Assembly: GCF_004684205.1 (NCBI RefSeq)
Contig: NZ_SRIO01000006.1
Coordinates: 1 to 64,000, forward strand
Source of the DNA: Candidatus Macondimonas diazotrophica
GTDB taxonomy: Bacteria > Pseudomonadota > Gammaproteobacteria > UBA5335
Reading direction: 5' to 3'
DNA: 64,000 nt
Positions 1-64,000 of this stretch are shown here, in pieces. A program made the position numbers and the translations under genes. The notes beneath the pieces were generated by a model. That model saw only the letters and a program-made list of their open reading frames with translations. It was not told the DNA's origin and ran no database searches. Position 1 is the first letter of the stretch. The number at the start of each line of letters is the position of its first letter.

Positions 1-585
1 AACCGGCTCGCGCAGCGGACCCGCCGGTAGGCAAATGCCATTCCCAAGGCCGCGCGCACCGTCGATGACCACGATTTCGACATCCCGGGCCAGAGCATGA
101 TGCTGAAGACCATCATCGCAAAGCAGTACCGTACACCCCTGCGAGAGCAACAGGCGCGCGGCAGCCGCGCGATTCGGTCCGGCAGCGACGGGCAACTGGG
201 TACGCTGAGCAATCAGCACCGGCTCATCGCCCACCACCCGGGGATCGCTGTGTGCCGTCACCCGTTGAGGCCACTGCCCGGAGCGCCCCCCATAGCCACG
301 GCACAGAATACCGGGCGCTTCCCCCGCCTCCGCCAGTATTTGAGCCAAGTGGATCACTAGGGGTGTCTTCCCGGTCCCCCCGACGGTGATGTTTCCGACG
401 ACAATCACCGGCACCGGCAAGCGAACCGACGCACGCAAGCCCAGCCGGTAAGGCAGGCCATGCAGTGCCCGGCCCAGCGCATATACACCCGACAGGGGCA
501 ATAAAGGCAGAGCCCGCCAACGTGGCCCGTACCACAACGCCAGAAGTCGTGATTCCAAGCGCCCACGCCAACCAGCCTGGCTCAA
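1..585 (-). CDS. lpxK: Tetraacyldisaccharide 4'-kinase LpxK (3' end outside window)
   Basis: LpxK phosphorylates the 4' position of the lipid A disaccharide precursor at the cytoplasmic face of the inner membrane. The frame reads PVIVVGNITVGGTGKTP (the Walker A-like P-loop with the family's GGTGKTP core), then a CRGYGGR block, then DDGLQHHALARDVEIVVID, all LpxK hallmarks. The N-terminus carries a hydrophobic segment expected of this membrane-associated kinase. The frame is open to base 1, so about 195 codons are visible and the C-terminal part is missing. No ATG fits. A TTG at 585-583 overlaps the msbA stop codon as TTGA, and upstream sequence in frame offers no better start, so the start is tentative. 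It is the last visible gene of the lolC-to-lpxK operon and is translationally coupled to msbA. Confidence 0.93.
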   Translation of the reverse strand, partial: MSQAGWRGRLESRLLALWYGPRWRALPLLPLSGVYALGRALHGLPYRLGLRASVRLPVPVIVVGNITVGGTGKTPLVIHLAQILAEAGEAPGILCRGYGGRSGQWPQRVTAHSDPRVVGDEPVLIAQRTQLPVAAGPNRAAAARLLLSQGCTVLLCDDGLQHHALARDVEIVVIDGARGLGNGICLPAGPLREPV

Positions 586-2348
586 CCAGTCGCCTCCATA
601 TCCCTGAATTGCAACCGATACAGCTCGGCATAGGCGCCGTTCGCCGCCAGCAGTCGCGCGTGACTGCCCCGCTCGATAATCTGCCCATCCTGCATCATCA
701 CGATGCAATCGGCCCGCGTGATCGTCGACAGTCGATGCGCGATGACGAGTGTGGTCCGATCACGCATCAAGGCCTCGAACGCCGCCTGGATATGTCGCTC
801 AGATTCGGTATCCAGTGCCGAAGTCGCCTCATCGAGAATCAGGATCGGGGCGTCCTTGAACAAGGCACGCGCAATTGCCAGGCGCTGACGTTGTCCGCCA
901 GAGAGCAGCACACCTTGCTGTCCGACCGGTGTCCAGACGCCGTCCGGCAGATTCTCGATGAATTCCCAGGCGTGCGCCGCACGCGCAGCCCACTCGATCC
1001 GTTCCAGAACCGGCTCCGGATCTTCTCCATAGGCAATATTGGCAGCGATACTGTCATTGAAGAGAATCACTTCCTGGCCAACCACCGCGATCTGACGGCG
1101 CAAATCGGTCAATCGATAATCGCGAATATCCACGTCATCGATGAGAATCCGGCCACGCTGCGGCTCATAGAATCGTGGAAGTAGATTGACCAGGGAGGTC
1201 TTCCCGCTTCCGGAACGGCCCACCAGAGCGACCGTCTGTCCCGGCTCGATCACCAGATCAATATCTTTGAGAACCTCGCCCTTGGCCGGGTCATAGCAAA
1301 GACGCACCGCCTCGAAAGTCACCGCGCCGTGTACCCGCGCTACGCGGTGTGTCCCAGTATCGGTTTCGCTGGCCACTTCCAGCAGCGCAAAGATGCTCCC
1401 CGCCGCTGCGATTCCTCGCTGCAGCGTGGAGTTGACGGTCGTCAGTTGCTTGAGGGGATTGAGCAAACCCACCATGGCACCGAGAAACGCAGCAAATGCG
1501 CCCGGCGTCATCGCCCCGGAAAGGCTGTCGTTGGTCGCCACATAGACGATACCGGCCATCGGAATCGCGGCGATGAGCTGAATCACCGGATTGCTTGCCG
1601 CCTGGGTGAGCGCGCGCTTCATCAGCAGACGGCGGTTGCGCTCGTTGACCTGCTCGAAGCGACGCGATTCATGGTCTTGGGCCCCAAAGACCTTGGCCAG
1701 TCGCTGGCCCTTGATCACCTCTTCGGAGGCGGTGGTGAGCTCGCCCATGGAATGCTGGATGCGCGTGCTGATGCGGCGAAATCGCTGGCTGATCCATCGA
1801 ATCAGAACGGCAATGAGGGGCGCAATGATGAGTGCGAAGACGGCCAGTCCGGGATTGAGGTAGAACATCAGACCCATGAATCCCACGACCTTGAGACTAT
1901 CGCGGATCATGACCGTGACCGCCTGAGTCGCCGCGTTGGCAACCTGATCCACATTAAACGTCAGGCTGGACAGCAGCTGACCGGAAGCATTGTGGTCGTA
2001 AAACGTGCACGGCAGATGCAGAAAATGGCCGAACAGCTGAGTACGGATGGCCTTGATGACACGCTGGCCAACGTTGGCCATACAATAGTCCGACAGAAAG
2101 GCTGCCACGCCGCGGGCCAGAAAGAGCCCCAGGACCAATGGCGGCATCCAGCGGATGACCATGGGATCGCGTTCCACAAAGCTGCCATCGAGCAACGGCT
2201 TCATGAGCCAAGCGAATGCGGTTTCCGACAGGGCGAAAATCACCATCCCCACGACGGCGGCAAGAAACATGGGCCAATGCGCGAGGCTGTAGCGCAGCAG
2301 GCGCCGATAGATCTCGAACGGCGTCAAGGTGGTCTGTGCTGATGTCAC
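582..2348 (-). CDS. msbA: Lipid A export ATP-binding/permease MsbA
   Basis: Half-size ABC exporter (588 aa) that flips lipid A-core across the inner membrane. The N-terminal ~320 residues hold the six-helix transmembrane domain. The C-terminal nucleotide-binding domain shows Walker A GRSGSGKTS (377-385), the signature LSGGQ (482-486), Walker B LILDEATSALD (D506, E507) and the H-loop histidine in VIAHRLS (about 538), so the ATPase looks intact. It begins with GTG at 2348 in a GTGA overlap with the exbD stop, and its own stop overlaps the probable lpxK start. The msbA-lpxK pair is a common gammaproteobacterial arrangement, which supports MsbA over a drug exporter of the same fold. Confidence 0.95.
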   Translation of the reverse strand: MTSAQTTLTPFEIYRRLLRYSLAHWPMFLAAVVGMVIFALSETAFAWLMKPLLDGSFVERDPMVIRWMPPLVLGLFLARGVAAFLSDYCMANVGQRVIKAIRTQLFGHFLHLPCTFYDHNASGQLLSSLTFNVDQVANAATQAVTVMIRDSLKVVGFMGLMFYLNPGLAVFALIIAPLIAVLIRWISQRFRRISTRIQHSMGELTTASEEVIKGQRLAKVFGAQDHESRRFEQVNERNRRLLMKRALTQAASNPVIQLIAAIPMAGIVYVATNDSLSGAMTPGAFAAFLGAMVGLLNPLKQLTTVNSTLQRGIAAAGSIFALLEVASETDTGTHRVARVHGAVTFEAVRLCYDPAKGEVLKDIDLVIEPGQTVALVGRSGSGKTSLVNLLPRFYEPQRGRILIDDVDIRDYRLTDLRRQIAVVGQEVILFNDSIAANIAYGEDPEPVLERIEWAARAAHAWEFIENLPDGVWTPVGQQGVLLSGGQRQRLAIARALFKDAPILILDEATSALDTESERHIQAAFEALMRDRTTLVIAHRLSTITRADCIVMMQDGQIIERGSHARLLAANGAYAELYRLQFRDMEATG

Positions 2349-2767
2349 GGCGATTCCGTTGGCTGAACGGTCTCGATCACCACATCCCGTATCCCCATCT
2401 GTGCCAGCACATCGAAGACCGTGACCACAGCCTGGTGGCTGGCACGCCCGTCGGCGCGGACCGCGACTCGCCGGTCGCGATCTGTCCCAAGGCTCTGTTC
2501 GAGCGCACGGCGCAGTGTTTCCGGACGGGAATTCACCACGGCCTGCTCTCCGAGGTAGAAACGGCCATTGCGATCCACTGCCACGGTGACCCCCGGATCG
2601 GTTGCCGTTTCCGGAGCCGGCGACGCCTGAGGCAACTCGAGACGCAAACCGGACTGCTTGGCAAAGGTGGTGGTGACCAACAGGAAGATCACGAGCACGA
2701 ACAGTACGTCGATCAGTGAAATGAGATTGACCTCCGGCTCGTCATGGTGGGACCGGCTGAGCTTCAT
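2345..2767 (-). CDS. exbD: Biopolymer transport protein ExbD
   Basis: ExbD (140 aa) is the single-span subunit of the ExbB-ExbD proton-driven motor that energises TonB-like proteins. A short cytoplasmic N-terminus (EPEVNLISLID) leads into a membrane helix (about 14-36) containing the conserved aspartate of LISLIDVLFVLVIFLL, the proton-path residue in ExbD/TolR. The periplasmic domain follows. It starts at ATG 2767 in an ATGA overlap with exbB and ends in a GTGA overlap with msbA. No tonB lies in the window. ExbBD upstream of msbA-lpxK is a recurrent arrangement. Its partner could be TonB encoded elsewhere. Confidence 0.93.
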   Translation of the reverse strand: MKLSRSHHDEPEVNLISLIDVLFVLVIFLLVTTTFAKQSGLRLELPQASPAPETATDPGVTVAVDRNGRFYLGEQAVVNSRPETLRRALEQSLGTDRDRRVAVRADGRASHQAVVTVFDVLAQMGIRDVVIETVQPTESP

Positions 2768-3429
2768 GAAGCCACCGCACGCGCTTTCGGAGACCGGCGG
2801 CGCGGCGCGGACGGCGTTGCCGGAAAACCCCCACCGTACAGGGTATTGATCAAGGCGATGGATGCGGCCTCCATTTCGACAACGATATCAGCAACCCATC
2901 CGCGCAAATAGCGATGCATCGCCAAGGCCGGGATGGCCACGATCAGACCCGCCGCCGTGGTGATGAGTGCTTCGGCAATGCCGTGCGCGAGATCCGCTGG
3001 ATTGCCGACCCCTGCGGAGGTCAGCGCGGAAAACATCCGAATCATGCCGAACACGGTTCCCAGCAGTCCCAGCAGGGGCGTCACACCGGCAATGGTTCCG
3101 AGCGTATTGAGATATCGCTCAAGCTCATGGACTTCATGCCGCCCCGCATCTTCGATGCTTTCCTTGACGGCCGCCCGATCCAGGTGGCGGCTGGCCAGGC
3201 CCGCCGCGAGAACCTTGCCCAAAGGCGAATGGCGGCGCAAACGGAGCACCGCGTCATCATTCAGCTGATCGCTCTTGATCCATTGCTGCACCTGTGGCAT
3301 CAGCTCGGCCGGTACGATGCGCGCGCGGCGCAAGCTCCACAAGCGCTCTGCGACGATGGCCACTGCACCCAGCGAACACAGCAGGATGGGGATCATCACC
3401 CAACCGCCAGCCCGTACCAATTCCCACAT
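2764..3429 (-). CDS. exbB: Biopolymer transport protein ExbB (MotA/TolQ/ExbB family)
   Basis: Polytopic subunit (221 aa) of the ExbBD motor. A first membrane helix near residues 8-25 (GGWVMIPILLCSLGAVAIVAE) is followed by a long cytoplasmic region, then two helices in the conserved family core: LGTIAGVTPLLGLLGTVFGMIRMF and GIAEALITTAAGLIVAIPALA. Those motifs are diagnostic for TolQ/ExbB/MotA. Its position directly before exbD, in an ATGA overlap, distinguishes it from TolQ. A GGAG Shine-Dalgarno sits 8 nt before the ATG. It follows comEC by 65 nt with no terminator visible, so it is probably in the same transcript. Confidence 0.93.
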   Translation of the reverse strand: MWELVRAGGWVMIPILLCSLGAVAIVAERLWSLRRARIVPAELMPQVQQWIKSDQLNDDAVLRLRRHSPLGKVLAAGLASRHLDRAAVKESIEDAGRHEVHELERYLNTLGTIAGVTPLLGLLGTVFGMIRMFSALTSAGVGNPADLAHGIAEALITTAAGLIVAIPALAMHRYLRGWVADIVVEMEAASIALINTLYGGGFPATPSAPRRRSPKARAVAS

Positions 3430-3494
3430 CGACGCTACTCCTGTCCATCACGGCGATCCATCGACCGCATTCTACTTGATCGACCATGGATGCT

Positions 3495-5810
3495 TCATTC
3501 CTTAACACCACACTCGACCGGCAAGTGCCAATACCGGCGCGATCTGCACCGCCACCCAACCACGTGAAGCGCTTTGCCGGGATCGAGGCGCACCTGCACC
3601 GCCCCGGCCTCGCCCGTAGCCACCCATTCACTTCCCTGCCGATCGAGGCGCCGGCGCACAGCCCGCGCGGGAAAGTTCCAGCGATTGCCATATCCTGCCG
3701 CAATCAATGTCCATTGCGGAGCAACCGCTGACAGGAACGTGGCCGATGAGGCCCCTGCGCTGCCGTGATGGCCCGCGATCAGCACATCGGCACGTACATC
3801 CACGCCCTGCTTCAGCAAGATTCGTTCACCCCGGCGTTCCAGGTCGCCCATGACCAGCATCCGTCCCCCCGGCGCCGTGATTTGCAGAACACACGACCCC
3901 TCGTTATCCGAACCGCGATAACCTGCAGGGGGATACAGTACTTCAAACATTACGCCATCCCAGCGCCAGGTCTCGCCGCTTCGGCAGGGACGCGTTCCAG
4001 GGAACGGATGCTCCCCACCACCCAACCATTCGCGCACGGCCATGACCTGGCGCAGACGGACCGCGCCCCCACTGTGGTCGATATCATCATGACTGACGAT
4101 CACCCGATCCACTTGATCGATGCCTTCACTGCGCAGATAGGGTTCAATCACCCACTCGACCGCATCGGTATCGCCCATGCGTGGTCCGGTGTCGTAGAGC
4201 AGAACATGGCGTGCCGTGCGCAAGACGAGAGCCTGCCCTTGGCCGACATCCAGCAGGGTGGCCTCCACGACCCCCGGCTCAATGGGCTGACCCGGTCGGA
4301 TCAGCGCCAGAACGACCAGCAACGCGCCCATGATGCGACCTGGCGTTCCCCGCGGGGCCAGTAACCAGGCCGTACCGCCTATCATCATCCCCACCCCGAT
4401 CCAATCCAGCATGGGCAGACTGCTTGCCGCAACCGGCCAGCTCGCCAACCCTGCCCACGGCGTCCACAGGACCGACAGCGTGGTCGCCGCAGCGCCCAAC
4501 AATGGCGTGGCCAAGGCCGGGAAAAGCGCCCCCAGCAGCGTGCCGGCAAGGATCAACGGCAGCAACAGCACGCTGAATACCGGGACCAGAATCAAGTTGG
4601 CTGCAGGTGCCACCCACGACAGACGGCCAAAAGCGAGCAGCAACAATGGCGCCAATCCCAGCGTGACCAGCCACTGGGCGCGCACCAGAGCGCTCAGGCC
4701 GCGCCAGCGCCCAAGTCGTCCGCCGAATCCGGCATACAGGCAGCCCACCGCGCCAAACGACAGCCAGGTACCCGGCGCCAGAGCTGCTCGTGGGTCAAGG
4801 GTCAACACCAAAGCCAGTGTCGTCAGAAGGAGTCTGGCCCCGGACCGTTCGCGGCGCCACCAGAGTGCGGCCACGAAAGCTGCCATCATCAGCAGCGCGC
4901 GCTGGACCGGGACTGAAAATCCCGCGAGAAGACCATAGGCGCCGCCCGCACCCAGTAACGCAATCGCACCAGCCCTGGGCGCGGCCAAGCGCAAGGCCAC
5001 CGCCGGCAAGCGTGGCCACAACCAGCGGGTCAAGGCGTACACGGGTGCAGAAGCCATCAGAATGTGCTGCCCCGATACCACCGCGATATGGCTCGTACCG
5101 GTGTCGCGGAATACTCGCCATTGCTCGGATGTCACCGCGCCCTGATCACCGAGGGCCAACGCACGGATAAGCCCGGCATGGGGATGATCGGCCAAGGCCC
5201 GTTCCAGGTTTTGCGCCAGGTGACCCCGAAGGCGAGCCAGGCCCCAAGGGGCAGCCTCGAGCCGCCCGTTGGCGGAATCCTCCCGAACATAGCCAGTCGC
5301 AACGATGTTCTGCCGGAACAGCCAGGTTTCGTAATCGAAGACTCCCGGATTGCGCAGTCCCCGGGCAGCGCGCAGACGCAGCGTCAAGCGCCAGGTTTCA
5401 CCCGGTCTGTAGAGGCGGCCCTGACCGTAATCGGAAATCCGCAGCCGTGCGCCGGACACGACGACCGCCGGCCCCGCATCGCTCGACACCACTTCAGCCA
5501 GCAAGCGCTGATGGATTCCACGAGATTGCGGAAAGTCCAGGATGCGAACCACCACGGTGGTGGTTACGCCCCGAGGCGGCAATTCGGGGCGTTGAGCCAG
5601 AAGCGCCGCACCTGAAACCGCGGCCCACCAGATCCCGGTCATTACTGCGGCCAATGGCAACATCCAGCGTGAACGGGTGGCGACCGCTGCCACCATGGCG
5701 CCCAGCGGGATCAGGCCCAAGAACAGGCATTGTCGGAACCCCGGCAGTACCGGGCTGAGCTGAAGCGCCAACATGCCCGCGACATAGGCCGCCAGAACCA
5801 CCGCGGGCAT
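3495..5810 (-). CDS. comEC: DNA internalisation protein ComEC/Rec2
   Basis: Large inner-membrane protein (771 aa) proposed to form the channel for single-stranded DNA during natural transformation. The order is: N-terminal hydrophobic helices, a soluble DUF4131 region, a central polytopic 'Competence' domain (about 230-500, including GLIRALALGDQGAVTSEQW and FRDTGTSHIAVVSGQH), and a C-terminal metallo-beta-lactamase-like domain. That domain carries DVGQGQALVL, SHDDIDHSGG (near residue 572) and AGHHGSAGASS, so the metal-binding pattern is preserved. It starts 12 nt after lolD. ComEC between lolCD and exbBD-msbA-lpxK is common in gammaproteobacteria. Its presence suggests DNA uptake potential, but no other competence genes are in the window. 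Confidence 0.93.
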   Translation of the reverse strand: MPAVVLAAYVAGMLALQLSPVLPGFRQCLFLGLIPLGAMVAAVATRSRWMLPLAAVMTGIWWAAVSGAALLAQRPELPPRGVTTTVVVRILDFPQSRGIHQRLLAEVVSSDAGPAVVVSGARLRISDYGQGRLYRPGETWRLTLRLRAARGLRNPGVFDYETWLFRQNIVATGYVREDSANGRLEAAPWGLARLRGHLAQNLERALADHPHAGLIRALALGDQGAVTSEQWRVFRDTGTSHIAVVSGQHILMASAPVYALTRWLWPRLPAVALRLAAPRAGAIALLGAGGAYGLLAGFSVPVQRALLMMAAFVAALWWRRERSGARLLLTTLALVLTLDPRAALAPGTWLSFGAVGCLYAGFGGRLGRWRGLSALVRAQWLVTLGLAPLLLLAFGRLSWVAPAANLILVPVFSVLLLPLILAGTLLGALFPALATPLLGAAATTLSVLWTPWAGLASWPVAASSLPMLDWIGVGMMIGGTAWLLAPRGTPGRIMGALLVVLALIRPGQPIEPGVVEATLLDVGQGQALVLRTARHVLLYDTGPRMGDTDAVEWVIEPYLRSEGIDQVDRVIVSHDDIDHSGGAVRLRQVMAVREWLGGGEHPFPGTRPCRSGETWRWDGVMFEVLYPPAGYRGSDNEGSCVLQITAPGGRMLVMGDLERRGERILLKQGVDVRADVLIAGHHGSAGASSATFLSAVAPQWTLIAAGYGNRWNFPARAVRRRLDRQGSEWVATGEAGAVQVRLDPGKALHVVGWRCRSRRYWHLPVECGVKE

Positions 5811-5822
5811 TACCGCCCGCCA

Positions 5823-6509
5823 TCAGAAAGGGTGCAGACTCCCTGCCTCGAGGCGCAGTACCCGATCCATGCGGTGCGCCAGATTGATGTCATGGGTGAC
5901 GATGAGGAAGCTCGTTCCCAATTGGCGATTGAGCGTTTGCATGAGGTCATAGATATGGCCGGCGGTTCCGGGATCAAGGTTACCCGTAGGTTCATCGGCC
6001 AAAACACAGGGCGGTTCAGTGACGAGTGCCCGCGCCAAGGCGGCCCGCTGACGCTCACCACCGGAAAGTTGAGCCGGCCGATGATGCAGGCGTCCGCCCA
6101 GGCCCACCCGCTCCAGCATATTTTGGGCGCGATCCTCAGCCTCCTGGGGTGCCGCGCGACGCAGCAACAGCGGCATGGCCACGTTCTCGAGTGCACTGAA
6201 CTCCGGCATCAGATGATGAAACTGGTAGACGAAGCCCATCGCCCGATTGCGCAGCCGGCCCCGCGCCGCGTTGCCAAGGCGGTGCATCGATTCACCAAGC
6301 ACCTTGACCTCGCCCGCAACGGGACGCTCCAAGCCGCCCAGTAGATGCAGCAACGTACTTTTGCCCGACCCGGATGCCCCTACGATGGCGACCTGTTCTC
6401 CGGCAGACAGTGTCAGATCCACGCCATCGAGCACCGGCACTTCGCTCTGTCCCTGTCGAAACCGCTGCACCAGACCCTGACAGGTCAGTACCGTTTGCGG
6501 ATCACTCAT
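5823..6509 (-). CDS. lolD: Lipoprotein-releasing ABC transporter ATP-binding protein LolD
   Basis: Cytoplasmic ATPase (228 aa) of the LolCDE complex that extracts outer-membrane lipoproteins from the inner membrane and hands them to LolA. Walker [10 protein letters not shown] lies at 44-52, the signature LSGGE at 148-152 and Walker [12 protein letters not shown] at about 169-179. The string LLGGLERP and the following region fit the LolD/MacB subgroup, and location next to lolC selects LolD. The start at 6509 (MSDPQ) overlaps the lolC stop by 8 nt. Longer readings into lolC are an unlikely extension, since they add only lolC antiframe sequence with no homologous N-terminus. Confidence 0.95.
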
Positions 6510-7749
6510 AGCGCAATGCCTCAGCCGGATCGATGCGCGCCGCACGCCAAGCAGGGTACAGAGTCGAGAGCAAAGACAATGCAAACGCCAGGACGGAGAT
6601 GCGAACCACGTCCGTGATTTCAAGGCGTGAGGGCAGCTCGCTGATGTAATAGACATCGGCCGGCAGAAACTGGAATCCCGCCGCTCGTTCGATGAATGGA
6701 ACCAGCGTCTCCACGTTGAGCGCAATCAGAACGCCAACCGCCACGCCGGCCAGGGTTCCCACGGTACCGATCAACACACCCTGGACGATGAACACGCCCA
6801 TGATGCTGGCCGGGGACGCGCCGAGCGTGCGCAGGATGGCGATATCGCCCTGCTTGTCAGTCACCACCATCACCAGCGTGGAGACAATGTTAAACGCCGC
6901 CACCCCGACGATCATGGCCAGGATGATGAACATCACCGTCTTTTCGGTTCGGATGGCGCGGAAGAAATTGGCGTGGCGGCGGGTCCAGTCCGTCGCGAAG
7001 TATCCCGGATCGAGCACCTGAACCAGATCTCGACTCACCTGTGGCGCCCGATAGACATCATCGAGCTTGAGCCGCACACCGCTCACCGCGTCGCCCAGAC
7101 TCATCAGCCGGGCCGCGTCGGCCAGATGTACAAAGGCCTGCGTCCGATCGTATTCGTACATGCCGACCTCGAACACGCCGACGACGCGGAACCGCCGCAG
7201 ACGTGGGATCAGCCCAGCTGGCGTCAGATTGGCCTGCGGCACCATCAGATCGACCGCATCCCCGATTCCCACGCCCAATGCTTCGGCTAGCGCCTTGCCG
7301 AGAACGACGCCATAACCCCCGTCGGTCAGGTCTTCCAGTCGGCCTGCCACCATGCGCTGCCCGACTTCAGAAACCTGGCCTTCACGCGCTGGCAACACCC
7401 CGTAGAGCATGCCGCCCGTGAGAATCCGGCCATGGCGAAAAATGGCCTCGCCTTCGATGTAAGGTGCGGTGCCGATCACATGAGGATGCCCAGCCACCTG
7501 ATCCGCCAATCGCGGCCACTGCTCGACGCGGATATCGAAATTGCTGACGGTGGCGTGCGCCGTCATGCCGAGGATGCGCTGACGCAACTCCTGCTCGAAA
7601 CCATTCATCACCGACAGCACCACGATCAATGCAGCCACACCCAGCATCACCCCGAGCATCGAGATGAGCGAGATGAACGAGATGAAGTGGTTGCGCCGGC
7701 GAGAGCGGCTGTAGCGCAAACCAATGAACAGTTCAAAGGGGCGAAACAT
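6502..7749 (-). CDS. lolC: Lipoprotein-releasing ABC transporter permease LolC/LolE
   Basis: Inner-membrane permease (415 aa) of the lipoprotein sorting ABC transporter. It has the MacB/FtsX topology: one helix near 25-48 ([26 protein letters not shown], the LolC/E signature), a large periplasmic domain, then three C-terminal helices with the FtsX-like core ([23 protein letters not shown]). It ends [19 protein letters not shown], typical of the family. Only one permease gene is present next to lolD, so this may act as a homodimer (the LolF-type arrangement) or pair with a LolE elsewhere. No Shine-Dalgarno precedes the ATG. See the promoter at 7758-7786. Confidence 0.94.
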
Positions 7750-7757
7750 AGGGGCGC

Positions 7758-7786
7758 ATTAGAGCACAAATCCCGAGCGGTGCGAA
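7758..7786 (-). promoter_or_regulatory. Candidate sigma-70 promoter of lolC operon, possibly leaderless
   Basis: On the minus strand a -35 TTCGCA (7786-7781) and a -10 TCTAAT (7763-7758) are separated by exactly 17 nt. The lolC ATG begins 9 nt after the -10, so transcription would start within a base or two of the start codon, and no Shine-Dalgarno is present. The match is moderate (4/6 and 5/6). Confidence 0.4.
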
Positions 7787-7863
7787 TGCGTACCGACACA
7801 AGATCCGACGCGGCCGTCGCCGCCTCCACTCACCCGCCCCGAGCCCCTGGAAAATCGACGGCA

Positions 7864-9045
7864 CTACCTCTGGTCCGCGTGCGCGAAGCGAAACAGTCCC
7901 AGCAAGGCCAGCGCGGTGACGAGAGCCCCGAACCCAAACGTCGCAGACGCCCCATACCCGCTCCACAGCACGCCAGCCAGCGCACTGGCGAGAAAAGTCG
8001 CGATCCCGGTGGCCAGATGAAACACACCGAAGGCGGTTCCGCGCAATTCGGGCGGCGCCGCGTCCGCGATCAGCGTCGACAGCAGACCTTGCGTCAAACC
8101 CATGTGCAAGCCCCACAACACCACCCCGCCCATCAACATACCCGTACCAGAGGCACTGGCCAGAACCAGATCCGATGCGATCAACACCACCAGACCCGCC
8201 GCCATCAGCAGCCGACGGGAGCGGTGATCCGCCAGGACACCGGCGGGATAGGCCGAAGCCGCATAGGCCAGATTCATCACCACCATCACGAGGGGGACTT
8301 GGCGCATTGCGAATCCGAGATCTTCGGCGCGCAGCACCAGAAATGCCTCGCTGAAACGCGCCAGGGTGAGCAGACTGGCAAAGCCCAGCGCGGCCCAGTA
8401 TCGACCCGGCAGATCGCTCAATACCGATAGCCTGAGTGGTGACGACGGCGGTGAAGCCGGCGCGGCCCGCGGCGGCTCGCGAACCATCAGCATCAGGATC
8501 AACACCGACAGTACCGCGGGGATTACCGCCACCGACATCACCGCGCGGATATCCCCGGCGAACCATCCCATCAAGATCAGCGCCAGCAGAGGACCGGCCA
8601 CGGCGCCGACGGTGTCGAGCGCCTGGCGCAGGCCGTAGGCCGCACCGCGAACGGCCTGTGGCGTGAGATCGGCCACCAGCGCGTCACGCGGCGCGCCGCG
8701 AATGCCTTTGCCGACGCGATCGATAAATCGCGCCACCAGAACAGTCGTCGCGCTGCCCGCCAACGGAAACAGCGGCTTCACCAGCGCCGCCAACCCATAA
8801 CCCAGAACCGTGAGCCCTTTGCGTCGACGCACCCGATCACTCAGCACGCCGGAGAACACCTTGGCCAGGGCAGCCGTGGCCTCGGCGATTCCTTCGATCA
8901 TCCCGACCACCGCCACTGAGGTCCCGAGCGTCACCACCAGAAACACCGGCAACAGGCTATGGATCAGCTCCGAGGAGGTGTCCATCAGCAAACTGACGCT
9001 GCCCAAGGCCCATATCGCTCCAGGAAGGCGGGGACGCGCAGACAT
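7864..9045 (-). CDS. Major facilitator superfamily transporter
   Basis: A 12-helix secondary transporter of 393 aa. The N-half carries the MFS loop 2-3 signature as GVLSDRVRRRKG and the conserved ARFIDRVGKGIRGAPRDALVADL segment typical of a subfamily of putative sugar/multidrug-type MFS proteins, with a repeat of the pattern in the C-half (AGVLADHRSRR). The substrate cannot be read from sequence. The start was chosen by the ribosome-binding site: GAGGAG (9059-9054) is 8 nt before the ATG at 9045, whereas the in-frame ATG at 9051 is only 2 nt away and the GTG at 9054 overlaps it. The gene stands alone between lolC and tRNA-Ser, and its 3' end reaches the lolC promoter region. Confidence 0.85.
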   Translation of the reverse strand: MSARPRLPGAIWALGSVSLLMDTSSELIHSLLPVFLVVTLGTSVAVVGMIEGIAEATAALAKVFSGVLSDRVRRRKGLTVLGYGLAALVKPLFPLAGSATTVLVARFIDRVGKGIRGAPRDALVADLTPQAVRGAAYGLRQALDTVGAVAGPLLALILMGWFAGDIRAVMSVAVIPAVLSVLILMLMVREPPRAAPASPPSSPLRLSVLSDLPGRYWAALGFASLLTLARFSEAFLVLRAEDLGFAMRQVPLVMVVMNLAYAASAYPAGVLADHRSRRLLMAAGLVVLIASDLVLASASGTGMLMGGVVLWGLHMGLTQGLLSTLIADAAPPELRGTAFGVFHLATGIATFLASALAGVLWSGYGASATFGFGALVTALALLGLFRFAHADQR

Positions 9046-9083
9046 GACCATCACTCCTCAGGGCAAATCGATTGCGCATGGCT

Positions 9084-9111
9084 TTTACTGCCCTACGAAA
9101 TCCGCTATAGT
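9084..9111 (+). promoter_or_regulatory. Candidate promoter of tRNA-Ser
   Basis: -35 TTTACT (9084-9089) and -10 TATAGT (9106-9111) with a 16-nt spacer lie 12 nt before the mature tRNA, followed by a GC-rich discriminator-like stretch (TCACGCCCCCGC), as expected for a stringently controlled tRNA promoter. Confidence 0.5.
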
Positions 9112-9123
9112 TCACGCCCCCGC

Positions 9124-9213
9124 GGAGAGGTGCCGGAGCGGTTGAACGGGGCGGTCTCGAAAACCGTTGATCCCGCAAGGGATCCGAGGGTTCGAATCCC
9201 TCCTTCTCCGCCA
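9124..9213 (+). tRNA. serU: tRNA-Ser(CGA)
   Basis: A 90-nt class II tRNA including an encoded CCA. The acceptor stem GGAGAGG pairs with CTTCTCC (9203-9209, one G-T wobble). The anticodon stem GCGGT/ACCGT encloses the loop CTCGAAA, giving anticodon CGA. The long variable arm (GATCCCGCAAGGGATC) is the serine hallmark, and the T arm GAGGG-TTCGAAT-CCCTC is perfect. It closely resembles E. coli serU. No integrase or duplicated 3' end suggesting use as an attachment site is visible nearby. Confidence 0.97.
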
Positions 9214-9500
9214 ATCCCGCCTGTCCCGCAAGCCACGCCGCGGTAACCCCATCGGCCTTACATGGGATCCCGGTGCAGCGAACGCCCCACCCCCATTGAT
9301 CCCGGCGGCTGATCCGCATTCAGGCATGCAATTCGGAGATCCGGCCAAGCCCCCGTCGGGCGGCTTATCCCCTTCTCGCCGTCGTCCTCACGATGATCAT
9401 GAGCGCCGCAGACACGGGCGCTTGAGCTGGCGAGCCACCGCCTGACGCCGGTAATCCGTGTCGAGCCGCCGAGATTCCCTTCCCCGCAGGGATGATGCGT
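9214..9500. other. Gene-free stretch between tRNA-Ser and gspM
   Basis: This 287-nt region sits where some T2SS operons carry gspN. No reading frame on either strand looks coding, and I see no good terminator: the stem around GCCCCCGTCGGGCGGC at about 9349-9365 is short and lacks a T tract. Confidence 0.5.
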
Positions 9501-9989
9501 TTACGAAGTGGTCTGCTCCAAGGTGATCTGTACCTGGCAGCGCCCCTGCTCCGCGCTTGGCGAGAAGCTCAGAACACGGACACGCAGCCCCCGTTGTGGC
9601 AGGCCATTGATCCAGTGCAACAGGCTTTCATAAGGCACCTCGTGGAAGCTCATCTGCACCGCCGCGTCACCCTGGCTCTGCGCTTCCACGACGAACGGTT
9701 CCAAGGCCAGCTCGCGCACCAATTGCTGCGCTGCGAGCAGCGGGCTTTCGCCGTTCGCAGCCGATGCGACCGTGATCGCCCGCAATTCACCGATCACCGC
9801 AGCGGCTTCCTGCATCCTGGCCAGTTCGACCCGCTGTGCGGCCACGGTTGCCGTCAGATCATGCCAGCGCCGAATCCCCGGCTGGACAACGCCCGCGATC
9901 CAGCCCGCCACCAAGGCCATCGCCGCAGCCAGCAGCAGCAATCGCTGCTCGCGCAGGCTGCGTTGTTTCCACCAACCGCGCAGGCTCAC
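9501..9989 (-). CDS. gspM: Type II secretion system protein GspM
   Basis: Small bitopic inner-membrane protein (162 aa) that pairs with GspL in the T2SS assembly platform. A basic cytoplasmic tail (RGWWKQRSLREQRL) precedes one membrane helix (about 18-36). The periplasmic part holds a coiled stretch (40-75), then a ferredoxin-like domain ending in VRVLSFSPSAEQGRCQVQITLEQ. The architecture and terminal position in gspC-M give the identity, since sequence conservation in GspM is low. It starts with GTG at 9989 in a GTGA overlap with gspL. No gspN or gspO follows, so the prepilin peptidase must be elsewhere. Confidence 0.88.
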   Translation of the reverse strand: MSLRGWWKQRSLREQRLLLLAAAMALVAGWIAGVVQPGIRRWHDLTATVAAQRVELARMQEAAAVIGELRAITVASAANGESPLLAAQQLVRELALEPFVVEAQSQGDAAVQMSFHEVPYESLLHWINGLPQRGLRVRVLSFSPSAEQGRCQVQITLEQTTS

Positions 9990-11185
9990 GATCGAAACTC
10001 CAGGCGAATACGCGCGCGGGTGCGCCCATTATCACTGGCTGCGGATAACCGGCTCATGGCCACGCCGGATTGCCCCAGGAGTGGAGTCACCGCCTCCAGT
10101 GCTGCCAGATCCGATGTCCGCACCGAGAGCTCCAACGTTCCATCCTGATATTGCAGATCTTCGAGGGCATAGTCCGGCAGATCCGTCAACGGCGCCGATA
10201 CCGTCGCCAGGAGGCGCAGCAAGGGATCCGCCCCACTGCCCTGACGCAACTGCTTCAGCGCCTGGGCCATCTGGATCGCCGGATCGACCACGCGACGTGC
10301 CTCGGGAAAGGTCTCGCGATAGAGTTGCGCCATCTGCTCGCTCAACTGGCGCTGCTGCTGTTCCAGAACAAGGGTCTGATAAATTGGATATCCGGCAGCC
10401 ACCATTCCCCACAAGACAGCCATCGCCACCGGCAAACGCCAGCGCTTCAAGATTGCAGGCATTGCCTCATCCTGTGCGCTCCCCGTATTGCCCAGCGCCA
10501 AGCCGGCTACCGTTTCCCGGGCCGGACGTTGCCAACCCTGTTCCGGTGGCCATGACGACATGCTGATTTCCGGCAACATCTCGGCGAGTTCCTGAACCTG
10601 CGCTGGATCAGCGATCACCCTGAGCGCCGTCGCTGGTGGATCGTCGACGTTGCCCCACAGGCGACGCAGCATTGGTGCGAGCGCCTCGGGCTCGCAGCCC
10701 CATCCCGTCCAGGGGCCGGTACGGACATTGACCTCCCGAGACCCCAAGGCCACGGTCCAGTAGCCGGGCTCCCAGGCGAGCGCCAGGCACGCCGGCAACA
10801 GCGGTACAGTCGGAAATCCGAGCTCGGCAAGCCGATCGCGCCAACGCGCCAGATCGTGCCGGCTCACCGCCACCACCGGAATGCATTTGTCCGGCTGGCG
10901 TTGCCCAATGGTGAAATCATACTCTTCGAGCTCACCCGGCAAGGACTCTTCCATCGCATAGGGAACCGCGCGCACCAAGGCCTCACGCCCGCGCACGGGC
11001 AACGCCAAGGTCTGCAGCAAGAGCCGGGAGGTCGGCGCCAATGCCCACACCGCGCCCGGCTCCGGCGGCGGCTGGATCGGCGGAGCGCCATTGGAGGCGG
11101 GTGACACGCCTTCGGCGACGCCGATCGCCTGCCAGGTCACGACCCCCGCATCATCCGCGGGCAGATGAATCAGCCAGCCCTTCAT
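9986..11185 (-). CDS. gspL: Type II secretion system protein GspL
   Basis: Bitopic assembly-platform protein (399 aa) that recruits the GspE ATPase. The cytoplasmic N-terminal part has the actin-like fold region (SRLLLQTLALPVRGREALVRAVPYAMEESLPGELEEYDF, about 65-105, the best conserved GspL block). One membrane helix lies near 253-272 (LPVAMAVLWGMVAAGYPIYQTL), then a periplasmic ferredoxin-like domain. The start at 11185 (MKGWLIH) lies 35 nt inside the end of gspK; earlier frames add only non-homologous sequence. It overlaps gspM by 4 nt. Low conservation is normal for the family, so the call also rests on operon position. Confidence 0.92.
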   Translation of the reverse strand: MKGWLIHLPADDAGVVTWQAIGVAEGVSPASNGAPPIQPPPEPGAVWALAPTSRLLLQTLALPVRGREALVRAVPYAMEESLPGELEEYDFTIGQRQPDKCIPVVAVSRHDLARWRDRLAELGFPTVPLLPACLALAWEPGYWTVALGSREVNVRTGPWTGWGCEPEALAPMLRRLWGNVDDPPATALRVIADPAQVQELAEMLPEISMSSWPPEQGWQRPARETVAGLALGNTGSAQDEAMPAILKRWRLPVAMAVLWGMVAAGYPIYQTLVLEQQQRQLSEQMAQLYRETFPEARRVVDPAIQMAQALKQLRQGSGADPLLRLLATVSAPLTDLPDYALEDLQYQDGTLELSVRTSDLAALEAVTPLLGQSGVAMSRLSAASDNGRTRARIRLEFRS

Positions 11186-12104
11186 TGGTCTCGATTCGTC
11201 GCTGTCGCGCCTGAACGGAAACGTCTTTGCCGTTGCGTCGCAATCGGGTTTCGTAATGCCATGTGCGCCGTCCCACTGTGGTGATGGTATCGAGCTGAAA
11301 ATAGTCACTGGTCGTGGTCACCAGGGTCGAGAAATCCGCTGGCGTACCGGGCGCAGCCGCCAGCCAGTCCTGGAGGCTGGCAAACGGCTTCGCAAGCGCC
11401 CGACGGGCCAGCTCTTCTCCGCCTCGGCCGCCGGCCAGGACATCCAGAATCAAGGGGGGCGCCGTATTGACGTTGATGGCGCCAGGCTCGGGCAAGGCAA
11501 CCACATAAGGCATCAGCCGCGCCAAGGTCCTGCCATCGATATCCGCGACGAAGCGCAGCTCCTGAACTGACGCCATCGGCCCGTTCGCCGCCCGATAGGA
11601 CGGTTCCGCACGCAGGTAGAGCACATCCTCCCCACCTCCGGGCAGGGCGATCGTGTCGGGATCGAGCCAGTCAATGATCGCCTCCACACGCACATTGGAC
11701 AAATCCAAGCGCCGCAGCAGCGCCTTGAAAAAAACAATGGCAGCTGCATTGGGCTCCCCGCCGATCACCAGTGCATTGAGATTGAACCGTCCCTGTAGAT
11801 CGCTCAGTGAGCCACGCGCTTGCCCCCCGGGAACGGATAAAGTCGTGGAAGGCCTCGCCCACACTTCATTCCGGTGGTCCACCGTGGCACCCGCCCCATC
11901 GCGGCGCAACACCACAACCGCCCATGCTTCCATGCTCGCGACGTGGTCTGCCGCCTGGAGTTCTTCCAGAACGCCACTCGCGCGGCCGACAAAGACATCA
12001 AGTCGATCGAGCCAAGCCACCGCCAGAACGGTGACGATAGCTGCCAACAGCACCGCCCCCAATAAAGCCACACCCCGCTCGGAATTCGATGCGCCGCTGA
12101 TCAC
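11151..12104 (-). CDS. gspK: Type II secretion minor pseudopilin GspK
   Basis: Large tip pseudopilin (317 aa). The prepilin peptidase site is SERG|VALLGAVLLAAIVTVLA. GspK normally lacks the Glu at +5 found in other pseudopilins, and that holds here. The globular region contains FNLNALVIGG, IDWLDPD and INVNTAPPLILDVLAGG, the typical GspK helical-domain sequences. The start is GTG at 12104, overlapping the gspJ stop as GTGA; longer in-frame readings would run inside gspJ. GspK forms the pseudopilus tip with GspI and GspJ, both encoded immediately upstream. Confidence 0.93.
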   Translation of the reverse strand: MISGASNSERGVALLGAVLLAAIVTVLAVAWLDRLDVFVGRASGVLEELQAADHVASMEAWAVVVLRRDGAGATVDHRNEVWARPSTTLSVPGGQARGSLSDLQGRFNLNALVIGGEPNAAAIVFFKALLRRLDLSNVRVEAIIDWLDPDTIALPGGGEDVLYLRAEPSYRAANGPMASVQELRFVADIDGRTLARLMPYVVALPEPGAINVNTAPPLILDVLAGGRGGEELARRALAKPFASLQDWLAAAPGTPADFSTLVTTTSDYFQLDTITTVGRRTWHYETRLRRNGKDVSVQARQRRIETNEGLADSSARG

Positions 12105-12685
12105 GGCAATACCCAGCGTCGTTCGAGCCGCCCCCAACCCGCGATGTCCCAGCGCAGCGAGAGCGCGCGCGGCAGAACATCGGCAGCGCCTCCCGGTGGC
12201 GGCCAGTCGCTGCGCCAGCGGCCCTCCTGGTCAAGCCAGGTCAACTCAACGGCCCGCAGCCCCGTCAATACGACGGTGAACACTGGCTCGTCACCCGGCG
12301 CTGCGTCCAGGATTGGACTCGCCGCCCGCTCCCAACGCCCATCAGCCAAACGGTAGCGTACGCGCATCAGATCGGCGCGCGGAAAATCCAGCGGATTGGG
12401 CACACCTGCACGGACCAGATCCAGCTGTCCCGCGCGGGCCACAAGCGGCGGCTGACGATCACCACGGGCATCCCGCACGCTACGCGCCGCGAGCTGGGTG
12501 ATATCGCGCTCGAACAGTGTCTGGGCGCGCTCCAGGGCAGTCCATTGCGCCTGCGCCTCGCGCACGCCCTCCTCGGCGCGCAACGCGCCCCGAACGCCCT
12601 GGTAGGCCAGTATGCTCAGGACCGAGAACACCATCATCGCCACCAGCAATTCCAGCAAAGTGAATCCGGCGACGCGAGTCCTCAC
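12101..12685 (-). CDS. gspJ: Type II secretion minor pseudopilin GspJ
   Basis: Pseudopilin of 194 aa with a six-residue leader and cleavage site VAG|FTLLELLVAMMVFSVLSILAY, including the required Glu at +5. The C-terminal beta-rich domain ends LSLRWDIAGWGRLERRWVLP, as in GspJ. It starts with GTG at 12685 in a GTGA overlap with the gspI stop. Length and order (I-J-K) fit the tip complex. It is translationally coupled on both sides, which suggests fixed stoichiometry of minor pseudopilins. Confidence 0.93.
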   Translation of the reverse strand: MRTRVAGFTLLELLVAMMVFSVLSILAYQGVRGALRAEEGVREAQAQWTALERAQTLFERDITQLAARSVRDARGDRQPPLVARAGQLDLVRAGVPNPLDFPRADLMRVRYRLADGRWERAASPILDAAPGDEPVFTVVLTGLRAVELTWLDQEGRWRSDWPPPGGAADVLPRALSLRWDIAGWGRLERRWVLP

Positions 12686-13047
12686 GGCTCCCCCAGGTAG
12701 ATTGCCCAGAGCCCCAGCCCCTGCTGCAGCGCCTGATCGCTTGCCACGGTCACTTCGGCCTTGCGCAAGCCCGGGTCCGCTGCAGCCACGACGCGGGCTT
12801 GCCAATACCAGGTGCGGCCCAGCAGCGTCGTCTGGCCGCGCCGCGTGCCCAGTGCCGGCCACTCCGTCGCCAGACGCAGGTCGGTCATCACATTCTGCGC
12901 CACCCACGCCGCCTGGGTTCGATCCCGCAGGTATCCGGTATCGACCGCGGCGCGTCCCACCGTCTGCACCAACGCGGCGAGCGCGACCGCAGTAACCAGC
13001 AGAGCCACCATGACTTCCAGCAACGTGAATCCGTTCTGGCGACGCAT
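12682..13047 (-). CDS. gspI: Type II secretion minor pseudopilin GspI
   Basis: Short pseudopilin (121 aa). The leader and cleavage site read MRRQNG|FTLLEVMVALLVTAVALAAL with Glu at +5, followed by the GspI-type pattern AAWVAQNVMTDLRL, where the 'A..A.N...L' motif is characteristic. It begins 5 nt after gspH and overlaps gspJ. In the tip complex GspI bridges GspJ and GspK. The start at 13047 is clear, since the only other in-frame starts lie within gspH. Confidence 0.92.
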   Translation of the reverse strand: MRRQNGFTLLEVMVALLVTAVALAALVQTVGRAAVDTGYLRDRTQAAWVAQNVMTDLRLATEWPALGTRRGQTTLLGRTWYWQARVVAAADPGLRKAEVTVASDQALQQGLGLWAIYLGEP

Positions 13048-13052
13048 CGCGC

Positions 13053-13541
13053 TCAAGGGCTGGCCAGTTGGCGGCGAACCTCGCCCCAGCCGGTCCCCGT
13101 GACGATCCAGCGCACCCCGGATTGCTCCAGCTCGATCCGGAACGGGCTCACCTCGCCGCTGCCCAGAAGATAGATCTGCGGTGTCTGCGCATCGCCCCCA
13201 GCCGTGGGCAGCCGTCGCCCCTCCACCTCGGTGCGCCAACGCAATCCGGGTGGCCAGGCGCGATCCCGGCACGGTGGGTGTGACAGTTTTTCCCATTTCC
13301 CGGCACGGTAGATTCGAAAGCCATAATGAGTCGGGTCCACACGCAAGCCCAGATGACGCGGGCCGGCCACGGCGACCTCGATGGCCTGATCGATACAAAG
13401 GACCAGCCGATCGGCCTCACGGGCCAGCACCCGTCCGGGATCCGGACCGCGGGTCGACAGCAGCGCCACCGTGCTGATGACCCCGATGATCACGATCACG
13501 ATCATCAGTTCGATCAAGGTGAAGCCGGCCGCCTCGCGCAT
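13053..13541 (-). CDS. gspH: Type II secretion minor pseudopilin GspH
   Basis: Pseudopilin (162 aa) with a very short leader: MREAAG|FTLIELMIVIVIIGVISTVAL, Glu at +5. The globular region reads HLGLRVDPTHYGFRIYRAGKW, matching the GspH/FimT pattern 'E.GL......Y.F......W'. It starts 3 nt after gspG. GspH links the GspIJK tip to the GspG shaft. Confidence 0.92.
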   Translation of the reverse strand: MREAAGFTLIELMIVIVIIGVISTVALLSTRGPDPGRVLAREADRLVLCIDQAIEVAVAGPRHLGLRVDPTHYGFRIYRAGKWEKLSHPPCRDRAWPPGLRWRTEVEGRRLPTAGGDAQTPQIYLLGSGEVSPFRIELEQSGVRWIVTGTGWGEVRRQLASP

Positions 13542-13544
13542 TGG

Positions 13545-13979
13545 CTAGTCCAGATCCCAGCTCTGGATATCGGCGTTGACGCCCTCGCCCCCCGGCTTGC
13601 CATCGGCGCCCAGGCTGCTGATCTCCACTTCATCGTTCAACCCGGGGCTAAGGTAGCGATAGGGTCGACCCCAGGCGTCCTTGGGCATGCGATCGAGATA
13701 CCCCCCTTGACGATAGGCCGGCGGAATCGGTTCGATGGCAGGCTTTTCGACCAGCGCCTCGAGCCCCTGATCCGTCGTGGGATAGCGGTAATTGTCGAGC
13801 CGATAGAGGTTGAGCGCGGTTTGCAGAGCACGCAGGTCCTGCTTGGTCTTGGTGACTCGCGCCATGTCCGGGCGGTCCATGATGTTCGGCACGATCAGTG
13901 CCGCCAGGATGCCCAGGATCACCACCACCACCATGATTTCGATGAGGGTGAATCCCTTCGCGCGCTTGGGTTTCGGCAT
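13545..13979 (-). CDS. gspG: Type II secretion major pseudopilin GspG
   Basis: Major shaft subunit (144 aa). The leader is MPKPKRAKG with cleavage before [22 protein letters not shown], Glu at +5. The family blocks follow: [30 protein letters not shown] and [11 protein letters not shown], then a C-terminal [21 protein letters not shown] that carries the calcium-binding loop of GspG. The start at 13979 gives the usual leader length. It sits 8 nt after gspF. Confidence 0.97.
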
Positions 13980-13987
13980 ATGGACTC

Positions 13988-15193
13988 CTAGGCCATGAGT
14001 TGATTCAAGTCGAAAATCGGCAGCAGAATCGCCAGGACGATGACGAGCACGATCCCGCCCATGAGCAGGATCAGCAACGGCTCCAGTACCCGGACAGCCG
14101 CGTTGATCCACGCTTCCTGATCTTGCTCTAACTGGTGCGCTGCCCGTTCCAGCATCTCGCCCAGACGACCGCTGCCCTCCCCGCTGGCGATCAGATGCAG
14201 CGTCATGGGTGGGATGCGGCCGGTTCGCTGTAGACTGTTGAACACCCCCGATCCTTCACGAACGCGCTCGGCGGCCTCGAGCACGGCCTCGCGCAACGGC
14301 AGGTGCAACAGCACGGCCGCACCGATACGCATGGCCTCGACCACCGGAACGCCGCTGCTCACCAGCAATCCAAAAGTCCGTGTGAAGTGGGCGATGTCAT
14401 TGCCGGCAAGCACGCCACCGAGCAGCGGCAGACGCAACAGCGCGCGGTGCCAACGGTTGCGAAATGCGTTTTGACGCAGCGCCCGCAAGAACACCACGAC
14501 ACTCAACCCGGCGGTCATCAGTAACCCGATCCCCCAATCCCGCAGAAACGCGCTCAAGCCGATCAGTGCCTGTGTCAACCACGGCAACGGTCGATCCATG
14601 CCGGCAAACACCTGGACCACTTCAGGCACGACAAACACCAGCATGGCCACGACGATTCCGATCGAGACGAGACTCAACAGAGCCGGATAGATCATGGCCG
14701 CCGTCACGCTCCGGCGCAGTCGGTCCCGATTCTCGGTGTGTTCGGCGAGGCGCTCCAGAACCGCATCCAGATGTCCCGTCTGCTCACCGGCGGCGACTGT
14801 TGCGACATAATCGGCCGGAAATACGCGCGCAAAGCGCCGCATGGCGGCCGCCAGCGGCAACCCTTCACTCACCTGACCGTGTATCGCCAGCAAGATGCCG
14901 CGCGCCGCGCGCTTGGGCGTCTGGTTCGCTACCGTCTGCAGGGCCTCAGCGAGTGGGACGCCCGCGCGCAGCAACATCGCGATCTGCCGCGTCATCAGGG
15001 CCAGCGCGCGCACCCCCAGACGACGGCCATGGTGTTGCCCGCGTGGCGAGGTTTCCACGATCGGCGTCACCGCCAGCGGCGTGAACCCCTGCTCACGCAG
15101 ACGCGCGCGCACTTGGCGCGGGTGATCGCCCTCCTGAACGCCCCGGTGCCGACGTCCACCCGCGTCAATGGCTTCGAACTGGAACGCCGCCAT
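13988..15193 (-). CDS. gspF: Type II secretion inner-membrane platform protein GspF
   Basis: Polytopic platform protein (401 aa) with two repeated T2SSF cytoplasmic domains and three membrane helices. The first repeat contains [23 protein letters not shown] and the second [22 protein letters not shown], both with the typical pattern. The C-terminus ends in a helix followed by [12 protein letters not shown], characteristic of GspF. It binds GspE and GspL and lies 2 nt after gspE. PilC is the closest alternative and is ruled out by the operon. Confidence 0.97.
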
Positions 15194-15195
15194 GA

Positions 15196-16683
15196 CTACT
15201 CCTGCCGGCTCACACGCAGCACTTCATCGAGCGTGGTCACGCCGGCGCGCACCTTGGCGAGCCCGGCCTCACGCAAGGGGGCCGATTGCCGGCGCGCCAT
15301 GGCTTCCATCTCGGCTTCGGGAACACCATCGTGGATCATGCGACGTAGGCTTCCGTCGATGCCGATCATCTCGTAGATGGCCGTGCGTCCCCGGTAACCG
15401 GTCTGTCGACAGGCCGGGCATCCAACAGGGTGATAGATCACCGGCAGTGTTTCCGCGTCGTGCAAACCCAGCAGAACACGTTCGCGCGCATCGGGAGGCG
15501 CTGCCCGCCGGCAATCGGGACACAAGCGGCGCACCAGGCGCTGCGCGGTGGTTGCAAGCAGCGTGGAGGCGATCAGGAACGGCTCGATGCCCATATCCAC
15601 GAGACGGGTCACGGCGCCAATGGCGCTATTGGTGTGCAGAGTCGACAGCACCAGATGCCCGGTCAGACTCGCCTGCACGGCGATGCGGGCGGTTTCGAGG
15701 TCACGGATCTCCCCCACCATCACGACATCCGGGTCCTGGCGCAGGATGGCCCGCAAACCGCGCGCGAAGCTCATATCCACTTTGGTATTCACAGCGGTCT
15801 GGCTGATCCCCTCGAGGAAATACTCGATGGGGTCCTCGACCGTCATGATGTTGCGGCTGGATTCGTTGAGATGACTCAATGCGGCATAGAGCGTGGTGGT
15901 CTTGCCCGACCCGGTCGGGCCGGTCACCAGCACGATGCCATGGGGCTCCGCGATCCATGACACGAGCCGTTCCCGTTCGGCCGCCTCGAAACCGATTTCG
16001 CGCAGCGACAATCGCCCTGCCTGTTGATCCAGCAGCCGCATGACCACCCGCTCGCCATGGCCTGAGGGAAGCACCGAAACGCGCACATCCACCGCGCGCC
16101 CCGCAATGCGCAGCGAAATCCTGCCGTCCTGCGGAAGGCGCTTCTCGGCGATATCGAGCCGCGCCATCACCTTGATGCGCGAAACCAGGAGCGGTGCCAG
16201 CGCGGCCTTGGGGCGCAACACTTCACGCAGCACACCGTCCACCCGCAGGCGCACCCGCATGGTCTTGGCAAAAGGTTCGAAGTGAATGTCCGACGCGCCT
16301 TCGCGCACCGCCTCGGTCAGAATGGCATTGATCAGCCGGATGATGGGGGCATCATCGGCCTGTTCCAGCAGGTCGGCCGGCTCCGGCAAGGCGAGTGCCA
16401 AGTCGTGGAGGTCGCCGGCCTGATCCAGACTGTCGATCACCTCGGCCGCGGCGCCACCCTCGCCGCTGTAGCAGCGATTGAGAGCGGCCTCGAATTCCTC
16501 CGCCGACAGCTCGACCAACGTCAGCGGCCGGTTCAGGCGGACTCTCAGCGTGCTCAGCACGCTCAGATTGGCATCGGGCCGGTACCAGACCCGTGCCTGC
16601 TGAGCATCGAGTTCGCCGACAATCAGCCCGTGCCGGCGGGCAAAGGCGAACGGCAGCAAGCCGTTTTCGTCACCGGCGGACAC
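15196..16683 (-). CDS. gspE: Type II secretion ATPase GspE
   Basis: Cytoplasmic hexameric ATPase (495 aa) driving pseudopilus assembly. N1E/N2E domains occupy roughly 1-115. The core contains ASDIHFEP (about 130), Walker A GPTGSGKTT (255-263), an Asp box DPIEYFLEGISQT, Walker B region DPDVVMVGEIRD and the His box LTGHLVLSTLHTN. A C-terminal zinc-binding four-cysteine cluster (CPDC ... CPAC) is intact, as in GspE but not all relatives. Translation starts at GTG 16683 inside gspD, preceded by GGAGGG. The start overlaps the gspD 3' end by 14 nt. Confidence 0.97.
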   Translation of the reverse strand: MSAGDENGLLPFAFARRHGLIVGELDAQQARVWYRPDANLSVLSTLRVRLNRPLTLVELSAEEFEAALNRCYSGEGGAAAEVIDSLDQAGDLHDLALALPEPADLLEQADDAPIIRLINAILTEAVREGASDIHFEPFAKTMRVRLRVDGVLREVLRPKAALAPLLVSRIKVMARLDIAEKRLPQDGRISLRIAGRAVDVRVSVLPSGHGERVVMRLLDQQAGRLSLREIGFEAAERERLVSWIAEPHGIVLVTGPTGSGKTTTLYAALSHLNESSRNIMTVEDPIEYFLEGISQTAVNTKVDMSFARGLRAILRQDPDVVMVGEIRDLETARIAVQASLTGHLVLSTLHTNSAIGAVTRLVDMGIEPFLIASTLLATTAQRLVRRLCPDCRRAAPPDARERVLLGLHDAETLPVIYHPVGCPACRQTGYRGRTAIYEMIGIDGSLRRMIHDGVPEAEMEAMARRQSAPLREAGLAKVRAGVTTLDEVLRVSRQE

Positions 16684-18658
16684 CGCCGCCCTCCTCGATC
16701 GGCGCCATCTCCTCTCCGGGCGCCACTTCCGGAAGCAGGGAGCGCGATGGCAATACCGGCTCGCGTGCCCGGAGCTGTTGCTGCCGGATGGCCTCGTACT
16801 TGCCGTGCGTCGCGAGTTGGTTATCCTCGGCCATCAACAAGACTGTCGGGCGCAGAAAGACCATCAGATTGCGCTTGACCACCCGGCTGTTGTCAAATCG
16901 AAACAGGGCTCCCAGTACTGGAATCGACGACAATCCGGGAACGCGGCTCTGCCCCTCGGACAGCTGATCGTCGATCAATCCCCCCAGGACGATGGTTGCG
17001 CCATTGTCGACCAGCACATTGGTCTTGATGGCGCGCTTGTTGGTGACCACATCCACGGCACCGATCCGGGCCTTGCTCGCCTGCTCCACACTGGCCACCT
17101 CCTGCTCGACCTTGAGGAGCACGGTGCCGTCTTCATTGATCTGGGGCTTGATCTTGAGCGTCAGGCCGACATCCTGCCGATCGATGGTCTGGAACGGATT
17201 GAGTGCCGAGTCACTGGCGCCGGTGTTGGTGAACTGCCCCGTTAGGAAGGGCACGGTCTGGGCGACGACGATTTCGGCTTCCTCGTTGTCGAGCGTCAGC
17301 AGGGTCGGTGTCGACAGGATATTGGTGTCGGTGTCGCTGAGCAGGGCGCGCAGCAACACGGCCCAGTCGGTCCCGCTGCCATTGACCTTGCCGATCGCCA
17401 GGGTTCCACCTTCGCCAACCGAGATACCATCGGTCGAACCACCCGTCGTGGTTCCCGTATCGTCACGCGAGCCCAGCAAACTGGTGGCCAGTGTGCCCAG
17501 GCTCAAACCGCTGTTGGCGAAATTGATCAAGCCTGCGGGCCCCGAACCATCGGATATCCCGCTCACGGCCCACTGCACGCCGACCTCCTTACTGCGGTCC
17601 GCCGATACTTCAACGATCAATGCTTCGACCATGACCTGCGGCCGGCGGATATCGAGCTGTTCGATGACCGAACGACCGGTCGCGATCTGATCGGGCGCCG
17701 CGGTAATCACGACGGCATTGGTGGCGGCATAGGCCTGGACACGAGCCCGATCGCTGTTACCTGGAGCGGGTGCGGGTGTGCCGTCAGCGGCCTTGCCGGC
17801 GACTGCACCGCCCAGAATGCTGGCAATGATTGGGGCCACCTGTTCGGCACGGGCGTAGCGCAACGTGGCAACATAGGTATTGCCGCCGGCACTGCGGGGG
17901 CCATCCAGCTGTTGGACCAGCTGCTGCAGTCGTGCACGGGTGGCGCGATCGCCACTCAGGATCACACTGTTGGTACGCTCATCCGCCACCACCTGGCTGG
18001 CCGCACCTTCGCCGGCCAGCGCCTTCAGGGCGCGCACGACCTCCGTTGCGGACGCCTGCGTCAGCGCGATGACTTGTTGCTGGTTGTGCGTCGGCCGATC
18101 GAGCGCGCGCACGATTTCGACCAGGCGGCCGACATTGGCCGCCTGGTCGGAGATCAGCAGGGTATTGGTATCGGCATAGGCCGCCACCAGCCCGTTCTGT
18201 GGTACCAGCGGGCGCAAAACGGGAACGAGTTGAGCTGCGGGGATATAGGTGAGCGGAATGACTTGGGTGACAAGGCCGTCCTCAGCAGGCTGCTGTGTGC
18301 CGATACGCACCGGCGTGCCACTCTGCCGAGCGTTGACATCCGGAACGATCTTCGTCACGGCGCCTTCTTCGACCGCCGAGAAGCCGTTCACCTCCAGCAC
18401 CGACAAAAAGATCTGGTAAACCTCGGCAGGACGCAGCGGTCCTGGAGAGATCACGGTGACCCGTCCCTTGACACGCGGATCCACGACAAAACTCCGACCC
18501 GTGATCCGCCCGATGGCTTCGATCACTGCACCCAACTCGGCTTCCTGGAAATTCAGCGTGACCGGCTCGTTGGTCTGTGCCCGCAGCCCCGCCCCGGAGA
18601 ACCCCAGAATCAGCGCCACGCACACGATCGCCCATCTCCGCCGGCTTACCTCAGTCAT
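16670..18658 (-). CDS. gspD: Type II secretion outer-membrane secretin GspD
   Basis: Secretin (662 aa) forming the outer-membrane channel. A signal peptide (about 1-28, ending LRAQ) precedes the N0 domain (VTLNFQEAELGAVIEAIGRITGRSFVVDP), then N1-N3 modules and the C-terminal secretin domain with VPFLTGQ and a glycine-rich VLGGLIDDQ...VPGLSSIPVLGALFR block. The C-terminal tail may bind a pilotin, but none is seen here. ATG 18658 was preferred over ATG 18676 because AGGGAAGAG precedes it at proper distance, and it overlaps the gspC stop by 8 nt. Confidence 0.96.
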   Translation of the reverse strand: MTEVSRRRWAIVCVALILGFSGAGLRAQTNEPVTLNFQEAELGAVIEAIGRITGRSFVVDPRVKGRVTVISPGPLRPAEVYQIFLSVLEVNGFSAVEEGAVTKIVPDVNARQSGTPVRIGTQQPAEDGLVTQVIPLTYIPAAQLVPVLRPLVPQNGLVAAYADTNTLLISDQAANVGRLVEIVRALDRPTHNQQQVIALTQASATEVVRALKALAGEGAASQVVADERTNSVILSGDRATRARLQQLVQQLDGPRSAGGNTYVATLRYARAEQVAPIIASILGGAVAGKAADGTPAPAPGNSDRARVQAYAATNAVVITAAPDQIATGRSVIEQLDIRRPQVMVEALIVEVSADRSKEVGVQWAVSGISDGSGPAGLINFANSGLSLGTLATSLLGSRDDTGTTTGGSTDGISVGEGGTLAIGKVNGSGTDWAVLLRALLSDTDTNILSTPTLLTLDNEEAEIVVAQTVPFLTGQFTNTGASDSALNPFQTIDRQDVGLTLKIKPQINEDGTVLLKVEQEVASVEQASKARIGAVDVVTNKRAIKTNVLVDNGATIVLGGLIDDQLSEGQSRVPGLSSIPVLGALFRFDNSRVVKRNLMVFLRPTVLLMAEDNQLATHGKYEAIRQQQLRAREPVLPSRSLLPEVAPGEEMAPIEEGGGVRR

Positions 18659-19280
18659 GAAGCTCTTCCCTATCATGCAACTCCTTCATCCGTTCACGCA
18701 CCCAGACCGCGGTATCTGGATCAGCTTCTGAGAGATCGTTCAGCCAGCGCGCCATATCCTCGTCCTGAACCCCATCCGTACGGCCCGCCTGCGCCGTCTC
18801 GGGCTGCAAGTCGTGCGGGCCGGGCTCGGTGCCGGCTTCAGGATACAGAGGCAGCACTGTCTTGCGGCCGTTGTGCTGCAGCACCACATGATCCGAGAAA
18901 ATCTGGTGAAGTTGGACATTGGACTCCAGCACACCGCCTTCCCCCAGCACGTGAGTCTGGCCTTCGTATTCGATGATCGCCAATGGGAAAGCGAACCCCG
19001 TGCTCACGCCTCGCAGCCGAGCCGATAGCGAGCTTGGCCCTGCAGCCGCAATCGCGGCTGTAGGCAGCGTGACAGTGGGCAGCAACGGGTTGGCAAGGCT
19101 GCGAGCCAGTGCGTCGGACGTCATGTCGTCCCGAGCGTCCATCAAGGCCGGTACGGCTTCGGATGCGGGTACGCCCGGATGTCGCCATGTGTGCAGATGC
19201 CAGAACATCGCCGCGATGATTCCAACAGTCAACAGCAAGGGGAGACGAACGCGCAAAACAGTCATCCGAAGACTCGGCAC
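18651..19280 (-). CDS. gspC: Type II secretion protein GspC, short form without PDZ
   Basis: Bitopic inner-membrane protein (209 aa) that links the platform to the secretin. One membrane helix (about 12-30) is followed by a disordered linker, then the HR domain (ARLRGVSTGFAFPLAIIEYEGQTHVLGEGGVL with SDHVVLQHNGRKTVLPLY), which contacts GspD N0. After the HR domain only a charged, probably helical tail (DEDMARWLNDLSEADPD..) remains, so there is no PDZ domain; coiled-coil-type variants are known in some species. It starts at GTG 19280 with a GGGG-containing ribosome site 8 nt upstream. It is the first gene of the T2SS operon. Confidence 0.9.
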   Translation of the reverse strand: MPSLRMTVLRVRLPLLLTVGIIAAMFWHLHTWRHPGVPASEAVPALMDARDDMTSDALARSLANPLLPTVTLPTAAIAAAGPSSLSARLRGVSTGFAFPLAIIEYEGQTHVLGEGGVLESNVQLHQIFSDHVVLQHNGRKTVLPLYPEAGTEPGPHDLQPETAQAGRTDGVQDEDMARWLNDLSEADPDTAVWVRERMKELHDREELHD

Positions 19281-19572
19281 CAGACCATCCCCTTATCTTG
19301 GCGGGGATCGACCCGGCATGTCAGGCTGTCATATTCAAACGCTGACACTCTAGCGGTCGAAGATGACAGTTCGGGGTCGCCTGTGCTGGGAGCCCTGATC
19401 CCGGAACAAGCAAAAGCAGGATCAATGGCTTTGACTCCCTTCCTTGGCTGCATTAACCTTCCATCCCTTCCAATGGTTTAGCCTGGCCGACGGCCGACCT
19501 GATTGGCCCGAGCGCACGGATGCCCCCATTGATTTCACGCCAACGACCGTCGCACGAGGGAGACCCGGTTTC
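19281..19572. other. Divergent intergenic region gspC / acyl-CoA synthetase
   Basis: This 292-nt region must hold the promoters of the T2SS operon and of the acyl-CoA synthetase gene. I see only weak candidates, such as TTGACT at about 19434 for the plus strand with a poor -10. A reading frame upstream of 19573 exists but its N-terminal residues do not resemble the enzyme family. Confidence 0.45.
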
Positions 19573-21393
19573 ATGAGCACCGACCGAATTCATCTGGGCC
19601 AAGTGATCAAGCAGACCCCAAGGCTTGCCGCCCGTATTCCCAATTTCATCAAGGCGGGCCGGATCCTGAATCCCCTTCGCCACCATACTTCCTTGGGTTC
19701 GGTCATCGAGAATTCGGCGCGCCGCTATGCCGACAACCCCGCCATTTTCTATCAGGATCGGCGGTACTCCTACAAGGAGTTCAATGCTCAAGCCAACCGG
19801 GTTGCGCATTTTCTGCTCCAAAAAGGCGTCAAGAAAGGCGATGTGGTCGCCCTGTTCATGGAAAATCGGCCCGAATTCCTGTTCTGCGCCGTCGGAATCG
19901 CCAAGGTCGGCGGCGTGGCTGCCCTCATCAATACCTCACAGACAGGGAAAGTGCTCTCCCACAGCATCAATCTGGTCAAGCCGGTCCTGGCCATCGTTGC
20001 CGAGGAACTCGTCGAGCCGATCGAAGCTGTGCGTGGCGAGCTCGAGTTGCCAGCCGATGCCTACTATTTCATGGCCGATACCGACACACTGCGCGACTTC
20101 GGTCAAGAACCGGACAACTACCAGAATCTCGCCCGCATCGTTGCCGCTCTAAGCACCGAGAACCCGCCGACAACGGCCACCGTCACCAAGTCGGACTTCC
20201 TGTTCTACATCTATACGTCCGGCACCACCGGGATGCCCAAAGCATCCATCACCAATCATGAACGCTGGCTCGCGGCTCACGCGGGTTTCGGACACGTCGT
20301 TTCGGGAATGCGGCCGGACGACGTGTTCTACCTCACGCTGCCGCTCTACCACGCCACTGGCCTGTTGGTCTGCTGGGGCGCCATCGTCGCTGGCCCGGCC
20401 GCCGTGGTCATTCGTCGGCGCTTCAGTGCCAGCGAATTCTGGAAGGATATTCATCACTATCGCTGCACGGGTTTCGGTTATGTCGGCGAGCTGTGTCGTT
20501 ATCTGCTCAACCGGCCACCGCAGGATGATGACGCCGACAACCCGGTCCGGATGATGATCGGCAACGGGCTGCGGCCGACGATCTGGAAGGAATTCCGCCA
20601 GCGCTTCGCGGTCGACAATATTTACGAGTTCTACGCCTCCAGCGAAGGCAACGTGGCGTTTCTGAATGTCTTTAACATGGACAACACCATCGGATTCGGC
20701 GGCGGCAACATCGCCTTGGTCAAGTATGACAAGGAAACCGAGCAGCCGGTGCGCAATGCCGATGGTTACCTGGTCCCCGCCGATGACGGAGAGCCTGGGT
20801 TGCTGCTCGGAAAGATCACCAAGGCAACGCCTTTCGTGGGCTACACGCAAAAGGAAAAAACCGAAGCCGCATTGCTGCGCAACGTGTTTACCCAAGGTGA
20901 CGTCTACTTCAACACGGGCGACCTGATTCGTCATATCGGTTGCCGCCACTACCAGTTTGTGGACCGCACCGGCGACACCTTCCGTTGGAAGGGCGAGAAT
21001 GTATCGACCACTGAGCTGGAAAGCATTCTCAGCAGCCATCCCCATATTGAGGAAGCTGTCGTCTACGGCGTTCAAATTCCGAACACAGACGGCCGCGCCG
21101 GCATGGCCGCGATCACGCCCTGTATTCCCGAATCCGAAATCGATTTCAAAGCGTTGCTGGCCTTCATGCGCAAGGAATTGCCACCGTATGCCGTTCCTGT
21201 CTTCCTGCGCCTGCGTCAGCAGATGGAAACCACCGGGACGTTCAAATACAAGAAGACCGACCTCAAGTCCGATGGCTTCGATGTCAACAAGGTCAGCGAC
21301 CCACTCTACGTCTGGCTGCCCGGCACCGATACCTATGCGCTGTTGACCTTGCCGATTCACCAGGCGATCCAGAATGGGGAATACCGCTACTGA
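19573..21393 (+). CDS. Long-chain acyl-CoA synthetase (FATP/very-long-chain type)
   Basis: Adenylate-forming enzyme (606 aa) that activates fatty acids to CoA thioesters. The AMP-binding P-loop motif reads YIYTSGTTGMPKASI (near 210-225), followed by the A5-like YEFYASSEGN and the A7/A8 region FNTGDLIRHIG ... YQFVDRTGDTFRWKGENVSTTELE. The last segment, with 'RWKGENV', is typical of the long-chain/very-long-chain (FATP-like) group rather than E. coli FadD. A catalytic Lys near the C-terminus lies in TGTFKYKKTDLK. The start at 19573 has a GGGAG site and gives family length; the ORF runs 43 codons further upstream without homology. Together with the acyl-CoA dehydrogenases downstream it suggests use of fatty or hydrocarbon-derived acids. 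Confidence 0.9.
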   Translation: MSTDRIHLGQVIKQTPRLAARIPNFIKAGRILNPLRHHTSLGSVIENSARRYADNPAIFYQDRRYSYKEFNAQANRVAHFLLQKGVKKGDVVALFMENRPEFLFCAVGIAKVGGVAALINTSQTGKVLSHSINLVKPVLAIVAEELVEPIEAVRGELELPADAYYFMADTDTLRDFGQEPDNYQNLARIVAALSTENPPTTATVTKSDFLFYIYTSGTTGMPKASITNHERWLAAHAGFGHVVSGMRPDDVFYLTLPLYHATGLLVCWGAIVAGPAAVVIRRRFSASEFWKDIHHYRCTGFGYVGELCRYLLNRPPQDDDADNPVRMMIGNGLRPTIWKEFRQRFAVDNIYEFYASSEGNVAFLNVFNMDNTIGFGGGNIALVKYDKETEQPVRNADGYLVPADDGEPGLLLGKITKATPFVGYTQKEKTEAALLRNVFTQGDVYFNTGDLIRHIGCRHYQFVDRTGDTFRWKGENVSTTELESILSSHPHIEEAVVYGVQIPNTDGRAGMAAITPCIPESEIDFKALLAFMRKELPPYAVPVFLRLRQQMETTGTFKYKKTDLKSDGFDVNKVSDPLYVWLPGTDTYALLTLPIHQAIQNGEYRY

Positions 21394-21423
21394 TTCGTAT
21401 CCCACATTCGATTCAGCTCATAT

Positions 21424-21450
21424 GGCGGCCAGCTCTGGCCGCCTTTTTTT
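21424..21450 (+). terminator. Rho-independent terminator of acyl-CoA synthetase gene
   Basis: A perfect 9-bp stem, GGCGGCCAG / CTGGCCGCC with a 2-nt loop, is followed by seven T. It lies 30 nt after the stop codon. Confidence 0.93.
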
Positions 21451-21801
21451 GTCCCCAACCATCGATTCCTCAGCAACCCTCCCGATGCCTTTCCTGTTCG
21501 TGGTGATGTGACCTTGAAACGCCACCCGACTGCAGACCGCATGTCCAGGGACAGGCAGCTGTTCCTCCCGTTAAAGCCAGATCGCCCCATGCATGCTTCG
21601 GGGAATCCACACATTTTAGAGGCGACGGGGTACAGGCGAAGATCTGTCGCCTCGCAACCAGCCAGGCGTTTCTACGGGGCCAATGCGATCAAGACCTGCA
21701 TTGATATCGCTGCACAGGGTGAGTTCGCTCTCGATGCAGAGCCAGATTTGGACAACGACAACGCAGCGGAGCGACACCGACCGCCTGTTGTTGGAACAGC
21801 A
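21451..21801. other. Apparently non-coding stretch between two terminators
   Basis: About 350 nt with no convincing gene; a 98-codon plus-strand frame (21508-21804) is basic, unlike any family I know, and runs into the terminator. It contains one perfect inverted repeat, GAGGCGAC (21619-21626) and GTCGCCTC (21646-21653), with a 19-nt loop. Because a strong terminator follows in the plus direction, a small RNA is possible, but no clear promoter is seen. Confidence 0.4.
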
Positions 21802-21833
21802 TAAAAAAAGCGCTGGCCTGAGCCAGCGCTTTT
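21802..21833. terminator. Bidirectional rho-independent terminator
   Basis: Stem GCGCTGGC (21809-21816) / GCCAGCGC (21821-21828) with loop CTGA is flanked by seven A on the left and five T on the right, so it can work in both directions. For the minus strand it ends the pmoC-like gene that stops 38 nt earlier. Confidence 0.93.
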
Positions 21834-21870
21834 TGTGTTCACTCCAGAGGCTTATGCCGGGGGAGGCGTC

Positions 21871-22689
21871 TCAGGCTTGCGCGCCTTTGACATTCAGTAC
21901 CGTCAACTCTCGAACGCGCTGGAGAATCTGGATGATCAGTCCACCAATCGCGAACAAGCCCCAACCCAACAGCACGAAGCCCCAGTGAATCGGCGCGGCG
22001 AACAACTCTTCAGCATAGAAGAAGGTATGGCCCCACTCGTTCAAACCCAGATTGGGCATGATCAGCACCGGCGCCGCCACAATCAAGGCCATCGGCATGG
22101 AGACCCGATTGGTGAAATACGGCACACGGGTATGGAGCAGGACAAAGCCCAGGATCGCACCGACAGCGGCCAGCGGAATGGCGAAATAGAACAAGCCAAT
22201 ATGGGTCGGCGTGAAATCGGTATCGCGAACCGTCACTTGGTGCCATGCAGCATCGGCTTCGACGTACAGACCCAGGATGGCAACCAAGATGATGCTACCC
22301 ACTGCCGCAAAAGCCAGGATGGCGTAATAGACCAACAACTCGCGCCGGGGAGACATCTCCGGGTTGGCCGGGCGGGTAAACCACAGCAACGGCACGCCGA
22401 TTGCGCCGATGAGGGTAATAATCGTCATCTGGATATAAAACAGACGCATCCAGTAGGTCTGAAATTCCTGCTCAAAGTAGTCCAGGCCGACTGTGAACGA
22501 GTACGCATGCTGATACCAGCGATAGACACCGAACAGCAACGCAGCCAGCGCGACGCCGATAAAAGCAGCCATCCACGGCATACGCGGCGGTTTGCTTTCG
22601 TCCTGAACCAAGCCCAGAAACGACATGAGACGCTGCATGACACCCTGCTGGGCCACCGGCGCCGATTGGGTTTTGGTAACGGCGTTCAT
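21871..22689 (-). CDS. pmoC: Solitary copper membrane monooxygenase subunit C (PmoC/AmoC family), copy 1
   Basis: Polytopic membrane protein (272 aa) of the PmoC/AmoC/HmoC family, the subunit of particulate methane, ammonia or hydrocarbon monooxygenases that binds copper within the membrane. Signature blocks are GLDYFEQEFQTYWMRLFY, EADAAWHQVTVRDTDFTPTH and NLGLNEWGHTFFYAEELFAAPIHWGF. The copper ligands known in Methylococcus capsulatus PmoC (D156, H160, H173; N227, H231, H245) all appear, at D146, H150, H163, N217, H221 and H235, a constant offset of ten residues. GAGGAG lies 8 nt before ATG 22689. No pmoA or pmoB is adjacent; the gene is monocistronic with its own terminator. The substrate cannot be inferred. 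Confidence 0.95.
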   Translation of the reverse strand: MNAVTKTQSAPVAQQGVMQRLMSFLGLVQDESKPPRMPWMAAFIGVALAALLFGVYRWYQHAYSFTVGLDYFEQEFQTYWMRLFYIQMTIITLIGAIGVPLLWFTRPANPEMSPRRELLVYYAILAFAAVGSIILVAILGLYVEADAAWHQVTVRDTDFTPTHIGLFYFAIPLAAVGAILGFVLLHTRVPYFTNRVSMPMALIVAAPVLIMPNLGLNEWGHTFFYAEELFAAPIHWGFVLLGWGLFAIGGLIIQILQRVRELTVLNVKGAQA

Positions 22690-22777
22690 CGAACTGACTC
22701 CTCGGACAATTTGTATTGAATGGATCGAATGGCCAGGCCTCCAATAGTGAGACCCTTCGCTTGAACGAGAGTTCAGG

Positions 22778-22820
22778 ATACCGTTTGCAATGATTTTCGT
22801 CAATCGTTATACCGTTTCCA
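22778..22820. repeat. Direct repeat ATACCGTTTSCA in the pmoC1/pmtA intergenic region
   Basis: ATACCGTTTGCA (22778-22789) and ATACCGTTTCCA (22809-22820) match at 11 of 12 positions and begin 31 bp apart, close to three helical turns. They lie about 90-130 nt upstream of pmoC copy 1 and a similar distance before the methyltransferase, so an activator or repressor site is plausible. Confidence 0.45.
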
Positions 22821-22934
22821 CCCCGTCCTAGACATGCATCAGCATAAAGTGCGGGCTGTCACGATGCTGTCATGGTCGGACGATCACAATTGAGTCGCAT
22901 CACGCGCTGCCCTTATCCTTCCTCAGGACCGATC

Positions 22935-23540
22935 GTGACCTCCAGAAATTCGCCAGCGCTCAAGGGCGCCAAGTCCCTCCATCTGAAAAAGTTCCTACAG
23001 CAAGGCCGGGGAGTTGCATCTTTCGCCCCGTCAAGCCGTAAGCTTTCCGCAGCCGCATGTCGTGGCATTCGACCTGATCGGCCCCAAGTGATTGTGGAGC
23101 TGGGCGCGGGGCTCGGCCCCATCACGACCCATGCGACCCAGCGCATGCACCCGGAGAGTCGGATCATCGCCATCGAGCGCGATCCGGATCTTGCCGCTTA
23201 TGCGCGGCAAGCAGCACCCCGTGCCCTTGTGATTTCCGGGGATGCCGCGGATGTCGCGGCCATCCTGGCCGATCAGGCGATCGATCGCGTCGACGTGATT
23301 GTCAACGGCCTGCCGACACCCAGCCTCCCCCACGAGATCAAGCGTCGGATCTTCGACTGGATGGCGACGCTCCCGGGCCCGGTGATGATGAGCCAGCTGA
23401 CCGTCATGCCTTGGGTCTATCTCCCCATGTACCGCCACCTGTTTGAACGCGTTGACTTCGATCTGGTCCTTGCCAACGTGCCGCCCGGGGGGATCTACCA
23501 TTGCCATGGCCTGCGCGAAGGATATGCAGCCTGGCTGTAA
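22935..23540 (+). CDS. Phospholipid N-methyltransferase-like (PmtA-type) SAM methyltransferase
   Basis: Class I SAM-dependent methyltransferase (201 aa). An N-terminal amphipathic basic region precedes VASFAPSSRKLSAAA, the 'APSS' motif common in bacterial PmtA, then motif I VIVELGAGLGPITTHA, the acidic strand end IIAIERD, and motif IV VIVNGLPTPSLP. The C-terminal region (VMMSQLTVMPWVYLP, then VLANVPPGGIY) also fits PmtA, which methylates phosphatidylethanolamine towards phosphatidylcholine at the membrane. The start is GTG 22935, with AGGA 6 nt upstream; the frame reaches back to 22872 but without a good ribosome site. A KsgA-like rRNA methyltransferase is a less likely alternative. It lies between two divergent pmoC copies. 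Confidence 0.75.
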   Translation: MTSRNSPALKGAKSLHLKKFLQQGRGVASFAPSSRKLSAAACRGIRPDRPQVIVELGAGLGPITTHATQRMHPESRIIAIERDPDLAAYARQAAPRALVISGDAADVAAILADQAIDRVDVIVNGLPTPSLPHEIKRRIFDWMATLPGPVMMSQLTVMPWVYLPMYRHLFERVDFDLVLANVPPGGIYHCHGLREGYAAWL

Positions 23541-23688
23541 CGACTTGAACGGACAAGCCTGACGCCGAAGCAATCGCGCATTCCGCACCCTCCTGAGGAC
23601 CGCCATCTTGAACGATCGGTATGTCGGGACTATGTTGTCTGTTGTCGGCTCCGCTCCGGTTCGCTTCCCATCCAGCGTGCCGACCTTC

Positions 23689-23714
23689 TTGACGCAAGGT
23701 ACCGACTGCCTTGC
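23689..23714 (+). promoter_or_regulatory. Candidate control site upstream of pmoC copy 2
   Basis: A good -35 hexamer TTGACG (23689-23694) overlaps an inverted repeat GCAAGG (23694-23699) / CCTTGC (23709-23714). No convincing -10 follows at 16-18 nt, so this may be an operator or an activator-dependent promoter. The rest of the 236-nt gap 23541-23776 shows nothing clear. Confidence 0.3.
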
Positions 23715-23776
23715 ATGGACGAACCGGGCCAGCACCGGCGCAACGAATCATCGCACGAATTAGGAGGAGACATCCT

Positions 23777-24586
23777 ATGACGACTCTGACCCATTCCCAG
23801 GGTGCCCGAACCGGCCTCTGGCAACGCATCGCCCGAATGGCGGGCATCCCGGATGACGAAAGCCGGGCACCACAGGTCCCCTGGCGCCTTGCCGTCGTTG
23901 GCACGCTGCTGGTGGGCCTTGTTCTGGGCATCTACCGCTGGTATCAACAAACCCATTCATTCACTGTCGGTCTGGACTACTTCGAGCAGGACTTCCAGAC
24001 CTACTGGATGCGGCTGTTCTATATCCAGATGACCATCATCACACTGGTCGGCGTAATCGGCGTACCACTGCTGTGGTTCACCCGCCCGGCCACCCCCTCC
24101 ATGACCGAACGCCAGGAACTACGCCTCTATTATGGCATTCTGGCCTTTGCCGCGGTTGCCAGCGTGATCGTCGTCGCTGCCTTGGGATTGTTCGTGGAAG
24201 CCGATGCCGCCTGGCACCAGGTCACCATCCGCGATACCGACTTCACACCAACCCATATCGCCTTGTTTTACTTCGTGATTCCAGCTTCGTTGGTGGCTGG
24301 TGTCCTGGGCTTCATCTGGCTCCATACACGGGTACCCTATTTCGTCAATCGGGTATCCATGCCATTGGCGCTGATGGTGAGCGGCTTCCTCCTCATCATG
24401 CCGAACCTCGGACTCAATGAGTGGGGTCATACCTTCTTCTATGCTGAAGAGTTGTTCGCCGCACCGATCCACTGGGGCTTCGTGTTCCTGGGGTGGGCAC
24501 TGTTCGCAATTGGCGGGTTCGTCATCCAGTTGATCATCCGCATTCGCGAGTTGACCCGTATCGACGCCCCCCAAGCCATTCGCTGA
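23777..24586 (+). CDS. pmoC: Solitary copper membrane monooxygenase subunit C (PmoC/AmoC family), copy 2
   Basis: Membrane protein (269 aa) very similar to copy 1: the core from YRWYQ onward is roughly three-quarters identical by eye, with blocks such as FQTYWMRLFYIQMTIITL shared exactly. The two N-terminal 40 residues differ. The copper ligands correspond to D143, H147, H160, N214, H218 and H232, all present. A strong GGAGGAG ribosome site precedes ATG 23777, and a terminator follows, so it is probably monocistronic. It is oriented away from copy 1, forming an inverted pair around the PmtA-like gene, which suggests duplication by inversion or divergence of an older cluster. No A or B subunit is adjacent. 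Confidence 0.95.
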   Translation: MTTLTHSQGARTGLWQRIARMAGIPDDESRAPQVPWRLAVVGTLLVGLVLGIYRWYQQTHSFTVGLDYFEQDFQTYWMRLFYIQMTIITLVGVIGVPLLWFTRPATPSMTERQELRLYYGILAFAAVASVIVVAALGLFVEADAAWHQVTIRDTDFTPTHIALFYFVIPASLVAGVLGFIWLHTRVPYFVNRVSMPLALMVSGFLLIMPNLGLNEWGHTFFYAEELFAAPIHWGFVFLGWALFAIGGFVIQLIIRIRELTRIDAPQAIR

Positions 24587-24632
24587 CCTCATGAACACCG
24601 CACGGGCGCCAGACGTCCCGTGACCTATCGTG

Positions 24633-24660
24633 AACCGGGCACCTATTGCCCGGTTTTTTT
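24633..24660 (+). terminator. Rho-independent terminator after pmoC copy 2
   Basis: Stem AACCGGGC (24633-24640) / GCCCGGTT (24648-24655) with a 7-nt loop is followed by a run of T to 24660. Confidence 0.93.
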
Positions 24661-24718
24661 AAGCCTTTTCTCAATCCCCATCGATAAACAGCCATGTTAG
24701 GATGCGGCGCAACGTTAG

Positions 24719-24759
24719 CCATGCCGACGCATCGGGGACGGCATGGATATCGTCCCGAT
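24719..24759. repeat. Inverted repeats upstream of acyl-CoA dehydrogenase genes
   Basis: CCATGCCG (24719-24726) and CGGCATGG (24739-24746) are a perfect 8-bp inverted repeat with a 12-nt centre. A second, imperfect pair overlaps it: ATCGGGGAC (24731-24739) and GTCCCGAT (24752-24759). They lie 25-65 nt before the first acyl-CoA dehydrogenase start, so an operator for a fatty-acid or acyl-CoA responsive repressor, or an attenuating leader structure, is possible. Confidence 0.4.
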
Positions 24760-24783
24760 TCATCCCTTGCAGGAGATTAGCGA

Positions 24784-25944
24784 ATGGATATCGAGCTCAG
24801 GGAAGAGGATCTGGCCTTCCAGCAGGAAGTGCGCGATTTTCTCACGCAGCATGCGCCCAAGAACAGCAGCGAGCTGTGGAGCAAACGCAACGACTGGTTC
24901 AAAGCGCTGAAGGAAAAGGGCTGGGACTGCCCGAAGTGGCCCGTCGAGTTCGGCGGCCCGGGCTGGACGCCCGTTCAACACTATATCTGGGACAAGGAAA
25001 CCTGCAACTACAGCCTGCCACCGGAGCTGCCCTTCGGCAAGGTGATGCTGGCCCCGATCCTGATGCGCTACGGCTCCAAGGAACAGATCGAACGGTTTTT
25101 GCCTGACATCCGCGACAACAAGGTCAACTGGTGCCAAGGATATTCCGAGCCCGGCGCCGGCTCGGATCTCGCTTCGCTGAAGACCAAGGCCGAACTCTCT
25201 GCTGACGGCAAGGAATATACCGTCAATGGAACCAAGATCTGGACCACCATGGGCCACATGGCGCAGTGGATGTTCTGTCTGACGCGAACTGCAAACACGG
25301 GTGTGCGCCAGGAAGGCATCACCTTCCTGCTGATCAACATGAAAACCCCCGGCATCGTGGTCAAACCAATCTTCACATTGGGCGGCAGCCACCACGTCAA
25401 CCAGGTGTTTTTCGACAACGTCAAGGTGCCTGCGGAAAACCGTATCGGCGAGGAGGGCAAGGGCTGGACCTACGCCAAGGGCCTGTTGCAGCACGAACGC
25501 TCCGGCATCGCCGGCATCAGCCGCACCATCGTCGCACTCGACAAGCTCAAGAAAAATGCCCGCGCGGTGCCCGATGGGGATCAAACCCTGCTGGACGACC
25601 GTGGTTTCCTGTCACGCATTGCCGAGACCGAGATCGAACTTCGCGCGCTGGAATTCGCCGAGCTGCGCAGCCTGGCCGACGCTCAGCATACCGGCGAACC
25701 CGGCACGGCCTCCTCCATCCTCAAGCTCAAGGGCACCGAGATGCAGCAGCGCATGCAGGAGCTCACCATCGAAGCGGCCGGTATCTACGGCATTAACCAA
25801 GGCTTCAAGGAAGCCGGTCCAAAGTTTTCCAAGATGGGCATGATGCTCTACCTCAATGGCCGCGCCGCCACCGTCTACGGCGGCTGCAGTGAGGTGCAAA
25901 AAGACGTCATCGCCAAGCGCGTGCTGGGTTTCGTCGACGCCTAA
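24784..25944 (+). CDS. Acyl-CoA dehydrogenase, PimC-like (large subunit type)
   Basis: FAD-dependent acyl-CoA dehydrogenase of 386 aa. N-terminal helical domain 1-120 (with WPVEFGGPGWTPVQHYIW), middle beta domain with the FAD/substrate motif WCQGYSEPGAGSDLASLKTKA, and C-terminal helical domain ending AATVYGGCSEVQKDVIAKRVLGF. The sequences around 'CQGYSEPGAGSDLA' and 'PKWPVEFGG' resemble the large subunit of heteromeric dehydrogenases such as PimC. AGGAGA precedes the ATG by 8 nt. It is 34 nt from the next dehydrogenase gene and presumably co-transcribed and co-assembled with it. The substrate (dicarboxyl-CoA, branched or alicyclic acyl-CoA) is not deducible. Confidence 0.9.
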   Translation: MDIELREEDLAFQQEVRDFLTQHAPKNSSELWSKRNDWFKALKEKGWDCPKWPVEFGGPGWTPVQHYIWDKETCNYSLPPELPFGKVMLAPILMRYGSKEQIERFLPDIRDNKVNWCQGYSEPGAGSDLASLKTKAELSADGKEYTVNGTKIWTTMGHMAQWMFCLTRTANTGVRQEGITFLLINMKTPGIVVKPIFTLGGSHHVNQVFFDNVKVPAENRIGEEGKGWTYAKGLLQHERSGIAGISRTIVALDKLKKNARAVPDGDQTLLDDRGFLSRIAETEIELRALEFAELRSLADAQHTGEPGTASSILKLKGTEMQQRMQELTIEAAGIYGINQGFKEAGPKFSKMGMMLYLNGRAATVYGGCSEVQKDVIAKRVLGFVDA

Positions 25945-25978
25945 GCCGGCCCATCGAATCTGACAAGGAATCGCAATC

Positions 25979-27166
25979 ATGGATTTTCGTTTCACGGAAG
26001 AGCAGCAACTGCTGCGAGACAGTATCGAGAAGTTTCTGCGTGAGGATTACGGCAGCACCGGTGTGGGCATTGCCGAGCGACGCAAGAAATCGCGCAAGGC
26101 GCCCGGCTATGACGAGGCCATGTGGAACACCTTCGCCGATCTGGGCTGGTTGGGTGTCGCCATTCCCGAAGAATTCGGCGGCATCGGCGGCAGTCTCGTC
26201 GACACCATGGTGGTCATGGAAGAACTGGGCAAAGGCCTGATCCTCGAGCCCTACTTTCCGACCGTGGTACTCGGCGCCAATGCCGTACTGCTCGGTGGTA
26301 GCGATGCCCAGAAGCGCAAGATCCTCCCCGGGGTGGTGGAAGGCAAGATCCTGCTTGCCTTGGCCCATGCCGAGGAACAGGCGCGCAACAATCCCTTCGA
26401 CATCGCGACCACGGCCAGCCGTCACGACAGCGGCTGGACCCTGAATGGCAGCAAATCCCTGGTGCTGAACGGCGACAGCGCGCATCAGCTGATCGTCGTC
26501 GCACGTACCTCGGGCAACCGCAATGACCGCAGCGGCCTTACGCTGTTCCTGGTCGATGCCAAGTCCGAAGGCATCACCCGCACCGACTACCCCACCGTCG
26601 ACTGCCTGCGTGCCTCCGAGGTGCGTTTCGAAAACGTCATGGTCGGCCAGAGTCATGTCCTGGGAACCGTCGACCAGGGCGCCGAGGTGCTCGAAGTCGT
26701 GATCCAGCGCGCCATCCTGGCACTGGGCGCCGAAGCGGTCGGCATGATGGAGATGCTGCATCGCGATACCGCCGAATACACCCGTCAACGGGTGCAGTTC
26801 GGCCACCCGCTGAGCCAGTTCCAGACGGTCAAACATCGCATCGTCGATATGTTCGTGGAAACCGAGTTGACCCGCTCGCTGCTCTATCGGGCCACCATGG
26901 AAACCGAGGCCGCTCACCCCGAAGCAACGCTGGACATACACGCGCTCAAGCACAAGCTGGGCAAGGCAGGACGCTTCGTCGGCCAAAGCGCTGTGCAGCT
27001 TCACGGGGGCATGGGACAAACTGAAGAGCTCCGTATCGGTCACTACTTCATTCGGCTGACCGCCATGGATCCGCTCTTCGGCGACAAGGACTATCATCTG
27101 CAGCGCTATGTAGATCTGATGTCCATTCCCGAAGGCGAACCCGACGCTAACATCCTGCCGTTCTGA
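25979..27166 (+). CDS. Acyl-CoA dehydrogenase, PimD-like (small subunit type)
   Basis: Second acyl-CoA dehydrogenase (395 aa). N-terminal domain begins MDFRFTEEQQLLRDSIEKFL with LGWLGVAIPEEFGGIGGS. In the middle domain the usual 'T E P .AGSD' is replaced by ALAHAEEQARNNPFDIATTA, a divergence typical of the partner subunit in alpha2beta2 acyl-CoA dehydrogenases such as PimD or FadE28/29-like pairs. The C-terminal domain has FGHPLSQFQTVKHRIVDM and AVQLHGGMGQTEELRIGHYF. The pairing with the preceding gene and reduced FAD motif support a heteromeric enzyme. No thiolase or hydratase follows; the next gene is convergent. Confidence 0.88.
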   Translation: MDFRFTEEQQLLRDSIEKFLREDYGSTGVGIAERRKKSRKAPGYDEAMWNTFADLGWLGVAIPEEFGGIGGSLVDTMVVMEELGKGLILEPYFPTVVLGANAVLLGGSDAQKRKILPGVVEGKILLALAHAEEQARNNPFDIATTASRHDSGWTLNGSKSLVLNGDSAHQLIVVARTSGNRNDRSGLTLFLVDAKSEGITRTDYPTVDCLRASEVRFENVMVGQSHVLGTVDQGAEVLEVVIQRAILALGAEAVGMMEMLHRDTAEYTRQRVQFGHPLSQFQTVKHRIVDMFVETELTRSLLYRATMETEAAHPEATLDIHALKHKLGKAGRFVGQSAVQLHGGMGQTEELRIGHYFIRLTAMDPLFGDKDYHLQRYVDLMSIPEGEPDANILPF

Positions 27167-27181
27167 CCCTATTCGGTCGCG

Positions 27182-27218
27182 CATCGGGGGTGACGCCTAT
27201 GCGGCAGCATCCCCGATG
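27182..27218. terminator. Possible shared terminator hairpin between convergent operons
   Basis: CATCGGGG (27182-27189) and CCCCGATG (27211-27218) form a perfect 8-bp stem with a GC-rich internal region that can fold further (GACGCC/GGCAGC). It lies between the stops of the acyl-CoA dehydrogenase and the DUF3240 gene. There is no T tract on either side, so an intrinsic terminator is uncertain. Confidence 0.4.
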
Positions 27219-27220
27219 TC

Positions 27221-27574
27221 TTACCCACCCCGATCCTTCCCCATCGGCTCCAGGTGCCCGCTGTGAATTACCGGGACCGCCCAGTAATGCAGATCCGCGC
27301 CGGAGAATGCCGCACGCAATCGCGCCAGCACGTCTGGAAATCGCGCCGCCGGCAGCATCAGGTTGAAAAACACCCGAGCCTGACGGCCAGCTACCTGCTC
27401 GGTCGCACTCAGGGAATTTGGATCCTGCCCGTGCCCGGCACCGTGATGAGAACTAAATCCGCGCAGATCGTCCTGGACCAGCAACCAATCGATGACCGCA
27501 TCGCTGAGTGCCGGCCCAACCACCAGGGTCAGCAGCATCTCGGAATCCGCCGGGTTCAAAGTCTCTTCGGTCAT
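27221..27574 (-). CDS. DUF3240 family protein of a metal-efflux operon
   Basis: Small soluble protein (117 aa) of the DUF3240 family, a ferredoxin-like alpha/beta fold often encoded beside Czc/Cus RND systems. It has a hydrophobic first strand (MLLTLVVGPALSDAVIDWLL), a segment GFSSHHGAGHGQ rich in His that could contact metal, then QVAGRQARVFFNLMLP and ADLHYWAVPVIHSGHLEPMG. Its role is unknown; metal sensing or chaperoning is an inference from context. It starts in an ATGA overlap with the RND pump gene and ends the operon. Confidence 0.8.
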   Translation of the reverse strand: MTEETLNPADSEMLLTLVVGPALSDAVIDWLLVQDDLRGFSSHHGAGHGQDPNSLSATEQVAGRQARVFFNLMLPAARFPDVLARLRAAFSGADLHYWAVPVIHSGHLEPMGKDRGG

Positions 27575-30500
27575 CGGCTTGCCTCGCCAAATCGACGATA
27601 AAGAATGGGCAACAACAGCAGCGTGAGCAATGTGGACGAAACCAACCCGCCAATCACCACGATCGCAAGCGGGCGCTGAATCTCGCTGCCCGGCCCCGTT
27701 GCAAACAGCAGCGGCACCAGGCCCAGGGCCGCGATGCTCGCGGTCATCAACACCGGGCGCAGACGCCGCTGCGCACCTTCGATGACCGCCGCCTCCAGGG
27801 ACCGCCCGGCGACCCGCAGCTGGTTGAAGTAGGTGACCATCACCACCCCGTTGAGCACCGCGATGCCGAGCAGAGCAATGAAGCCGACCGACGCCGGCAC
27901 CGACAGGTACTCGCCGGTCAGCCACAGCGCGAATATCCCGCCGATGAGCGCGAAGGGAATGTTGGTCAAGACCAGGAGCGCCTGACGCACCGAACCAAAA
28001 GTGGAAAACAGCAGCAGGAACACCAGTCCGATGGCCAACGGAACGACGATCGCCAATCGCTGTGCCGCCCGTTGCTGGTTTTCGAACTCACCACCCCAGG
28101 CCAGGTAATACGCTTCGGGCAGCTCGACCTCCTCAGCGATGCGGCGCCGTGCCTCATCGACGAAGCCGACCAGATCCCGCTCGCCGACGTTCGCAATGGC
28201 CACCGCGTTGCGCACCCCCTGTTCCCGCTTGATCGCAACCGGTCCCTCGACGCGCTCCACCGACACCAGGTTCGCCAGCGGCACGCTCCTTCCGTCATCC
28301 AGCACCACACGCTGGGCCAGGAAGTCGCCCGGGGAATCGCGCAGATCGGCACTTCCGCGAATCATCAGGGGTGTCCGGCGGTCGCCTTCATAGACCATGC
28401 CTGCTGGCCAGCCTTCGACCAACATGCGCAAGTGGTCCTGGAGTGCGTCAACACTCAGTCCCAGGCGACCCAGCGCCAGCCGGTCTGGTACCAGACGGAT
28501 GTAAAGCGCGCCGTCACTGGCGGGAATGTAGACATCCTCGGCTCCGGGGATGGCCCGCAGGACGGCGCCGATCCGATGCGCCAGTTGGGTTAGCGTGGCA
28601 TGATCCGGACCGAAGATCTTCACCGCCAGATCGCCCCGCACCCCGGTCAGCATTTCGGACACGCGCATCTCGATGGGCTGGTTGAATACGTAGTTCAATC
28701 CGACGAAACCGTCGAGTTTTCCCCGCAATGCCTCCAGCAGTTCGGCCTTCGACTCCATCCGCCACTGTGCCGGTGGTTTGAGCTGAAGGAAGCTGTCCGT
28801 TTCGTTGAGGCCCATTGGATCAAGGCCCAGTTCATCGCTGCCCGTGCGGGCGACCACACCGTCCACCTCAGGCAAGCTCATGAGTGCCTGCTGGACGCGC
28901 TGGTCCGTGGCCAGGGAGGCTTCGAGCGTAATGGACGGTAGTTTTTCCAGCTGGACGATCACCGTGCCTTCGTCCAGCGTAGGCATGAACGTCTTGCCCA
29001 CGCGCAGATACAAGCCGCCCGCAACGGTCAGCAATACCAACGCCACCGTGAGCAGAAGTGCGCCATGCGCGAGCGCCCAATGCAGCGCCGGGGTATAAAG
29101 TCGATGCACAGTTCGAACCAGGATGGGCTCCGCGTGCCCACCCTGCCCGATCAGCACCGATGCGAGCACCGGAATCACGGTCAGCGACAGCAACAGCGAA
29201 CTGGTGAGTGCAAAGACGATGGTAGCTGCCACAGGCATGAACAGCTTCCCTTCGAGACCTTGCAGGCTCAGCAGAGGCAGAAACACGATCACGATGATGA
29301 GGATGCCGGAGGTGATCGGGGCGGCGACCTCCCGTGCCGAACGGTAGATGAGATGGAGCCGCGGCAAGGGATCTTCGCGACGACTCTGCGACAGGTGGGT
29401 CATGATGTTCTCCACCATCACCACTGCCGCATCGACCAGCATGCCAATGGCGATGGCCAGTCCGCCCAGGCTCATCAGATTGGCCGTCAACCCGAAATAC
29501 CGCATGCACAGGAATGTGGCCATGGCGGAAAGCGGCAGAATCAGCGCCACCGTGAGCGCGGCGCGCAGGTCGCCGAGAAACAAGACCAGCAGCACCAGCA
29601 CCAGGACAACGGCTTCCAGCAGCGCGCGACTGACCGTATTGACCGCCCGATCGACCAGATCCCCGCGGTCATAGAAGATCTGCACCTCGACACCATCCGG
29701 AAGCGACGGCGCCAGTGCATCCAGCTTGGCCCGCACCCCGGCAACCACCTCGCGCGCATTGGCACCACGAAGTCCCAGCACCAACCCCTCCACAGTCTCG
29801 CCGCGACCGTTAGCGGTAACGCCGCCATAGCGCGTCAATGCGCCTTCACGCACGGTCGCCACATCCGAAAGCCGTACCGGCTCGGTGGGATGAGATCGCA
29901 CCACGATCTCAGCCAGATCAGCAAGATTCTGAACGCTGCCCTCCGACCGGACGAGCCAGGCCTCTTCGCCTTCGGAGAGTCGACCCGCACCATCATTGCG
30001 ATTGTTCGCCGAAAGCGTCTCGCGCAGCTGCGCCAGGGAAATGCCCTGAGCCGTGAGCCGCTCGACGTTCGGCACCACCTCGAATGTGCGGACCGCACCG
30101 CCCAGCGCATTGACGTCCGCGACACCCGGAACAGTGCGCAGCGCCGGACGGATCACCCAGTCCAGCACGCTACGGCGCTCCGCCAGAGACACGCCCTCGC
30201 CCGTGATCGTGAACATCAGCATCTCGCCCAGGGGTGTCGTCATCGGCGCAATGCCACCGGTCACATTGGCCGGCAAGCGATCCCAGACACCGCTCAAGCG
30301 TTCTGCCACCTGCTGGCGTGCCCAGTAGATGTCGATGCCCTCCTCAAAGTCGATGGTGATGTCGGCCAGCGCGTATTTGGTCGTGGATCGCAACATGGTC
30401 TGATGCGGGATCCCCAGCATCTCGACTTCGATCGGCGCGCTGACGCGTGTCTCCATTTCCTCTGGTGTCAGGCCCGCCACCTTGACCACCAGCTTGACCT

Positions 30501-30639
30501 GGGTGGTCGAAACATCCGGATAGGCGTCGATCGGCATGTTGACCATGACCCAACCGCCAGCACCCGTCAGCAACAGAATCCCCAAAAACACCAGGAGGCG
30601 CTGGGCGAGCACAAAACGAATCAGTGCGGCCAACATCAC
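27571..30639 (-). CDS. Heavy-metal efflux RND transporter, CzcA/CusA type
   Basis: Inner-membrane proton-driven pump (1022 aa) with the RND topology: TM1 near 13-31, a large periplasmic loop, TM2-6, a second loop and TM8-12. Heavy-metal family features include PIDAYPDVSTTQVKLVVKVAGLTPEEMETRVSAPIEVEMLGIPH, and FNQPIEMRVSEMLTGVRGDLAVKIFG, which is typical of CzcA. TM4 has SLGGLAIAIGMLVDAAVVMVENI: the second Asp and the Glu of the proton relay are present, but the first Asp of the CzcA 'DFG' motif is replaced, so metal specificity (divalent versus Cu/Ag) is unresolved. The start overlaps the adaptor gene stop (GTGA). Confidence 0.92.
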   Translation of the reverse strand: MMLAALIRFVLAQRLLVFLGILLLTGAGGWVMVNMPIDAYPDVSTTQVKLVVKVAGLTPEEMETRVSAPIEVEMLGIPHQTMLRSTTKYALADITIDFEEGIDIYWARQQVAERLSGVWDRLPANVTGGIAPMTTPLGEMLMFTITGEGVSLAERRSVLDWVIRPALRTVPGVADVNALGGAVRTFEVVPNVERLTAQGISLAQLRETLSANNRNDGAGRLSEGEEAWLVRSEGSVQNLADLAEIVVRSHPTEPVRLSDVATVREGALTRYGGVTANGRGETVEGLVLGLRGANAREVVAGVRAKLDALAPSLPDGVEVQIFYDRGDLVDRAVNTVSRALLEAVVLVLVLLVLFLGDLRAALTVALILPLSAMATFLCMRYFGLTANLMSLGGLAIAIGMLVDAAVVMVENIMTHLSQSRREDPLPRLHLIYRSAREVAAPITSGILIIVIVFLPLLSLQGLEGKLFMPVAATIVFALTSSLLLSLTVIPVLASVLIGQGGHAEPILVRTVHRLYTPALHWALAHGALLLTVALVLLTVAGGLYLRVGKTFMPTLDEGTVIVQLEKLPSITLEASLATDQRVQQALMSLPEVDGVVARTGSDELGLDPMGLNETDSFLQLKPPAQWRMESKAELLEALRGKLDGFVGLNYVFNQPIEMRVSEMLTGVRGDLAVKIFGPDHATLTQLAHRIGAVLRAIPGAEDVYIPASDGALYIRLVPDRLALGRLGLSVDALQDHLRMLVEGWPAGMVYEGDRRTPLMIRGSADLRDSPGDFLAQRVVLDDGRSVPLANLVSVERVEGPVAIKREQGVRNAVAIANVGERDLVGFVDEARRRIAEEVELPEAYYLAWGGEFENQQRAAQRLAIVVPLAIGLVFLLLFSTFGSVRQALLVLTNIPFALIGGIFALWLTGEYLSVPASVGFIALLGIAVLNGVVMVTYFNQLRVAGRSLEAAVIEGAQRRLRPVLMTASIAALGLVPLLFATGPGSEIQRPLAIVVIGGLVSSTLLTLLLLPILYRRFGEASR

Positions 30640-31736
30640 TCGCCGCTCCCCATGCCTTTGATCATGGCCTTGAGCGCGGAAACGCCTGACACCGCCACTT
30701 CCGCATTCGCCGACAACGCACCTTGAACGACGGGACGATCGCCGCGTTCGCTGATGATCGAAACCGCGACGGCCCGGTAGCCCGATCCTGTCCAGACGAA
30801 CACATGCGGCTGGGCGTCCAGATAGGCCAAGGCACCGATCGGAACGGCATACAGGGGACTTGCCGAAGAGGCGATCGTCAGCACTGCTTCGGCAAACTGG
30901 CCCGGCAGCAGCAACGCCCGCCCGGGCACCACCCGGGCACGCAGCAAGACGCCCTGATCGGCTTCATGAATCCGACGCCCGATCGCGATGATCTCGCCCG
31001 CCACCGGGCTTTCGGGGATCTGCACCCGATCCCCCAGGCGCACCTGGGCCGCGACGGACTGCGGCGTGTGAATCTCGAGCCACAGCACATCCAGATTACC
31101 AATGGTATAGAGCGGGGTCGCAAGCGCGACCTGTTCACCGGTACTGACAGATTGTGTCAACACTACGCCGTCGATCGGTGCTGCCACGATGAGCATTCCT
31201 GTCGACCGGCGTGTTCGCTCCAGCGTGGCGATTTGCGGCGCATCCAGGCCGGCCAGGGTCAACCGGGTACGGCTGTGGTCGAGGGCCACCCGAGCCTCCC
31301 GCCATTGGGCTTGCGTATCATCGAACCGGCGCCGCGCAATGATGCCCTGACCAAATAGATCCCGATCCCGCGCCATTGCCGAATCGGCCAGTGCGAACTG
31401 AGCCATCGCCACGAGATGCTCGCTCTCCATAGCCGCCAGTTCGACGCTGTGCATCCGGGCCAGTGGCTGTCCCACCCGGACCGGCTCGCCGTCGCCGACT
31501 TCCAACGACGTCACGATGCCCGGAACCTGCGCGCTGACCACGCGCAAGCGATCATTGGGAACCGCCACCCGAGCCGGCAGCCGGATTTCCAACTGCCCCC
31601 GCATCGCGACAAGCGCCTGGTGACGGATGCCCGAGGCAGCGAGCGCGGCGGGATCCAGCACGAGCACGTCCTGCGCGGAAAGCGGGCTGCAGACCCAGCC
31701 CACGAAGAGCATCATCCAACGCATGACGACTTTCAC
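30636..31736 (-). CDS. RND efflux periplasmic adaptor (CzcB/CusB type)
   Basis: Membrane fusion protein (366 aa) linking the RND pump to the outer-membrane channel. A signal peptide (about 1-21, ending SPLSAQ) is followed by a barrel-sandwich half-motif (VSAQVPGIVTSLEVGDGEPVRVGQPLARMHS), an alpha-helical hairpin (about 95-160) and the second lipoyl-like half (IVAAPIDGVVLTQSVSTGEQVALATPLYTIGNLDVLWLEIHTPQ). Beta-barrel and membrane-proximal domains complete it. There is no N-terminal lipobox and no Met-rich CusB-type N-terminus. The GTG start overlaps the previous stop. Confidence 0.9.
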   Translation of the reverse strand: MKVVMRWMMLFVGWVCSPLSAQDVLVLDPAALAASGIRHQALVAMRGQLEIRLPARVAVPNDRLRVVSAQVPGIVTSLEVGDGEPVRVGQPLARMHSVELAAMESEHLVAMAQFALADSAMARDRDLFGQGIIARRRFDDTQAQWREARVALDHSRTRLTLAGLDAPQIATLERTRRSTGMLIVAAPIDGVVLTQSVSTGEQVALATPLYTIGNLDVLWLEIHTPQSVAAQVRLGDRVQIPESPVAGEIIAIGRRIHEADQGVLLRARVVPGRALLLPGQFAEAVLTIASSASPLYAVPIGALAYLDAQPHVFVWTGSGYRAVAVSIISERGDRPVVQGALSANAEVAVSGVSALKAMIKGMGSGE

Positions 31737-32980
31737 GGCACATCTCCCAAAATCTGATTGAGCCGCGCCGTGGACCAGCCGATGGTCAGGTGCTGGCGCT
31801 CGGATTCCCGGATCGTCAGCCGGGCCTGTTCACGGATGCGCAAGAGATCCATCAAGTCGAGTTCACCGGCTGCGAATGCCGCCTGAGCCAGATCCTGCTG
31901 GCGCTGCGCCAGTTCCGCGCGACGCTCGACCAACGGCTGGATTTCGAGCGCCTGTTGCAGTGCCGCTTGCGCTTCCTGACGGGATACGGCGTGATCCCGC
32001 AGCGCCTGACGCCACTGCAGCCGGGCTTCGCCCCAAGCGCGTTGTGCTGCGGCCCGGTCAGGACTCTTCGCCACCGCGCCGCCAAAGGGAACGCGAAGAC
32101 CCATTCCCAACGAATCGATCGCCGGCTCATCGCGACTGCCGCGTTCACGCCGGCCACCAATCTGCAGAACGGGTGCACCGGCACCGCGGGCCCGCAACTG
32201 CTGCCATTCGGCCTCGGCCCGCTTGACCTTCTGTGCCAGCAGCGCGAGTCCCGGATGCGCGTCTGACTCGATGTCAGCGATCCTCTCGGGGGTCAGGTCG
32301 CGCAGGTCGGCTGGAAGCCCCACCAGCAATTCAAAACCGGCGCGCTGCGTGAGCCAGTCGCGTTCGGCCGCCTGACGTTCCGCCGCGCGGCCGAGCATTT
32401 CCTGCTCGCTCATCAGCTGATCGGCCTGGGCGAGATCTCCAGCGCGTACGCGGGCCGTCACCTGCTCATGCAGCAACCGGCTGCTCAGCTCAGCCTCCTT
32501 GGCTTGAGCCAACGCCGCTTCGGCCGTGGCGAGCATCCAAAGCCGCTCCCGAACCACCGCGGTGGCCAGCCAGCGCTGATAGCGGGGGTGCAGGTTCGCT
32601 TCGGCAGCGCTCGCCTCGGCTAGAATACGCGCGGCTTCGCGTGCCCGTGGCCACCACAGAGGCCACTCTAGCCCGACTTCGGCTTCCCGCAGCCCGTCAT
32701 CCGTCAAGGCCGCATCATCCTGCCAGTAGACCGACCCGACGGGCCCGTCCGAAAACCAGCTGTGGCTGTGCCGCGTCAGGGCGGCCGCCTCTTGTTCAAG
32801 GAGTGGAAGCAGTTCCTGGGCAGGATCGCGCGCCAGCGCCGCATCGACATAGCGCGCCAATTCCGATGGGGAATGAACGGCCGGTTCGGCGAACGCGCCG
32901 GGGGCGCCATTCACCAGAACGCACAGCACTGCCGCCAGAGTCCACCGCTTCACTGTCGCAGTCCCCAATCGACGCCCCAT
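31733..32980 (-). CDS. TolC-family outer-membrane efflux protein (CzcC type)
   Basis: Outer-membrane factor (415 aa) with a signal peptide (to about residue 31, AFAE) and two OEP repeats rich in coiled-coil helices, for example EAARILAEASAAEANLHPRYQRW and the second-repeat pattern ending FAAGELDLMDLLRIREQARLTIRESERQ, a typical TolC/CzcC string. It is the first gene of the operon, starting at ATG 32980 with GGAGG 5 nt upstream, and is coupled to the adaptor by GTGA. The three-gene order C-B-A is that of czc/cus systems. Confidence 0.9.
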   Translation of the reverse strand: MGRRLGTATVKRWTLAAVLCVLVNGAPGAFAEPAVHSPSELARYVDAALARDPAQELLPLLEQEAAALTRHSHSWFSDGPVGSVYWQDDAALTDDGLREAEVGLEWPLWWPRAREAARILAEASAAEANLHPRYQRWLATAVVRERLWMLATAEAALAQAKEAELSSRLLHEQVTARVRAGDLAQADQLMSEQEMLGRAAERQAAERDWLTQRAGFELLVGLPADLRDLTPERIADIESDAHPGLALLAQKVKRAEAEWQQLRARGAGAPVLQIGGRRERGSRDEPAIDSLGMGLRVPFGGAVAKSPDRAAAQRAWGEARLQWRQALRDHAVSRQEAQAALQQALEIQPLVERRAELAQRQQDLAQAAFAAGELDLMDLLRIREQARLTIRESERQHLTIGWSTARLNQILGDVP

Positions 32981-33012
32981 CGTGCCCTCCTCGATCGTTT
33001 TGCCGGCCGTGA

Positions 33013-33050
33013 GTGCAAGCTTGCACCGGGCAACTTAACCCGGTCTTAAC
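33013..33050 (-). promoter_or_regulatory. Candidate operator sites of the metal-efflux operon
   Basis: A perfect 14-bp palindrome GTGCAAGCTTGCAC (33013-33026) is followed by two direct CTTAAC copies (33034-33039 and 33045-33050) 11 bp apart, which read as GTTAAG on the operon strand. Direct hexamers at one-turn spacing are the usual form of OmpR/CusR-type response-regulator sites. They lie 33-70 nt upstream of the CzcC-type start. No regulator gene is in the window. Confidence 0.45.
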
Positions 33051-33142
33051 GCAGGTCAGGATTCGGACGTGATTCGAACAGGTCATGAGACGCGCGAGCT
33101 CCTCGCGCGCCGGGGCGGCCGATCGATGCGCAGGGGGGGCAG

Positions 33143-34339
33143 TCAGTTGGAGTCGGGGCCATTCGGTGCGGGCGAGGCATGGGTGGGAAGCCAGAACGGG
33201 ATGGCCCGCCAAGCGATCAGCGCGGCGATCAACGCGGCAAGCATGGCCAGCAGGTAGATCTCCCCGCGCCATCCTGCCGCCCAAAGCAGCCCACCCATCA
33301 GGCTTCCCGCCACCCCCCCTGCGCCAAAACCCAGCGCGCTGTAGAGCGCTTGGCCGCGTCCTTGCAGCGCTCCGGGAAACAGGGCATGCACGTAGCTCAT
33401 CCCCACGGCATGGCACAGGCCGAAACTGGCCAGGTGCAGCACTTGCGCCATCATCAGGAACACGGGGTGGGCGGCCAGCGTACCGATCAACGCCCAGCGC
33501 ACCGCCGTCAGGATCAGGGCCGCGATCAGCAATGACCGCCGCCCAAATCGTGCGAACAGCGTCGGCGTGACCCAGAACAGACCGACTTCCGCCACCACCC
33601 CCAGGATCCACAACAAACCAATGCGGGCCGGCGAAAAACCCAATCCCTCGAGGTAGAGCGTAAACAGGGCGTAGTAAGGCCCGTGGCTCAGGTGAAGCAG
33701 GAACAGGGTCAGCAGAAACCCTGGAACACCCGGTCGACCCAGCAAGGCCAGCCAGCCCCGCTGCGCCGGTTCAGCGGCCGCCACCGGTTCCCGCCCGCTC
33801 TGGCTCGCCCCCAGTAGCAGCATGCCGCTCGCCAATATCAATCCGGCAATCGGGAAATGGCGCAGCAGATGCCCCGGGGTATCGAGCCTCAACGCGCCAC
33901 CGATTCCGGCCGCAATGAATCCCACTGACCCCCACAGACGGATCCGGCCGTACTGCCCGATACGATCCGGCCCTAAGCGATGCAAGGTCAGGGTTTCGAA
34001 TGCCGGCAGTGTGGCATTCCAGGTCAACGTGAACAGGGCCATGGCAATGCCCAAGGCCCATTGCCCTCGCGCGGACATGAACAGAAGCCAGGCCAGCACC
34101 GTCGCGAACAGCGTCACCCGCAGCGGGCGCAACAGCTCCCCACGACGGTCGATCCACATGCCGATGAGTGGTGGGCTGAGCAGCTTGGTGCCCATCAGCA
34201 GCCCCATCAGGACACCGATGAGGCCGCCGGCTAGCCCCCGTTCCTGCAGATAGAGGGGCAGATAGGGCATGAGCAGCCCCAACAACCCGAAGTGAAAAAA
34301 ATAGAAGCCGGCCAGTTGCGCAGACCCAGGCGGCCCCAT
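33143..34339 (-). CDS. MFS transporter, HcaT/LacY-like (MFS_1_like) group
   Basis: A 12-helix transporter of 398 aa. It opens with AGFYFFHFGLLGLLMPYLPLYLQERGLAGGLIGVLMGLL, a pattern shared by 3-phenylpropionate transporter HcaT and related oligosaccharide/nucleoside-type symporters, and has GMWIDRRGELLRPL at loop 2-3. A second pattern RIRLWGSVGFIAAG is typical of the group. The substrate is unknown. Start ATG 34339 overlaps the aroC stop by one base (TGATG), so it is translationally coupled; a TTG one codon earlier is less likely. Downstream lies the metal-efflux operon, after a 162-nt gap. Confidence 0.85.
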   Translation of the reverse strand: MGPPGSAQLAGFYFFHFGLLGLLMPYLPLYLQERGLAGGLIGVLMGLLMGTKLLSPPLIGMWIDRRGELLRPLRVTLFATVLAWLLFMSARGQWALGIAMALFTLTWNATLPAFETLTLHRLGPDRIGQYGRIRLWGSVGFIAAGIGGALRLDTPGHLLRHFPIAGLILASGMLLLGASQSGREPVAAAEPAQRGWLALLGRPGVPGFLLTLFLLHLSHGPYYALFTLYLEGLGFSPARIGLLWILGVVAEVGLFWVTPTLFARFGRRSLLIAALILTAVRWALIGTLAAHPVFLMMAQVLHLASFGLCHAVGMSYVHALFPGALQGRGQALYSALGFGAGGVAGSLMGGLLWAAGWRGEIYLLAMLAALIAALIAWRAIPFWLPTHASPAPNGPDSN

Positions 34340-35439
34340 CAACGATCCGGCGTGGCAGGAATCAGGGGGGTTGCGGAATGCACATCGGCGTTCTGCGCCC
34401 GGTGACGCAGGTAATGATCCATCAGCACCAATGCCATCATCGCTTCGGCAATCGGGGTCGCCCGGATGCCCACGCAGGGATCGTGGCGGCCGGTAGTGCG
34501 CACGGTCACCGCTTCGCCTGCCCGGTTCACACTGCGGCCCGGCAAGTGCAGACTGCTGGTGGGTTTGAGCGCGATGCTGGCGACGATATCCTGCCCCGAG
34601 GAAATGCCGCCCAGCACACCGCCGGCATGATTACTGAGGAAACCTTCGGGGGTGATTTCATCGCGAAACGCTGTTCCCTTGGCGTCCACGCAACCGAAGC
34701 CGTCGCCGATCTCGACGCCCTTGACGGCATTGATGCTCATCAGTGCATGGGCGAGATCAGCATCCAGCCGGTCGAACACCGGCTCACCGAGGCCAGGCGG
34801 CACGCCGGTCGCGATCACGGTTACGCGCGCGCCGACCGAATCGCCGCTCTTGCGCAGGGCGTTCATGTAGTCCTCGAGCTCACCCACCCGAGCAGGATCG
34901 GGACAGAAAAACGGATTGTCGTCCACGCGGTCGAGATCGACTGGATCGAGCACGATCGGCCCGAGCTGGGCGAGATAGCCGCGGATGCGCATGCCGCGCG
35001 TCGCGAGATAGTGCCGGGCGATGGCGCCGCCAGCGACGCGGATGGCGGTCTCGCGCGCCGAGGAGCGCCCGCCGCCGCGGTAGTCACGCAGGCCATATTT
35101 CTGCTGGTAGGTGTAGTCGGCATGGCCCGGCCGGAAGGTATCGGCGATGTTGGCGTAGTCCTTGGACTTTTGATCGACGTTCTCGATCAGAAGGCCAATC
35201 GGCGTACCCGTGGTGACACCCTCGAACACACCGGAAAGGATACGCACCTGGTCCGGCTCGCGGCGCTGGGTAGTATAGCGGGATGTGCCGGGTCGGCGCC
35301 GGTCGAGATCACGCTGCAGAATGGTCTCGTCGAGCAGCAGTCCCGGTGGGCAGCCGTCGATGATTCCGCCCAGAGCTGGGCCGTGGCTTTCACCGAAACT
35401 GGTGAGTGTGAAGAAGCGACCGATGGTGTTCCCCGACAT
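34339..35439 (-). CDS. aroC: Chorismate synthase AroC
   Basis: Cytoplasmic flavoenzyme (366 aa) that converts EPSP to chorismate, the last step of the shikimate pathway. All three signatures are visible: [18 protein letters not shown] near the N-terminus, the central [14 protein letters not shown]-type block (about 120-133), and [21 protein letters not shown] near 325-345. The catalytic histidine of GESHG is at about residue 16. The start [10 protein letters not shown] at 35439 matches the family; the frame extends further upstream only into prmB. It is 4 nt downstream of the prmB stop, and prmB-aroC is a common gammaproteobacterial pair. Confidence 0.97.
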
Positions 35440-35443
35440 GGTG

Positions 35444-36379
35444 TTATCCTTCCGTCCGGCCCGCGCCCAGCGCCACGGCATCGTCGTGTAGCTGTTCGGC
35501 AGTGAGGAGGAAGACCCCATCCTCGCCATGCTCGAATGCGAGCCAGGTAAACGGCACCTCCGGCCAGGTCCGCGCCACGGCTTCGGCGCTGTTGCCCACT
35601 TCAACGACCAGGATGCCGCCCGGATTCAGACGGTCGCCGGCGCCCGCGAGAATCTGCCGCACCACGTTCAGGCCGTCGGTACCCGCGGCCAGGGCATGAT
35701 CCGGTTCATGGCGATATTCGGGCGGCAGATCACTGAAATCGGCGGCATCGACATAGGGCGGATTGCTGATGATGAGGTCATAACGCACCGCCGGCAGGCC
35801 CGCGTAGACATCACTCTGATGGAGATGCACGTGGTTTTCGAGCTGATGGCGGGCCACGTTGCGCGCCGCGACGGCCAGTGCGCCGGGATCGATGTCCGCC
35901 GCATCCACCTGGGCTTCCGGGAAGGCCATGGCGCAGGCAATCGCGATACAGCCGCTGCCGGTTCCGAGGTCGAGGACACGGCTCACGGCGGCAGCATCGA
36001 GCCAAGGGTCGAAGCCGCGTGCAATCCATTCGGCCAGCGGCGAGCGCGGCACCAACACCCGCTCGTCGACGAAGAACGGCAAACCCGCAAACCAGGCCTC
36101 GCCGGTCAGATAGGCCGCCGGCCGGCGCTCGCGGATGCGGCGATCAAACAGGCTCAGGATGGCGAGTCGTTCCTCCACAGTCAGCCGGGCATCCAGATAG
36201 CTGGGATGCAAATCAAAGGGAAGATGGACCGCTTGCAACGCCAGACCAAAGGCCTCGTCCAAGGCATTATCGGTGCCATGCCCGAAATGCAGGCCGGCCG
36301 CGTTGAACTGGCTGGCGCCCCAGCGGATGCAATCGGTCAGCGTCAGCAAACTGTTCGCCACCTGCTCCAGGTGCCTCAT
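35444..36379 (-). CDS. prmB: 50S ribosomal protein L3 N5-glutamine methyltransferase PrmB
   Basis: SAM-dependent protein glutamine methyltransferase (311 aa) modifying ribosomal protein L3. The N-terminal domain reads [28 protein letters not shown], the PrmB-specific block, and the catalytic domain has [16 protein letters not shown] and the NPPY motif in [35 protein letters not shown] also matches PrmB rather than PrmC. ATG 36379 was preferred because GGGG lies 9 nt upstream; ATG 36388, three codons earlier, is possible. It is divergent from psd and leads the prmB-aroC-MFS operon. Confidence 0.95.
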
Positions 36380-36565
36380 TCTGGTCATCCCCGATTTTTC
36401 AGACAATCTTTTATGATAAACGACTCTTTCGAATCGAGACCATGTCGGACCATGCGCCCCATTGCACTCATTGGCCTCAGCGTACTTATCTTCGGACTGA
36501 TCCTTGGGATCCCTGAACGTGTTCGGGCAGCCGAAGCCTCTTTTCAGTCGTCTTCCGAGGACCCC

Positions 36566-37441
36566 ATGACTCAATCCAGCCGCCTTGACCAAGCCAATGC
36601 CTGGCTACAGGATCATTTGCCTCAGCATGCCCTCTCTCGACTGATGTACGGCGTGACACGGATCACCTGGCGGCCATTCAAGAACGCCTTTATCCGGGCA
36701 TTCTCCGCCATCTACGACATCAACCTCGACGAAGCGGTCAGCGCCGATCCGGATGACTACCGGCACTTCAATGCCTTTTTCACCCGCGCCCTGCGCGCAG
36801 ATGCCCGTCCACTGGCTCCAGGCGAGCTCGTGATCGCCAGTCCAGTGGATGGGCTCATCAGCCAGATCGGTACGATCAACGGCACGACCCTGATTCAGGC
36901 CAAGGGACGGGATTTTGCACTCGGCGATCTGGTCGGCGGCGATGAAGCGCTCACCCAGGCATTCAGCGGCGGAAGCTATGCCGTCATCTATCTGTCGCCG
37001 CGGGACTATCATCGCATCCACATGCCGCTTGCCGGCACCTTGGCACGCACCGGCTACATCCCCGGAAAGCTCTTCAGCGTCAATGACGCGACCGCCCGCA
37101 GTGTGCCGAATCTCTATGCCCGCAATGAGCGGGTGATTGCGCTGTTCGACACGGGCGCCGGGCCCATGGCGGTGATCTTGGTCGGGGCGATCTTTGTCGG
37201 GAGCATGGAAACGGTCTGGGCCGGCCAGATCACGCCGCCTTATCGAAAAAGCCCCAGCTGGTCCGTGTTTGCCGATGAATCGGTGCGCTTGAGTCGCGGC
37301 GCGGAATTGGGACGATTCAATATGGGCTCGACGGTGGTCTTGTTGCTCCCGCCCGGGCGGACCAGCTGGAAACCGGACCGAGTCGCCGGGACGCCGGTTA
37401 AGATGGGCGAAGCATTGGGCAATGTGACACGGATCGAGTAG
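36566..37441 (+). CDS. psd: Phosphatidylserine decarboxylase proenzyme Psd
   Basis: Psd (291 aa from this start) makes phosphatidylethanolamine at the inner membrane after self-cleavage. Conserved blocks include FNAFFTRALR, SPVDGLISQIGTI, YLSPRDYHRIHMPLAGTL, ARNERVIALFDT and GAIFVGSMETVWAG. The autocleavage site reads RFNMGSTVVLL, with MGST in place of the usual LGST; the Gly-Ser bond and pyruvoyl-forming Ser are kept. GAGG lies 5 nt before ATG 36566. The frame stays open upstream, and ATG 36452 would add 38 residues that look like a signal peptide (see findings). It is divergent from prmB. Confidence 0.94.
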   Translation: MTQSSRLDQANAWLQDHLPQHALSRLMYGVTRITWRPFKNAFIRAFSAIYDINLDEAVSADPDDYRHFNAFFTRALRADARPLAPGELVIASPVDGLISQIGTINGTTLIQAKGRDFALGDLVGGDEALTQAFSGGSYAVIYLSPRDYHRIHMPLAGTLARTGYIPGKLFSVNDATARSVPNLYARNERVIALFDTGAGPMAVILVGAIFVGSMETVWAGQITPPYRKSPSWSVFADESVRLSRGAELGRFNMGSTVVLLLPPGRTSWKPDRVAGTPVKMGEALGNVTRIE

Positions 37442-37489
37442 TGACGCGGCGCGTCGCCACTCGCGTCACAAGTTGCCGAGACGCGGCAA
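37441..37489. repeat. Two perfect dyads upstream of the sigma-54 promoter
   Basis: GTGACGCG (37441-37448) pairs with CGCGTCAC (37462-37469), 13-nt centre. TTGCCG (37473-37478) pairs with CGGCAA (37484-37489), 5-nt centre. They lie about 50-100 bp upstream of the -24/-12 element, the usual place for bacterial enhancer-binding protein sites. The first could instead be a psd 3' structure, though no T tract follows. Confidence 0.5.
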
Positions 37490-37540
37490 GCACACCATCC
37501 AAACCCCCTGAAAAGCCCTTTAACTCAACTCATTACGAGT

Positions 37541-37556
37541 TGGCACGTGTTCTGCT
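37541..37556 (+). promoter_or_regulatory. Sigma-54 (RpoN) promoter
   Basis: TGGCACG-TGTT-CTGCT matches the -24/-12 consensus TGGCACG-N4-TTGCW at all but one specified position, with the invariant GG and GC at correct spacing. Transcription would start near 37567, giving a leader of about 70 nt to the secreted-protein gene at 37639. Confidence 0.8.
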
Positions 37557-37638
37557 TGAAGCTCATTGACCCCCGATCGGCTTGATCAGATCAGATTGGG
37601 GAAAACAGCAACAATGATCCTGAGGGGAGAACACACCC

Positions 37639-38046
37639 ATGAACAAATTCCGCACGTTGGTTGGACTCACCGCTTTGGCGTTTCTGCCCATCGCGGCACA
37701 AGCTGAAATGAGCATGATGACCTACGACGAGCTGGCGGCCGTCGAGGGGCAAGCAGGCCAGTATTCCGTCTCAGCCGGTTCAATCGACCTCTTTACATTC
37801 AATACCGCCACGCTGGGCGGACTGTCGGTCGGCCCCATTGCATTGTCCGGCGTCTACGGCGCGGTCAATACCCGAGCACCCAATCTGGTTCCCACCGCCC
37901 GTGACCGGGGGCTGACGCTCGTCAATGGCGTCATTCTTCCGCCTGTAAACGCCGCCGTCCGCACCACCCTCATCGCCTCCATTCCGATTTTCGGCAGCAC
38001 GGTGGCCGATATGGTCACCCCGATCGGCGTGACGTTCACACCCTGA
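37639..38046 (+). CDS. Small secreted protein of unknown function with 'V.GQAG' motif
   Basis: Predicted exported protein of 135 aa. A clear signal peptide (1-22) ends in AAQA before EMSMM. The mature N-terminus MMTYDELAAVEGQAG matches the short 'L.D.ELA.V.GQ.G' motif seen at the start of many small gammaproteobacterial surface proteins (DUF6160-like). The rest is Gly/Ala/Thr/Val-rich with beta-strand potential (FNTATLGGLSVGPIALSGVYGAVN), no cysteine and no membrane helix. AGGGGAGA precedes the ATG, and a terminator follows 36 nt after the stop, so it is a single-gene unit behind a sigma-54 promoter. Function unknown; export could use the T2SS or stay periplasmic. Confidence 0.8.
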   Translation: MNKFRTLVGLTALAFLPIAAQAEMSMMTYDELAAVEGQAGQYSVSAGSIDLFTFNTATLGGLSVGPIALSGVYGAVNTRAPNLVPTARDRGLTLVNGVILPPVNAAVRTTLIASIPIFGSTVADMVTPIGVTFTP

Positions 38047-38081
38047 GACGATCCGTTCAAGTCACCAGTTGGACTCCTTCA

Positions 38082-38108
38082 GGCCCTCTGAAACGAGGGC
38101 CTTTTTTT
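38082..38108 (+). terminator. Rho-independent terminator of the secreted-protein gene
   Basis: Stem GGCCCTC (38082-38088) / GAGGGCC (38095-38101) with a 6-nt loop, followed by seven T. Confidence 0.93.
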
Positions 38109-38237
38109 GTTCTGGCCGGGTGTCGCCGTTAGTCCGGATCAGCACATGATTGACGGCCGTCCGAAATGGCGCCTTGATCCCTTCCACCGACCGTCATAAA
38201 GTGGCGCCCACCCGGGGATCATCCATTCGAGGACGCC

Positions 38238-38807
38238 ATGCCCAGCAAGGCCCTGCATATCCGCCACAATCTGGCCCACCGGCGGGACAAATACCGTCAG
38301 TTTCTGGGCATTGCATTGATCGCCTTGCTTTGTGTCGTTGGGGCTCCCACCACACAACACGTTTTTGCCGTGGCGGCCGGTCTCGTCATGCTCGGCATGC
38401 TCATCCGGCTGTGGGCTTCGGGACACATTAAGAAAGACCAGGAACTGGCTCAGGACGGGCCATATGCATTGGTTCGCCATCCCCTTTATGTCGGAAATCT
38501 AATCCTGCTGGCAGGTTTTTGCCTGGCGAGCGGTCAGTGGTGGTCCTATCCCGCCGCAATCGCCGTGGTCTGGGGATTTTACCCACCCGCGATCCGACGC
38601 GAAGATGCCAAACTGGAACGCCTGTTCCAAGAGCGCTGGCGCCAATGGGCACGCAGCACCCACGCGCTGATTCCGCGCTTCGATCGGCTGGACCAATGCC
38701 GGGGCGGAGCGTGGTCGTTCACCCAAAGCCTGCGTGCCAACGGGGAACCCATCATTGCCATTCTTCTGCTGTGGGGACTCTGGACACTGTTTCAACGCTT
38801 GGTCTGA
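38238..38807 (+). CDS. Isoprenylcysteine carboxyl/phospholipid methyltransferase-like membrane protein
   Basis: Integral membrane protein (189 aa) of the ICMT/PEMT superfamily. Membrane helices lie near 22-40, 44-60, 88-105 and 168-186. The SAM-binding signature is GPYALVRHPLYVGN (about 74-87), followed by the RREDAKLERLFQERWRQWAR segment with the family's E-x2-L-x3-F pattern. The natural substrate (phospholipid or other small molecule) is not known for bacterial members. It is 3 nt before a kinase-fold gene, which precedes an SH3 envelope protein, so the three probably form an operon. Confidence 0.8.
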   Translation: MPSKALHIRHNLAHRRDKYRQFLGIALIALLCVVGAPTTQHVFAVAAGLVMLGMLIRLWASGHIKKDQELAQDGPYALVRHPLYVGNLILLAGFCLASGQWWSYPAAIAVVWGFYPPAIRREDAKLERLFQERWRQWARSTHALIPRFDRLDQCRGGAWSFTQSLRANGEPIIAILLLWGLWTLFQRLV

Positions 38808-38810
38808 CCG

Positions 38811-39524
38811 GTGGAGACCCGTACGCATTTCCAGCATGGCCCGGATCACCAGGCCGTCGCGCGCTTCATCCTTCAGCAAATTCGAGACGGTCTGCCCGCG
38901 CAGAGCCAAGGAGCCCAATCGCGAATCTACCGGTACACCGACCCAAGCGGATGCTACGCCGTCAAGATTCCCCGAAGCGGCGTAATGGGCGGCTGCATCG
39001 GGCGTTGGATGATTCACCGGGAACGGCGTGTCTACGAGCGGCTCACCGGGTTGCCTGGTGTACCCCGCTGTCATGGGCTGGTGGAAGGCCGTTATCTCGT
39101 GCTCGATTTCATGGCCGGCGAGAGCTTCCGGGATGCTCAGACGCGACTGCCACCGGATCACGATTACTTCGAGCAACTCCGTATTTTGATTGACGCCATT
39201 CACGCTCGCGGCGTAGCGCACACCGACCTCAAACGCAAGGACAACTTGCTTGTTCTCGACAACGAATTGCCCTGTCTGATCGACTTCGGGGCGGCAATGG
39301 TGCGCCGGTCCGATCCGCTATCTCGCGTGCTTTTCCTGATCGCACGCCGATTCGACCGCAATGCGTGGATCAAGTTGAAATACAACGGTTACCGGAATAT
39401 CCCGCCGGATGAACGCCGGCATCTGCGCCGCTTGCCCATTGAGCGGGTTTCCCACTGGCTCAAGCGGCGCGCGCGCCATCTGCGCCGTGCACTGGTGAAA
39501 CACAAGGAACGACTTCGGCCATGA
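38811..39524 (+). CDS. Protein kinase-fold enzyme, possibly LPS-core kinase-like
   Basis: A 237-aa protein with reduced kinase features: AVKIPR near residue 50 (putative ATP-binding Lys in KIP), a catalytic loop HTDLKRKDNLLV (about 139-150) resembling HxDxxxxN, and a metal-binding DFGAAM. After the DFG the C-lobe is short, then a very basic helical tail (HWLKRRARHLRRALVKHKERL) that could bind membrane or nucleic acid. It resembles small LPS-sugar kinases (KdkA, RfaY) and RIO-like proteins, and the substrate is uncertain. It starts at GTG 38811, 3 nt after the previous stop, and overlaps the next gene by 4 nt. Confidence 0.7.
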   Translation: METRTHFQHGPDHQAVARFILQQIRDGLPAQSQGAQSRIYRYTDPSGCYAVKIPRSGVMGGCIGRWMIHRERRVYERLTGLPGVPRCHGLVEGRYLVLDFMAGESFRDAQTRLPPDHDYFEQLRILIDAIHARGVAHTDLKRKDNLLVLDNELPCLIDFGAAMVRRSDPLSRVLFLIARRFDRNAWIKLKYNGYRNIPPDERRHLRRLPIERVSHWLKRRARHLRRALVKHKERLRP

Positions 39525-40213
39525 GTCCATTTCGCTACAGCCCTTTGCGTAATTTCAGGCTAGCCCGATTCGCCGTCATCCTGCTTGTTGCAGCCGCTCT
39601 GCCTGTCTTGGCGGCACCGAACCGATTTATCAGCGACCAGTTGACTGTCGAATTGCGCCTGAAGCCTGGGGATACCATGCCCGTGACGGGGCATATCGCC
39701 GCCGGCGCTCCCGTGGAGGTCGTCTCCACATCACCCGGTGGCTGGACGCAGGTCCGTACCCGCGCGGGCCAGATCGGCTGGGTACGCAGCAATCAGGTGA
39801 TGGATGTCCCACCGATCCGGCCACGCATGGATCAAGCCAGCCGAGAATTCGCGGAACTGCGGGAACAGAACCAGCGCTTGCGCAATCAGGTCGAGGCGCT
39901 GGAAACCACCGCACTGCAAACCGGACCGGATCTCGAGCGCTTGCGCGCGGAAACCCAGCGGTTGCGAGATGCCTTGAAGCTCTCGCAGGAAGGTTTGCAC
40001 ATGGCGGAGATCAATCAAAAGTTGCGCGAAGACGTTGCCAGCCTTCGCCTCGAAATTCAGGCATTGGAACAACAAGCGGAGCGGCTGACTGACCGGAGCC
40101 GCCGGGATAACTTCATCGCCGGCGCTCTGGTCATGATTCTGGGGACGCTTGCCGGTCTGGCCATTCCACGGCTATTCGGTCTCAAACGTCCCCGACAGTG
40201 GGATCGCTGGTGA
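39521..40213 (+). CDS. SH3-domain/coiled-coil envelope protein (TIGR04211, YgiM-like)
   Basis: Inner-membrane-anchored envelope protein (230 aa). A signal sequence (about 13-32, LPVLAA) precedes a bacterial SH3 domain (RFISDQLTVELRLKPGD ... GGWTQVRTRAGQIGWVRSNQV, about 35-90). A long coiled coil (105-190) follows, then a C-terminal membrane helix (about 198-216) and a basic end. This is the TIGR04211 architecture; the molecular function is unknown but probably tied to cell wall or envelope. Its start overlaps the kinase-fold stop as ATGA. It ends immediately next to the convergent thiC stop with no terminator visible. Confidence 0.85.
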   Translation: MSPFRYSPLRNFRLARFAVILLVAAALPVLAAPNRFISDQLTVELRLKPGDTMPVTGHIAAGAPVEVVSTSPGGWTQVRTRAGQIGWVRSNQVMDVPPIRPRMDQASREFAELREQNQRLRNQVEALETTALQTGPDLERLRAETQRLRDALKLSQEGLHMAEINQKLREDVASLRLEIQALEQQAERLTDRSRRDNFIAGALVMILGTLAGLAIPRLFGLKRPRQWDRW

Positions 40214-42178
<1,965 letters not shown>

Positions 42179-42259
42179 CTAGCAGCAGCGAAGGAAGAAA
42201 GTCTGTTCTGCGTGATACCATAGGCCACCCTTCTTCCATCGTTCAGGGAGTGTCGCCTC

Positions 42260-42916
42260 GTGGATTCCAAGCAGGCCCGCAGCAGCATGGTGGAACAGCA
42301 GATCCGCACCTGGTTGGTATCGGACGCACGAATCTTGGATCTGATGGAGAATCTGCCCCGCGAACGGTTTGTTCCTCCGGCCTACCGGTCTCTGGCCTAT
42401 GCCGATCTGTCGATCCCCCTCGGTCATGGCCACGTGATGGAAGAACCGAAGATCGCGGCCCGGATCCTCCAGGCGCTGAATGTCGATTCACTCGATAACG
42501 TGCTTGAAGTGGGGACGGGCAGCGGCTATCTCACTGCGTGCCTGGCCCAGCTGGGACGCCAAGTGCGCAGCATCGACATCCATGAAGCGTTTATCCGCGC
42601 AGCCGCACTGCCGCTGACTGATTGCGGGCTCAACAACTTCGAACTCGAATGCAGAGACCTGGGCAGAGGATTGCCCGGCGTCGAACAACACTATGACGCA
42701 ATCGTGGTGACCGGATCGCTACCGGCCTACCACGAAGGTTTCCACAGGGCACTGACGATCGGTGGCCGCCTGCTCTTGATCATCGGCACCGAACCGGTGA
42801 TGGAAGCCGTGCTGTTCACCCGAGTGGACGTTGATCAATGGGTGCGCCGCAGCCTGTTCGAAACCTGTCTGCCGCCGTTGGAAAACGCCACCCAGCCGCC
42901 AGCCTTCACGTTCTGA
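42260..42916 (+). CDS. Protein-L-isoaspartate O-methyltransferase family protein
   Basis: SAM-dependent methyltransferase of the PCMT fold (218 aa). It begins ARSSMVEQQIRTWLVSD and LPRERFVPPAYRSLAYADLSIPLGHGHVMEEPKIAARIL, the PCMT N-terminal pattern, then motif I VLEVGTGSGYLTACLAQLG. The C-terminal part is less like true Pcm; this group is usually found beside rhodanese and tolC in proteobacteria and its substrate is unproven. It starts with GTG 42260, 9 nt after GGGAG. A rhodanese gene follows immediately. Confidence 0.88.
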   Translation: MDSKQARSSMVEQQIRTWLVSDARILDLMENLPRERFVPPAYRSLAYADLSIPLGHGHVMEEPKIAARILQALNVDSLDNVLEVGTGSGYLTACLAQLGRQVRSIDIHEAFIRAAALPLTDCGLNNFELECRDLGRGLPGVEQHYDAIVVTGSLPAYHEGFHRALTIGGRLLLIIGTEPVMEAVLFTRVDVDQWVRRSLFETCLPPLENATQPPAFTF

Positions 42917-42928
42917 GTGACATCCACC

Positions 42929-43246
42929 ATGCAATCCATCGACGTCCAATCCCTGGCAAGCTGGCTGGCAGAAGACGCCCCGCCCTTGCTGCTCGATGTA
43001 CGCGAAGACTGGGAATACGCCATCGTCCATCTCCCCGGGTGCCTGCTGATCCCGATGGGTCAGATTCAGGCCCGATGGGAGTCCATTCCGCGTGACCGGC
43101 CGATGGTGGTGTATTGCCATCATGGTCTGCGCAGCGCGCAAGTCGTCAACTTCCTGTCCAGTCGCGGATTTGACTCTATCTACAACCTGACCGGCGGAAT
43201 CGATGCCTGGTCGGCGCAAATCGACCCGGATTTGCCGCGTTACTGA
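42929..43246 (+). CDS. Rhodanese-domain sulfurtransferase (GlpE-like)
   Basis: Single-domain rhodanese (105 aa). The acceptor cysteine lies in VVYCHHGLRSAQV (C63), a six-residue active loop, preceded by LLLDVREDWEYAIVHLPG and followed by SRGFDSIYNLTGGIDAW. All are standard. The role is persulfide transfer, probably cytoplasmic, partner unknown. A GTG at 42917, directly after the previous stop, is an alternative start. Such PCMT-rhodanese pairs often precede tolC, but here the next gene is waaA on the opposite strand, and the two stops overlap by 7 nt. Confidence 0.9.
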   Translation: MQSIDVQSLASWLAEDAPPLLLDVREDWEYAIVHLPGCLLIPMGQIQARWESIPRDRPMVVYCHHGLRSAQVVNFLSSRGFDSIYNLTGGIDAWSAQIDPDLPRY

Positions 43247-44586
43247 GTGCGCACTGAATGTCCGGCGGGCATCGGGGCCAGTCTCCGCGACATCGGCGCC
43301 ACGGGACCACCACCAGACGCCAGATAGGGATCGACCACCGCCCATAACCGATCCAGAGCGCCCTGATTCGCCACCATCCAGTCTCTTCCGCGTTCACCCG
43401 CTCGCCGGGCGGCGGCCGGATCATTGAGCCAGACATGTGCGCCGTGAGCCAAGGACTCGGTGTCCCCGACCATGACGGCCGCACCGACCCCACGCAGCGC
43501 AGAATAGATTTCCTGGAAGTTGAAGACCGCCGGTCCGGTCAGCACCGGTACGCCATGTACGACCGCCTCAAGGGCATTGTGTCCCCCGACGGGTACCAGA
43601 CTGCCGCCAATGAAGGCAAACTCTGCCGCACTGTAGAGCTGGTTCAGCTCCCCCATGGTATCGATCAAAAACACGGGGGTTTCGGAACTCGGCCATTCTT
43701 CGGCACTGCGCCGGGCGTAAGGAATTCCGCGCGACTCAAGTAACGCCTGCACCGCAGCGAATCGCTGTGGATGGCGCGGTACCAGAACCAGCAGCAGGTC
43801 CGGCCAGCGCCCACGCAGCGCCATCAGGGCATCGAGCAGACAGGCGTCTTCCCCCTCGTGTGTGCTCCCTGCCACCCACACGCGCCGATTTACGCCCCAA
43901 CCCGCCTGCCAGTCTGGTATCGACACCGTCGAGGCGGCGTGATCACGATCGAACTTGAGATTGCCCATCACCTGAATGCGCGCCGGATCCAGTCCCATCT
44001 GTGCAAGCCGGTTGGCATCCGCCACACTTTGCGCTGCTGCGCAATTGACGTGCGCAAACAGTTCGCGCATCAGCGGCCGCAACCTCAGATAGCCGGCCAG
44101 GGAACGCTCGGAAATTCGCGCATTCGCCACCACCACCGGGATATCGCGACGCCCACACGCCGCCAGCAGATTGGGCCACAGCTCCGTTTCCATGATTACC
44201 GCGAGATGGGGCTGGATTCCGTCGATCAATCGATCGACCATCCACGGCATATCGAGCGGCAAATAACAGTGGGTCACACTGTCGCCGAAATTACGCCGCA
44301 CCCGATCGCCCCCGGTGGGGGTCAACGTCGTCACCACAACCGGCCAGTCCGGGTACCGTGCCTGCAACCGCTGAATGAACGGTGTGGCCGCCACGACTTC
44401 GCCAACCGATACGGCATGGACCCAGATGCGAGGCCGGCGGCCGGTCTGGACATTGGAAAACCCGAAGCCGAGTCGCTGCCACCAGCGATCTCGATATTCC
44501 GCGCGACGCCACAAACGCCAAGCGAACAACGTGAGCAAAACCGGCAGGAGAAGCAGCAACAGGAAGGTGTACAACCGACGAAACAT
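43240..44586 (-). CDS. waaA: 3-deoxy-D-manno-octulosonate transferase WaaA (KdtA)
   Basis: GT30 glycosyltransferase (448 aa) that adds Kdo to lipid IVA at the inner membrane. An N-terminal membrane anchor (about 5-22) precedes WVHAVSVGEVVAATPFI, the conserved acidic region near the catalytic Glu. The core carries METELWPNLL, NARISERS, VWVAGSTHEGED and FIGGSLVPVGGHNALEA, all highly characteristic. The start at 44586 is one nucleotide after the hldE stop and gives family length. The adjacent kdkA gene suggests a Haemophilus-like pattern in which Kdo is phosphorylated. Confidence 0.96.
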   Translation of the reverse strand: MFRRLYTFLLLLLLPVLLTLFAWRLWRRAEYRDRWWQRLGFGFSNVQTGRRPRIWVHAVSVGEVVAATPFIQRLQARYPDWPVVVTTLTPTGGDRVRRNFGDSVTHCYLPLDMPWMVDRLIDGIQPHLAVIMETELWPNLLAACGRRDIPVVVANARISERSLAGYLRLRPLMRELFAHVNCAAAQSVADANRLAQMGLDPARIQVMGNLKFDRDHAASTVSIPDWQAGWGVNRRVWVAGSTHEGEDACLLDALMALRGRWPDLLLVLVPRHPQRFAAVQALLESRGIPYARRSAEEWPSSETPVFLIDTMGELNQLYSAAEFAFIGGSLVPVGGHNALEAVVHGVPVLTGPAVFNFQEIYSALRGVGAAVMVGDTESLAHGAHVWLNDPAAARRAGERGRDWMVANQGALDRLWAVVDPYLASGGGPVAPMSRRLAPMPAGHSVRTQ

Positions 44587-44587
44587 G

Positions 44588-46018
44588 TCAGCTCTCTCCC
44601 CGCCGCACCCGTTCCAATAACCCCGTCGTGGAATATCCCCCGACAAACGGCAGCACCCTGACTTCTCCACCTGCGGCACGCACCCCATCGGCGCCGGCGA
44701 TCTGATCGACAGTGTAGTCACCGCCCTTGACGAGGACGTCCGGCTTCACGACACCAATCAATCGTTCCGGCGTGTCTTCACTGAACGCCACCACCCAGTC
44801 AACGCAATCCAGTGCAGCCAGCAAAGCCATCCGGTCCTGGAGCGGATTCACCGGACGTTGCGCACCCTTCAGACGGCGCACCGAGTCGTCGTCGTTCACG
44901 GCAACGACCAGTCGATTTCCCAATGCCCGAGCCTGGCGAAGGTAGCGAATATGGCCCGGATGCAACATATCGAAACAGCCATTGGTCATCACCACACGCT
45001 CCCCTTGCGCGCGGGCGCGGGCAACCGCATCCAGCAATGCCGTTTCATCCATGACCCCATGGGCATCCCCAATGGCTTCGCTGACGGCCCGGCGCAGCTG
45101 CGACGCATTGATGGCCACCGTTCCCAGGCGGCCAACCACCGAACTGGCGGCGATGTTGGCCAACTCTGCTGCGGCCGACCAGGGCATCCCTCGTGCACAT
45201 CCGGCGGCGAGAACGGCGATCACCGTATCGCCCGCGCCAGTGACATCGAACACCTCGCGGGCCTGGGCGGGCAGATGCTCATGTCCGGTGGCACCATCGA
45301 AAAGACTGATCCCCTGCTCCCCCCGCGTGACCACCAAGCGCTCGAGTTCAAGCGCGCGACACCAGGCATCACCGGCCTGCACAAAATCAGAAAGATGCGG
45401 ACATGGCCCGGCAACGGCCAGAAATTCGGCAAGATTCGGCGTCAGCGCACTTGCCCCACGATAGCGCGTGAAGTCCGTTCCCTTGGGATCGACCAATACC
45501 GGGATTCCCGTCGCCCGAGCGGCCTTGATCAGGGTTTGAACCGGCGTCAACGTCCCCTTGCCATAATCGGACAAAACCACCACATCGATATCGGCGAGCA
45601 ATGCCTCGAAACGCGCAATAAGCCCGTGGCCAATGGGATCGGCAAACCCTTGTTCGAAATCGAGCCGCAGCAGTTGCTGATGGCGACTCATGACCCGGAG
45701 CTTGGTGATGGTCGGCAACCCCGGCACCGGCAACAGATGGGCTTCAACATGGGCCGCAGCAAGCAGCCGACCCAGAATGTCCCCCGCCTCATCATCCCCG
45801 CACATCCCCAAAAGACGGGTGCGAACCCCGAGGGCGGCCAGATTCATGGCGACATTGCCGGCGCCGCCGACCCGATCTTCGCATTCAGCCACACTGACGA
45901 CGGGCACCGGCGCTTCCGGAGAAATGCGCACCGTTTCGCCCCGCCAATAGCGATCCAGCATCACATCGCCGACGACGAGCGCTTTTATTCCTTCGAAATC
46001 AAAATCTTGCAAATGCAT
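44588..46018 (-). CDS. hldE: Bifunctional heptose 7-phosphate kinase/ADP-heptose synthase HldE
   Basis: Two-domain enzyme (476 aa) making ADP-heptose for the LPS core. The N-terminal PfkB-type kinase (1-320) has ALVVGDVMLDRYWRGET, GGAGNVAMNLAALG and the DVTGAGDTVIAVLA anion-hole motif. The C-terminal nucleotidyltransferase (about 340-476) has TNGCFDMLHPGHIRYL and VDWVVAFSEDTPERLI. Both active sites appear intact. It is followed after one nucleotide by waaA, and divergent from lpxL, with candidate promoters between. Confidence 0.97.
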   Translation of the reverse strand: MHLQDFDFEGIKALVVGDVMLDRYWRGETVRISPEAPVPVVSVAECEDRVGGAGNVAMNLAALGVRTRLLGMCGDDEAGDILGRLLAAAHVEAHLLPVPGLPTITKLRVMSRHQQLLRLDFEQGFADPIGHGLIARFEALLADIDVVVLSDYGKGTLTPVQTLIKAARATGIPVLVDPKGTDFTRYRGASALTPNLAEFLAVAGPCPHLSDFVQAGDAWCRALELERLVVTRGEQGISLFDGATGHEHLPAQAREVFDVTGAGDTVIAVLAAGCARGMPWSAAAELANIAASSVVGRLGTVAINASQLRRAVSEAIGDAHGVMDETALLDAVARARAQGERVVMTNGCFDMLHPGHIRYLRQARALGNRLVVAVNDDDSVRRLKGAQRPVNPLQDRMALLAALDCVDWVVAFSEDTPERLIGVVKPDVLVKGGDYTVDQIAGADGVRAAGGEVRVLPFVGGYSTTGLLERVRRGES

Positions 46019-46045
46019 TCACGATCCACTCAAAAACTTGACGGG

Positions 46046-46054
46046 ATCATAACA
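46046..46054 (-). promoter_or_regulatory. Candidate extended -10 promoter of hldE-waaA
   Basis: On the minus strand TG-T-TATGAT (46054-46046) is an extended -10 with 5/6 match, 28 nt before the hldE ATG. No good -35 is seen. Confidence 0.4.
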
Positions 46055-46071
46055 CAAGCCTGTGACAGCCT

Positions 46072-46080
46072 TGCTAGACT
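46072..46080 (+). promoter_or_regulatory. Candidate extended -10 promoter of lpxL
   Basis: TG-C-TAGACT (46072-46080) forms an extended -10 24 nt before the lpxL ATG; a TTGACG at about 46038 is too far away to be its -35. Confidence 0.3.
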
Positions 46081-46104
46081 GCCTTTTTGCCGAAGGAACG
46101 ATGC

Positions 46105-47034
46105 ATGCGCCTGCCCCCCAGCCATCTCCGCCATCCCCGTCACTGGCCGCTTTGGTTCCTCATAGCTGGATTATGGGTCGTGGCCCAGCTGCCATATCGG
46201 GCCCAGATGGCAATTGGAAGGGGGTTGGGTCTCTTGGCGTTCTACAGCATCAAAAGCCGCCGCCACGTAGCGGATCGCAATCTGGAATTATGCTTTCCCG
46301 ATCTGAGTGCCGCCGACCGCGCCGCGTTGCTCCGCGCACATTTTGCTTCCCTGGGTATGGGGATCATCGAGGTTCCGATGTCCTGGTGGGCACCGGCCAG
46401 GCGGCTGAACGGTCGGCTCAAGCTGGAGGGGCTGGAGCATCTGCACGCAGTTCAGCAGCAGGGACAGGGCGCCATTCTCCTGAGCGGCCATTTCACGTCC
46501 ATCGACATTTGCGGTCGACTGTTTGCACCCCATGCCGATGTCGACATCCTGTTTCGGCCGCAGGACAACCCGGTCATCGAACACTACCTGGGTGGACACC
46601 GGAAACGCCGCTTTCGACACGCGATCGAACGACACGATATTCGCGGCATGGTTCGTGCGCTTCGCCAAGGCCGCGCCATCTGGTATGCCCCGGATCAGAA
46701 TTACCGCGGGAACAACAGTGCGCTCGTCCCTTTTTTCGGCCATCTCGCACCGACCCACACGGGCACCGCGCGCCTGGCGCGCCTGAGTGGCGCAGCTGTT
46801 TTGCCCTTTTATATGGAACGCTGCCTGGAAACAGGGACGTATCTCATCCGGATCGAACCCCCGCTCAAGGATTTTCCCAGCCAAGATCCCGTCGCCGACA
46901 CTGACCGGCAAAACCGGATCCTCGAAGCACAGATCCGACATTGTCCAGCGCAGTATCTGTGGGTGCATGAACGCTTCAAGAAACGGCCCGCCCCCCTGCC
47001 GGACGTCTACGCCCGAGAACTCCCGCCTGCGTAG
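46105..47034 (+). CDS. lpxL: Lipid A acyltransferase LpxL/HtrB family
   Basis: Late acyltransferase (309 aa) that adds a secondary acyl chain to lipid A. A membrane anchor near 15-35 precedes the conserved SRRHVADRNLELCFPDLS block and the catalytic HX4D motif LLSGHFTSID. FRPQDNPVIEHYL, GRAIWYAPDQNYRGNNSALVPFFG and the C-terminal YLWVHERFKKRP match LpxL/LpxM/LpxP. Lauroyl versus other chain specificity cannot be read. Start ATG 46105 has AAGGA 8 nt upstream. Its 3' end overlaps the convergent kdkA by 28 nt. Confidence 0.93.
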   Translation: MRLPPSHLRHPRHWPLWFLIAGLWVVAQLPYRAQMAIGRGLGLLAFYSIKSRRHVADRNLELCFPDLSAADRAALLRAHFASLGMGIIEVPMSWWAPARRLNGRLKLEGLEHLHAVQQQGQGAILLSGHFTSIDICGRLFAPHADVDILFRPQDNPVIEHYLGGHRKRRFRHAIERHDIRGMVRALRQGRAIWYAPDQNYRGNNSALVPFFGHLAPTHTGTARLARLSGAAVLPFYMERCLETGTYLIRIEPPLKDFPSQDPVADTDRQNRILEAQIRHCPAQYLWVHERFKKRPAPLPDVYARELPPA

Positions 47035-47804
47035 CCATCCAAAAGACGCTTCCAGTCGGCGGAACCGAACATCAGGTCGGGATAACGCCCCAAGGCTTTG
47101 ATCAGTGAATGCCGCAATCGCCGGAGATTGGCGCGCTGCCAATGTAGCCGGGGTTTTCGCCGCCATCCCTTGTCAAAATCGAGCAGGAACACCCGCATAT
47201 CCCCATCTACCAGAATATTGTCGAGATTGAGGTCGGCATGATAGATCCCGGCACGGTGGAACTGGTTGATCTGCGCCCCGACCCGCTGCCAGAGCCCCTC
47301 TGGTATGTTCTGGCCTTGAAGCACCAGGGATAGCGGTGACGCATCGAGTCGCTCCGTGATCATGTCCGCGCGATACCACCAGCGATCGACCCGTTGCACC
47401 TGCGCGGCAATGGGCCGCGGCACGGGCAACCCACCCCGATACAGGTCATACAGCAGATGCCATTCCCGCCAGGGCCGACTCTGAATGAGTCCGGTCCAGA
47501 GATACCGATCCTCTGTCAACCGGCCCATCCAGCCGCCCCGGCGGAAATGGCGCAGGATCCAGTCCTGCCCGGCCAGCCCGATCCGTTGAACCTGCCCGCG
47601 GCCACCCGGCACGGGCAGCACCTCGGCATGATTTTTCCAGTAATCCGGATCGAAGTAGTGGCGGCTGGGCTGCGAGAGCCGCATGGCGTCATAGACCACG
47701 GCCCCATCGTCTAGGCGGAGATAGGCTGCCTTGATGTCGGGCCCACTCGCGGCTTGGGGATCCAAGCTGCTCGCCCATGATTCTTCAATCTGCAGAACGC
47801 TCAC
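47007..47804 (-). CDS. kdkA: 3-deoxy-D-manno-octulosonic acid kinase KdkA
   Basis: Kdo kinase (265 aa), which phosphorylates Kdo on lipid A precursors using a protein-kinase-like fold. Features: GGLPVPRPIAAQVQR between strands, the catalytic loop HADLNLDNILV and the metal-binding LLDFDKGWRR, followed by LHWQRANLRRLRHSLIKAL. These are KdkA-specific. GTG 47804 was chosen because AGGAG lies 6 nt upstream; the frame extends further but overlaps the DUF4399 gene. It is 34 nt after the DUF4399 stop, probably one operon, and converges on lpxL. Confidence 0.92.
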   Translation of the reverse strand: MSVLQIEESWASSLDPQAASGPDIKAAYLRLDDGAVVYDAMRLSQPSRHYFDPDYWKNHAEVLPVPGGRGQVQRIGLAGQDWILRHFRRGGWMGRLTEDRYLWTGLIQSRPWREWHLLYDLYRGGLPVPRPIAAQVQRVDRWWYRADMITERLDASPLSLVLQGQNIPEGLWQRVGAQINQFHRAGIYHADLNLDNILVDGDMRVFLLDFDKGWRRKPRLHWQRANLRRLRHSLIKALGRYPDLMFGSADWKRLLDGYAGGSSRA

Positions 47805-47838
47805 GCCCAACTCCTGCACGCGGCCCTGTGGTGATCCC

Positions 47839-48279
47839 TCAAGGCAATACTTCGATGGTGATGCGCTCGGACATCGCCGGCGGCTGATGGGGCACATGAT
47901 TGGCATCACCCATGAGCAGCTGCAGGGTGTGCCGGCCCGGTGGGAGTTCCAACGTGGTCTCGGTCTGGCCATTTCCGAAATGGCGATGATGGGCATCGGA
48001 CGGAATCGGCTGCCCTTTGACCGGCGGCTGATCCCAATCGACAAGCAGATGATGATGGCCCGTTCCATCTTTCACGGTCCCGGCCGGGGCAACACCCATG
48101 CCTTTGAGACCGAAACGCACGACCACCGGACCGCGAATACGGTCGCCATCCTGAGGCGTGATGAAATAAGCCACTGCGCCGGGTGGTGCGGGACTAACCG
48201 GCAATTCGGCCCATGCCGTCCCGGCAACCATCACGATGAAAAAAAGCAGAGAACCCCGAAGGTGACCACGTCGGATCAT
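47839..48279 (-). CDS. Exported DUF4399 domain protein
   Basis: Small periplasmic protein (146 aa). A signal peptide (to about residue 24, GTAWAE) is followed by the DUF4399 domain: AVAYFITPQDGDRIRGPVVVRFGLKGMGVAPAG, then HHHLLVDWDQPP, HRHFGNGQTETTLELPPGRHTLQLLMGDANHVPH. The dense histidines suggest metal binding, but this is inference; function is unknown for the family. ATG 48279 has GGAG 7 nt upstream. A near-consensus sigma-70 promoter lies upstream (48338-48366), and kdkA follows. Confidence 0.88.
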   Translation of the reverse strand: MIRRGHLRGSLLFFIVMVAGTAWAELPVSPAPPGAVAYFITPQDGDRIRGPVVVRFGLKGMGVAPAGTVKDGTGHHHLLVDWDQPPVKGQPIPSDAHHRHFGNGQTETTLELPPGRHTLQLLMGDANHVPHQPPAMSERITIEVLP

Positions 48280-48337
48280 GATGTAGCTCCAGATCATGCA
48301 ACCCGAATGGCTGCCCCTGTAAGACCGCGTAGCCTTG

Positions 48338-48366
48338 ATCATATTCACTCGATATCGAATTGTCAC
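48338..48366 (-). promoter_or_regulatory. Sigma-70 promoter of DUF4399-kdkA
   Basis: Minus strand: -35 GTGACA (48366-48361, 5/6) and -10 TATGAT (48343-48338, 5/6) with an exact 17-nt spacer, about 60 nt before the DUF4399 start. Confidence 0.65.
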
Positions 48367-48399
48367 CTAAATGTCATGCAACAAACATCCTCCTGTCAT
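48360..48399. promoter_or_regulatory. Pho-box-like TGTCA direct repeats
   Basis: Three heptamers TTGTCAC (48360-48366), ATGTCAT (48371-48377) and CTGTCAT (48393-48399) begin 11 and 22 bp apart, all on one face of the helix. The first pair, separated by CTAA, closely fits the PhoB box (CTGTCAT-N4-CTGTCAY). The first heptamer coincides with the -35 of the divergent DUF4399 promoter. Confidence 0.5.
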
Positions 48400-48535
48400 C
48401 TTGAGTCGGGACTTGCCCCGATGGCGGAATGATCTCCATCAAGCCGCAGCGGCTCCTCAACTCGGGAACGATTTTCAGACTCGACCCAGCGCCTTACAAT
48501 CGGGGTTCAATTCTGCTCCACCCAGGAGGCTCTCC

Positions 48536-49330
48536 ATGCCCCGGTTTCGCTGGATCCTGATGCTCTCGGTTTCGATGATGGCGCTCACGACCCCGGCCCA
48601 CGCCGAGATCGTCACCCGCGAGCTCCCCTATACCGCCAACGGACAGAACATGGTGGGCTATTTCGCCTATGACGACCGGCTCGCCACCCCGCGCCCCGGT
48701 GTGCTTGTCTTCCATGAATGGTGGGGGCTCAACGACTTCGCCAAACACCAGGCCGACGCTTTGGCGGCCAAGGGTTATGTGGTGCTGGCCGCTGACATGT
48801 ACGGCGAAGGCGTGGCCACGCATGATCCGGACAAGGCCGGATCACTGGCCGGTGCAATCAAGCGCAAGGATCTGTTCCGCAGTCGAGCAGAAGCTGCACT
48901 GGAAGCGCTGATGAAACAAGACGGGGTCGACCCGAACCGAATTGCGGCGGTTGGCTACTGTTTCGGCGGCACCACGGTGCTTGAAATGGCTTACAGCGGG
49001 GTGCCCGTGCGTGGCGTGGTTTCCGTACACGGTGGACTGACGGCTCCGCGGCCGGACGACACCCATATCCGATCGGCCGTGCTTGTGTTGCATGGGGCGT
49101 CGGACCCCTTCGTCAAACCCGAGGAGATCCGGGCTTTTCAGTCAGGCATGGAACAAGCGGGTGCAGCTTGGGAGATGATCATTTACGGCGGGGCACAGCA
49201 CGGGTTCAGCAACCCGGGGGCGGACGCGCATGGCATGGACGGCCTTCGCTATGATGCAGCAACCGCCGAACGGGCCTGGCAGGCCACCACCGACTTTCTG
49301 GCCCGAATACTGGGCGCACCGCGCGGCTGA
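48536..49330 (+). CDS. Exported dienelactone hydrolase family protein
   Basis: Alpha/beta hydrolase (264 aa) of the dienelactone hydrolase family with a signal peptide (1-23, PAHAE), so it acts in the periplasm or outside. The catalytic triad is readable: Cys142 in GYCFGG, Asp190 in HGASDPFV, His222 in GAQHGF. The text PGVLVFHEWWGLNDFAKHQADALAAKGYVVLAADMYG is typical. Substrate unknown; related proteins act on esters and lactones. ATG 48536 follows a GGAGG site; earlier in-frame starts lack homology. It is divergent from DUF4399 and possibly shares control. Confidence 0.92.
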   Translation: MPRFRWILMLSVSMMALTTPAHAEIVTRELPYTANGQNMVGYFAYDDRLATPRPGVLVFHEWWGLNDFAKHQADALAAKGYVVLAADMYGEGVATHDPDKAGSLAGAIKRKDLFRSRAEAALEALMKQDGVDPNRIAAVGYCFGGTTVLEMAYSGVPVRGVVSVHGGLTAPRPDDTHIRSAVLVLHGASDPFVKPEEIRAFQSGMEQAGAAWEMIIYGGAQHGFSNPGADAHGMDGLRYDAATAERAWQATTDFLARILGAPRG

Positions 49331-49350
49331 GCGAAGAGCGACCAAGGCGG

Positions 49351-49427
49351 TGGTGCCCCGAACACGATTCGAACGTGTGACCTTCCCCTTAGGAGGGGGA
49401 CGCTCTATCCTGCTGAGCTACCGGGGC
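49351..49427 (-). tRNA. tRNA-Arg(CCT)
   Basis: Read on the minus strand: acceptor GCCCCGG pairs with TCGGGGC (one wobble), D arm with AGCTCAGCAGGATAGAGC, anticodon stem TCCCC/GGGGA around loop CTCCTAA giving anticodon CCT, T arm ACACG-TTCGAAT-CGTGT, and encoded CCA (49353-49351). Total 77 nt. Confidence 0.97.
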
Positions 49428-49473
49428 GGAGTCGAACTGACTTCATAACGGCCACCAAGGCCGGCCGGGGGGG

Positions 49474-49502
49474 ATTATACCCCCTCCCCAGAGCCCAGCG
49501 AA
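49474..49502 (-). promoter_or_regulatory. Promoter of tRNA-Arg(CCT)
   Basis: A perfect -10 TATAAT (49479-49474) with a weak -35 TTCGCT (49502-49497) at 17-nt spacing, 46 nt upstream of the tRNA and between runs of G and C. Confidence 0.7.
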
Positions 49503-49570
49503 AATGGGCCTCCACAGCTGCCTCGGCATCCCGTCGATGCGGCCTGAGCACCTCCGGACGCTGAGCGCTT

Positions 49571-51943
49571 TCAGGCATCCTTGGTCATCGTCTCGGCCAG
49601 CGCCTCATCAACCGTTTCGATCCAGGCGAAATTCATCTTGCGCCGCACCGCTTCGGGAATCTCGCTGAAATCACGCCGGTTGCGGGCTGGGAGAAGCACT
49701 TTGGCGATTCCTGCGCGATGCGCAGCCAGCACCTTTTCCTTGATTCCCCCGACTGGCAACACCAGTCCCCGGAGTGTAATCTCACCGGTCATTGCCACAT
49801 CGGAACGGACCGTGCGATCACGGAACAGCGACGCCAGAGCCGTAAACAAGGCGACACCAGCGCTGGGACCATCTTTCGGAATCGCGCCCGAGGGGACATG
49901 AACATGGATGTCCTGAGCTTCGAAGGCGACTGGATCGATCCCCAGCGCCTGTGATCGCGCCTTGAGCAGACTCAGGGCCGCCTGGGCACTTTCCTTCATC
50001 ACGTCGCCCAGCTGTCCGGTCAGAATCAGCCGCCCGCTCCCCGGTGCCCGGCTCGCTTCCACGAACAGAATCTCCCCGCCGACCGGCGTCCAGGCCAAAC
50101 CCGTGGCCACGCCCGGTACACAGGTACGGGAGGCCACCTCGGGCTCGAACCGCACCGGGCCCAGAATCGCCGGCAAATCAGATTCGTCGATGCGCAGAGT
50201 CTCTGCTTCTCCGATGGCGACCTGGAATGCTGCGTGGCGACACAGATTGCCGAGTTCGCGCTCCAGATTCCGGCACCCCGCTTCACGCGTATACCCGCCG
50301 ATTACTGCGGCAATCGCTGCCTGGGTAATCTCACATTGCGCCTTGGTCAGGCCGGCGGCTCGCCGCTGCCGATCGAGCAGATAGCGCCGGGCGATCTCGA
50401 GCTTATCTTCTTGGGTATAGCCCGGCAGTTCGATGACCTCCATGCGATCGCGCAGCGGTGCCGGAATCTGATCGAGCACATTCGCAGTCGCAATGAACAT
50501 TACCCTGGACAAATCGAAGGGCACGCCAAGGTAGTTGTCCCGGAAAGTGGCGTTCTGCTCCGGGTCGAGTACTTCCAGCAACGCGGCAGATGGGTCGCCC
50601 TGGATACCGCTGCCCATCTTGTCAATCTCATCGAGCATCACGACCGGATTGCGGGTTCCCGCCTTGCGCAGTGCCTGGATGATCACGCCAGGCAAGGCAC
50701 CGATATAGGTACGCCGGTGACCACGGATCTCGGCTTCATCGTGTACGCCACCTAGACTGACCCGCTCGAACGGACGCCCCATGGCGCGGGCAATGCTCTG
50801 GCCCAGGGAGGTCTTTCCGACGCCCGGCGGTCCCACGAAACACAGAATGGGGCTCTTGCCTTGCGGATTAAGCTTGCGCACGGCCAGATACTCAAGGATC
50901 CGCCGCTTGACCTTGTCCAGGTCATAGTGATCGGTATCCAGAATCGTACTCGCTTCGGCCAGATCCAGATGCTCTTCACTGGCCCTGCTCCAGGGCAGCT
51001 CCACCATCCAGTCCAGGTAGGTTCGCAGCAGCGAATACTCCGCCGCACCTTCCCCCATGCGTTCGAGGCGCCGCAGATCCTTGGTTACGGTACCCAGCAC
51101 CCCTTCCGGCATGCCCGCAGCCTCAATGGCCTCACGGAGGTCACGCAACTCATCTTCACGCTCTTGCCCCTCTCCCAGTTCATTCTGGATCGTCCGCATC
51201 TGTTCGCGCAGCAGCGCTTCTCGCTGACGGCTATCGATCTGCTCCTTGGTTCGCTCGCTGATGTCCCGAGTCAGTCGCATCACCTCCACACGATGGGTCA
51301 GATGCTCGAGAACCTCATCGACGCGTCGCTTCAGATCGGTCTGCTCAAGCAATGACTGCTTATGCTCCGGTTTCAGGTCCAGATAACCCGCAACCAGATC
51401 GGCCAGGGCGCCGGCCGACTCCATACCTTGAACGGCGTTGATCAACTCGTTCGGCGCTTGCGGCATGAGCGCCAGCGCTTCGGTCGCTTTCTGCTTGAGC
51501 AGGATCAGGCGCGCCTCGAGTTCCGGCGACCGGTCGGCTGGATCTTCGATCCGATCGACCCGCGCCAGCAGGAAAGGATGGCCCGGGATGAAATCCACCA
51601 CGCGGAAACGTGCTTCACCTTGACACACCACGTGGTGACGTCCGTCAGGCGCAGTAACATAGCGCAGAATGTGGGACACGGTGCCCATGTGGAAAAGCTC
51701 GTCCGGACCGGGCTCATCTTTTTCGGAATCCTTCTGCAACAGCAGGCCGACCGGCCGACCGCTGCGCGCCGCTTCCTGGGCAGCGGCCAAGGATTGCGGA
51801 CGACCAATCGTGACTGGGTGCACGATGCCGGGATAGAGCACCAGATTGCGCACCGGCAGAATGATCAGAACATCATCGGCCCACTCCGTCTGAGGCGAGT
51901 TCTGTTCCCCGGCGTCAACGAGCGAATCGGCTTGCGAGTTCAT
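49571..51943 (-). CDS. lon: ATP-dependent protease Lon
   Basis: Cytoplasmic AAA+ serine protease (790 aa). LAN domain 25-215 (ILPVRNLVLYPGIVHPVTIGRPQSL), coiled coil 215-300, AAA module with Walker A GPPGVGKTS (371-379) and Walker B VVMLDEIDK, and the proteolytic domain with catalytic Ser694 in PKDGPSAG and Lys737 in GGIKEKVLAAH, spaced 43 residues as in E. coli Lon. All active parts are present. It lies 9 nt after hsp20 and is probably transcribed from the heat-shock promoter upstream of that gene. Confidence 0.97.
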   Translation of the reverse strand: MNSQADSLVDAGEQNSPQTEWADDVLIILPVRNLVLYPGIVHPVTIGRPQSLAAAQEAARSGRPVGLLLQKDSEKDEPGPDELFHMGTVSHILRYVTAPDGRHHVVCQGEARFRVVDFIPGHPFLLARVDRIEDPADRSPELEARLILLKQKATEALALMPQAPNELINAVQGMESAGALADLVAGYLDLKPEHKQSLLEQTDLKRRVDEVLEHLTHRVEVMRLTRDISERTKEQIDSRQREALLREQMRTIQNELGEGQEREDELRDLREAIEAAGMPEGVLGTVTKDLRRLERMGEGAAEYSLLRTYLDWMVELPWSRASEEHLDLAEASTILDTDHYDLDKVKRRILEYLAVRKLNPQGKSPILCFVGPPGVGKTSLGQSIARAMGRPFERVSLGGVHDEAEIRGHRRTYIGALPGVIIQALRKAGTRNPVVMLDEIDKMGSGIQGDPSAALLEVLDPEQNATFRDNYLGVPFDLSRVMFIATANVLDQIPAPLRDRMEVIELPGYTQEDKLEIARRYLLDRQRRAAGLTKAQCEITQAAIAAVIGGYTREAGCRNLERELGNLCRHAAFQVAIGEAETLRIDESDLPAILGPVRFEPEVASRTCVPGVATGLAWTPVGGEILFVEASRAPGSGRLILTGQLGDVMKESAQAALSLLKARSQALGIDPVAFEAQDIHVHVPSGAIPKDGPSAGVALFTALASLFRDRTVRSDVAMTGEITLRGLVLPVGGIKEKVLAAHRAGIAKVLLPARNRRDFSEIPEAVRRKMNFAWIETVDEALAETMTKDA

Positions 51944-51952
51944 AGCATTTCC

Positions 51953-52369
51953 TCAAACCACCGGCGTGGCGGACATCAGGCGAATGGACAGGCATCCGTC
52001 TCGCAGTTCAATCGGTCGCAAGATCCAAGAGCCGGGCGGCAAACCGATGCAGCGTTCGAATCGGCCAAACGGTATTTCCAGACGATGGATTCGTCCCTGC
52101 CGGACACCGGCAGGCAGCGGTCGCTCGCCTCGAATGCACAGCTCACCGGCCTCGAGATGCACCTGCACCGCGTCGGACGGAACCCCAGGCAAGGCCACCT
52201 GAATGATCACTCCGCCAGACACCTCCACCACGTCGACCGGTGGCGCCCAGCAAGGCATCGGCGCCGAACCCACCGCCGGCTGAAAAAAGCGCCGCTGCAA
52301 ACGCTCTGCATGCTCCAGCAGTCGCTGCGCCTCTTCCCACATCCAACCATTGAGTTCATCACGCCACAT
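51953..52369 (-). CDS. Small heat-shock protein Hsp20/alpha-crystallin family
   Basis: ATP-independent holdase chaperone (138 aa). A Trp- and Arg-rich N-terminal arm (1-45) leads to the alpha-crystallin domain: APPVDVVEVSGGVIIQVALPGVPSDAVQVHLEAGELCIRGER with the 'LPG' pattern, then RLEIPFGRFERCIGLPPG. The C-terminal I-x-I/V anchor is weak (SIRLMSATPVV). It is shorter in the N-arm than IbpA. AAGGGAGG precedes ATG 52369. Together with lon and a sigma-32 promoter it forms a protein-quality-control operon. Confidence 0.92.
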   Translation of the reverse strand: MWRDELNGWMWEEAQRLLEHAERLQRRFFQPAVGSAPMPCWAPPVDVVEVSGGVIIQVALPGVPSDAVQVHLEAGELCIRGERPLPAGVRQGRIHRLEIPFGRFERCIGLPPGSWILRPIELRDGCLSIRLMSATPVV

Positions 52370-52396
52370 GCTTGGCCTCCCTTGTCTTCATCCACC

Positions 52397-52423
52397 ATGG
52401 GGTCCGGCTGCGCCGATCTCAAG
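52397..52423 (-). promoter_or_regulatory. Sigma-32 heat-shock promoter of hsp20-lon
   Basis: Minus strand: -35 CTTGAG (52423-52418) and -10 CCCCAT (52402-52397) separated by 15 nt, matching CTTGAA-N13-17-CCCCAT at 11 of 12 positions. The start site falls about 20 nt before the hsp20 ATG. Confidence 0.8.
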
Positions 52424-52440
52424 ACCGAGGTTACCGTCGA

Positions 52441-52653
52441 ATGCAGTCGACCATCCCTCATCACTTCCAACACGCGACCCTGGCCAGATTGTGGGGCCAG
52501 ATCGCGGCCCTTCTGCACCGACTGGCGGTCGTCGCCGGCGAGGCACCAAGGATGATGCTCCAGCAACCGGCCCTGCCTCCAGAATTTGAGGGGATGCACC
52601 TGACCCTGCCGTCGCCTGGTCATTGTTTGAAACGGGAGGGGTCGTTGGTTTGA
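52441..52653 (+). CDS. Doubtful small ORF, 70 aa
   Basis: The 468-nt gap 52370-52837 has only this candidate. It begins MQSTIPHHFQHATLARLWGQ and has an amphipathic, partly hydrophobic N-half (IAALLHRLAVVAG), no recognised domain, and a weak GAGG 11 nt upstream of the ATG. It is divergent from hsp20. The remainder of the gap shows nothing clear. It may be non-coding. Confidence 0.2.
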   Translation: MQSTIPHHFQHATLARLWGQIAALLHRLAVVAGEAPRMMLQQPALPPEFEGMHLTLPSPGHCLKREGSLV

Positions 52654-52837
52654 CCCGCGTCAAACCACAGAGTGCCAGGCGAAGCAATCGCCCGCCGGCG
52701 GCCGGTCGCAAGCGCTTCGGCGCAAACTGGATCCATAGGCCGGCGGTGACCCATTTGTTGCGCAGACCGCTGCGGGGCACGGCCGACCCAATACAAGCGG
52801 AATGGTGGGACAATGCTGGGATTCGGGGAATGCCCGC

Positions 52838-53302
52838 TCAGCGCCGCGGACCGATACGCATATGAAGGGTCGCCTCGGCGACCACCTCGTTGTGCTCGTC
52901 AATGACTTCAATTTGAAGGGGAACGTCCTGGTTCTGGTGCCAATCGAGCGGATCCAAACTGCATCGCGCCCGCACCGCCGTACGTGCCTTGCGTCGATAC
53001 CGGATATCGAGGCCAGACGGAATCCAGCGCGCGGAACGAGGAATCGTGAGTTGAACCGCCAACGAACCACACAGTTCCATCAGATTGGCGAGCGCAGCGG
53101 CGTGCAGCGTGCCCATGTGGTTGCTGACCGCACGCCGCTTGGCCATCCCCAGTTCGAGACATCCCGGAGCGGCATGAACGAGGCGCGGCCGGATGGTCGC
53201 CGAATAAGGCGCGGCCAAGGCCAATCCCCAGCGAAACAGCAGATTATGGCCCGGTACACGCATCAACAGTCTGATTGCGCGGAGCATCGGGGTCTCGTCC
53301 AT
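52838..53302 (-). CDS. DUF4442 hotdog-fold protein (putative thioesterase)
   Basis: Hotdog-fold protein of 154 aa, DUF4442 family. PYSATIRPRLVHAAPGCLELGMAKRRAVSNHMGTLHAAALANLMELCGSLAVQLTIP holds the family pattern with 'N..GT.HA.A..NL.E', similar to the PaaI-type acyl-CoA thioesterases, although the catalytic residue is not certain. RARCSLDPLDWHQNQDVPLQIEVIDEHNEVVAEATL is the following strand region. A role in hydrolysing or binding acyl-CoA is inferred. It is 68 nt downstream of the reductase stop... on the same strand the order is reductase then nothing shared, since the reductase ends at 53371 and this gene starts at 53302. Confidence 0.82.
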   Translation of the reverse strand: MDETPMLRAIRLLMRVPGHNLLFRWGLALAAPYSATIRPRLVHAAPGCLELGMAKRRAVSNHMGTLHAAALANLMELCGSLAVQLTIPRSARWIPSGLDIRYRRKARTAVRARCSLDPLDWHQNQDVPLQIEVIDEHNEVVAEATLHMRIGPRR

Positions 53303-53370
53303 GAAACCCTCATCCGTGGATAAAAAATACAGCCGCCCGGGGCGCAAGGCGCGACCGCGCCCATCCGGGT

Positions 53371-54147
53371 CTACTTTTCGACGAAAGCTCGCTCGATCAC
53401 ATAGTCGCCGGCATAGCCGATTTTGGGCGAGACCTCGAAACGCCACTCGTCCAGAACGGCGCAGATGGACTCGAGCATGGCCGGGCTGCCGCACAACATC
53501 GCCCGATCATCCGCCGTGTTCATCGGCGGCAAACCGATGTCGGCGAACAGCTTGCCGTTGCGCATCAGGTCGTTGATCCGTCCCTGATGCGCGAAGGGCT
53601 CGCGGGTCACCGTCGGATAATAGATCAGTTTCTCCCGCACCGCGTCACCGAAGAACTCGCTTTGCGGCAACTCCTGCGTGATGAATTCGCGATACGCCAG
53701 ATCGCAGACCCGCCGAACCCCATGCACCAGCACCACCCGCTCGAAGCGGTCGTAGGTTTCCGGGTCCTTAATCACACTCAGAAATGGCGCCAGACCAGTT
53801 CCGGTGCTGAACAGGTAAAGGTGGCGCGCCGGCTTGAGATCATGCAGGACCAGGGTTCCGGTGGGCTTACGACTAACCAGTAGCGTATCGCCCTCCTTCA
53901 GATGCTGAAGCCGCGAGGTCAGCGGTCCGTCCTGAACCTTGATACTGAAAAACTCGAGATGTTCTTCGTAATTCGCGCTTGCGATGCTGTAGGCCCGCAT
54001 CAACGGTCGACCGTTGACCTCAAGGCCGATCATGACAAACTGACCGTTCTCGAAGCGCAACCCGGAATCGCGGGTCGTAGTGAAGCTGAACAGCGACTCG
54101 TTCCAATGTCGCACGCTCAAGACTGTTTCGGTGCCGATTGCCGCCAT
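53371..54147 (-). CDS. fpr: Ferredoxin--NADP reductase (Fpr type)
   Basis: FAD enzyme (258 aa) moving electrons between NADPH and ferredoxin or flavodoxin. FAD motif RAYSIASANYEEHLEFFSIKV (RxYS), glycine motif LYLFSTGTGLAPFLSVIKD (NADPH binding) and AMLCGSPAML, ending GYAGDYVIERAFVEK, the C-terminal type of bacterial Fpr. A start at 54147 (MAAIGTE) matches family length. It is divergent from pmoC copy 3, 230 nt apart, so it could be related to electron supply, though Fpr is also a general oxidative-stress enzyme. DUF4442 follows on the same strand. Confidence 0.92.
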   Translation of the reverse strand: MAAIGTETVLSVRHWNESLFSFTTTRDSGLRFENGQFVMIGLEVNGRPLMRAYSIASANYEEHLEFFSIKVQDGPLTSRLQHLKEGDTLLVSRKPTGTLVLHDLKPARHLYLFSTGTGLAPFLSVIKDPETYDRFERVVLVHGVRRVCDLAYREFITQELPQSEFFGDAVREKLIYYPTVTREPFAHQGRINDLMRNGKLFADIGLPPMNTADDRAMLCGSPAMLESICAVLDEWRFEVSPKIGYAGDYVIERAFVEK

Positions 54148-54355
54148 GGAATGGTGATACTTCTTCTGAAATGGATTGAGGCGGTTAATTTTACACCCTC
54201 GACAAGGTATATCCACCTGCAACAATCGACATAATCGGCGCCAGACAGCAGCTCGATCCTTGCATTCGCCCGGGCTTGAGCTACTCAAATAGGAAGCAGA
54301 AGGCTTCAGAAACGCTTACGCGTACCCGATAACCCACAAGGAAATCATAATTACA

Positions 54356-54377
54356 GGTCAAAGGGGGAATTTTGACC
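54356..54377 (+). promoter_or_regulatory. Hairpin placing the ribosome site in its loop, just before pmoC copy 3
   Basis: GGTCAAA (54356-54362) and TTTGACC (54371-54377) form a perfect 7-bp inverted repeat whose 8-nt loop GGGGGAAT contains the only Shine-Dalgarno-like sequence. The ATG follows directly at 54378. It could be an RNA switch or a DNA operator. Confidence 0.5.
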
Positions 54378-55262
54378 ATGGACGCCAGCCTTACTTTGCC
54401 CAGACCCCGAGACATCGCTTTCTCTCCGTCATCCACGACGACCAGCGCCCGCCCGGCGCATGCCCGGCCGATCATGCAGACGCGCATGCCCTGGCTGCCC
54501 GTCGCGCTCGCCATGTTGACATTCGTCACGGCGTTCGGCCTCTACCGCTGGTACCAGCAAACCTATGCCTTCACCACCGGACTGGACTATTTCGAACCTG
54601 AATTCCAGACCTATTGGATGAACCTGCTCTGGGCGCAGGGAACCCTCCTGGTGCTTCTGGGCGGTTCAGGCATGGCTTGGGCATGGTTCACCCGTGAACG
54701 GGACCTGAGCCGGCTTTCGCCCCAAGATGAACTCTGGCGCTACTACCTCGTCATCTGCATCCTGGCGATGGGCAGCGTGATGGTCCTGTTGACGCTGGGC
54801 GTGTTTGCCGAATCCGATGCAGCCTGGCACCAGATCACCATCCGCGACACGGACTTCACCCCGACCCACATCGGACTGCAGTATTTCGCCATTCCGGCAT
54901 TCGGCGCATCTCTGCTGGTGGCATTCATCTGGATTCATACCCGCCTGCCGGCATTCCAGAATCGAGTTTCCATCCCCGCGACACTAATCGCCCTGGGCCC
55001 CATCCTGATGATGCCCAACATTGGCTTCAACGAATGGGGCCATGCCTTCTTCTATTCCGAGGAACTCTTCGCCGCGCCGATCCACTGGGGATTCCTGGTT
55101 CTGGGGTGGAGTGCTTTTGCCTTAGGCGGGTTTGTGCTGCAATGTCTGTCCCGCATTCAGGAGCTGACCCGTCTTGATGTCGCACCCTTTCCGCCGCTTG
55201 TCGAACATCACCCCCGAATGCAAACGCTTGCCGACTCAAATCAGAACGGTAAGAATAGCTAA
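54378..55262 (+). CDS. pmoC: Solitary copper membrane monooxygenase subunit C (PmoC/AmoC family), copy 3
   Basis: Membrane protein (294 aa), more distant from copies 1 and 2 (core perhaps half identical by eye). Signature blocks are TTGLDYFEPEFQTYWMNLLWAQ, AESDAAWHQITIRDTDFTPTH and NIGFNEWGHAFFYSEELFAAPIHWGF. The copper ligands correspond to D147, H151, H164, N218, H222 and H236. It has a longer N-terminus and a 25-residue hydrophilic C-terminal extension (PPLVEHHPRMQTLADSNQNGKNS). ATG 54378 was chosen; a TTG at 54372 is possible. No A or B subunit is near. No terminator precedes the PAS/GGDEF/EAL gene 98 nt downstream, so co-transcription is possible. Confidence 0.94.
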   Translation: MDASLTLPRPRDIAFSPSSTTTSARPAHARPIMQTRMPWLPVALAMLTFVTAFGLYRWYQQTYAFTTGLDYFEPEFQTYWMNLLWAQGTLLVLLGGSGMAWAWFTRERDLSRLSPQDELWRYYLVICILAMGSVMVLLTLGVFAESDAAWHQITIRDTDFTPTHIGLQYFAIPAFGASLLVAFIWIHTRLPAFQNRVSIPATLIALGPILMMPNIGFNEWGHAFFYSEELFAAPIHWGFLVLGWSAFALGGFVLQCLSRIQELTRLDVAPFPPLVEHHPRMQTLADSNQNGKNS

Positions 55263-55360
55263 CCATTCGGCCCTGTGAAAGAGAAGGCGGGCGAGCCCCA
55301 GGGGAGCCAACTTCGCGACCCCGAAGAAATTCAACTCGAACAACGGTGATGGAAGGCGCC

Positions 55361-58300
55361 ATGACACATTCCATCGATACGGATACGCATCGTTCTTCGC
55401 AGGCGGGAGACCCGTTCATCGAAAAGCACACACCAGATACAGCTGCCTTTTCGTCCGAAGATCCGCAGCAGTTGTTGGAAGCGGTAAACCAGGCCCGAAC
55501 GGCATTGATCCGTGCGCGAACACGGGACGAGCTGTTCCAGGAGGTCTGTCACGCCCTCGCACAGCCGAGGTGTTTCAGCCTGGTGGGTATCGCACTGCGG
55601 TGCGACGGTACCGTGCTTGGACTGGCCGCTGGCAGGAAGTCCAGTAATTCTTTCGCCCCCGCAATCGGCCTGGAAACCGATGAACATCACCCCGCCGCCC
55701 TTGCCTTCCGGCGAGGACGTGTTGAGATTCTGCATCCGATCCCAGAGACCGACCCTCTCTGGCCGGTTTGGACACAATTCGGAAAAAGTGAGCGCCCAAG
55801 CCACGGAATCTACATCCCGATCCAGGAAAATCACCAGCCCGTTGGCGTGGTGGCGGTATTCGGCTCGCATCGGGTCATCCACGAACCACACCTTTCCATT
55901 TTGACCGATTTGGCAGAAGACCTCGCCTATGCACTGGAGTCCTTGGAAAAGGATGCGCTTCGCCAAGCCATGGATGCGCAGCTGCGTGCCAGCGAGGCTC
56001 ACCTTGAAGAAGCTCAGCGGCTCAGCCATATGGGCTCGTGGACGCTGAATCTGGCACAGGATCGCATCGAGGGGTCGGCTGAAGCACGGCGGTTGTTTTT
56101 TATCCCGGACACCCAGCAGGACATCACGCAGGAGGACATCACTAACCGGATCGTGCCCGCCTACCGCGCCGCATACCTTGAAGTGCTTGAACGCAGCATT
56201 GCGACGGGCGAACCCTTTTCAATGGAGTACCCCCTCCAGTTGCCGGACGACGGAGTTCGCTGGATTCACGCGCAGAGCCAGGCCAAAAAGGACGCCGAGG
56301 GCAATCCGATTCGGCTTTATGGCACAGTGCAGGACATCACCGAACGGAAAACCATGGAAGATGCCCTGAAGGCCAGCAATGCCCGTTGGGAATTCGCGCT
56401 GGATGGCGCTGGCGAAGGCGTCTGGGACATGGACACCGAGAAAAACACGGTGTTCTATTCGCCGCGGTGGAAGCAGATGCTGGGTTACGAGCCCGATGAG
56501 GTCGCCAATGACCTCAGCGAGTGGGCCAAGCGGCTGCACCCGACGGAAAAGAATCGTGTCCTCCAGACACTGGTCGGATTCATTCGGAGTCGCGACCAGG
56601 AAAGCTACACCCTCGAATACCGCTTGCAGACCAAGAGCAACGCCTATCTGTGGATACTGGATCGCGGCAAAGTCATCAGCCGCAACGACGCCGGCATTGC
56701 GTTACGAATCATCGGGACCCATACCGATATCAGCGAGCGCAAGAAGGCCGAAGAGGCCATTCGAGCCAGCGAGGCACTGCGCCGCAGTATCCTGGACTCT
56801 GCCTCGGATGCGATCATCTCCACCGACGCATCCAATCGCATCATTCTCTTCAATCAGGCAGCGGAAACCCATTTTGGATATGGCGCGAGCGAGATTCTGG
56901 GACAGCCGATCACGCTGCTGATTCCGGAAAAATATCGCGCGAATTTTTTTCAGTACCGCGACGCAATGGCGGACGCCGTCATTCAGCCCGTCCAGAGAGC
57001 CAGCGCCCGGCGGCGTAACGGGGACGTCTTTCCCATCGAGCTTACGGTGAGCCGCGCGGCGGTTGGCACCGATATCCTTTACACCTTCATCCTGCGCGAC
57101 ATCTCCAGCCAGATTGCGGCCAATCGGGATCTTCGGCTCGCCGAGCAGGTGTTTCAGAACAGTGCGGAGGCCATCTGCATCGTCGATGAAGACCGGCGGA
57201 TCGTCTCCGTCAACCCGGCATTCTGCGCACTGACCGGATGGTCCCATGACGCGATCATTGGCCAGGAAGCCGAGATTCTGACCCCGGAAAACGAAATCGG
57301 CAGGCCGCCTCAACAGATCTGGCAGCAGCTTCTGGAAAACGGCGTTCTGCAGAGCGAACTGGAACTTGTGCGACGCGATGGCAGCCGCTTCCCGATCTGG
57401 ATCAATCTCAGCGCCTTGCGCAACACATCGGGCAAACTCACCCACACCATCGCGATGTTTTCAGATATCACCGAACGCCGGCGGGCCGCGGAGCAGCTCG
57501 ATTACCAAGCCAGTCATGATGTTCTGACCGGCCTGCCCAACCGCTATGAACTGGATCGCACGCTTCCCGAGCTGCTCGTCCAGCATCGCAAGAGCAAACA
57601 GAAACTGGCAGTATTTTTCCTGGATCTCGATAGTTTCAAAACCATCAATGATTCACTGGGCCATGCAACCGGAGACGAGCTCCTGAGAGCCGTCACGGAA
57701 CGGCTGACCGCGCTGCTCAACCCGCCCGCTATCATCGCCCGCCCTGGCGGAGACGAATTCATCGTGGTTACGCCGGAACTGCCCGACCGCCAGACTGCGT
57801 TGATGCACGCGGAACGGATCCGTCAGGCCATGACGCAGACATTCGAACTCGGCAACTTTCGATTGAACATTTCCCTGAGTCTTGGAATCAGCCTGTTTCC
57901 CGAAGATGGCAAGGATATCGAGGAGCTATTCAAGAACGCCGACACGGCCATGTACGCCGCCAAGGCTGCAGGTCGATCCGAAATACGCAGCTTCAGCGCC
58001 CAGATGGCGCATCGTGTCAAACATCGGCTGGGACTCGAAACCCAGCTGCGACGCGCATTGGACCGTGGCGAGTTTCTCTTGCACTACCAGCCTCAGATCG
58101 ACACCGACGCCGGCACCCTGACCAGCTTGGAAGCATTGCTTCGCTGGAACCCCAAAGAGGGCAAGCCATTGGGACCTGCGCAGTTCATCCCCATTGCCGA
58201 AGAATCCGGTCTGATCATCCCCATCGGCCAATGGGTGCTCGAAGAACTCTGTCGCCAGCTGATCGAATGGCAGCGGATGGGCCACAGTGTCGTACCGATC

Positions 58301-58807
58301 GCATTCAACCTCTCGCCGCTGCAGTTCCGGCAGGCAGACCTGCGACCGTTCATCTTTTCCACTTTGGCACGCGCCGGCATTCCAGGCTCCCAGATCGAAC
58401 TTGAGCTGACCGAGGGCATGCTGCTCGACGGTACGCCGGAGACCTACCAGACCCTGTCCGCCTTCAAGGAGATGGGCACCAAGCTCGCGATCGACGATTT
58501 CGGCACGGGGTATTCGGCGCTGGGGTATCTCAAGAAATTCCCGATCGACAAACTCAAGATCGATCGGAGCTTCATCCGCGACATCACCCAGCAACCGACT
58601 GACGCGGCAATCGCTTCCACCATTATCAGCCTTGCTCACAGCCTGAACATGCGGGTCGTCGCCGAAGGTGTCGAAACCCAGGAGCAGCATTACCTGCTCT
58701 CCAATTGGGGCTGCGATGGGGTGCAAGGCCATTATTTCTCACATCCCCTGCCCGCAGAAGAAATTCAGGCACGCTACCTTCAGTCACCGCAGCATCACCG
58801 AATCTAG
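55361..58807 (+). CDS. GAF-PAS-GGDEF-EAL c-di-GMP signalling protein
   Basis: Soluble multi-domain protein (1148 aa). Order: N-terminal GAF-like sensor (about 30-190), four PAS-type modules (starting near 208, 335, 465 and 588, with linkers ERKTMEDALKASNARW and ERKKAEEAIRASEALR), a GGDEF domain with intact active-site motif RPGGDEFIV (GGDEF at 796-800) and an EAL domain with LEALLRW (EAL at 924-926) plus DDFGTGYSALGYL and the downstream KIDRSFIRD. Both catalytic motifs look functional, so it may make and degrade c-di-GMP, with PAS signals deciding. No membrane helix is seen. ATG 55361 follows GGAAGG. It follows pmoC copy 3 by 98 nt. Confidence 0.94.
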   Translation: MTHSIDTDTHRSSQAGDPFIEKHTPDTAAFSSEDPQQLLEAVNQARTALIRARTRDELFQEVCHALAQPRCFSLVGIALRCDGTVLGLAAGRKSSNSFAPAIGLETDEHHPAALAFRRGRVEILHPIPETDPLWPVWTQFGKSERPSHGIYIPIQENHQPVGVVAVFGSHRVIHEPHLSILTDLAEDLAYALESLEKDALRQAMDAQLRASEAHLEEAQRLSHMGSWTLNLAQDRIEGSAEARRLFFIPDTQQDITQEDITNRIVPAYRAAYLEVLERSIATGEPFSMEYPLQLPDDGVRWIHAQSQAKKDAEGNPIRLYGTVQDITERKTMEDALKASNARWEFALDGAGEGVWDMDTEKNTVFYSPRWKQMLGYEPDEVANDLSEWAKRLHPTEKNRVLQTLVGFIRSRDQESYTLEYRLQTKSNAYLWILDRGKVISRNDAGIALRIIGTHTDISERKKAEEAIRASEALRRSILDSASDAIISTDASNRIILFNQAAETHFGYGASEILGQPITLLIPEKYRANFFQYRDAMADAVIQPVQRASARRRNGDVFPIELTVSRAAVGTDILYTFILRDISSQIAANRDLRLAEQVFQNSAEAICIVDEDRRIVSVNPAFCALTGWSHDAIIGQEAEILTPENEIGRPPQQIWQQLLENGVLQSELELVRRDGSRFPIWINLSALRNTSGKLTHTIAMFSDITERRRAAEQLDYQASHDVLTGLPNRYELDRTLPELLVQHRKSKQKLAVFFLDLDSFKTINDSLGHATGDELLRAVTERLTALLNPPAIIARPGGDEFIVVTPELPDRQTALMHAERIRQAMTQTFELGNFRLNISLSLGISLFPEDGKDIEELFKNADTAMYAAKAAGRSEIRSFSAQMAHRVKHRLGLETQLRRALDRGEFLLHYQPQIDTDAGTLTSLEALLRWNPKEGKPLGPAQFIPIAEESGLIIPIGQWVLEELCRQLIEWQRMGHSVVPIAFNLSPLQFRQADLRPFIFSTLARAGIPGSQIELELTEGMLLDGTPETYQTLSAFKEMGTKLAIDDFGTGYSALGYLKKFPIDKLKIDRSFIRDITQQPTDAAIASTIISLAHSLNMRVVAEGVETQEQHYLLSNWGCDGVQGHYFSHPLPAEEIQARYLQSPQHHRI

Positions 58808-58897
58808 ATCGTCGGGAAAACGCAGCGCGAACCTTTCGCTCTGGCGATGCGGACCCGATCGATCGTCAACCGCCCGGTGCGTCCGCGAATCGGGAAT

Positions 58898-59605
58898 TCA
58901 GAATCGTGCGGTCAGCCAATCCCGCCATAGCCGGCTTGCTGCCTGCTCCAGTGCCGCCGCGCGATGCTGTGTTTCCTCGCGCAGCGCCGAAATGTCGATA
59001 CCGGCCTGCGCCAACTCGCAGCTGTGACCAATGAACCAGCGCTCCAGATCTCTGCCGCGCACCTCGGGATGACACTGAAAACCCCAACCGTGGGCGCCCC
59101 AGGCGAAAACCTGATGGGCGTAGCGGGCACTGGCCGCCAAGTGAATCGCCCCTTCGGGCAGATCGAAGGTGTCGCCGTGCCAGTGCAGCACGGACACGTC
59201 GGGCGCAAACAAAGACGCCAGTTCGGGAACGGCCTGGCCGGCTGGTGTCGCGCGCAGCGTCCCCCAGCCGATTTCCTTGCCCGCGCCGCCCGGATAGACT
59301 CGCGCCCCCAATGCAGCAGCCATGAGCTGGGCGCCCAGGCAGATCCCCAGCGTCACGCCGCCGCGCTGCAGACGCTCGGCGATCAGCGCCTTCTCATCCA
59401 TAAGAAACGGGTAGGCGGCCTCGTCATACACACCTATCGGACCGCCCAGCACCACCAACAGATCGCAAGCCAGCCCTTCTTCGGGTGGCACGACGTCCAC
59501 ACCGGCCTGAGCGGTGTGGATCGCAAATCCTGCCTCAGCCAGGGCCGGCCCCAGGGTTCCCAGATCCTCGAATGCCACATGACCAATTACCCACGCGCGC
59601 CGCAT
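58898..59605 (-). CDS. Class I glutamine amidotransferase-like protein
   Basis: Soluble GATase1-type protein (235 aa) of the GuaA-like/YfeJ group. The triad is visible: Cys89 in LGICLGAQLMAAALG, His179 and Glu181 in GFQCHPEV. LLVVLGGPIGVYDE and LHWHGDTFDLPEGA are typical of this stand-alone group, which may hydrolyse gamma-glutamyl compounds. It converges on the GGDEF gene and diverges from agmatine deiminase. Confidence 0.9.
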   Translation of the reverse strand: MRRAWVIGHVAFEDLGTLGPALAEAGFAIHTAQAGVDVVPPEEGLACDLLVVLGGPIGVYDEAAYPFLMDEKALIAERLQRGGVTLGICLGAQLMAAALGARVYPGGAGKEIGWGTLRATPAGQAVPELASLFAPDVSVLHWHGDTFDLPEGAIHLAASARYAHQVFAWGAHGWGFQCHPEVRGRDLERWFIGHSCELAQAGIDISALREETQHRAAALEQAASRLWRDWLTARF

Positions 59606-59718
59606 GTTTCGCCTCCCCTGCCCGACTCCGAACCCCGCACCAAGACCGGCACTTGGAGCAACCGTTCAGATTATGCTCTACTTTCGCCCCGATCGACTGT
59701 CATGCGGAACCGCCCGTC

Positions 59719-60798
59719 ATGCCTCAAGCCACGCGTCATTTTCCCGCCGAATGGGAACCCCAGTCCGCTGTCCTGCTGACCTGGCCGCACACCGAAACCG
59801 ACTGGGCACCCAACCTCGCAGCAGCCGAGCGCACCTTCGCCGCCATCGCCCGCGCCGTCTTGGTCCGGGAAGCACTGATAATCAGTGTGCACCACGCCGA
59901 TCTTGTGGAATCGGTGCGCGCGCGCATTGCGCCGTTGCCCGATCAGGCAGAACGCCTGCACCTCATCGTCGTGCCGAGCAACGATTCCTGGGTCCGCGAC
60001 CACGGGCCGCTCACGATCCTCGAGGACGGGCAGCCCGTGCTGCTCGATTTCACGTTCAATGCCTGGGGCGGCAAATATCCCAGTGCACTCGACGACGCCA
60101 TCATTTCGCGGCTGCACGCGACGGGCATCTTCGGCAAGACCCCGCGGCGGCGAGTGGACTTCGTGCTCGAAGGCGGGGCCCTGGAGAGCGACGGCGAAGG
60201 CACGCTGCTCACCACGACCTCCTGCCTTCTGGATCCTCATCGCAATCGCACCATCACCCAAGACACCGCCGAAGCGCAGCTGCGTGACTCCCTGGGGATC
60301 AAGCGCGTACTGTGGCTTACCCAGGGGCATCTGGAAGGCGACGACACGGACGGCCATATCGACACCCTGGCGCGCTTCGCAACACCCGATACCATCGTCT
60401 ATCAAAGCTGCGACGACTCCGCGGACAGCCACTTCGCGTCGCTGCAGGCCATGGCCCGGGAACTGGCGGCGCTGCGCCAAGCCGATGGCGCGCCCTACCA
60501 TCTGATCCCGCTGCCCCTTCCGCGCCCGGTCTACGACGATGCCGGTCACCGGCTCCCGGCAACCTACGCCAACTTCCTCATCATCAACGGCGCGGTGTTG
60601 TTGCCGATCTACGGCGATCCGGCCGATGCGGTGGCGCAATCGCGTCTGACCGAGGCGTTCCCGAATCGAACCATCGTGCCGATCGACTGCACCGCTCTGA
60701 TCCGCCAGTTCGGCAGCCTTCACTGCGTCACCATGCAGCTGCCCGCAGCGGTTCCGGTTCGCGCGCCCGAACCGGCTGCCCGACTCCCACACCCTTAG
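59719..60798 (+). CDS. aguA: Agmatine deiminase
   Basis: Porphyromonas-type peptidylarginine deiminase superfamily enzyme (359 aa) converting agmatine to N-carbamoylputrescine. PAEWEPQSAVLLTWPHTETDW, NDSWVRDHGPLTI, FNAWGGKY, DFVLEGGALESDGEGTLLTT, TQGHLEGDDTDGHIDTLARF and the C-terminal FGSLHCVTMQLP with the nucleophile Cys336 are all present. ATG 59719 matches the family N-terminus. N-carbamoylputrescine amidase, the usual partner, is not adjacent. It is followed by pxpA after 13 nt. Confidence 0.94.
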   Translation: MPQATRHFPAEWEPQSAVLLTWPHTETDWAPNLAAAERTFAAIARAVLVREALIISVHHADLVESVRARIAPLPDQAERLHLIVVPSNDSWVRDHGPLTILEDGQPVLLDFTFNAWGGKYPSALDDAIISRLHATGIFGKTPRRRVDFVLEGGALESDGEGTLLTTTSCLLDPHRNRTITQDTAEAQLRDSLGIKRVLWLTQGHLEGDDTDGHIDTLARFATPDTIVYQSCDDSADSHFASLQAMARELAALRQADGAPYHLIPLPLPRPVYDDAGHRLPATYANFLIINGAVLLPIYGDPADAVAQSRLTEAFPNRTIVPIDCTALIRQFGSLHCVTMQLPAAVPVRAPEPAARLPHP

Positions 60799-60811
60799 CC
60801 CGAGCGCTGCC

Positions 60812-61582
60812 GTGCAAACCTTCCCGCGCGGAATCGACCTCAATGCCGACATCGGCGAAGGCAGCCTCGCCGACGCTGAGCTGATCCCGTTGGTCTCGTC
60901 GGTCAACATCGCCTGCGGGGCCCATGCCGGCGACGACGCCACCATGGCCCAGGCCGTCGCCCGCGCAGCCGCGCAGGGCTGTGCCATTGGCGCCCATCCG
61001 GGTTACGCCGATCCTGAACATTTCGGCCGCCGCACCCTCGACGTGCCGGCCCCGGCCATCTACCGGCTGGTCGGCGAGCAGATCGACGCCCTGGCCCGCC
61101 ATGTCGCCACGGCCGGCGCACGGCTGACCCACGTCAAACCGCACGGCGCACTCTACAATCAGGCAGCGCGAGACATCGAACGCGCGATGGCCATCGCCGA
61201 GGCCGTTCATGATACGGATCCGCATCTGGTGCTGGTGGGACTCGCCGGCAGCGCACTGATCGACGCCGGGCGCAAGGTCGCCTTGCGCACCGCCCAGGAA
61301 GCCTTTGTCGATCGGCGCTATGAAGCTGATGGAAGCCTGACCCCGCGCAGCCATCCGGATGCCGTGATCCGCCATCCCGAGGATGCTGCCCGGCAGGTCC
61401 TCACCCTCCTGCGTTCCGGCCGGCTCATTGCCCGGAACCGGAAAGCCATCGCGCTGAGCGCCGATACCCTCTGCGTCCATGGTGACAACCCTGCCGCTCT
61501 TGACCTGATCCGGCAGGTGCGCCAACACCTTGCCCTGGCCGGCATCGCCGTGCGACCGGTACCGCTGACCCCATTACCGTAA
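60812..61582 (+). CDS. pxpA: 5-oxoprolinase subunit A (LamB/YcsF family)
   Basis: PxpA (256 aa) works with PxpB and PxpC to hydrolyse 5-oxoproline. DLNADIGEG at residues 9-17, NIACGAHAGDDATM, AIGAHPGYADPEHFGRR and THVKPHGALYNQA are family signatures. VHGDNPAA near the C-terminus is also typical. pxpB and pxpC are not next to it. It starts with GTG 60812 with a weak ribosome site, 13 nt after agmatine deiminase, perhaps in one operon of nitrogen metabolism. Confidence 0.94.
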   Translation: MQTFPRGIDLNADIGEGSLADAELIPLVSSVNIACGAHAGDDATMAQAVARAAAQGCAIGAHPGYADPEHFGRRTLDVPAPAIYRLVGEQIDALARHVATAGARLTHVKPHGALYNQAARDIERAMAIAEAVHDTDPHLVLVGLAGSALIDAGRKVALRTAQEAFVDRRYEADGSLTPRSHPDAVIRHPEDAARQVLTLLRSGRLIARNRKAIALSADTLCVHGDNPAALDLIRQVRQHLALAGIAVRPVPLTPLP

Positions 61583-61831
61583 CACCCCGGACGGGCCGCC
61601 CGTGGCGTCACCAGGAAGCCGCAGCGCATGGACCGGATACCGACAGCCGAGGCGGTCGTGTTGCCGACATTCGCCAGGGCGGACCGACCCATGGCATCGA
61701 CACGGGCCACCACCGGGCACCATGGATCCGCTTCAAATAACGGATTCAGAACAGGATTTCCCAGACGGCGCGCCGGACTCGGCACCGCTGGCGCGTTTTC
61801 TGCAGGATCACGCACGCATCCGCATGCTTGC

Positions 61832-61855
61832 CGTTATGCATCGCGATGCATAACG
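61832..61855. promoter_or_regulatory. ModE-type operator, perfect 24-bp palindrome
   Basis: Half-site CGTTATGCATCG (61832-61843) is followed directly by its exact reverse complement CGATGCATAACG (61844-61855), ending 14 nt before the modE start. The CGTTAT...ATAACG ends fit the ModE box. The remaining gap 61583-61831 shows no gene. Confidence 0.75.
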
Positions 61856-61869
61856 AATCAGGAGGACGA

Positions 61870-62676
61870 ATGATCCAGACCGCTCACTGGCAACTGAAGG
61901 GACAGGTCGGATTGACCACCGGCGATGCGGAAACCATCGACGACAAACGGATCGATCTGCTCGAACAGATCGACCGGACCGGCGCCATCGGTCAGGCGGC
62001 CAAGGCCGCCGGCATGAGCTACCGCGCTGCCTGGAACACCGTCGATACCCTGCGCAATCTGGCTGGAACGCCGCTGGTGACCACCCAAAGCGGCGGCCGT
62101 AACGGTGGCGGCACCCAACTCACACCGGCAGGCCGGCGTCTGGTCGATACCCATCGGCTGGTTCAGGAACATCAGCGCCGTTTTCTGATTCAGCTGCAAA
62201 CGCGGCTGGATCATCCCGACACGCTCACGCTGATCAGGCGGCTCGCCATGAAAACCAGCGCCCGCAACCAATTCTTCGGCACCGTGACGCGCATCCAGAC
62301 CGGCGCCGTGAACGCAGAGGTCGAAATCGCGCTCAACACGCACGATCATTTGGTCGCCATGATCACCATGGAAAGCCTGGCGGAGCTCAGACTGGCGCTC
62401 GGAAGCGAAGTCTGGGCACTGGTCAAGGCGCCGTCGGTGCTGATCACGGCGGATGATCCCGGGATCAAGCTTTCGGCCCGCAACCGGCTGTGTGGCACGG
62501 TGTCGCGCATCACGCTCGGCAGCGTCCATGCCGATGTGGTGATCGACCTGCCGGGCGGCGCCATCATTAGCGCCATCATCACACTCGACAGCCTGGATGG
62601 CCTCGCGCTCACCCCCGGCAGCAGGGCCTGCGCCGTATTCAAGGCTGGCAGCGTGATCCTGGGCGTCAACGCGTGA
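61870..62676 (+). CDS. modE: Molybdate-responsive transcriptional regulator ModE
   Basis: Molybdate sensor/repressor (268 aa). The N-terminal winged HTH (about 20-115) has LLEQIDRTGAIGQAAKAAGMSYRAAWNTVDTLRN and TTQSGGRNGGGTQLTPAGRRLV, typical ModE. Two Mop/TOBE domains follow: about 130-198 (TSARNQFFGTVTRIQTGAVNAEV) and 203-268 (LSARNRLCGTVSRITLGSVHADV), the di-Mop ligand module. AGGAGG lies before ATG 61870. It is upstream of modA (132-nt gap), and the palindrome suggests autoregulation. Confidence 0.95.
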   Translation: MIQTAHWQLKGQVGLTTGDAETIDDKRIDLLEQIDRTGAIGQAAKAAGMSYRAAWNTVDTLRNLAGTPLVTTQSGGRNGGGTQLTPAGRRLVDTHRLVQEHQRRFLIQLQTRLDHPDTLTLIRRLAMKTSARNQFFGTVTRIQTGAVNAEVEIALNTHDHLVAMITMESLAELRLALGSEVWALVKAPSVLITADDPGIKLSARNRLCGTVSRITLGSVHADVVIDLPGGAIISAIITLDSLDGLALTPGSRACAVFKAGSVILGVNA

Positions 62677-62808
62677 CGGGTCTGTCCCCATCCAAACCAT
62701 CGTCAAGGAGAATCCCAGGCGGCACTCTGCTATCGCCACGGCAATGGATCGGCGCCCGTCTGCACCTCGATTTTTGACCACGACCGCCAGCCCTGAAGGA
62801 GTTCCGTC

Positions 62809-63591
62809 ATGCGCCAGTCCGTCCTGCGTCGCGCCGCGCTCGCCACGCTGTTGCTCCTGATCATGCCCGCCGCGCAGGCGGCCGAAGTGGTGGCAGCAGT
62901 GGCCGCGAATTTTGCCGCCGCCATGGCGCGAATCGAACCGGACTTCGAGCAGGCCAGCGGCCACCAGCTCACGGTCGTGCTCGGCTCGTCGGGCAAGTTT
63001 CTGCAGCAGATCCGGCAGGGCGCGCCATTCGATGTGCTGCTGTCGGCCGACGCCGAACGGCCCGCGCTGCTCGAGCAGTCCGGTCTCGGCGTGCCGGGCT
63101 CGCGCTTCACCTACGCCATCGGCCGCCTTGTACTGTGGAGCCCGCAGCCGGACGCCTTCACCGATGGCAAGGCCTATCTGAAAGCCGGCGCATTCCGGCA
63201 TCTGGTCATCGCCAATCCGGTCGTCGCGCCCTACGGCGCCGCGGCGCAGCGCACCCTCGAACAGCTCGGTCTGTGGGCCAGCCTGCAGGACCGGATCGTC
63301 CGCGCCGAAGACATCGGCCAAGGCTACGCGATGGCTGGTAGCGGTGCGGCCGAGGCGGCGTTCGTGGCCTACTCAGCCGTGCTCGCCGGCCGCAAACCGG
63401 GTAGCCAATGGCTCGTGCCGCACCATCTCTATCCGCCTCTCGACCAAGACGCTATCCTGATCACCCGGGCCCGCGACAACCCAGCTGCCCTTGCGTTGCT
63501 CGATTACCTCAAAATGCCGGCGGCACGCGAAGTGATCGCGTCGCTGGGTTACGACCTGCCGGCGCACCGACCGGAGAAATCAGCCCCATGA
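62809..63591 (+). CDS. modA: Molybdate ABC transporter substrate-binding protein ModA
   Basis: Periplasmic molybdate/tungstate-binding protein (260 aa). A signal peptide (1-24, PAAQA) precedes AEVVAAVAANFAAAMARIEPDFE, then GSSGKFLQQIRQGAPFDVLLSADAERP, ANPVVAPYGAAAQRTLEQLG and GAAEAAFVAYSAVL, all ModA hallmarks including residues of the oxyanion pocket (S/T near 'GSSGK'). AAGGAG lies 8 nt before the ATG. The stop overlaps modB (ATGA). Confidence 0.95.
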   Translation: MRQSVLRRAALATLLLLIMPAAQAAEVVAAVAANFAAAMARIEPDFEQASGHQLTVVLGSSGKFLQQIRQGAPFDVLLSADAERPALLEQSGLGVPGSRFTYAIGRLVLWSPQPDAFTDGKAYLKAGAFRHLVIANPVVAPYGAAAQRTLEQLGLWASLQDRIVRAEDIGQGYAMAGSGAAEAAFVAYSAVLAGRKPGSQWLVPHHLYPPLDQDAILITRARDNPAALALLDYLKMPAAREVIASLGYDLPAHRPEKSAP

Positions 63592-64000
63592 GTCTCGACC
63601 TCGGCCCGGTCTGGCTCACACTGCGCCTCGCGGGCGTGACCGTCGTGCTGCTGCTCATCGTCGGCACGCCACTGGCCTGGTGGCTGGCGCACACCCGCAC
63701 CCGCCTGAAACCGCTCATCGAGGCCGTCACCGCGCTGCCGCTGGTGCTGCCGCCTACCGTGCTGGGTTTTTACCTGCTGGTGCTGTTCGCGCCGGGTGGG
63801 GCGCTGGGCGCACCCTGGCTCAGGCTCACCGGCGAAACGCTCACCTTCTCCTTCAGCGGGTTGGTCTTCGCGTCCATGCTCTACTCGCTGCCCTTCGTGG
63901 TACAGCCCCTGCAGAGCGCCTTCGAGGCGGTCGGCCGCGGGCCGTTGGAGGCCGCGGCGGTGCTGGGCGCGCGGCCGCTCGATGCGTTTTTCACCGTGGC
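63588..64000 (+). CDS. modB: Molybdate ABC transporter permease ModB (3' end outside window)
   Basis: Inner-membrane permease, 137 codons visible. It begins MSLDLGPVWLTLRLAGVT, has LAWWLAHTRTRLKPLIEAVTALPLVLPPTVLGFYLLVLF, typical of ModB, and reaches the EAA-like loop (SAFEAVGRGPLEAAAVLGA) that contacts the ATPase. ATG 63588 overlaps the modA stop by 4 nt. ModC is expected just downstream. Confidence 0.95.
   Translation, partial: MSLDLGPVWLTLRLAGVTVVLLLIVGTPLAWWLAHTRTRLKPLIEAVTALPLVLPPTVLGFYLLVLFAPGGALGAPWLRLTGETLTFSFSGLVFASMLYSLPFVVQPLQSAFEAVGRGPLEAAAVLGARPLDAFFTV

Follow-up and report, generated by a model that had tools for sequence, protein, structure and literature searches.

What switches on the single gene that lies behind psd at this locus of Candidatus Macondimonas diazotrophica, and where is its product meant to go? 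A preliminary description of the window (the whole stretch of DNA analysed, 64,000 nucleotides long) had proposed a dedicated RpoN promoter with two dyads upstream, followed by one gene for a secreted protein, possibly a surface protein that serves the cell when it grows on a special substrate. As regards the gene, this was confirmed: the only one downstream encodes a 135-aa signal-peptide protein with a VEGQAG motif and ends at a terminator. That a single exported protein is expressed from a sigma-54 promoter with enhancer sites is well supported too, whereas no support was found for the special substrate. The psd gene ends at 37441 and the enhancer region starts at the next base, and the unit is monocistronic, since an intrinsic terminator follows the gene (Table 1). 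Rfam was also searched, with no match. After the unit, at 38238-40213, the window encodes an ICMT/PEMT-like membrane methyltransferase, a kinase-like (APH/Pkinase) protein and an exported protein with SH3 and coiled-coil regions, all of them probably unrelated to it.

Table 1. Features of the DUF6160 unit and its control region (positions in the window; G002 and G003 are the two congeners)
Feature	Position	Strand	Remarks
Enhancer dyad A, TGAC-gcggcgc-GTCg (half-sites 1 and 2)	37442..37456	.	AGTGACGC strictly conserved in two congeners
Putative PilR-type array, GTCA-caagt-TGCC-gagacgc-GGCA (half-sites 3 to 5)	37465..37488	-	
Possible IHF site ACTCAACTCATTA, 1 mismatch to WATCAANNNNTTR	37523..37535	+	weak, p about 0.02
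Sigma-54 -24/-12 promoter TGGCACGTGTTCTGCT	37541..37556	+	near-consensus; kept in congeners; family enrichment
DUF6160 gene, 135 aa	37639..38046	+	orthologues 73-75% identical in G002 and G003
Intrinsic terminator, then T run	38081..38102	+	

The window protein is a member of DUF6160 (PF19657; 31.1 bits against a gathering cut-off of 27), a group with no known function and one passing mention in the literature searched. NCBIfam gave no match to it, FilA (NF050077) included, and its AlphaFold model (mean pLDDT 79, pTM 0.56), a beta hairpin plus a long helix, found no match in the PDB by structure search. DUF6160 occurs in five of 274 sampled genomes of the class and is strongly expanded in one bacterial family, with 21 dispersed matches in this genome and 16 in G004, from a related genus. 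When 68 relatives were compared, a signal peptide was followed by a leader stretch and then by mature parts of many unrelated kinds. The leader stretch ends in Q, 16 residues past the signal peptidase site, in 46 of the 59 proteins measured, and nearly all relatives carry the motif M-S-D-x-E-L-x-x-V-x-G-Q, then A or G. In the window protein, the Sec signal peptide spans about residues 1-22 and the leader EMSMMTYDELAAVEGQ residues 23-38, with a C39 cut predicted after Q38.

Double-glycine leaders cut by C39 peptidases have hydrophobic residues at -12, -7 and -4, an acidic one at -8 and G at -2. All five positions agree in 42/68 DUF6160 proteins and at least four in 66/68 (0.4% and 9.7%, respectively, in shuffled sequences), and the window protein has the five of them (M, E, L, V, G). 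The conservation of the leader stretch as such follows by construction from the profile used to collect the family, which covers it, but the match of its spacing to C39 leaders does not. At -1, in the place of G, A or S, 63 of 67 have Q. The leader thus shares the L-S-x-x-E-L-x-x-I-x-G-G spacing of bacteriocin and microcin leaders, but it lies behind a Sec signal peptide and has GQ at the cut, and the peptidase that would process it is periplasmic and stands alone instead of being linked to an ABC transporter.

Such a peptidase is encoded in all six genomes of the family, as a stand-alone C39 protein (FilB/FapD-like) beside a FilC/FapF-like pore. In G015, DUF6160 genes are found beside those of FilB (C39), FilC (FapF-like), FilD and FilF, and filB-filC adjoins DUF6160 genes also in G217. 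In four genomes filB-filC lies 4-5 kb from rpoN (here at G000:C2:1-9000, L252), and in G004 (C19:1-13000, L254) it is flanked by mshL/pilM-like genes on one side and by three pilT/pilU genes on the other. The peptidase scores 219/475 bits to FilB and 122/330 bits to FapD, below the NCBIfam cut-offs, and the FilC-like protein scores to FapF, below the equivalog cut-off; the one G015 DUF6160 relative scanned reached 110.6/220 bits to FilA (NF050077). In the PDB, FilB aligns with the solved double-glycine protease 6MPZ, with the catalytic Cys, His and Asp aligned, and judging from its N-terminal sequence it would be exported to the periplasm. No sigma-54 promoter was found before filB.

Two known systems come close to this arrangement. 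The Fil system (FilA, FilB, FilC, FilD and FilF, a "putative pilus system" in NCBIfam) likewise consists of a DUF6160 protein, the channel FilC and FilB as C39 peptidase, and in G015 their genes are neighbours; here, in contrast, the DUF6160 genes are dispersed and expanded, filBC is separate and the scores are below the curated cut-offs. The functional amyloid system Fap likewise combines a periplasmic C39 peptidase (FapD), an outer-membrane channel (FapF) and Sec-exported substrates, and in it FapD activity is required for secretion (PMC5557850). The DUF6160 proteins are not FapB/C/E-like, and their leader comes close to the canonical form, whereas the Fap proteins do not carry canonical C39 sequences (PMC5557850).

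Is the GQ stretch then really a protease leader? It might instead belong to a folded mature part or be a recognition tag that is retained, with the promoter being as proposed; this would agree with the Q that replaces the last G of canonical sites and with the fact that the target of FapD itself is unclear (PMC5557850). Against it speak the L/M(-12), E(-8), L(-7), V/I(-4), G(-2) spacing, which is that of C39 leaders, and the occurrence of the motif at a fixed distance past the signal peptidase site in front of mature parts that are unrelated. A retained tag or folded part therefore appears rather unlikely, though it is the most serious of the alternatives considered, and we lean towards C39 processing of the leader.

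Regarding the control of the gene, the GG and GC of the -24/-12 element (TGGCACGTGTTCTGCT) are separated by 10 bp, the spacing expected for sigma-54, and the site lies 98 bp before the ATG. Pattern searches of the 2.80-Mb genome gave five matches to the strict form TGGCACGN5TGCT against two for a reversed-pattern control, and 83 against 33 for a looser form, so the bare pattern alone is only mildly better than chance. The two congener orthologues have TGGCACATCCCCTGCA and TGGCACGTCTCCTGCT at the same position. Besides this -24/-12 site, both retain the half-sites discussed below and, upstream, a reading frame resembling psd, while much of the other upstream DNA has changed. This conservation amid otherwise diverged upstream DNA makes the site more than a chance match, and bears out the near-perfect element with correctly spaced GG and GC of the preliminary description.

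The same was seen across the family. Using a matrix written after the published consensus (a scoring scheme rather than a fitted model), sites scoring at least 12 were found upstream of 12/67 DUF6160 genes in the six family genomes, with members set by Pfam coordinates, against 1/67 on the opposite strand (Fisher p 0.001). Eleven of the 12 are located 87-150 bp before the start, and the remaining one, at 278 bp, is probably a chance match. All six genomes, including this one, have rpoN. To call the promoter "dedicated" was, however, too strong, since such promoters stand before about eleven DUF6160 genes of the family and the enhancer is held in common with pilA (see below). The pilA promoter of this genome has a perfect IHF consensus, and the possible IHF site of the window has nearly the same offset. 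Such sites were seen in the window, in one congener and in that pilA promoter, but not in all relatives, and are suggestive only.

The two dyads announced at 50-100 bp upstream are exact, and they lie 52-100 bp from the -24 element: GTGACGCG/CGCGTCAC at 37441-37448/37462-37469 and TTGCCG/CGGCAA at 37473-37478/37484-37489. Each of them singly is unremarkable in GC-rich DNA. What is conserved, as the alignment of the upstream regions showed, is an arrangement of five TGACG/CGTCA half-sites at 37442-37488, spaced 10-12 bp apart, of which the dyads are parts. It reads TGACG-n5-CGTCg-n7-CGTCA-n5-TGCCG-n5-CGGCA in the window, and in the congener G002 the last pair is TGACG...CGTCA, a compensatory difference. 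The conservation of dyad A has to be taken with caution, given that its first TGA doubles as the psd stop codon in the congeners. Half-sites 3 to 5, on the minus strand, form TGCC-N7-GGCA-N5-TGAC.

The check that proved most informative was one proposed from the outset, namely to look for the same dyads and for other V.GQAG proteins elsewhere. Across the six genomes, GTCA-S-N3-CTGAC had one match 100 bp upstream of a second near-perfect sigma-54 site, in this genome, and the gene behind it, with Pfam matches to Pilin and N_methyl, is pilA, the gene of the major type IV pilin. This pilA (G000:C6:92718) is preceded by the exact array TGAC-agcctgc-GTCA-catcc-TGAC, and in G004, where pilA directly follows pilR, the same array stands before pilA. 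The window array differs from that of pilA in two of 12 positions, and these two changes compensate each other by being complementary (p 0.015 taken alone); mismatches number 0 in G002 and 1 in G003, and 0 in pilA.

To what extent is this array a property of pilA promoters in general? From the DUF6160 and pilA promoters of the family the pattern TGAC-N7-GTCA-N5-TGAC was derived. When 369 genomes of Gammaproteobacteria were scanned for it, with the further requirement that a sigma-54 site follow it at 80-110 bp, 14 matches came out, against none for the reversed-pattern control. Eleven of the 14 precede pilA (this genome's own included, the other ten being in genomes outside the family) and one precedes another DUF6160 gene, in G004; two of the matches, the own pilA and that G004 gene, were among the promoters that defined the pattern. 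When the gap between array and promoter was set at 45-75 bp, which is too short, the search did not reach the own pilA, but it recovered the two congeneric DUF6160 genes plus one pilin gene in G021. Two matches (G302:C36:162-309, L205, and G193:C191:4722-4870, L211) show the exact array and the sigma-54 site with no pilin behind, followed by what seem to be short transcripts of about 160 and 350 nt running to terminators, possibly PilR/RpoN-driven small RNAs or peptides.

Among DUF6160 genes, the array (at most 2/12 mismatches) accompanies eight of the 13 that are sigma-54-driven and one of the 51 others (Fisher p 2e-6), a count in which three of the eight are mutual orthologues and the mismatch threshold was picked after the data had been seen; at one mismatch or fewer, the figures are 7/13 and 0/51. 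The five of 13 with no close array must either have another activator or include chance sigma-54 sites. A second activator is suggested by G000:C1:89769 (L157:11770) and G002:C4:52832 (L016), two DUF6160 genes whose sigma-54 site is fair to good but which lack a PilR-type array; the former is about 3 kb from genes for a FleQ-like regulator and a fliA-like protein.

Since the matches to array plus sigma-54 site mostly precede pilA, and the control had none, the array is very probably a PilR enhancer. The genome encodes PilS (6TM_PilS, 73.8 bits; HisKA, HATPase) and PilR (receiver-AAA-Fis HTH) on the contig that also carries the window; their genes are 6-9 kb away from pilA, and the distance to the DUF6160 gene is about 45-50 kb. 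RpoN of Xylella has pilA1 as its top target, where it probably acts with PilR (PMC3224663), and for Dichelobacter nodosus PilR is reported, in work cited by PMC6058289, to control further surface proteins. PilS-PilR/RpoN control of pilA offers a close likeness, with the same near-perfect -24/-12 element, upstream array and activator encoded near pilA, except that the target here is a secreted DUF6160 protein and not a pilin. The promoter itself is of the pilA/PilR kind, well made and ordinary for sigma-54; it is the target and its leader that are unusual.

The sigma-54 promoter could nonetheless be served by a different activator, such as FleQ, NtrC or an unnamed regulator, its likeness to pilA being convergent. 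Ten sigma-54 activation domains (two of them weak matches) are found in the genome, so that about seven further activators exist; FleQ sites are similar to GTCA/TGAC half-sites, and the array-less genes described above fit this possibility too. On the other hand, the exact two-spacing array is before pilA in 11 of the 14 class-wide matches, with no match in the control, and the congeners of the window gene keep it with at most one mismatch. The NtrC consensus, TGCACC-N5-GGTGCA, was not seen by eye in the region. An activator other than PilR consequently seems improbable, and PilR, whose binding would follow from the association with pilA, is highly likely to activate the DUF6160 gene, which is best read as a member of the PilSR/RpoN regulon. 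Because the enhancer is the array found before pilA, the cue would most likely be that of PilS-PilR (pilin level, surface contact) and not a carbon source, and no evidence was found for regulation by a special substrate.

The weakest alternative, that the -24/-12 match arose by chance (the strict pattern having five matches genome-wide against two for its control) and the gene is expressed constitutively or from a different promoter, can be dismissed on the position kept in three orthologues, the enrichment across the family, the array alongside and the lack of any sigma-70-type promoter at 37300-38300, so that sigma-54 control of the DUF6160 gene is almost certain.

From what can be read in the DNA (the promoter, the array and its association with pilA, the leader motif and the presence of RpoN, PilSR, FilB and FilC), we infer the following course of events. 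Phosphorylated PilR would bind the GTCA/TGAC half-sites and contact, by looping and possibly with the help of IHF, the sigma-54 RNA polymerase at the promoter, so that the DUF6160 gene would be switched on under the same conditions as pilA. The product would be a FilA/DUF6160-type precursor, exported by Sec and cut by signal peptidase, whose next 16 residues, with their double-glycine spacing and GQ end, would be recognised by the periplasmic C39 peptidase FilB (FapD-like); the mature protein would then leave through the FilC/FapF-like pore as a surface or fibre component, a role for which the chances stand about even. Taken as a whole, a monocistronic member of the PilS-PilR/RpoN regulon with a FilB/FilC-processed surface or fibre product is the likely explanation of this locus.

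Two independent lines, the control shared with pilA and a leader that fits a periplasmic C39 peptidase, assign the DUF6160 proteins to the cell surface, along with type IV pili, and the array data provide a compact PilR enhancer signature that works across the class. It may be, with the odds evenly balanced, that this bacterial family uses a two-step route not described before, in which a Sec signal peptide is combined with a GQ-type leader cut by FilB and with export through a FapF-like pore, for a large paralogous family of surface proteins partly under PilSR/RpoN. Should that be the case, the GQ leader would be a candidate for the motif that periplasmic C39 peptidases recognise, giving this class of enzymes a concrete candidate substrate motif.
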